Shown: in pieces, positions 1 through 25,629 of the stretch
Layout: each line of letters opens with the position of its first letter
Numbering within the stretch: position 1 is the first letter of the stretch
Assembly (NCBI GenBank): GCA_003695725.1
Contig: RFHX01000237.1
Location: 1-25,629, forward strand
Source of the DNA: J061 sp003695725 [NCBI: Candidatus Schekmanbacteria bacterium]
Lineage (GTDB): Bacteria > Schekmanbacteria > GWA2-38-11
Length of the DNA: 25,629 bases
Direction: 5' to 3'
Notes under the pieces: generated by a model
Databases searched by the model: none
What the model saw: the letters and a program-made list of their open reading frames with translations, nothing else
Told to the model about the DNA's origin: nothing
Made by a program: the position numbers and the translations under genes

Positions 1-146
1 CTGAGAATGACACAGTGGGAGAGGATAGATTGAAGGAGCAAAAGTGTGATTCTCTTATCGAAGACTCTATATTAAAATATATTTGGAAAGAGCGACATAT
101 GTTATAGATTGTCATTCACAAATAAAAATAAAGAAAGGTTTTAAAA

Positions 147-1442
147 ATGGAAAGAAATGAAAAGAAAAGTGCCTTTGAAATCGTAGAGTCCTATATTAAA
201 GAAAATACCACTCTAATCTTAGCAACTAGCAGAAATGATACACCAAGAGCTACACCGCTTGTTTACAAATACCGCAACGGGAATTTTCTTATTGTAAGCG
301 AGGAAGGTAAAAAATTTGAAAACCTGAATGCAAACAAAAGAGTATCCTTTGCCATTGCTGATAAATATACAAGCTTCGGCACATCAAAGGGGCTGCAAGG
401 AGAAGGAAAAGCAAATGTCATAACAGCAAAAGATGAAATTTTTCTCAACCTCGCAGAAGAATATGGGCTCAAAAAATCGGTCATAGAAGAGAATGGCTTG
501 CAGAATTTCCTTAAAATCATTGAAATCATTCCTTCGGATTTTACCTATATGGATTCAACCTTGGGCAAAGGTTTTAGGATTATCTTATCAAGAAAAGATT
601 CTGGAGAAGGTTTTGATGCAATCTATCACCATCTTGAGGAAATAGATGAAATCACTGTTGAAAGATATTATCCTGAGGAAATTACAAAAGAAAATCCTAT
701 ACTATTCATTCATGGCGCCTTTCATGGCTCTTGGTGTTATCACCATTTTCAAAAATTTTTCGCTCGCCTTGGATACAATACTTATGCTGTCAATTGGAAG
801 GGACATTATCTTTCAAAACCTGACAAAATGTTAGGGAAAAGAAGCATCATTGATGCAGTTGAAGATTGTGAAAAGACAGCAAAAAAGCTATTTACAAAAC
901 TTCCTATATTGGTAGGACATAGTATGGGCGCTCTCATCTCATTGATTTTTGCTGAAAGAAATGAAACGAAATTGGCAGTGCTTCTCGACGGTGCACCTTA
1001 TAGGAAAATATTTTTAGATGCTGGCCTTGACAAGATAATGACAAGAGAAGGAATAGAAAGCAATTTTGAAATATCAGATGATTATAGATTTACATTGAGT
1101 AAGGAAAAAGCCGCTCAAAACTTCTTTGATGAAAATCTCACAGGCAAAGACGAGATGGAAAGATATCTCTCTCTCGTGCAGGAAGAATCAGGCACTATTC
1201 TCGTAGATGTTTTCACCGGAAAAATTGAAGTGAATAAGGAAAGAATTAAATGTCCTCTTTATATTCTCGGAAAAACATTCTCTCCCACCAAACATCGCCT
1301 TAATGAGATGAAGGCAAAAGACCTTGGCGCCAAAGACTGCAAAGTGTTTGAAAATATGACTCACGATATGATGCTGGAGAGAGATTGGCAAAGGTATGCA
1401 TCGATTATTCTAAATTGGATTGAGAATGAGACTCAATGTTAA
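147..1442 (+). CDS. FMN split-barrel (PPOX-like) domain fused to alpha/beta hydrolase
   Basis: This looks like a two-domain fusion of 431 residues. Residues about 7-150 resemble pyridoxamine 5'-phosphate oxidase-like split-barrel proteins, with the typical opening in which a strand (TLILATSRND) is followed by a 'TPR..P' segment; these usually bind FMN, F420 or heme. Residues about 180-431 form an alpha/beta hydrolase. HGAFHG (189-194) is the oxyanion-loop motif, GHSMG (257-261) is the nucleophile elbow with Ser259, and a C-terminal THD motif can supply the histidine. The ATG has an AAGAAAGG ribosome site. There is no signal peptide, so it is probably cytosolic. The substrate is unknown. It stands alone, 135 bp before the CDF gene. 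The hydrolase call is firm; the FMN role of the N-terminal domain is inferred from the fold-like pattern. Confidence 0.75.
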   Translation: MERNEKKSAFEIVESYIKENTTLILATSRNDTPRATPLVYKYRNGNFLIVSEEGKKFENLNANKRVSFAIADKYTSFGTSKGLQGEGKANVITAKDEIFLNLAEEYGLKKSVIEENGLQNFLKIIEIIPSDFTYMDSTLGKGFRIILSRKDSGEGFDAIYHHLEEIDEITVERYYPEEITKENPILFIHGAFHGSWCYHHFQKFFARLGYNTYAVNWKGHYLSKPDKMLGKRSIIDAVEDCEKTAKKLFTKLPILVGHSMGALISLIFAERNETKLAVLLDGAPYRKIFLDAGLDKIMTREGIESNFEISDDYRFTLSKEKAAQNFFDENLTGKDEMERYLSLVQEESGTILVDVFTGKIEVNKERIKCPLYILGKTFSPTKHRLNEMKAKDLGAKDCKVFENMTHDMMLERDWQRYASIILNWIENETQC

Positions 1443-1577
1443 AATAATACAATAAAAAACATAATTATTTATTATCTTGCATTATTGTTATAAATAGTAT
1501 ATTTGAAATTTCGTATTCCATATTCAAAGGAAAAAGTCATTACCTATTAAATACGTTAACTGGGAATATGAAAAATA

Positions 1578-2477
1578 ATGCATGACATTCAAGATAGAGC
1601 AGAAAAAGCCACTAAAATTACTTGGATAGGATTTGCCGTAAACTCTGTCCTGATGCTTTTCAAATTATTTGCAGGAATCATTGGGAAAAGCGAAGCAATG
1701 ATTGCTGATGGGATCCATTCACTTTCAGATTTGGGGACAGATGTAATTGTCCTCTTCGGTTTTAGATTTGTCGGCAAACCGCCGGACGAATCACATGATT
1801 ATGGTCATGGAAAATTTGAAACATTGACAGCAACGATTGTAGGAATAATCCTAATCGGCGTTGGCGCAGGTATAATGTGGAATGGCGGCAAGAGTATCTA
1901 TGATTTTTTTAACGGTACACCAATTGAAAGACCGGGTTGGATTGCCTTTTATGCCGCAATAATTTCCATAATCTCAAAAGAGATTCTTTATCGCTATACC
2001 ATTTCTGTGGGGAAAAAAATAAACAGTCAGGCAATAATTGCCAATGCTTGGCATCAGCGCTCTGACAGCTTATCCTCTGTGGGCGCAATGCTTGGAATAG
2101 GCGGCGCGATAATGCTTGGAGATAGATGGCATATCCTTGACCCTGCAGCTGCTATTGTAGTAAGCATACTAATTCTAAAAGTAGGCATCGAAATCGTCAT
2201 CAAGGGGTTGAAAGAGCTTCTTGAAACTTCACTTGACAAAGAAGCAGAAAACAAGATTGTTCAAATTACTGAAAATGTTTTAGGCGTTGAAAGCTCGCAC
2301 AAATTGAAGACGAGAAGAGTGGGTAATAACATTGCTATTGACATTCACATCGAAGTTAGAGAAGATTTAAACATTAAAGATGCCCACAATATTGCAACTG
2401 CAGTAGAAAACAAACTGCGAGGCGCTTTTGGTGAAGGGACTCATATATCTGTGCATATTGAGCCTGAAAAGTCATAA
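1578..2477 (+). CDS. Cation diffusion facilitator (CDF) metal efflux transporter
   Basis: At 299 residues this is the usual size for the CDF (FieF/YiiP-like) family of inner-membrane proton/metal antiporters. An amphipathic N-terminus leads into several membrane helices. The second helix carries IADGIHSLSD (His47, Asp51) and the fifth carries WHQRSDS. This His/Asp plus His/Asp set is usually linked to zinc and related divalent metals. The last 80 residues form the cytoplasmic ferredoxin-like domain, with ENVLGVESSHKLKTRR and two IDIHIEV/ISVHIEP strands. The start has only a weak, distant purine stretch (GGGA). The lipoprotein gene follows 35 bp later and may be cotranscribed. The family is certain; the metal is inferred. 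Confidence 0.92.
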   Translation: MHDIQDRAEKATKITWIGFAVNSVLMLFKLFAGIIGKSEAMIADGIHSLSDLGTDVIVLFGFRFVGKPPDESHDYGHGKFETLTATIVGIILIGVGAGIMWNGGKSIYDFFNGTPIERPGWIAFYAAIISIISKEILYRYTISVGKKINSQAIIANAWHQRSDSLSSVGAMLGIGGAIMLGDRWHILDPAAAIVVSILILKVGIEIVIKGLKELLETSLDKEAENKIVQITENVLGVESSHKLKTRRVGNNIAIDIHIEVREDLNIKDAHNIATAVENKLRGAFGEGTHISVHIEPEKS

Positions 2478-2512
2478 TATTACTCACTTTTAATTCTTTG
2501 TGGAGGGATGAG

Positions 2513-3232
2513 ATGATTCTTTTTGCTAAAAAACTTAAACTACAAAACCTGTTGATTGTCGCTCTTTGTCTTCCATTACTTTTTGCCTGTGATACAGGCA
2601 CAGAAAAAATAAAAAAGTCTGCTGAAGCCGCAAAGGAAGAAGTTGCAAAATCAGGAAATTATAACTTTTTCCCCGCAAAATACAAGAAGGCACTATCACT
2701 GATGAAGAAAGCAGAGAAAAAAATGAAGAAGCAGCAGTTGGAAAAAGCAGAACAGCTTTACAGTTTGGCACGAAAGAAGTTTCTCGAAATAAAAGAGGAA
2801 GGTCCCAAAAAGAAGGAAAAGTTAGAAGCCAATATTCAATCTCTTTCAGATGAGATAGAAAAAGCAAAAGAGAAAGCAAAAGCAAGTATCGCTGCCATAA
2901 AAGACACCTGCGTTAAAGAGATTGCCAATAAAATACTGGGTAAATCAAGTAGAGCAAATGAGCTTGTCTCAAAATATTTCGAAAAACTTAAAACAAAAGC
3001 GCAAAAGAAACTTGAGCAAGCTGATGGGCAACTTGAAAAAGCATTAGAGCTTCAAGGTGATGAAACATTGAAAAAGAAAAACAGAAAACTCAAATCTATT
3101 CTTGAGACATATACCACAGCATCAGAAATAGCCGATGAGATATGCTCAAAAACTGAAGCATTGGCTCAAAAAGGGCTCAAGAAAAAATCAAAGACAAAAA
3201 AAGAGAAGAAAGAAAAGTCACAACAGAAATAA
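2513..3232 (+). CDS. Coiled-coil lipoprotein of unknown function
   Basis: This is a 239-residue protein. The start is set at the ATG preceded by GGAGG (2502-2506) rather than the in-frame TTG at 2498, which lies upstream of that ribosome site. The N-terminus is a clear lipoprotein signal: two lysines, a hydrophobic core and LLFAC, with the lipid-modified Cys at about residue 26. The mature part is almost entirely Lys/Glu/Ala-rich helix with strong coiled-coil character and very few aromatic residues. Its repeated AxxLxxKAE patterns resemble DUF4398-type or TPR-like lipoproteins. The C-terminus is a run of lysines and glutamates. It is presumably anchored to a periplasm-facing membrane. No enzymatic motif is visible, so a structural or scaffold role is only a guess. 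Confidence 0.8.
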   Translation: MILFAKKLKLQNLLIVALCLPLLFACDTGTEKIKKSAEAAKEEVAKSGNYNFFPAKYKKALSLMKKAEKKMKKQQLEKAEQLYSLARKKFLEIKEEGPKKKEKLEANIQSLSDEIEKAKEKAKASIAAIKDTCVKEIANKILGKSSRANELVSKYFEKLKTKAQKKLEQADGQLEKALELQGDETLKKKNRKLKSILETYTTASEIADEICSKTEALAQKGLKKKSKTKKEKKEKSQQK

Positions 3233-3253
3233 CTTAGATAAGACCAAAAATTA

Positions 3254-3279
3254 TTTGAATATTTAATCATATGAACAAA
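3254..3279. promoter_or_regulatory. Putative operator, imperfect palindrome upstream of the SDR gene
   Basis: The half-sites are TTTGAATA and TGAACAAA with 10 bp between them. The right half extends to the 13-mer TCATATGAACAAA (3267-3279), which recurs exactly, in reverse complement, in the palindrome at 4242-4267. Spacing between half-sites is the same at both places. It lies about 100 bp before the SDR start. A dimeric repressor or activator site is inferred. Confidence 0.4.
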
Positions 3280-3377
3280 TGTCTTGATTTTTCAAAAAAA
3301 TTTTTTTAATCATACTTCGAAATTTCCATATCATTCACCAAATAGATATATTGAATATAACTTATAGGAGTATAAAA

Positions 3378-4136
3378 ATGAGATTGAAAGACAAAACTGC
3401 AGTAGTAACAGGCGCGGCTGGCGCTATAGGAGGAGCGATATCAGAAAGATTTGCAGAAGAAGGAGCAAAAGTAGTTTTGACTGACATCAATGAAGAAGGT
3501 GGGAATAAAATCGTTGAAAGAATCAAGTCCAAAGGTGGTGAAGCAACCTTTATCCGCGCTGATGCATTTATAGAAAATGAGCTCATAGATATGATAAACA
3601 AAAGCATAGAAACATATGGGCAGATAGATATTCTCGTCAATAATGTGGGATATGATTTTGACATTATGAAGGGATTGGATGAAATTTGCGCAGAAAACTG
3701 GAATAAATGCATCAACTTGAATTTGGTTTCATTTTTCATCTGCACAAGAGAAGCTGCAAAAGGAATGATGGAAAGAAGATACGGCAAGATTATAAATATG
3801 TCCTCCATTTCAAGGCGTGGAAATGCCATTCAACTTATTTATTCAGCAACGAAAGCAGGGATAGAAGGATTTACTCGCTCATGTGCAGCTTATTTGGGGC
3901 CCTATAATGTAAATGTAAACGCAATAGCGCCTGCACTGATTGAAACTGAAAGCATAAAATCACAAATATCAAAAGAAGAATGGGAAGCATTGAAAGCAGA
4001 TTGTGAATTCCGCTATCCTTTGGGAAGGGTTGGACAGCCCATTGATGTTGCAAATTGCGCCCTTTTTCTTGCATCAGACGAATCATCTTTTATAACAGGA
4101 CAAACGATTGAAGTTTCTGGAGGCGCACGTCTATAA
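3378..4136 (+). CDS. Short-chain dehydrogenase/reductase (SDR)
   Basis: This is a classical SDR of 252 residues. TGAAGAIG near the N-terminus is the NAD(P) glycine motif, NNVG replaces the usual NNAG, and the catalytic serine lies in NMSSIS ahead of YSATK (Tyr and Lys of the active site). The C-terminus has FITGQTIEVSGG, as in FabG-type members. An acidic Asp in VVLTDIN at the end of the second strand suggests a preference for NAD. The chosen ATG has AGGAG seven bases upstream; the TTG at 3351 has none. The substrate cannot be predicted. It precedes the bilin-reductase-like operon by 243 bp, and the two share an operator-like element, so a role in the same pathway is possible. Confidence 0.9.
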   Translation: MRLKDKTAVVTGAAGAIGGAISERFAEEGAKVVLTDINEEGGNKIVERIKSKGGEATFIRADAFIENELIDMINKSIETYGQIDILVNNVGYDFDIMKGLDEICAENWNKCINLNLVSFFICTREAAKGMMERRYGKIINMSSISRRGNAIQLIYSATKAGIEGFTRSCAAYLGPYNVNVNAIAPALIETESIKSQISKEEWEALKADCEFRYPLGRVGQPIDVANCALFLASDESSFITGQTIEVSGGARL

Positions 4137-4241
4137 ACGAATATTCTGAAGCCAAAAAAAATAAATTTAAAAATAATTTACATCTCCTAAATAATTAATT
4201 TACGATTTTTTTTATCATTGAAGGTTGAACGATTTATACTT

Positions 4242-4267
4242 TTTGTTCATATGAATGATTGAACAAA
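4242..4267. promoter_or_regulatory. Putative operator, perfect 8-bp palindrome upstream of the FDBR-like operon
   Basis: TTTGTTCA and TGAACAAA are perfect inverted arms separated by 10 bp, about 113 bp before the first gene. The left arm and its flank (4242-4254) are the exact reverse complement of 3267-3279 before the SDR gene. This suggests one regulator controls both units. No matching regulator gene is visible in the window. Confidence 0.5.
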
Positions 4268-4379
4268 TATTGAAATAATAGAAAATTTCTGTTAATGAAA
4301 TGATAGACAAAAGGGAAAAAACGAAAGAGTAAAAGAAACAAAAGTTAAAAAGTTAACAATTAAAAGGGAAGGATTAAAA

Positions 4380-4619
4380 ATGGCAGAATTCAATTTCACT
4401 GAAAACACAAAAGCTATGTATGAAACAATGCTTGAGCTTTCGCCGAAACCTTTTAGAGAGCAAACAAAGAAACAGCTCGATGAGTCAATTATAAAGATTA
4501 TTGGAGAAGGAAATCCAATTACAGAAGAAAACTTTATGAAAGTGGTAAAGGAGACAACACCTAAAGCCTTTCTTCCGATGGCGCTGAATGTTCTTGAACC
4601 GATGTTGACAAAAAAATAA
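4380..4619 (+). CDS. Small protein, weakly PCP_red-like, in the FDBR-like operon
   Basis: This is a 79-residue acidic helical protein without cysteines, signal peptide or membrane segment. The ATG follows GGAAGGA. The stretch from about residue 20 (PKPFREQTKKQLDE) through an 'ITEENF' segment loosely resembles PCP_red, the short C-terminal domain of light-independent protochlorophyllide reductase subunit B that also occurs as free-standing proteins. That match is by eye and weak. It is the first gene of a three-gene operon; the ferredoxin gene follows by 27 bp. A structural or partner role for the reductase is an inference from context. Confidence 0.6.
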   Translation: MAEFNFTENTKAMYETMLELSPKPFREQTKKQLDESIIKIIGEGNPITEENFMKVVKETTPKAFLPMALNVLEPMLTKK

Positions 4620-4646
4620 ATGAATCATTTGAAGGAGTGGAAAGAA

Positions 4647-4892
4647 ATGGATAACAAAGTCGAAACTGAAGGCAAACCTACAGGATTTCATGTCGATGAA
4701 ATGCTTTGCACCGGTTGTGGTGCGTGTATAGATGCCTGCCCAATGAAAATTCTCGAAATAATAGACGGGCAATGCAAAATGGTAAACAATATGATTTGTC
4801 TTGAATGTGGAATGTGCCTTCGTGCATGTCCGGAAGAAGCAATTTCCATTGACGGACTTGATGAAACAGGAATTGTAAAAGAACACGAGTAG
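4647..4892 (+). CDS. 2[4Fe-4S] ferredoxin
   Basis: This is an 81-residue bacterial-type ferredoxin with two cluster motifs: C21xxC24xxC27xxxC31P and C51xxC54xxC57xxxC61P. The spacing is regular, so both clusters should be low-potential [4Fe-4S]. An ATG at 4620 abuts the previous stop codon, but the ATG at 4647 is preferred because GAAGGAG (4631-4637) lies at proper distance before it. It sits between the small protein gene and the FDBR-like gene (18-bp gap). The FDBR family takes electrons from ferredoxin, so this is the obvious candidate donor. The ferredoxin call is certain; the pairing is inferred. Known FDBR donors are mostly [2Fe-2S] plant-type ferredoxins, so this partner type differs. 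Confidence 0.95.
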   Translation: MDNKVETEGKPTGFHVDEMLCTGCGACIDACPMKILEIIDGQCKMVNNMICLECGMCLRACPEEAISIDGLDETGIVKEHE

Positions 4893-4910
4893 AAAAGGAG
4901 ATATTGGAAA

Positions 4911-5642
4911 ATGTCAGAAAAATTTCAATTTACCGATTACAATGGACCAATGTGGGAACTCCTACAGGAGCTCAATCCTGTACAGGTTTTTGAATTTGAA
5001 GGAATGGATTTAAGCGATCTCAATAATTTCAAAATAGGCAATGAAGATTGTTTCCTCAGATGCTATAAGGCAGACAAAATAGAAAAGATCACTATTTCAA
5101 AAATGAATTTTTATGGCGGAATGATGGCTGGCGGCACTGTCATATGTCCTGCAGAAGATTATGATTTACCAACATTTTCATCAGACTGGGATGAATCAGA
5201 AGACCATCTTCATGGTATAATAGATTTTATCCCTGCAGACGACCCCGGCAGAAATGCAGAATACCTGAAAACATATCTTTATGAGCCATTAGAAGAGCTT
5301 TATAAAAAGTATTGCCGCATTCCGGGACTTCAACCAAATGTTTTTTATTGGGTACGAGCCTTCCAATCACCCTATATGCTTACAGGCCACATAAAACAGG
5401 TTGAAAATGGAAAATATGTTCAGGAATTTTTCAAATGTTCACAGGAATATTTGAAAAAATGGATTGAACTTTGGAAAAAAGCAGAAAGGAAAGACCCAAA
5501 TTCAGATTATATGAAACTTGTAAAACAAAGAAGAAAAAATATTAGAGAAACATATAGATACAATGACCCCGGTGAAGGACCTCTTACAAAAGTGCTTGGT
5601 GCTGAAAGAGCAAGAAAGATATTGAACACTTTAATGCCTTAA
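4911..5642 (+). CDS. Ferredoxin-dependent bilin reductase (PcyA/PebA/HY2)-like protein
   Basis: This 243-residue protein has the size of FDBRs, which reduce biliverdin or related open-chain tetrapyrroles using ferredoxin. Two regions look diagnostic. CPAEDYDLPTFSSD (79-92) matches the family strand 'P..DY.LP.F..D', placing Asp92 at the conserved catalytic aspartate (Asp105 of PcyA as I recall it), and is followed by GIIDFIP. The C-terminus YRYNDPGEGPLTKVLGAERA matches the family ending with ND..., a leucine, and (F/L)G.e.a. At the position I align with PcyA His88 there is Gly75, so the proton relay may differ. The start has AAAGGAG upstream. Red chlorophyll catabolite reductase is the related alternative. 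The substrate may be a bilin, a chlorophyll- or corrinoid-like product, or something else. No heme oxygenase gene is in the window. Confidence 0.72.
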   Translation: MSEKFQFTDYNGPMWELLQELNPVQVFEFEGMDLSDLNNFKIGNEDCFLRCYKADKIEKITISKMNFYGGMMAGGTVICPAEDYDLPTFSSDWDESEDHLHGIIDFIPADDPGRNAEYLKTYLYEPLEELYKKYCRIPGLQPNVFYWVRAFQSPYMLTGHIKQVENGKYVQEFFKCSQEYLKKWIELWKKAERKDPNSDYMKLVKQRRKNIRETYRYNDPGEGPLTKVLGAERARKILNTLMP

Positions 5643-5651
5643 CCAATTTTG

Positions 5652-5684
5652 AAAACGGCAGGATGTCTATCCTGCCGTTTTTTT
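5652..5684 (+). terminator. Intrinsic terminator after the FDBR-like operon
   Basis: A perfect 13-bp stem (AAAACGGCAGGAT with its complement at 5669-5681) closes a GTCT loop and runs into a seven-T tract. It starts ten bases after the stop codon of the FDBR-like gene. Confidence 0.93.
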
Positions 5685-5702
5685 ATTTTATTGAAATCGA
5701 TT

Positions 5703-6170
5703 ATGTATAATGAATCTTGGAAAGGACTTGTAGATTTTTACGAACTTGCATTTGGAAGCTGGATTGCATACATATTCTTGGTATGGATGTGGCGAAAGCT
5801 TCTGAAATATGAGCATCAGGGCTGGCGATATTCATTAGCTCTTCTCCTTAGCGCAAGTTTTTACATAATCAATCATTATTTTCTCAGAGCACCTTTTTAT
5901 AATCCCCTCATTTGGTCTTATACAATTTTCTTCATAATTGTCTGGTATTTCCTCTTTGTTCATTCCTTCCCCTTCTCCACAGTAAAAAAAATATTCGCTT
6001 TCTTATCAAATTTCCTTTTTGCAGCGGTTTATGTCCTTGCTGAAAACATTGCCAGATGGGCACATCAGGGAAAAATAATACGGGGAGTTGAAATACCTGA
6101 ATTTATATTTATGATTATATCCTGCCTTGCTACTCTCGGCATCATTCTATCCCATCGCAAAAAAGGATAA
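5703..6170 (+). CDS. Hypothetical five-helix membrane protein
   Basis: This is a 155-residue hydrophobic protein. I start it at the ATG at 5703, because the in-frame TTG at 5649 would make the terminator hairpin part of the coding sequence. About five membrane segments are visible: near residues 13-30, 42-60, 66-86, 93-112 and 127-148. It is rich in Trp, Tyr and Phe and ends in SHRKKG on the probable cytoplasmic side. I do not recognise a family. It lies on the same strand as its neighbours but is separated from the preceding operon by a strong terminator only 18 bp upstream, and the ribosome site is poor. Expression may depend on read-through. Confidence 0.6.
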   Translation: MYNESWKGLVDFYELAFGSWIAYIFLVWMWRKLLKYEHQGWRYSLALLLSASFYIINHYFLRAPFYNPLIWSYTIFFIIVWYFLFVHSFPFSTVKKIFAFLSNFLFAAVYVLAENIARWAHQGKIIRGVEIPEFIFMIISCLATLGIILSHRKKG

Positions 6171-6389
6171 ATCACTTCATCTCAATATTTCAATTGTCGC
6201 ATACTTGCTTTCGCCAATAATTATTCGTCGTGGTAAAAAAAATGGATAGACAAAATCTTTCAATACTGCTTCCCTTCAACTTTTAAATGTTTACTTCAAC
6301 ACAAGAAATGATTATAAGAATTGAAGTTTATTATCGATTAAAAAAATATCATAAAAATCCTATTGATGAAATAATTGGAGGATAAATAA

Positions 6390-7598
6390 ATGGTACCTTT
6401 TGATGTAATGAAATCGATTTCCACAAAAACTGAATCAAAGATTTTATTTCTAATTCTCGATGGTCTCGGAGGTTTGCAAAATCCAACGACAGGAAAATCT
6501 GAGCTCGAAAGTGCAAATATTCCCAATATAAACAAACTTGCCTCTGAATCAGTATGTGGTTTGTCGGTCCCAGTATCTCATGGTATCACACCCGGAAGTG
6601 GTCCCGGCCACCTTTCTCTTTTTGGCTATGACCCCTTCAAATACAATGTTGGAAGGGGAGTCCTCGAAGCCCTTGGAGTCAATTTTCCCCTTCAGCCAGG
6701 CGATGTTGCCTTTAGAATAAATATGGCGACTGTTGATGAAAATGGAATTATTACAGACAGGCGGGCAGGAAGGATACCAACGGAAAAATCAAAAAAGATA
6801 TGTGAAGAACTCGATGAAAAGATCGAAATTCCGGGCATTGAAACTTTTGTTATGGCTGTTAAAGAGCATCGAGGCGCTCTTGTATTCAGAGGTAAAAACC
6901 TTGCAGGCAATATTGCAGATACCGATCCTCAAAAGGAAGGGTTAAAACCAAAACCGGCAATAGCTCTCGATGAAGAGAGCAAATACACAGCGGAGCTTGC
7001 AAATAAATTTATAGAAAAAGCCGCAGAAATTATGAAAGACAAGTCTCCTGCAAATTTCATAATGCTTCGCGGTGCTTCAGGATACCATGGATTTCCACAA
7101 ATGCAGGACATATATAAGCTCACCCCTGCGGCTATTGCCACCTACCCGATGTATAAAGGTATTGTCCGCCTTTTGGGAATGGATGTAGTCGATACAGGCG
7201 ACACTTTTGAGGGGGAAATAAAAGCCCTTCATAAATATTATGACAAATATGATTTCTTCTACTTTCATATAAAAAAGACTGATGCAAAAGGTGAAGATGG
7301 AAATTTTGAAGGTAAAATTGAAGCATTGGAGGAAGTGGACAAAAAACTTCCTGAAATCCTCGAGCTGAATTTTGATGTAGTAGTTTTGACAGGAGACCAT
7401 TCTACACCTGCAATGATGAAATCTCATAGCTGGCATCCCTTGCCTGTTTTGATTAAAGGGAAATTCTGCCGACCTGATAGTGTTGAACATTTCAATGAAA
7501 AAGAGTGCGCAAAGGGAGGGCTGGGAGTAATTCAGGCAGTCGATATTATGCCGTTAGCGCTTGCAAATGCAGGAAAACTTTTGAAGTACGGCGCATAA
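6390..7598 (+). CDS. apgM: 2,3-bisphosphoglycerate-independent phosphoglycerate mutase, archaeal type
   Basis: This 402-residue enzyme interconverts 3- and 2-phosphoglycerate in glycolysis and gluconeogenesis. It belongs to the alkaline-phosphatase superfamily, archaeal-type (aPGAM) branch, which is shorter than the 510-residue GpmI. Visible motifs are FLILDGLGG (metal-binding Asp24), the segment TPGSGPGHLSLFGYDP (67-82) with the catalytic serine and the phosphate/substrate region, GRGVLEALG, an FYFHIKKTD motif, and VVVLTGDHSTP near the C-terminus with metal-binding Asp and His. The ATG follows GGAGG (6377-6381). It is probably monocistronic. The type is widespread in archaea and scattered among anaerobic bacteria. 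Confidence 0.95.
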   Translation: MVPFDVMKSISTKTESKILFLILDGLGGLQNPTTGKSELESANIPNINKLASESVCGLSVPVSHGITPGSGPGHLSLFGYDPFKYNVGRGVLEALGVNFPLQPGDVAFRINMATVDENGIITDRRAGRIPTEKSKKICEELDEKIEIPGIETFVMAVKEHRGALVFRGKNLAGNIADTDPQKEGLKPKPAIALDEESKYTAELANKFIEKAAEIMKDKSPANFIMLRGASGYHGFPQMQDIYKLTPAAIATYPMYKGIVRLLGMDVVDTGDTFEGEIKALHKYYDKYDFFYFHIKKTDAKGEDGNFEGKIEALEEVDKKLPEILELNFDVVVLTGDHSTPAMMKSHSWHPLPVLIKGKFCRPDSVEHFNEKECAKGGLGVIQAVDIMPLALANAGKLLKYGA

Positions 7599-7784
7599 GC
7601 AGAATTATAAATAACTTGAATCATAAGTTTACTTTTAAAGAAAACGCTTGCTCTTTCTAACGACAAGCCATTTACCAGCCATAAGAGTTCATTATAAAGG
7701 AGAGTGAAAACTTTTTCTTCTAATGGACTCAGTAAAAAGTATAGAACTCTTTCATAATTCCGCAAAGAATAATTCTGTTCTTTC

Positions 7785-8654
7785 TCATCTCTTCTTGGCA
7801 CAAATCATAATTGAAAGCACATTCATTTGGTTTTTTGGGTTACGAAACTTATGCACTAAGTAGTTTTTCTTTTCTTTAAATCTTCCATCGAGCTTAGTCA
7901 AGGGCGCTATCGTTACATCTTTCCATCCGCATTTCTCTAAAATCTCCCTATATCGATAAGGTCTTACTCTGTTTGGAATCCCCCGAAAATATAATAGATT
8001 ATAGAATTTTTCACTGAACCTATAAATATTGTTTGGGTCTCTATCTCGTATCCATCTCGAGTGTGTCTGCAAATCTACCTGAGCTATAAAAACAGCGCCC
8101 GGTTTGCATACAACAGACAACTGCTCGATCGTTTTTTCAATGTCATCGAAATGTTCAAATGCCGCATAACTGAATACAATATCAATGCTCTCTTCCTCAA
8201 AGGAATCCTCTATATCGAAATCATCACGGCAAATATATTTTATTCTACATTGTTCTCCTGATTTAAATTTTTCAAGCTCTTCATAAATAAAGTCAATATT
8301 TGAATCCTTATTGTTTCTTTCAAGATAATTTAGAAACTCATCATACAAATTTGGTGATACATCTCGAGCCAAATTTTTGATGTCAATACTGTAATATTTC
8401 TCAACACCTTTAGCCAATAAACTTATCCCCGTGCCCAACCCTGCCCCGGGGGCGAGTTCAAGCACTGTTTTCCCTTTAATATAATCTTTCTGCTGAGTAT
8501 AGAGCGCCAAATAAAAGAGCCAAAGATTCACCGTCCTTATATCATAATCAATGCATTCTTCGACTGATGCAGCTTTCGGTGATGCATACCCAAAAAGGGA
8601 ATACTTGATTTTCGAAAAGAATAAAAAAAATGCACCTAAAACTTTATAATACAT
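7785..8654 (-). CDS. Class I SAM-dependent methyltransferase
   Basis: This is a 289-residue protein. VLELAPGAGLGTG (64-76) is the SAM-binding motif I, Asp91 ends the second strand (YYSIDI), and IDIVFSYAAFEHFDD is the motif-III-like strand seen in UbiE/methyltransf_11 proteins. The N-terminal 30 residues are hydrophobic and aromatic and may contact a membrane or lipid. The gene starts one base after the azoreductase stop codon and has no good ribosome site of its own, so translational coupling is likely. The substrate is unknown. A longer linker than usual separates motif I from the next core strand. Confidence 0.85.
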   Translation of the reverse strand: MYYKVLGAFFLFFSKIKYSLFGYASPKAASVEECIDYDIRTVNLWLFYLALYTQQKDYIKGKTVLELAPGAGLGTGISLLAKGVEKYYSIDIKNLARDVSPNLYDEFLNYLERNNKDSNIDFIYEELEKFKSGEQCRIKYICRDDFDIEDSFEEESIDIVFSYAAFEHFDDIEKTIEQLSVVCKPGAVFIAQVDLQTHSRWIRDRDPNNIYRFSEKFYNLLYFRGIPNRVRPYRYREILEKCGWKDVTIAPLTKLDGRFKEKKNYLVHKFRNPKNQMNVLSIMICAKKR

Positions 8655-8655
8655 A

Positions 8656-9288
8656 TCAAAATGTCTTCGCTATTGCTTTTGCCTTCCCTATGGCTTGTTC
8701 CTTCATTCTTTCAGCAATTTCAGCCCCTTCTTGAAGTGTTGGTTCAAGTATTAAACTATAACTATCTGTTATTCCAATAAATTTAAAAACTAATTCAAGA
8801 TATTTTTTCTGCAAATCAAATGCCTCTCTTTCGCTTCCTTCAGGATACTTTCCCCCACGGGCATAGACTATAAAAAGTTTTTTCCCTTCGAGCAATCCTT
8901 TATACCCTGTCTCAGGTGAATAGGAAAAAGTATAGCCGGGCTGAATTATTATGTCGAAGAATTGTTTCAATCTGTAGGGTATCCCAAAATTCCACATTGG
9001 CACAGCAAATACATATTTATCCGCTGATTTAAATTCAGTTATAACCTCTTCTACTCTCTTCCAAGCCCTTTCTTCATCTGCTGAATGTTTCAACCCATGC
9101 ATAATTGTATATTTTGCATTGACCTCAATTGAATCAAAGGTTGGTAAATTCATTGCAAAAACATTTTCTACTGCAATCTCATCCTGTGGATTTACTCTTC
9201 TATATTCCTCAACAAAGGCATCTGCTACTGCTATCGAATAGGACCTTTCAAGGCGTGGTGAAGATTGAAGATATAATAATTTGCTCAT
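8656..9288 (-). CDS. azoR: FMN-dependent NADH:quinone oxidoreductase / azoreductase
   Basis: This is a 210-residue flavodoxin-like protein of the AzoR/NQO family, which uses NADH and FMN to reduce quinones or azo bonds by two electrons. SSPRLERSYSI (about 9-19) is the FMN-phosphate loop, VFAVPMWNFGIPYRLKQFFD is the diagnostic flavin segment, and YARGGKY is the second FMN loop. The start is preceded by AAAGGAG. It is the first gene of a two-gene unit with the downstream methyltransferase. In bacteria these enzymes often act in electrophile or quinone detoxification. The family is clear; the physiological substrate is open. Confidence 0.93.
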   Translation of the reverse strand: MSKLLYLQSSPRLERSYSIAVADAFVEEYRRVNPQDEIAVENVFAMNLPTFDSIEVNAKYTIMHGLKHSADEERAWKRVEEVITEFKSADKYVFAVPMWNFGIPYRLKQFFDIIIQPGYTFSYSPETGYKGLLEGKKLFIVYARGGKYPEGSEREAFDLQKKYLELVFKFIGITDSYSLILEPTLQEGAEIAERMKEQAIGKAKAIAKTF

Positions 9289-9455
9289 CTTTTTTCTCCT
9301 TTGATTGAAAATCTACTTAATATATTATCAAAAATGAAATAAAATTCATATTTACATAAACAACAAACAAACTTTTCTCACTTTCTCTTTTGACGATTGA
9401 TACAGCAATCTATATGGGCCTATGGTATCGAGGAATTTTAGAGTATTGCTGAAAA

Positions 9456-10481
9456 TTATTCCTGTGGAAGTATTATAACCTTGATTGAATTCTGAGCCTC
9501 AGCTACCAAACGGAATCCTTCAGCTGTTTCATCAAGCGTCAGACGATGGGTAATCAAATCTTTAACATCAACTCGCTTTGCCCTTAAAAGTTCAATGGCA
9601 GTTGTCGTATCACCCGGCGGCCCCGCATAAGATGAAGTTATTGTAATTCCATCACGCCAAAGATTCCAAAAATCCACCGCTACCTCTGTCCCCGGCTCAG
9701 GCAATGCAAATAGAAGAAGCGTACCCCCTCTATCAACACTCTTTAAAGCCTGCTTCAAAGCTGGTACAGCGCCTGCGCATAAAATTACTAAATCAGCAAG
9801 GCGTCCTCCATTTGCATCTTTCAATAAATCGGCATTAAAATTCTTTGCATTGAAAACAGCATCTGCTCCACATTTCTTTGCAGAATCGATTCGGAATTCA
9901 TTTATATCTGTAGCAATTATTCTCCCAGCGCCAAGTGCTTTAGCCAATTTAATGTGCAAAAGTCCTGAAATTCCGCTTCCAATAACTAAGACACTATCTC
10001 CAGGTTTAAACCCTGCAATTCGTTGTCCACGCAAAACACAAGCTAGAGGCTCTGCAAAGGTTGCCTCTTCATATGTCACCTCATCCGGAAGAAGAAATGT
10101 TCCGCGGTCTACATTTATCGAAGGTACTCTCACATATTCGCAGAAACCTCCGGGGTCAAAATTAGTGGAACGAAGTGTATCGCAAAGAGAATAATTTCCT
10201 TCAAAACAATAATGGCAAGTATTGCACGGCACATGATGTGCTACTGTAACTCTATCTCCTTTTTTGAATTTTTCAACGCCCTCCCCTACTTCAACAACCT
10301 CACCTGCAATTTCATGGCCAAGCACCAGAGGAGCTTTTTTAATCCTATACCACTCCATTACATCACTGCCGCAGATACCACTCGCTATTATTTTTACAAG
10401 CAATTCGCCTGCGCCAATTTTAGGCACAGACATTTCTTCTATACGGATATCTTTATTATTGTAATATACTGCGGCTTTCAT
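9456..10481 (-). CDS. Zinc-dependent medium-chain alcohol/polyol dehydrogenase
   Basis: This 341-residue protein is related to threonine, sorbitol and butanediol dehydrogenases. Catalytic zinc ligands are Cys37 (GICGSD), His56-Glu57 (GHE) and Glu144 (AEPLACV). Four cysteines (86, 89, 92, 100) form the structural zinc site. The Rossmann motif GSGISGLLH starts at about 168, and an Asp in IIATDIN after it indicates NAD use. The gene begins 11 bp after the LsrF-like aldolase stop codon, so the two are probably one operon acting on a common sugar-phosphate or keto/hydroxy intermediate. The exact substrate cannot be told from sequence. Confidence 0.92.
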   Translation of the reverse strand: MKAAVYYNNKDIRIEEMSVPKIGAGELLVKIIASGICGSDVMEWYRIKKAPLVLGHEIAGEVVEVGEGVEKFKKGDRVTVAHHVPCNTCHYCFEGNYSLCDTLRSTNFDPGGFCEYVRVPSINVDRGTFLLPDEVTYEEATFAEPLACVLRGQRIAGFKPGDSVLVIGSGISGLLHIKLAKALGAGRIIATDINEFRIDSAKKCGADAVFNAKNFNADLLKDANGGRLADLVILCAGAVPALKQALKSVDRGGTLLLFALPEPGTEVAVDFWNLWRDGITITSSYAGPPGDTTTAIELLRAKRVDVKDLITHRLTLDETAEGFRLVAEAQNSIKVIILPQE

Positions 10482-10492
10482 CTACTTTATAT

Positions 10493-11284
10493 CTATTTAG
10501 CCTGTTTAAGCTCTTGAAATAACTCTCCTGCTTCCTTCGCTGTAGCTTTTTTGTGAATAATAGCCCTCAGAGCTTTGATCATAGCCACTGGATGTGGGTT
10601 TTGCCATATATTGCGTCCGAGATTTACACCAATTGCTCCCTTTTGCATACCGTCATAGACAAAATCGAAAACTTCCTGTTCTGTTTCAACCTTGGGTCCC
10701 CCTGCCATTACAACTGGTACCGGACAACCGCCTGTTACCTTATCAAAATTTTCACACCAGTATGTTTTCACTACCTTTGCGCCGAGCTCTGCCGCAATTC
10801 TGCATGCAAGCCCCAAATAACGATGGTCTCTTTTTTCAAGTTCTTTGCCAACTGCTGTAACTGCCATTACCGGAATACCGTAGCGTTCACAATCATTTAC
10901 GAGATTTGCCAAATTTAATAGCGTCTGCTTTTCATATTTACTGCCTACAAAGATAGATATGCCAACAGCAGATGCATTCAGCCGAATGATATCATCGATC
11001 GATGTAGTAATCCCCTCATTTGCCAAATCTTCACCTACCATACTTGTCCCGCCTGACACACGAAGAATGATTGGAATGCTTCCTTCAGGTACTACACACG
11101 AGCGAAGCACTCCTCTTGTAACAAAAAGTGCATCCGCATATCTCAAAAGCGGCTTGATTGTTTCCCCGGGTTTTTCAAGTTTTGTCGTTGGTCCTTGAAA
11201 ATAGCCATGGTCTATGGGCAAAAACATACAATGCCCGTCAGATTTGATAAGCTGTGACAAACGATTTCTCATTCCCCAATCCAT
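10493..11284 (-). CDS. LsrF-like class I aldolase/thiolase (DeoC/FbaB superfamily)
   Basis: This is a 263-residue TIM-barrel protein. It shares long stretches with E. coli LsrF (3-hydroxy-5-phosphonooxypentane-2,4-dione thiolase), such as ALDWGM-like DWGMRNRLS, DHGYFQGPTT, RIAAELGA and GRNIWQNPHPVAMIKA. The Schiff-base lysine is Lys173 in VVKTYW. It lacks about 28 residues at the N-terminus compared with LsrF. No lsrK, lsrR, lsrG or Lsr transporter is nearby; the partner is instead a zinc dehydrogenase. I therefore infer aldol or thiolytic cleavage of a phosphorylated ketose in another route. DhnA-type fructose-bisphosphate aldolase and ADH synthase are family alternatives. Confidence 0.87.
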   Translation of the reverse strand: MDWGMRNRLSQLIKSDGHCMFLPIDHGYFQGPTTKLEKPGETIKPLLRYADALFVTRGVLRSCVVPEGSIPIILRVSGGTSMVGEDLANEGITTSIDDIIRLNASAVGISIFVGSKYEKQTLLNLANLVNDCERYGIPVMAVTAVGKELEKRDHRYLGLACRIAAELGAKVVKTYWCENFDKVTGGCPVPVVMAGGPKVETEQEVFDFVYDGMQKGAIGVNLGRNIWQNPHPVAMIKALRAIIHKKATAKEAGELFQELKQAK

Positions 11285-11322
11285 AAAATCATTCCTCCAT
11301 CAATTATCAAAATTAAAAAAGT

Positions 11323-11535
11323 CTATTTTTCAGGCCTTACAATCAGATAACCTTTATCAATAAGCCAATGATGGAATTCATAAGTTGTATGCCTGCAGTT
11401 GGTCTTGCAGATACTTCTTATCCTTTCATACTCCTCTGTGCCTTCCTTTTGAGCTTCAAGGTCTAATTGGACAGGACATTTTATGTCTTTACAGTACTCT
11501 CTTCTTTGATAATCTATGTATCCTTCTATTGACAT
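11323..11535 (-). CDS. Small four-cysteine protein of unknown function
   Basis: This is a 70-residue protein with a strong ribosome site (AAAGGAG) before the ATG. Four cysteines occur as CKDIKC (15, 20) and CKTNC (43, 47), and two histidines follow in the segment CRHTTYEFHHW. That pattern could bind zinc or an iron-sulfur cluster. The C-terminus KGYLIVRPEK reads like a folded domain. It sits just upstream of the LsrF-like gene on the same strand (38-bp gap) and may be the first gene of that unit. I do not recognise a named family. Confidence 0.72.
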   Translation of the reverse strand: MSIEGYIDYQRREYCKDIKCPVQLDLEAQKEGTEEYERIRSICKTNCRHTTYEFHHWLIDKGYLIVRPEK

Positions 11536-11644
11536 TTTGTCTCCTTTGCTTAAATCTTTTTGTTGATATCTATTATCACCTTTATGTCGGAAGTTAATAT
11601 TTTAATGGCATTCAAAAGTCAATTATTCTTAACTAAAAAGTTTC

Positions 11645-11674
11645 TTGATTGCAAATTTTAATAATTTATATACT
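11645..11674 (+). promoter_or_regulatory. Candidate sigma-70-type promoter of the PqqD/radical SAM operon
   Basis: TTGATT and TATACT are separated by 18 bp and lie about 73 bp before the PqqD start. The match is good but the region is AT-rich, so chance is not excluded. Confidence 0.4.
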
Positions 11675-11747
11675 CTAAAGGCAATCTTTTTAGAAGCATA
11701 TTGAAGAAGAATGTTTAATTTTGCATTTAAGACGAAAGGAGTTTTTT

Positions 11748-12047
11748 ATGGACTTTTTTGAAAGATGTTACGCAAAAGAAACGTCAATTGTAGCAAGGAA
11801 AATTGCCGATGAAATAATTTTAGTACCTGTAAGAAAGAATGTTGGAGATTTAGAAAGTATTTATACCCTGAATGAAGTTGGTGCTAAAATCTGGGAATTG
11901 ATTGATGGTAAAAGAAAGATCAAAGATATTAGAGACGCAATACTGGAGGAATTTGACGCTACCGAAGAACAGGTAAATGAAGATTTAAGGGAATTTATAA
12001 AAAAGTTCGAAGAAATAGGCGGGATAAAGTTAATTAAAAAATTTTAG
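11748..12047 (+). CDS. PqqD-family peptide chaperone / RiPP recognition element
   Basis: This is a 99-residue PqqD-type protein, the winged-helix fold that binds leader peptides and hands them to radical SAM enzymes. The features are ESIYTLNEVGAKIWELIDGK in the middle (a beta strand followed by 'LNEVGA.IWELIDG', the family hallmark) and an IRDAILEEFD...V..DL.EFI helix pair. The ATG follows GAAAGGAG; the TTG at 11721 is upstream of that site and is rejected. The radical SAM gene starts two bases after its stop codon. In characterised systems this protein recognises a precursor peptide, but no precursor is seen here. Confidence 0.9.
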   Translation: MDFFERCYAKETSIVARKIADEIILVPVRKNVGDLESIYTLNEVGAKIWELIDGKRKIKDIRDAILEEFDATEEQVNEDLREFIKKFEEIGGIKLIKKF

Positions 12048-12048
12048 A

Positions 12049-13155
12049 ATGACTGCTGACTGCATACATATTCCAATCTCTGAATATAGTGAATTCAGCA
12101 AAAGAATTCATGAAAAGGCAAAGGAAACACGAATACCTCTTGGCGGTTCAATAGAAATAACATCAAGATGCAATCTCAACTGTCTCCACTGCTATATCAA
12201 CTCTCCGATAGACAATGCCAAAAAAGAAGAAAGAGGAGAATTGACTACAGAGGAAATCTTCAAAATTCTCGACTCCATTGCAGAAGAGGGATGTCTATGG
12301 CTTCTGCTGACAGGAGGTGAACCATTATTAAGAAAGGATTTTTTTGAAATATACAATTATGCAAAAAAGAAAGGATTCTTAATTACTCTTTTTACCAATG
12401 GAACTTTGATTGACGAAAAAACAGCAGATTATCTTGCAGATTGGCGCCCTTTTGCCGTTGAAATATCTGTTTACGGACGAACAAAAGAAACCTACGAAAA
12501 GATGACTGCCGTAAAGGGGTCATATGAAAAATTTCTCAATGGGTTGGAACGAATTCATAAAAGAAATATTTCTTTAAAATTGAAAGCCGTCGTAACATCA
12601 GTCAATATCTCAGAGCTCGATGAAATAAAGAGATGGGCTACGGAAGAACTGAACCTCCCCTTTCGTTTCGACCCTCTCATCAATATGACTTTAAATGGAA
12701 ATGTGCGGCCCAAAAAAGTAAGGATATCAGCAGAAGATGTCGTCAAATTGGATGTCAACGACAAGGAAAGAATGGCAGAATGGAAGAAGTTTTGCGATAA
12801 ATTTCTTGGTACTCCAAACAATGATTCCCTATTTCTATGCGGCGCTGGAATCAATTCTTTTCATATAGATTCTTACGGCAATTTGACTCCCTGCATACTT
12901 GTACGCTCTGAAAGCTATTCCCTTCGCAGTGGAAATTTCAAGGACGGTTATTATAACTGGATGCCCAAAGTATTATCCAAGAAAAGAACGAAAAAATCGA
13001 AATGTATCTCCTGTAATTTAGTCGCAATGTGCGGACAATGTCCCGGATGGGCAGAGCTTGAATGCGGAGATATGGAAAAACCTGTAGAGTATCTCTGTAA
13101 AATTGCTCACCTTAGAGCTGAAAAATTCTTTCAAGAATGGGAAAAGAACAAATAA
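12049..13155 (+). CDS. Radical SAM/SPASM peptide-modifying enzyme
   Basis: This is a 368-residue protein resembling PqqE and other SPASM maturases. CNLNCLHC (Cys41, Cys45, Cys48) binds the SAM [4Fe-4S] cluster and GGEPLL (89-94) is the SAM-contact motif. A C-terminal SPASM region with Cys264, 282, 319, 322, 328, 331, 339 and 350 should hold two auxiliary clusters, including the CxxCx5CxxC core with CPGWAELE. Such enzymes form C-C, thioether or ether crosslinks or epimerise residues. The gene starts two bases after the PqqD stop codon, so translation is coupled. The reaction and substrate peptide are unknown; acting on a peptide is inferred from the SPASM domain and the PqqD partner. Confidence 0.93.
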   Translation: MTADCIHIPISEYSEFSKRIHEKAKETRIPLGGSIEITSRCNLNCLHCYINSPIDNAKKEERGELTTEEIFKILDSIAEEGCLWLLLTGGEPLLRKDFFEIYNYAKKKGFLITLFTNGTLIDEKTADYLADWRPFAVEISVYGRTKETYEKMTAVKGSYEKFLNGLERIHKRNISLKLKAVVTSVNISELDEIKRWATEELNLPFRFDPLINMTLNGNVRPKKVRISAEDVVKLDVNDKERMAEWKKFCDKFLGTPNNDSLFLCGAGINSFHIDSYGNLTPCILVRSESYSLRSGNFKDGYYNWMPKVLSKKRTKKSKCISCNLVAMCGQCPGWAELECGDMEKPVEYLCKIAHLRAEKFFQEWEKNK

Positions 13156-13177
13156 TCTGTGAAAAAAATTATCTGAA

Positions 13178-14062
13178 ATGGATTCTGTAAAATTAAATAT
13201 AGCAGATATAATAATTGAAGTTGAAACAGAAACAGCCAATCTCACTTTCACTGACGACCAAGCCCATAAAAAATTCATAGTTGAAGATGGCACCCCTCAT
13301 ATTAAATTATTTGCTCATTATGGAAAACTTCCGAACATAAAACTTGGGAAACTCATTTTCGACTCAGAAAGCGTTTGGAAATTATATTCGTCGATCGATG
13401 ACGACAAAGTTGTGTTTACGCTTCATTCTCCGCCAAACGCTGAAACTCCCTATTCGATAGCCGTAATCGATAAAAGCTTTAGGAAAGGAGAAATCTATCT
13501 TTCCAATTCAGCACTACCGGAAGAAAGTCCATCACCGAACCCGCTCAATTACCCACTTGATGAACTAATAATGCTGTCTATCCTTTCGAAAGGTTACGGG
13601 ATCATTCTTCATTCCGCCTGCGTCTCAGATAATGGAAGAGGAATGCTTTTTACAGGAACTTCCGGAGCTGGTAAAAGCACGATATCTGCTATTTGGAAAA
13701 ATAAGGATGGTGTAACAGTGCTTACCGATGAAAGGGTCATCATCAAGAAGGAAAACAGCAGATATGTCGCCTATGGCACACCATGGCACGGTACTGCAAA
13801 AATCCATTCCCCTGAAAAAACTAATTTAGATGGAATTTTTTTCATAAAGCACGGTAAAGAAAATAATGCCAAACCACTCAATAAGATCGATGCTGTATCA
13901 AGATTCATAGCAAGAGCTTTCCCGACTTATTGGGATAAAGAAGGGATGGAGTTTTCTCTCAATTTTGCTTCTGCAGTAGTCGAAAATGTCTCCTGTTTTG
14001 AACTGTATTTTACACCTGATGATGGAGTTGTAGATTATGTCCGCTCAATCAAAAAACAATGA
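13178..14062 (+). CDS. HPr kinase/phosphorylase-like P-loop protein
   Basis: This 294-residue protein has a C-terminal half resembling the HprK kinase domain: a HSACVSDNGRGMLF strand, Walker A GTSGAGKST (160-168), TDER (183-186) as the acidic segment, and GTPWHG, a hallmark of HPrK-like proteins. The first 125 residues are unlike HPrK and probably form a separate domain. HPrK homologues lacking HPr are common in peptide-modification clusters, where one type phosphorylates a serine of a lasso precursor. A kinase acting on a peptide or small molecule is therefore plausible but inferred. It starts 22 bp after the radical SAM gene, and its end overlaps the next gene by 26 bases. Confidence 0.82.
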   Translation: MDSVKLNIADIIIEVETETANLTFTDDQAHKKFIVEDGTPHIKLFAHYGKLPNIKLGKLIFDSESVWKLYSSIDDDKVVFTLHSPPNAETPYSIAVIDKSFRKGEIYLSNSALPEESPSPNPLNYPLDELIMLSILSKGYGIILHSACVSDNGRGMLFTGTSGAGKSTISAIWKNKDGVTVLTDERVIIKKENSRYVAYGTPWHGTAKIHSPEKTNLDGIFFIKHGKENNAKPLNKIDAVSRFIARAFPTYWDKEGMEFSLNFASAVVENVSCFELYFTPDDGVVDYVRSIKKQ

Positions 14063-14543
14063 GACGGGTAATTCTGAAAGCAAACTCTTCAAGGAACTTT
14101 CAGAGGAAATTTTGAAGAGGAACCATATTCTAAGATTTGAGGCAAGAGGAGGAAGTATGCACCCCTTCATCAAGGACAGAGACATAATTAAGATAAAAAA
14201 GATAGACCCAAAAAAGTTGAAAAAAGGAGACATCATCTTTTTTTCTTCAAACGATAATAAGATGATTGCCCACAGAATAATCAAAATCAAAGGTTCTGAA
14301 AACAAGCCACTGACTTTTTTGACAAAAGGAGATGCTTGCACAAACTACGATATGGAAGTACCAGAATCAAAGGTGCTTGGAAAAATTATCTCTATTGAAC
14401 GAAATGGGAAAGAAATGTCTGAAGAAAACTTGTTGGCGCAGTTTAAAAATTTCATAATTTCTAAAATTTCACCCTTTTCGTTTATCCTTTATCCAGTGGG
14501 GCAGAAAGCAAAAAAAATAGGTATGACACTGCTCAAAAAATGA
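14037..14543 (+). CDS. S24/S26-family (signal peptidase I-like) protein
   Basis: This is a 168-residue protein. GGSMHPFI (38-45) is the nucleophile box with Ser40. IAHRI places His79 where bacterial signal peptidases have lysine, as in SipW and ER-type enzymes. KGDAC...D (97-105) resembles the conserved GD..N..D box. There is no clear N-terminal membrane anchor; only a weakly hydrophobic C-terminal helix (about 130-155) could associate with the membrane. It overlaps the HPrK-like gene by 26 bp and the nucleotidyltransferase gene by 4 bp. In a RiPP-type locus it could remove a leader peptide, which is an inference. Confidence 0.82.
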   Translation: MSAQSKNNETGNSESKLFKELSEEILKRNHILRFEARGGSMHPFIKDRDIIKIKKIDPKKLKKGDIIFFSSNDNKMIAHRIIKIKGSENKPLTFLTKGDACTNYDMEVPESKVLGKIISIERNGKEMSEENLLAQFKNFIISKISPFSFILYPVGQKAKKIGMTLLKK

Positions 14544-15784
14544 AATACAAAAAAATCAACAGTCTTATATTTAATCTGACTCTTGGAAGAATCGATGAAG
14601 CTGAAAGCATCGTAAAATCAGCTGAAAGAGAAGGTATGCCTATCGATTGGGAGGCGCTTGTCGATTTAGCCGCATATCACGGCGTCGCTTCAATTATCTA
14701 CAAAAATATAAAAGATATAAAACCACGGTTTGTTGACAACTCTTTCCTATCAGAAATAGAATCTTACTACTACGGAATAGCAGGAAAAAATACAAACTAT
14801 TTTGCTGAGATGGACAAGATTCTTTTGACCTTAAACGATTCTGGTGTAGATACTATTCTTCTCAAAGGTGCGGCATTGGGAGAAACGGTTTATAATAACA
14901 TTGCATTAAGGCCCATTGAGGATATCGACCTTCTTGTAAAAAGGTTTGATTTTCCTGCGGCAAAAGCTGCATTCAAGAGATGGGGTTATGATGTCCATGA
15001 AAAGATTTTCCCATCCCGCATTCATAAGGAAATCGAAATGGAAAGGCATAAGCCATTCGAAAAATACGAAAGCGAACTTCATTTCTTCGACAAGAAAAAC
15101 CGCTTCTTCTTCGACATTCATTGGAATCTGCTGATTGTCTGTGAATCAGGAATTGCAGAAGCTATTCAGCTGAATATGGATAAAATATGGCAGAGAATAA
15201 AAGAGATAAGCACAGGCGAGGCATATGCATATACAATGTCTGATGAAGACAATCTCATCTACCTATGCCTCCACCTTCGTGAGAGACACTTTGAAAAGGC
15301 GCGCTCACGCTTGATTTGGTGGTATGATGTCTATATGCTCCTAAAGCAATCCCTGAATACTTTGGACTGTGCTTATTTTCTCAACACTGTATCTGAATAC
15401 GGCGCTGAAAAATCTGTTTTTTCAATAATCAAAACTGTTAAAACCCTATTTGGGATAGAGCTTCCTAAAGAAATAGATGATGCCATTGGAGATGATATAG
15501 AAACTTTTGAACTCAATAAACTTATCCCCGAGCCAACAGACCAGATAAAATATCAAAGAGTTTTCGTAGAGAGAGACTATCTTGCTGAAATCAAAAACAT
15601 CAAAGGAATTACCAAAAAAATTCGCATTCTAATCGGTGATATCTTTCCTGACAGCAGATATATGGTTTCTTATTACCGTATTGAAAACAAAGCCCTTCTT
15701 CCATTATATTATCTCATAAGGTTCAAAAATGTCCTCATCAAAGGGTTGAAAGCAGCGAATCAGTTGATAAAAAACAATCAATAG
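14540..15784 (+). CDS. NTP_transf_5-type nucleotidyltransferase
   Basis: This is a 414-residue protein. LLKGAALGETVY followed by RPIEDIDLLV (two metal-binding aspartates) is the core of the uncharacterised nucleotidyltransferase family (NTP_transf_5) that recurs in lasso-peptide and other RiPP or polysaccharide loci. The remainder is helical, with FFDIHWNLL and YLCLHLRERHFEKARSRLIWWYD, which is typical of the family. It overlaps the S26-like gene by four bases (ATGA) and closes the five-gene unit. It may transfer a nucleotide to a peptide, sugar or toxin-like target; none of these is shown by the sequence. Confidence 0.85.
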   Translation: MKYKKINSLIFNLTLGRIDEAESIVKSAEREGMPIDWEALVDLAAYHGVASIIYKNIKDIKPRFVDNSFLSEIESYYYGIAGKNTNYFAEMDKILLTLNDSGVDTILLKGAALGETVYNNIALRPIEDIDLLVKRFDFPAAKAAFKRWGYDVHEKIFPSRIHKEIEMERHKPFEKYESELHFFDKKNRFFFDIHWNLLIVCESGIAEAIQLNMDKIWQRIKEISTGEAYAYTMSDEDNLIYLCLHLRERHFEKARSRLIWWYDVYMLLKQSLNTLDCAYFLNTVSEYGAEKSVFSIIKTVKTLFGIELPKEIDDAIGDDIETFELNKLIPEPTDQIKYQRVFVERDYLAEIKNIKGITKKIRILIGDIFPDSRYMVSYYRIENKALLPLYYLIRFKNVLIKGLKAANQLIKNNQ

Positions 15785-15842
15785 AAGAAAAATTCATCTT
15801 CTCTGCCCAACCTTCCTTAGCCGTAAGAATTCTCTACAGAGA

Positions 15843-17573
15843 TCAAACAGGCAAAGAAGAAGGGGTTTTTACGAAATTTTCTATATTGAATTCGGTCAGC
15901 TTGCCGTTTTCCATTCTATATGCCTTATCGACATTGGCAAGGAGTGAAAGTCTATGGGTAACAATAATCACAGTTTTATCTTTCGTGATTTCATTCAATG
16001 TTTCCTGTATTGCGTTTTCGTTGTATGAATCGAGATTTGATGTCGGCTCATCAAATAGTAAAATAGGAGGATTTTTAAGAAGCACTCGGCTTATAACAAT
16101 TCTCTGCCTTTCCCCTCCTGACAATTTATCTCCCAATTCTCCAATGCGGGTATTATAGCCTTTGGGAAGCGTCATTATAAAATCATGTATGCTTGCCTGT
16201 TTCGCCGCCTCCATAATTTCCTCATCTGTGGCATCCGGTTTTCCAAGAGCGATATTTTCCTTGATAGACATATCGAAAAGATGTGAATCAGGCGCCACTA
16301 CAGACATCAAATCAAATATTGAGCGCATAGAAATTTTTCTTATATCCTTGCCGCCAATCTTTATCTCTCCGGATTCATATTCCCAAAACCGCATCAAAAG
16401 TTTTAGAATTGTGCTCTTCCCACAACCGCTTTCACCAACAATTGCTATACACTGCCCCTGAGGTATAGTTAAATTGAATTTATTCAAGACAAGAGGAGCA
16501 TCCTTCTTATATCTGAAATCGACATCCTTGAATTCTATATCGTATCTCGTAGGCAATTCGTCCGTGCTGTCAGGATGCTCAACAACTGCCGGCTCTTCAT
16601 CAATAATCTTGAAAAGCCGCTCTGCTGAAGCGAAGGATTCTGTCAAGTAATGCGACAAAACACTGACTGAAAAGAGAGGCACAAAGGCGCTCACTGAAGC
16701 AGTAGTTGTTACGATAACCCCTTGAAGACTCAAATTGCCGGAAAAATAACCTTTTAATGAAACTATCAGAGTAAGTATATTGGCTAACATTATCAAACAG
16801 TTGACTACACCAAACAACCAACCCTGTCTCGAAGAATGACCTCCCTTCAATTGGTTGAGATAATGGCCTCTTTTTACAATCTCTTTCTTTCGGTTTTCTC
16901 CCTGATTATAAAGAAGTATTGTTTCCAATCCCTGAAGCGAATCTGTAAGATAAGCGTTTGTTTCACCCAAAGTGGAACGAATCTGCTGTCCTGTTTTCCT
17001 GACATATCTCTCCCATGCAATAGGAATCACTACCGCTAGAATGAACTGAAAAGGAAGAATGACAAATGGCAAGACCCACCACCACATACCCATAAAAATC
17101 AGCACCGCCAAAGACACGGCAAAAGCAATAGCGAATGGTGAAATCGTATGAGCAAAAAATACCTCGATTATTTCTAAATCTCCGCCAATCCTTGAAATGA
17201 CATCACCGCTTCTTTTGTCAAGAAGCTTAGCAGGTACAAGTGGCTCAATTTGTTTGTAAAATTCTGTCCTCAGATGGGCAAGCAGCCTGAATGCAACATC
17301 GTGGTTGCCGAGCTGTTCAAGATAAGAACAGACAGCCTTTGACAGCCCAAAGACAAAAAGGAGAGCAATTGAAAATGTTCCCGGCTTCTCTGCGTCTGGA
17401 ATTATGAACAATGAAATAAGGTAAGCGCCCCATGTTATGATAGCGATATTTGACAGATGGTTTAAAATGCCAAAGAAAATTGCATAAAGCATCTTGCCTG
17501 TAACGGGCTTAATCATTTTAAAAAGCCGCCAAATGATACTGATTCTTGACATCTCTTTATTCTTATCTTCCAT
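15843..17573 (-). CDS. ABC exporter-type half-transporter, second subunit (permease-ATPase)
   Basis: This is a 576-residue fused membrane/ATPase subunit. I choose the ATG at 17573, six bases after GGAAGG, over the ATG at 17579 that touches the ribosome site. Six membrane helices occupy about the first 320 residues. The nucleotide-binding domain has GESGCGKST (Walker A), LSGGERQR (signature), ILLFDEPTSNLDS (Walker B) and VTHR (switch). It follows the partner gene by 46 bp and forms a heterodimer with it. Overall similarity is to CydC-like and to YbtP/Q- or IrtA/B-type subunits. The upstream Fur box favours iron or siderophore transport. The substrate and direction are unproven. Confidence 0.85.
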   Translation of the reverse strand: MEDKNKEMSRISIIWRLFKMIKPVTGKMLYAIFFGILNHLSNIAIITWGAYLISLFIIPDAEKPGTFSIALLFVFGLSKAVCSYLEQLGNHDVAFRLLAHLRTEFYKQIEPLVPAKLLDKRSGDVISRIGGDLEIIEVFFAHTISPFAIAFAVSLAVLIFMGMWWWVLPFVILPFQFILAVVIPIAWERYVRKTGQQIRSTLGETNAYLTDSLQGLETILLYNQGENRKKEIVKRGHYLNQLKGGHSSRQGWLFGVVNCLIMLANILTLIVSLKGYFSGNLSLQGVIVTTTASVSAFVPLFSVSVLSHYLTESFASAERLFKIIDEEPAVVEHPDSTDELPTRYDIEFKDVDFRYKKDAPLVLNKFNLTIPQGQCIAIVGESGCGKSTILKLLMRFWEYESGEIKIGGKDIRKISMRSIFDLMSVVAPDSHLFDMSIKENIALGKPDATDEEIMEAAKQASIHDFIMTLPKGYNTRIGELGDKLSGGERQRIVISRVLLKNPPILLFDEPTSNLDSYNENAIQETLNEITKDKTVIIVTHRLSLLANVDKAYRMENGKLTEFNIENFVKTPSSLPV

Positions 17574-17619
17574 AATCATCCTTCCTTTTTAAAATTGACA
17601 TCTCATATTGTGCAAATAT

Positions 17620-19386
17620 TCAGCTTGTAATAGCAGGCTGTTCATATTTATTCTGAGTTCTAACAAGATTTGCATATACGCCATTCTTTTCAATGAGCTC
17701 CTTGTGAGTTCCTGTTTCAACTATCTTTCCATCTTTTAGAGTCATAATCTTATGGGCATCTCTAACTGTCCTCAAGCGATGTGCAATTACAAGAGTCGTC
17801 TTTGTTTTTGCTATCTCCTGCAATGTTGCCTGTATCTTTTCTTCATTTTCAGAATCAACATTTGATGTAGGTTCATCGAGAATGAGAATAGGAGCATTCT
17901 TGAGAAGAGCACGGGCTATTGAAATTCTCTGTATCTGTCCGCTTGAAAGATTCTTTGCTTGCTCGACCAAAGACGCATCGAGTTTCTCAGGAAGAGAAAC
18001 AACAAAATCATATATTCCAGCGCCTTTGCAGGCTTCAAGAAGCTCTTCATCTGTTGCATCGGGCTTTGCAATCAAGAGATTTTCTCTGATTGAGCCATGG
18101 AAAAGATATGTGCGCTGTGAAACCATTGCTATTTTATTTCTAATGTCAACAGGATCGATTTCACTCAGCGGTACTCCTCCAACAGTGATTCTTCCGGAAT
18201 TGGGTTCATAAAACCTGACTATTAGGTTTGCCACCGTTGATTTTCCGCTACCACTCTCACCTACGAGTGCTGTTATTTTTCCTGTTTCTATTTCAAAGGT
18301 TGCATTTTTAAGGACAGGATTTCTGTCTTCTGCATATGAAAAAGTAACATCTTCAAATCTTATATCCAGATTATCACCTTTGATTTTCTTCTTTCCCTTT
18401 CTTCTTGCCAATACATGTCTGTCAGGCTCCTTATTGAGAAGCTCGAGAATAGATTTGGATGAAGATATTCCTTGCATAGCAACATGCGTATAAGCGCCAA
18501 GAATTCGGAGTGGACGGAAGAACTCATAGGCAATCAAAACTATGACTGCGGCGCTGCCTATGCTTAAAAGCCCGGACTGCATATATTTTATGGCAAGTGT
18601 AATGCCGACTGCAGTGCCGCACATTGAAATAATGTCCATCGAAAGAGTGGAAGTTATATTCGAATAGAGAAGCTTCATTGTTCTGATGCGGAAATTTTCA
18701 CTTTTTGTCCCTATTTCTTCCTTTCTTTTTCCAACAAGGCCAAATGTTTTTAAGGTCGTAATCCCCTGAAGCGAATCGAGGTAGTAAGCATGCAGATTTT
18801 CATACGAGAACCAGTGTTTCTTTGAAACCCTGTTTATCCATGCTCTGACAAAAATTAAACTAATCGGAATGAATACAACGAGAAGAAGAAGTGTCAGAGC
18901 TATCGATGGATTTATCTTTTTTACATAGAAATATAATCCAACTGGAGCTATGACGCTTAAAAATGCCTGAGGTATGCAAAGTCCAAAAATATTTTCGAGC
19001 TGTTCAACTCCCTCTACAGCAGTGGAAGTTAGACTGCCCGTCTTCTTTACATCTCTGTAGCTCAACTCAAGTTCGATTATCTTTGAATACATCAGCTCAC
19101 GGGCGCCAACTTTTACCTTTGATGAGATTGTGTAAACTGCTTTGTTCGCCACCCATGAAAAGAAAAATTTCACTACAAGCGCCGCCACCATAGCTAAAAC
19201 AGCAGAAAGAAACAGTTTATCGCCAAGAGATGTAATCTCGCCGTTGTAAACTTTGTCTACAATAAAACCAATTCGGTCAAAGAGGACCACTGTTGTTGCA
19301 ATCAAAATGAGATTCGCTATTACCGCAACAGCAGTCCATCCTTTAGATGCTTTTCCGAATGAAAAAATATTATATTTTTTTTCCAT
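17620..19386 (-). CDS. ABC exporter-type half-transporter, first subunit (permease-ATPase), Fur-controlled
   Basis: This is a 588-residue fused membrane/ATPase subunit. Membrane helices cover about residues 15-320, with a cytoplasmic loop YLDSLQGITTLKTFG (202-216) of CydD type. The ATPase domain has GESGSGKST (376-384), a slightly deviating signature LSSGQIQR, ILILDEPTSNVDS and IAHR. Catalytic glutamate and histidine are present. The ATG has GAAGGA upstream. It is the first gene of the pair and lies 45 bp behind a Fur-type operator. Heterodimeric exporter-fold pairs under Fur control in other bacteria (YbtPQ, IrtAB) import ferric siderophores; I infer a similar iron role. CydDC is the alternative but no cydAB is present. 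Confidence 0.85.
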   Translation of the reverse strand: MEKKYNIFSFGKASKGWTAVAVIANLILIATTVVLFDRIGFIVDKVYNGEITSLGDKLFLSAVLAMVAALVVKFFFSWVANKAVYTISSKVKVGARELMYSKIIELELSYRDVKKTGSLTSTAVEGVEQLENIFGLCIPQAFLSVIAPVGLYFYVKKINPSIALTLLLLVVFIPISLIFVRAWINRVSKKHWFSYENLHAYYLDSLQGITTLKTFGLVGKRKEEIGTKSENFRIRTMKLLYSNITSTLSMDIISMCGTAVGITLAIKYMQSGLLSIGSAAVIVLIAYEFFRPLRILGAYTHVAMQGISSSKSILELLNKEPDRHVLARRKGKKKIKGDNLDIRFEDVTFSYAEDRNPVLKNATFEIETGKITALVGESGSGKSTVANLIVRFYEPNSGRITVGGVPLSEIDPVDIRNKIAMVSQRTYLFHGSIRENLLIAKPDATDEELLEACKGAGIYDFVVSLPEKLDASLVEQAKNLSSGQIQRISIARALLKNAPILILDEPTSNVDSENEEKIQATLQEIAKTKTTLVIAHRLRTVRDAHKIMTLKDGKIVETGTHKELIEKNGVYANLVRTQNKYEQPAITS

Positions 19387-19430
19387 TCCTTCTTCTCCCC
19401 ATTAAATTTTCCTTAAAAGTTTTACCATAT

Positions 19431-19445
19431 TGAGAATCATTCTCA
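19431..19445 (-). promoter_or_regulatory. Fur box
   Basis: TGAGAATCATTCTCA is a 7-1-7 inverted repeat differing from the classical Fur core (TGATAATCATTATCA) at only two symmetric positions. It lies just downstream of the -10 box of the ABC pair promoter, where a bound repressor would block transcription. Confidence 0.8.
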
Positions 19446-19461
19446 TATGAATATCTGTTCA

Positions 19462-19490
19462 AATATAGTAACATATTTTCGCAGTGTCAA
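19462..19490 (-). promoter_or_regulatory. Sigma-70-type promoter of the ABC half-transporter pair
   Basis: On the minus strand a perfect -35 TTGACA (19485-19490) and -10 TATATT (19462-19467) are separated by 17 bp. The Fur box begins about 16 bp further downstream. The fit to consensus is unusually good for this window. Confidence 0.75.
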
Positions 19491-19525
19491 ATTTTTTTTC
19501 TCATTTCATCCTGACCTTCTATAGG

Positions 19526-19546
19526 TTGACGAAATCAATGAAATAT
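19526..19546. repeat. Short AT-rich element, copy 1
   Basis: The 21 bases TTGACGAAATC followed by AATGAAATAT recur with a single missing C at 25229-25248. Both copies are intergenic. Function is unknown, and the AT-rich content makes chance a serious alternative. Confidence 0.3.
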
Positions 19547-19611
19547 TTAGAAAAAATATGTTTTCACCTGATGGATTTTTTGTAAATTAAGTTAAATAAA
19601 GAGTAAAAAAT

Positions 19612-19646
19612 ATGAAAAATGGCGGTCAATAATGGGTAAGACTGCC
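19612..19646 (-). terminator. Candidate terminator after the ABC-2 transporter operon
   Basis: On the minus strand GGCAGTC and GACCGCC form a seven-pair stem with one mismatch and a 12-base loop, followed by ATTTTT. The stem overlaps the end of the permease gene and its stop codon. It is moderate evidence only. Confidence 0.45.
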
Positions 19647-20435
19647 GTCTCTTTTAGTTTTCTGCACTGCAAAGATAAAAATAGTGACACTCAGGGGAAG
19701 CATTATAATACAGAAAAGCAGAAGAGCTAAAATATGAAATTTCAATTGGAAAATTGAATACCCCTTCAATAGCGCCAGTCTCATTCCTTCCAATGCATAT
19801 GTTATTGGCAGGAAATATGACAACTTCTGAAGCCATGATGGCAAGACATCTACCGGATAATAGACACCTCCAAGAAACCAAGATGCATTTGTGAATATCC
19901 ACATAAAGGGGTCGCCCCTTTTCAACACCATAATGAAACTTGCAGAAATTATTCCAAGACTTGAAAAAGCAATTGTTGTAAGCATTAATATTAAAATGGC
20001 AATGGGAATTCCCTTTGCATCCATATTCACGCCAAATACAAAAGCGCCCAACAAAAGATATAGGACAACACGGAGAGAAGTCAGAAGAAAACTATATAAT
20101 GATGAAGATATAATAATTGTGGGAATTGAAGTTTGAGTCACCAATAATGCTTCGAGGGTGCCGGACACCTGCGCACCCTGAATTGCCGTTGAAAAACTTG
20201 AAAGGGCAACTGAAAGATAACTCGAAAAAGCTATGCCTATGAGGACAAAGGCAAAGTAGTCTCCTCCATAGGGTTTCAAATAGGGTGATGCGGCAGTGCC
20301 AACAAGTTTCGAAACAAAATAAAAAAGTATCGTAGAAAGAAATATTCCTATAAACTGCGTTATAAAATTGAATTTATAACTTGACTGCTCCAAAAAATCT
20401 TTCTTCAAGAAAGCTAATGGTTTAGAGAGAATCAT
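19626..20435 (-). CDS. ABC-2 type transporter permease
   Basis: This is a 269-residue membrane protein with six hydrophobic segments and the ABC-2 (DrrB/NodJ-like) architecture. It has a long N-terminal cytoplasmic stretch with SYKFNFITQFIG, central FVLIGIAFSSYLS and ALLVTQTSIPTII, and the conserved GGVYYPVDVLPSWLQKLSYF near the C-terminus. The start overlaps the ATPase stop codon by four bases, so the two are translationally coupled. Such pairs export drugs, lipids or polysaccharides; no neighbour gives the substrate. A candidate terminator follows. Confidence 0.92.
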   Translation of the reverse strand: MILSKPLAFLKKDFLEQSSYKFNFITQFIGIFLSTILFYFVSKLVGTAASPYLKPYGGDYFAFVLIGIAFSSYLSVALSSFSTAIQGAQVSGTLEALLVTQTSIPTIIISSSLYSFLLTSLRVVLYLLLGAFVFGVNMDAKGIPIAILILMLTTIAFSSLGIISASFIMVLKRGDPFMWIFTNASWFLGGVYYPVDVLPSWLQKLSYFLPITYALEGMRLALLKGYSIFQLKFHILALLLFCIIMLPLSVTIFIFAVQKTKRDGSLTHY

Positions 20436-21445
20436 TCATTTTTGTCCTCTTCGGTTATCGATGAAAAAATCTCTTCCAAGCTTTGGCTAACAGGATGAAA
20501 GGATATCACATTTAAATCTCTATCCAACATCTCCTTAACTATCTCCTTTATCTGAAGTTTATCATCACTCAAATAAAAATCACAAAAGAACACCTTGTTT
20601 TCACTGCCATTTTTCAAGGATGGGTTATCTATTCCTTTTATACTCTTTAATCTTGAAACTAAATCTTCCTCATCGCCGAAAAGCTCTACTCTGTATCTAT
20701 TCCCCTTTGTTATTATCCTTCTTATTTCATCAATAGTGCCGCACGCTTTGAGCTTTCCTTTATCAATGATTGCGATTCTGTCACACAAGGTTTCCGCTTC
20801 AGATAAATTGTGTGTAGCAAGAATGACAGTCGTACCCCTTTTTCTGACGATTTCTTCTTTGATAAATTCACGAAGCTGTTTTGCAGCTGTCGGGTCAAGA
20901 CTTCTTGTGGGCTCATCTAAAAAAAGCACAGCAGGGTCTGTCAACAGTCCGCGCGCTATGGCAAGTTTTTGCTTCATTCCTGTTGAATAATCCTTGAAAT
21001 GCCTGTCTGCATCTTTTGATAATCCTGTTAATTCAAGAACTTCCTCAATCTTCTTTTTCGCCTCTCTCTTTTCCAAGTTGTTCAACACAGCAAAAAACTC
21101 TAAGTTTTGCCTGCCTGTAAGACGCCAATAACTGCTCCTTTCATCTCCCATAGCATAACCGATCGAGCGCCTCACCTTCATTCCTTCCTTTTCTACATCG
21201 AATCCTGCCACAAGCGCTTTTCCGGAAGTAGGAAGGACTACTGTGGAAAGAATTTTGAGAAAGGTTGTTTTTCCGGCCCCGTTTGGACCAAGCAGTCCAA
21301 ATAATTCACCTTTTCGAACTTTTACGGATATCCCCTTCAATGCCGTTATGATTTTCTTTCTAAAAGGGGCTGTCAAATAATCCCTATACTTTTTAAGCTC
21401 CCGGTAATTTTTAACAATATCGTATGTTTCTACCGCATATTCCAA
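20432..21445 (-). CDS. ABC transporter ATPase (DrrA/CcmA-like)
   Basis: This 337-residue ATPase pairs with the ABC-2 permease. Walker A is GPNGAGKTT (53-61), the signature is YSTGMKQK, Walker B is AVLFLDEPT, and the switch histidine is in LATHNL. About 90 residues after the ATPase core form the regulatory extension typical of drug or polysaccharide exporters. An insertion RELKKYRDYLTAPFRKK before the first core strand is typical of the YadG-like subset. The start codon is TTG with GGGAGA upstream; no in-frame ATG gives the full N-terminus. It is divergent from the DppD gene, with 154 bp between. Confidence 0.92.
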   Translation of the reverse strand: MEYAVETYDIVKNYRELKKYRDYLTAPFRKKIITALKGISVKVRKGELFGLLGPNGAGKTTFLKILSTVVLPTSGKALVAGFDVEKEGMKVRRSIGYAMGDERSSYWRLTGRQNLEFFAVLNNLEKREAKKKIEEVLELTGLSKDADRHFKDYSTGMKQKLAIARGLLTDPAVLFLDEPTRSLDPTAAKQLREFIKEEIVRKRGTTVILATHNLSEAETLCDRIAIIDKGKLKACGTIDEIRRIITKGNRYRVELFGDEEDLVSRLKSIKGIDNPSLKNGSENKVFFCDFYLSDDKLQIKEIVKEMLDRDLNVISFHPVSQSLEEIFSSITEEDKNE

Positions 21446-21599
21446 AATTTACTTATCTCCCATATCTTCAATTTGCTAAGTTTCTTGAAAAGATAACAGA
21501 TTTAATGATAAACAATATAAATCTATATTATAATAACTGAAAGGGCTTAAACAATAACTTTGTTTTATGCATTATTAAATTGAAAGGGAAAACAGAGAG

Positions 21600-22574
21600 G
21601 TGGAAAAAACGCTTCTAAATGTAGAAGATTTGAAAACATATTTCTATAAGAATGACAAGGTTATCAAAGCTGTTGACGGACTTTCATTCAAAATCAATGA
21701 AGGTGAAATCCACGGCATAGTAGGTGAATCAGGATGCGGAAAAAGTGTAACTGCATTTTCTATTTTAAAACTTATCCCATCGCCCCCGGGGAAAATCGTA
21801 AGCGGTAAAATCATATTTGAGGGGAAGGAAATTCTTTCACTGCCTGAAAAGGAAATCAGAAAAATCAGAGGCAACCGCATATCTATTATTTTTCAAGAGC
21901 CAATGACATATCTAAATCCCGTATTTACCATTGGCAACCAAATTGCGGAAGCTCTCGTTGTGCATAAGAATGTAAAGAAGAAGGAAGCAATGGAAGCCGC
22001 AATAGATATGCTTTCAAGAGTCGGTATGCCTGCACCTGAATTACGAATAAAAGAATATCCGCATCAGTTGAGCGGCGGAATGAGACAGCGTGTCTTAATA
22101 GCAATGGCGCTTATCTGCGGACCATCGCTTCTAATTGCAGACGAACCAACAACTGCACTCGATGTTACGATTCAAGCACAAATCTTAGACCTCATAATCA
22201 AACTGCAAAAAGAAAACAATATGTCCGTAATGCTCATTACACATGATTTTGGGGTGGTAGCTGAAACCTGCCAAAGAGTATCCGTAATGTATGGTGGAAA
22301 AATAGTAGAATCTGCAGATGTGTTATCCATATTTGACAATCCTCTTCATCCTTATACATCAGGACTTCTTAAAGCGGTACGCTCAGGAAATGAAACAGGC
22401 AGAAAGAAACGGCTTGAAACGATACCGGGAAATGTGCCAAATCCTGCTTTTTTACCCGAGGGGTGCCGTTTTAATCCGAGATGCCCAATTGCAGACGGCT
22501 ACTGCAGACAAAAGGAACCGGAATTGATTGAAAAAGAAAGAGGTCATCTTGTAAGGTGCTGGAAAGCGCAGTAA
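21600..22574 (+). CDS. Oligopeptide/dipeptide ABC transporter ATP-binding protein (DppD/OppD-like)
   Basis: This is a 324-residue ATPase that starts at GTG. The family's usual beginning (LLNVEDLKTYFY) fits this start. Walker A is GESGCGKS, the signature is LSGGMRQR, Walker B is LLIADEPTTALD, and the switch is ITHDFGVV. The C-terminal extension RFNPRCPIADGYC...RCW with conserved cysteines is diagnostic of peptide transporters and may hold an iron-sulfur cluster. The permeases, binding protein and DppF partner are missing: the next gene is on the opposite strand and the upstream gene is unrelated. It is an orphan here, so partners must lie elsewhere. Confidence 0.93.
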   Translation: MEKTLLNVEDLKTYFYKNDKVIKAVDGLSFKINEGEIHGIVGESGCGKSVTAFSILKLIPSPPGKIVSGKIIFEGKEILSLPEKEIRKIRGNRISIIFQEPMTYLNPVFTIGNQIAEALVVHKNVKKKEAMEAAIDMLSRVGMPAPELRIKEYPHQLSGGMRQRVLIAMALICGPSLLIADEPTTALDVTIQAQILDLIIKLQKENNMSVMLITHDFGVVAETCQRVSVMYGGKIVESADVLSIFDNPLHPYTSGLLKAVRSGNETGRKKRLETIPGNVPNPAFLPEGCRFNPRCPIADGYCRQKEPELIEKERGHLVRCWKAQ

Positions 22575-22580
22575 TGTAAG

Positions 22581-23789
22581 TCAACTTCTCAAAAAAGGCT
22601 TGAAACCATTTCGTTTAAGGCAGTCAATAATCTGATCAATGTGGTCATAACCTTTTGTTTCAACTGTAATTTCGATTCTCGTTTTGCTCACAGGAAGTCC
22701 CCACTCTGTCCTCTCGTGGGAAATCTGAAGAATATTTCCTTCACAATCACCGATACTGCCGGCTATTCCTGAAAGCATACCGGGAACATCATCTACATCG
22801 ACATAAAAACGCAAAAGGCGGCCTGTCCTCAATAGCCCCATATGGATGATTCTCTCTATGAGATTGACATCTATATTTCCACCGCTGACAACAAGGACAA
22901 CATTCCCTCTTATATTGTCTATCTTTTCTGAAATGACCGCCGCCAGAGGCACAGCACCTGCGCCTTCTGCCACAAGTTTTGCTTTCTCCATAAACATCAG
23001 AACAGCCGCCGCAATATCTTCCTCCTCGACTGTAATCAGATCATCTACATACTTTTGAATAATAGGAAGGGTTTTATCTCCTACCTTTTTTACTGCTATG
23101 CCATCAGCAATAGTTTTTGGAGAGGGCACTTCGGCAATTGCACCCTCTTTCAAGGAGTGATATGCAGAGGCCGCTTCTCTTGCCTGCACTCCTATTATTT
23201 TTATCGATGGATTTTTCTGCTTCACTGCATATGAGATACCGGAAATCAATCCTCCTCCACCTACAGGGACCACTATATAATCTATCTTTTCGAGTTCATC
23301 TATGATTTCAAGCCCTATGGTGCCTTGCCCCTCGATTACATCATAATCATTGAATGCATTTATGAACTTTTTCCCTGTTTCTTCAGAATATTTTTTTGCC
23401 AATTCGTATGCTTCATCATAGCTTCTGCCTTCAAGATGCACATTTCCACCAAGGTTTTTGCATGACTCAACCTTGACAAGAGGTGTATTCCGAGGCATAT
23501 ACAGGTCGCAATCAATTCCATATTCGCTTGCGGCAAAAGCAACTGCCTGCGCATGATTTCCAGCCGAAGCAGTTACGATTCCCTTGCCCATCAGTTCACT
23601 TTCATTCTTTGACACAAAATTATATGCTCCCCTTATTTTGAATGAACCTGTCTTCTGAACATTTTCAAGCTTCAAAAATATTTTCAAACCAAGGGCATCT
23701 GAGAGGGCATTTGAACGGATAAAATTCCTTTTTTCAATTATTCCGTCTAAACGATTTCTTGCCGATTCAATACCTGCAAGTGAAAGCAT
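22581..23789 (-). CDS. ilvA: Threonine ammonia-lyase with ACT domain
   Basis: This is a 402-residue PLP enzyme that deaminates threonine to 2-oxobutanoate, the first step of isoleucine synthesis or threonine catabolism. Lys51 in SFKIRGA is the PLP Schiff base, SAGNHAQ is the substrate loop, and GGGGLISG is the phosphate-binding loop. Residues about 325-402 form one ACT domain (LLRFYVDVDDVPGM...), likely for allosteric control. This length matches the single-ACT type rather than the two-ACT IlvA of about 510 residues. AAAGGAT precedes the ATG. It converges on the dppD-like gene with six bases between. The biodegradative TdcB name is an alternative. Confidence 0.93.
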   Translation of the reverse strand: MLSLAGIESARNRLDGIIEKRNFIRSNALSDALGLKIFLKLENVQKTGSFKIRGAYNFVSKNESELMGKGIVTASAGNHAQAVAFAASEYGIDCDLYMPRNTPLVKVESCKNLGGNVHLEGRSYDEAYELAKKYSEETGKKFINAFNDYDVIEGQGTIGLEIIDELEKIDYIVVPVGGGGLISGISYAVKQKNPSIKIIGVQAREAASAYHSLKEGAIAEVPSPKTIADGIAVKKVGDKTLPIIQKYVDDLITVEEEDIAAAVLMFMEKAKLVAEGAGAVPLAAVISEKIDNIRGNVVLVVSGGNIDVNLIERIIHMGLLRTGRLLRFYVDVDDVPGMLSGIAGSIGDCEGNILQISHERTEWGLPVSKTRIEITVETKGYDHIDQIIDCLKRNGFKPFLRS

Positions 23790-24181
23790 AGAATCCTTTT
23801 TTCTATTTCTATTGGAAGTTTATTGAATCATATAACAGATTTGGCTTTTTTCCAAAGTTTTTTTCTTCAAATGTGCGACAATGCTCTTAAATATAGTTTC
23901 ATACATAAACAATCTTTCTATATACTTTGTAAATTCGAAAATCCGTATTCACAATCCTTTTTTTATGCTGTCTTCTTGTGGATTACTTCTCCTAATTTCT
24001 GCCGCCGTCAGATTTGCTTCGCAAAAAATAATGTCATAAAGGATACTCTATCGAGCAATAAACCATTCAATTTTGAAAAGGAAGTTGAAAATGTTTATGA
24101 AAGATTAGATATATGAGGACTGAATTAATCAGCGGCAATCCAAATACACAAATGAAATGTATCTAATATCTTTACAAAAAA
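23790..24181. other. 392-bp intergenic stretch without a supported gene
   Basis: This lies between ilvA (leftwards) and the universal stress gene. A 97-codon frame on the plus strand (23823-24116) begins at TTG, is very rich in Phe, Ile and Asn and has no recognisable motif, so I do not call it. The segment around 23998-24021 is locally GC-rich, with CTGCCGCCGTCAG as a small near-palindrome. It could hold the ilvA leader, but I recognise no riboswitch or attenuator. Confidence 0.5.
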
Positions 24182-25084
24182 TCAAAACCTGACCGTCATA
24201 ACAGGTATATGTGACGACCTTATTACCCTTTCTGCCACCGAACCAATTACTACATGAGCAATTCCGCTTCGTCCATGTGTCCCCATCACGATTAAATTTG
24301 ACGCAAGTTCTTCTGAAAGTTCTATAATTTTCTCGTATGGTTCTCCTCTCTTAACGAATGTATCCACCTTGATATTCTTACTTTCTTCTCTATTCGCCAA
24401 GGCTTCCAATTTCTCTTTTATCTCTTCATCGATTTTTTCAAGCACATCTTCCTCAGAAATATAGTCGCTTAGATAATATGGATAATATGTTATAGGCTGA
24501 TTCACAAATACAAGATCAATCTCTGAATGATAAAAATTGGCAATCCTTTCTGCTAAATGAAGCGACTTTTCTGAAAGCTGTGAAAAATCATAAGGTACGA
24601 GAATTTTCTTAATATTATATGATTCAGGAGCTATTACAGTATCAACTCTCATTGTTATGACAGGTACTTTTGACGCTCTAATTACTTTTTCCGTAACGCT
24701 TCCAAGAAGAAGATGAGCAAGTCCCTTTCTGCCATGGGTCCCCATTACGACCAAATCAGCGTTAGTCTTTTCTATCAATGAAATAATCTCCGTGGGAGGA
24801 TAGCCGCGCAGAACAACGGTCTCGATGTCATTTTTTAGATTTGATTTTTCAACATATTCTTCCTGTATCTTTTCTTCAAGTTCTTCCTTCAAATCAGCAA
24901 TAATCTTAGGGGTAAAGTATTCTGAGGAATGAATGGGATCGGTTATCAAGGGCTCAGAAATTATATGTACAAGAATAATTTTTGAACCTCTATCTTTTGA
25001 AAAAAATTCGGCGAGATTAAAGGAATTCATAGAGCCATCAGAAAAATCAACAGGCACCAATATTCTCTTGAATAGATTTTCCAT
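24182..25084 (-). CDS. Tandem universal stress protein (two UspA domains)
   Basis: This is a 300-residue protein with two UspA domains. Each begins with a KRILVPVDFS or KKILVPYDFS strand and ends with the ATP-binding loop GTHGRKG...GSV or GTHGRSG...GSV (G-x2-G-x9-G-S/T pattern). Both domains therefore look competent to bind ATP. GGAGAAG precedes the ATG. Such proteins respond to starvation or oxidative stress, though the function here is undetermined. The gene is monocistronic and divergent from the partial gene at the window end. Confidence 0.93.
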   Translation of the reverse strand: MENLFKRILVPVDFSDGSMNSFNLAEFFSKDRGSKIILVHIISEPLITDPIHSSEYFTPKIIADLKEELEEKIQEEYVEKSNLKNDIETVVLRGYPPTEIISLIEKTNADLVVMGTHGRKGLAHLLLGSVTEKVIRASKVPVITMRVDTVIAPESYNIKKILVPYDFSQLSEKSLHLAERIANFYHSEIDLVFVNQPITYYPYYLSDYISEEDVLEKIDEEIKEKLEALANREESKNIKVDTFVKRGEPYEKIIELSEELASNLIVMGTHGRSGIAHVVIGSVAERVIRSSHIPVMTVRF

Positions 25085-25228
25085 TTTCTTCTCCTCATAG
25101 TCTTACTTCATTTTTTATTCCTATAAATGAATTTAAATAATTATGCCCTTTTTTCAAGCTCAATAAGATAATCCCATCAAGCATAATTTTGTCATTTTTA
25201 AGAAGAATTGCTTCCTACCGTTAGTTTA

Positions 25229-25248
25229 TTGACGAAATAATGAAATAT
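25229..25248. repeat. Short AT-rich element, copy 2
   Basis: TTGACGAAATAATGAAATAT is the partner of 19526-19546 (one base shorter). A degenerate version, TTGACGATATTTAATGAA, follows at 25273-25290. Two direct copies just upstream of a sigma-54-type promoter could be activator-binding sites, but this is speculative. Confidence 0.3.
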
Positions 25249-25297
25249 AAAACCACTTATTTGTTGAAATAATTGACGATATTTAATGAATAAAAAA

Positions 25298-25314
25298 TTG
25301 GCACATTTTTTGCA
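25298..25314 (+). promoter_or_regulatory. Sigma-54-type promoter
   Basis: TTGGCACATTTTTTGCA matches the -24/-12 consensus, with GG and GC exactly 10 bp apart and TTGGCAC and TTGCA intact. It lies directly before the partial gene at 25331. The predicted start of transcription is about 25325, leaving a leader of only some six bases. Confidence 0.55.
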
Positions 25315-25330
25315 TTAACCATATAGCGCT

Positions 25331-25629
25331 ATGAAGATATTAAAAGACAAACCAAATATAACTGCGCTGATTATTGCCATATTATTCGTATTCTCAGCTT
25401 TTTTCCTCTCTATGAGAATCTTCAAAAATAATAAAATGACTGTGCTGAAACAGTTCGATATCGCACAACGGTCAAAAGTTTCTTTCGCAATAGATTCACT
25501 TAGAAATGCATATGAGCATCTCATTCAAACAATAGATTTTATAAAACATGAAACTTCAGAAAACAGAAGAATGGGACAATATGATATTGAAAGAATCAGT
25601 ATGCTGATAAATGAAACATTGACAAATAC
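25331..25629 (+). CDS. N-terminal part of a membrane-anchored sensor-like protein (truncated by window end)
   Basis: The frame is open to the window end, giving 99 codons. MKILKDKPNI is followed by one hydrophobic helix (about residues 11-28, ALIIAILFVFSAFFLS) and then a hydrophilic, helical segment with heptad-like spacing (QFDIAQRSKVSFAIDSL, NAYEHLIQTIDFIKHE). This resembles the N-terminus of a histidine kinase, chemoreceptor or diguanylate cyclase with a periplasmic four-helix sensor. The second membrane helix and output domain lie outside the window. There is no Shine-Dalgarno sequence. The sigma-54-type promoter ends 17 bp before the ATG, so the message may be nearly leaderless. Confidence 0.6.
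   Translation, partial: MKILKDKPNITALIIAILFVFSAFFLSMRIFKNNKMTVLKQFDIAQRSKVSFAIDSLRNAYEHLIQTIDFIKHETSENRRMGQYDIERISMLINETLTN

Follow-up and report, generated by a model that had tools for sequence, protein, structure and literature searches.

The window, the whole stretch of 25,629 nucleotides that was analysed, has a G+C content of 36-38% and belongs to a genome of 2.77 Mb that is 98% complete (G000, the own genome below). Three ORFs of 79, 90 and 243 aa run co-directionally on its forward strand with inter-ORF gaps of 0 and 18 nt, each start being preceded by a purine-rich stretch (by eye), in agreement with the three-gene operon that the first-pass annotation had described (Table 1). The second gene had been called a 2[4Fe-4S] ferredoxin, and two Cx2Cx2Cx3CP motifs were found in it together with a Fer4 match; its better start is an in-frame ATG with AAGGAG nine bases upstream. 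The operon had also been described as ending in a terminator, and such a stem was recovered directly 3' of the reductase stop, as one of three terminator-like sites between positions 4100 and 5800, where shuffled sequence would give 1.1; the other two have stems of 7 and 6 pairs.

Table 1. Features of the operon and of its immediate context, in window coordinates
Feature	Position	Strand	Evidence
SDR dehydrogenase, upstream context, may not be part of the unit	3351-4136	+	adh_short_C2, E 3.9e-62
79-aa helical protein, PCP_red-like module (moderate confidence)	4380-4619	+	AF2 model, hhalign, Foldseek
2[4Fe-4S] ferredoxin (90 aa), probable true start 4647	4620-4892	+	Fer4, E 1.3e-12
FDBR-superfamily reductase, 243 aa	4911-5642	+	PF05996, 57.1 bits; AF2 model
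Asp92 codon (PcyA Asp105, GtPEBB Asp99)	5184-5186	+	Alignments with PcyA-like rows and 6qwq
Asp219 codon (GtPEBB Asp219)	5565-5567	+	Alignments with PcyA-like rows and 6qwq
Membrane protein 3' of the terminator, context; likely start ATG 5703	5649-6170	+	Homology to G001 locus
Intrinsic-terminator-like site, 14-pair stem and T tail	5651-5682	+	Terminator-like-site scan

Both context genes have counterparts close to an FDBR in G001, a genome of the same family: an SDR at locus L034 is 78% identical to the window SDR, and L034:9268-9735 is 56% identical to the membrane protein. Further 5' in the window, positions 147-1442 encode a PNPOx_N domain fused to an alpha/beta hydrolase, and PNPOx_N proteins make up 4/150 operonic FDBR neighbours elsewhere. 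At positions 11721-15784, PqqD-like, radical SAM/SPASM-like, HPr-kinase-like, signal-peptidase-like and nucleotidyltransferase-like proteins lie with ABC transporters, a set that by eye resembles a peptide-modification cluster.

Family, predicted fold and active-site residues of the reductase

Membership of the 243-aa protein in the FDBR superfamily is well supported. It had been assigned by eye from an FDBR strand and a C-terminal signature, both of which were found (CPAEDYDLPTFSSD and NDPG...LG), and a profile search with PF05996 gave a match far beyond chance (E 2.7e-15 against a Pfam cut-off of 31 bits). When the single sequence was searched against the PDB, just two relatives came up at E<=1, PebB (6qwq, E 5e-5) and HY2 (6kmd, E 0.0014); this search is free of the bias affecting PcyA ranks from the profile of alignment A1, which contains two PcyA-like rows. 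An AF2 model predicted from three sequences (pLDDT 80, pTM 0.82; residues 112-122 and 143-151 below 50) displays the alpha/beta/alpha sandwich of PcyA and PebB. The best Foldseek matches of this model were HY2, PebB, PebA and PcyA, followed by RCCR, PebS and PcyX, and oxygen-dependent CPOX came last among the fold matches, appearing in Foldseek only at E 0.05 and above. Fold comparison yielded Z values of 24.9 to PebB with dihydrobiliverdin (6qx6; 226 residues aligned, 2.2 A), 24.1 to HY2 with biliverdin (6kmd/6kme), and at best 20.6 to RCCR and 18.0 to CPOX, the identity to PebB and HY2 being 16-21%. The first-pass annotation had named a missing FDBR profile match combined with a different fold as the outcome that would speak against it; both the match and the fold were present. 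One subunit of a chloroplast motor complex, which bears the name PcyA (8xqw, 8xks) and ranked with RCCR, PebS and PcyX, has the same fold, and the fold alone therefore proves no function.

Both aspartates of Table 1 are retained in 13/13 members of the ferredoxin-linked clade described below, and their GtPEBB equivalents, Asp99 and Asp219, are essential residues according to the sections of PMC6755814 drawn on here. Among the other FDBRs (134 rows), the position of Asp92 is occupied by E in 50, D in 39, N in 21, Y in 10, F in 6, T in 3 and R in 3, a variety which suggests that substrates vary. Glu76 and His88 of PcyA are replaced in the alignment by Ser63 and Gly75, and the identification of the protein as PcyA was rejected on these grounds. 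Tyr215 stands in place of GtPEBB Arg215, the position being Y in 11/13 and L in 2/13 clade members by sequence alignment only. A search with the RCC reductase profile had been proposed as well; PF06405 was not matched by the window reductase at E<=1, and was matched by 6/29 FDBR family members at E<=0.1 (best 1.8e-4).

Ferredoxin pairing, copy number and gene neighbourhoods

A set of 150 FDBR ORFs (E<=1e-4) was collected from the fetched loci of 17 genomes, and a FastTree phylogeny was calculated from 147 of them (three short ones were omitted) and three PcyA-like sequences. Long proteins were trimmed to their last 250 residues, so that the ferredoxin part had no influence on the tree. The window reductase fell into a clade of 12 with a local support of 0.99, or of 13 with a support of 0.90 when L030 of G003 is included. 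A two-cluster ferredoxin, as judged by a loose Cx2Cx2Cx3C motif, accompanies 13/13 members of this clade, fused to the N terminus of the reductase in ten and encoded by a separate gene immediately upstream in three (the window, G396 and G003). The ten fusions, each one protein of about 330 residues and that of L009 measuring 328 aa, come from eight genomes (G060, G387, G388, G389, G392 (twice), G393 (twice), G394 and G400). Outside the clade, 9/137 FDBR ORFs have a same-strand ferredoxin frame with the loose motif no more than 700 nt away. A strict motif, which requires Pro or Gly at its end, was found for 12/13 clade members versus 3/137 other ORFs, the exception in the clade being L254, with Ser after the first fused motif. 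The Fisher values for this pairing (3e-14 and 3e-13) take no account of how closely the rows are related, and they apply to a clade that was defined, from reductase residues only, after the fusions had been noticed. Compared over 57-84 residues, the window ferredoxin is 45-65% identical to the N-terminal domains of the ten fusions and 43 and 53% identical to the two other separate ferredoxins. Ten fusions and three adjacent pairs argue strongly, by the logic of gene fusion, that the two proteins work as donor and reductase, and the pairing of ferredoxin and reductase is strongly supported by evidence that is genomic in kind, in line with the self-contained unit proposed earlier. The clade is patchily distributed, being present in 11/17 genomes with fetched FDBR loci and not seen in G001 or G002.

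The 79-aa protein was modelled from its single sequence with AF2 as four helices (pLDDT 87), and homologues were found in 5/5 genomes searched, both as standalone proteins and as a domain at the N terminus of FMN_red flavoproteins. Its suspected weak likeness to PCP_red did not appear as a significant direct match: PF08369 was not matched in the profile search, in which only DUF2621 was listed (E 0.15), hhalign aligned the two directly with a probability of 3.8, and in Foldseek the PCP_red domain 2kru ranked second with a non-significant E of 1.7. Through intermediates the likeness had some support, since hhalign linked the protein to the FMN_red N-domain with a probability of 96 and that domain to PCP_red with a probability of 95, five column-shuffled controls reaching at most 0.4. 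With moderate confidence, it is regarded as a PCP_red-like accessory module. A flavoprotein bearing the small-protein domain lies directly 3' of two fusions (L208, L224). PCP_red-like domains occur on many redox proteins of these genomes, several with weak scores, and presence in the operon is therefore of low specificity. Among the loci L114, L116, L117 and L110, where partner proteins were named partly by eye, a NuoE-like subunit seems to carry the small-protein domain twice, and PCP_red-like domains were seen on NIR_SIR-like proteins, an MFS transporter and a DUF169-like protein.

FDBR genes are numerous in the own genome, where the profile search gave 13 PF05996 matches, of which 12 exceed the cut-off; in G001 there are 8, and the same-order genomes G002 and G003 have 3 each, G003 with one more by BLAST. 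Among 386 genomes comprising that of the window and its relatives (at most 7 candidates scored in each), eight had PF05996 matches, namely G000-G003 and, among the 382 others sampled, four with one copy each. Three of these single copies score 262-272 bits and are PcyA-like, with the Glu/His/Asp set, and the fourth scores 33.6 bits. A scan of named genomes returned a sole relative, at 51% identity, in the Thermodesulfobacteriota MAG SKW55 (G060). In 297 genomes comprising G060 and its relatives, 13 matched, each with at least 6-9 copies when no more than 9 candidates were scored per genome, and 284 had no match; the fetched loci of G060 and 12 relatives contain 6-13 FDBR copies each, which are lower bounds. 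Over the 17 genomes, fetched loci hold 3-13 FDBR ORFs per genome, with 12 in the own genome. The G060 group is read as a lineage separate from that of the window because it is absent among the 386 genomes. In a tblastn search of 50,697 phage records three matches were obtained, all at 24% identity and E 3, and a scan of viral contigs with three sequences gave 24 pattern matches and 0 confirmed relatives. What looks by eye like a signal peptide or a membrane anchor is present at the N terminus of two FDBR paralogues, L199:449-1240 and L174:4008-4919, which suggests export of a bilin-reductase-like protein.

Operonic neighbours were defined as same-strand genes of at least 90 aa lying no more than 120 nt away, with two at most counted on each side. 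For the first set of 126 FDBR ORFs, 93 had such a neighbour, giving 169 proteins, of which 150 were scanned against Pfam (the 19 omitted were short and included the window ferredoxin) and the 25 commonest of 140 families were reported. The commonest neighbours of the wider FDBR family are generic redox proteins, with Flavodoxin_5 in 9 of the 150, FAD_binding_2 in 7, SDR and FMN_red in 6 each, AOR in 5, PNPOx, alpha/beta hydrolases and radical SAM in 4 each and B12-binding in 3. Geranylgeranyl-reductase-like FAD proteins (by eye; general FAD families in Pfam) and a weakly SCP2-like family recur. At six loci with fused or paired genes (L009, L183, L221, L232, L199 and L180) an orthologous SDR, 64-74% identical to that of L009, lies within two genes, and a second FDBR adjoins the first in five of them, the exception being L221 at a contig end. 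The window operon has neither an ortholog of this fusion-linked SDR nor a second adjacent FDBR, and the window SDR is 32-33% identical to the fusion-linked one, which weakened its candidacy as a conserved partner. The own-genome counterpart of the fusion-linked SDR (54%) lies on a 3.4-kb contig, C152, on which an FDBR was not seen.

Tetrapyrrole-type neighbours (BchB-like, CPOX-like and NIR_SIR proteins) belong to some sister copies and not to the window operon, the sister group of the window clade being a 28-member clade with a support of 0.93 in the first tree (126-ORF set). In G060 (contig C122; L134 / L073), two NifH-like proteins, a NifE/BchN-like, a BchB-like and an NmrA-like protein share an operon with an FDBR that has Tyr at the place of the catalytic aspartate. 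The BchB-like subunit ends in a PCP_red-like tail (31.6 bits against a cut-off of 32.5), and no equivalog cut-off was reached by the nitrogenase-like genes, so DPOR is not claimed and the operon is described as a nitrogenase-like reductase without assignment. In the own genome (contig C23; L002), a NIR_SIR/4Fe-4S protein, an FDBR with Glu at the catalytic aspartate and a CPOX-like protein (PF01218, 43.4 bits, cut-off 31.8) follow one another on one strand, the first with a weak PCP_red-like start (E 0.05). Two tandem NifH-like genes and a NifE/BchB-like gene were also observed on contig C20 of the own genome (L131), with similar genes in G001, and a lone NifE/NifD-like gene on contig C233 (L130). 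A general link between FDBRs and nitrogenase-like genes was set aside, the NifH-like and NifE/NifD-like genes of G000 and G001 having no FDBR nearby and the joint operon occurring only in G060.

Substrate, mechanism and alternatives

Neither the usual source nor a usual user of a bilin was seen in the five genomes tested, in which heme oxygenase (PF01126, E<=1) and the PHY domain were each found in 0/5; in a control the PF01126 profile matched in 5/14 control genomes, above the cut-off in 3. The first-pass annotation had seen no signs of photosynthesis in this genome segment, and the PHY result gave no sign of bilin photobiology. Globin, V4R and heme oxygenase were not found in the nine window proteins scanned or among the 25 commonest neighbour families, where single cases could be hidden. 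COX1-family matches were obtained in 4/5 genomes, and a strictly anaerobic lifestyle therefore need not hold, oxygen use being possible.

The reading favoured here, with a probability of about 0.55, is that the operon encodes a private ferredoxin-reductase pair acting on a tetrapyrrole-like substrate. Family, predicted fold, aspartate pair and ferredoxin pairing are supported by the computation, and for electron flow, substrate class and the role of the small protein we infer the following. Docked on the FDBR-fold protein, the 2[4Fe-4S] ferredoxin would deliver electrons one at a time to a conjugated substrate of tetrapyrrole-like character, bound with the beta sheet on one side and the C-terminal helices on the other. 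Protons may come from Asp92 and Asp219 in the manner of the PebB aspartate pair, in which case the reductase itself would require neither a metal nor a flavin, and the PCP_red-like small protein could have an accessory role or assist docking. As for the substrate, it would probably be a linear or otherwise modified tetrapyrrole that does not arise via classical heme oxygenase and is either scavenged or the product of another opening enzyme. This reading is favoured by the PF05996 score, the fold matches, the aspartate pair, the ferredoxin pairing and the likeness of the window ferredoxin to the fused domains, together with the small-protein domain on the flavoprotein after two fusions and the tetrapyrrole-type neighbours of sister copies. 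Against it stand the heme oxygenase and PHY results, the change of Arg215 to Tyr, the generic redox neighbours, the varied Asp92 position, the patchiness of the clade, the motor-complex subunit with the same fold and the alpha/beta hydrolase and weakly SCP2-like neighbours. Of the tetrapyrrole reduction originally proposed, the donor-reductase unit and the FDBR fold were supported; a bilin is a plausible substrate, and a corrinoid product or a chlorophyll catabolite would likewise be no more than a candidate, PF06405 being unmatched at E<=1, Glu76/His88 and Arg215 not conserved and PF01126 found in 0/5 genomes.

The alternative that excludes a tetrapyrrole-like substrate is re-use of the FDBR fold for another conjugated compound, such as a quinone, a polyprenoid or a sterol-like or aromatic molecule, whereby the ferredoxin-FDBR unit would be a cofactor-free low-potential reductase of lipid or aromatic metabolism. 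The SDR, FMN_red, AOR and alpha/beta hydrolase neighbours, the recurrent geranylgeranyl-reductase-like and weakly SCP2-like proteins, the ortholog set of SDRs beside the fusions, the differing active-site residues of paralogues and the heme oxygenase result would all fit such a role. However, among the PDB entries of the fold comparison every enzyme (FDBR, RCCR and CPOX) acts on tetrapyrroles, the one remaining entry being the motor-complex subunit, the window clade retains the full aspartate pair, and sister copies adjoin BchB-like, CPOX-like and NIR_SIR proteins. Fold re-use is considered possible but less probable than a tetrapyrrole-like substrate.

Two special cases of the favoured reading are both considered improbable. 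The marginally stronger of the two, a reduction of the RCCR type acting on environmentally acquired breakdown products of chlorophyll or heme, could draw on the fold match to RCCR and on the few family members that match PF06405, a profile which the window reductase itself does not match. Conventional synthesis of the pre-PcyA type, in which biliverdin becomes phytochromobilin or phycoerythrobilin and supplies a bilin-binding protein, is a small possibility consistent with the sections of Rockwell et al. 2023 (PMC10151467) drawn on here, in which pre-PcyA proteins of heterotrophic bacteria are active FDBRs and pre-1 and pre-3 lie close to an Fe-S protein. It is opposed by the heme oxygenase and PHY counts and by the neighbour families reported, and in the same sections Ca. 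Schekmanbacteria sequences are grouped in the RCCR outgroup and not with pre-PcyA.

Relation to known systems

FDBRs are known for their part in making photosynthetic pigments, and a few active relatives occur in heterotrophs; the photosynthetic enzymes use a plant-type [2Fe-2S] ferredoxin. PebB and HY2, the best fold matches, differ in this respect from the window reductase and its clade, in which a 2[4Fe-4S] ferredoxin is encoded next to the reductase or fused with it. RCCR and oxygen-dependent CPOX share the fold as well; the window reductase lacks the PF06405 match of RCCR, and CPOX is oxygen-dependent and not known to be ferredoxin-linked. The pre-PcyA lineages resemble the window in having an FDBR-family protein in non-photosynthetic bacteria, at times near an Fe-S protein, and Asp105 is kept in the window reductase as in pre-2 and pre-3 (PMC10151467, in the sections drawn on). 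They differ in that globins and V4R proteins, and often heme oxygenase as well, are encoded in their clusters, whereas none of these was seen among the scanned window genes, and neither a ferredoxin fusion nor a dozen-copy expansion is described for them in those sections. There, Ca. Schekmanbacteria sequences, possibly of the same lineage as the window, were first placed between FDBR and RCCR and later within the RCCR outgroup, with function, ferredoxin fusion and copy number given for none. Two newly found clades with no characterised members appear in the part of PMC13193486 (2026) drawn on, and these might include sequences of the Ca. Schekmanbacteria type. Fusion or copy-number expansion was not named in the titles and abstract openings that full-text searches of openly licensed PMC papers brought up; FDBRs of heterotrophs are known already, and the ferredoxin-wired clade and its copy number seem to be new.

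The combination of this clade with up to about a dozen paralogues per genome and the heme oxygenase result suggests that the FDBR family does something undescribed. Tentatively, in what appear to be two separate lineages of uncultured bacteria, the FDBR fold may have diversified into a family of reductases that work without a cofactor, are driven by ferredoxin and number about a dozen in each genome, the window clade being a permanently wired branch that would act on a non-biliverdin substrate with chemistry new for the fold; the balance of probability is somewhat against so broad a proposal. A published idea holds that known enzymes of the FDBR fold ultimately depend on oxygen (PMC10151467, in the sections drawn on), and the FDBR-rich genomes may be a counter-example to this dependence or reveal another source of open-chain tetrapyrroles, though the COX1-family matches in 4/5 of those tested make oxygen use possible. 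The fusion, with ten cases at hand, is a single protein that can be directly expressed and assayed.
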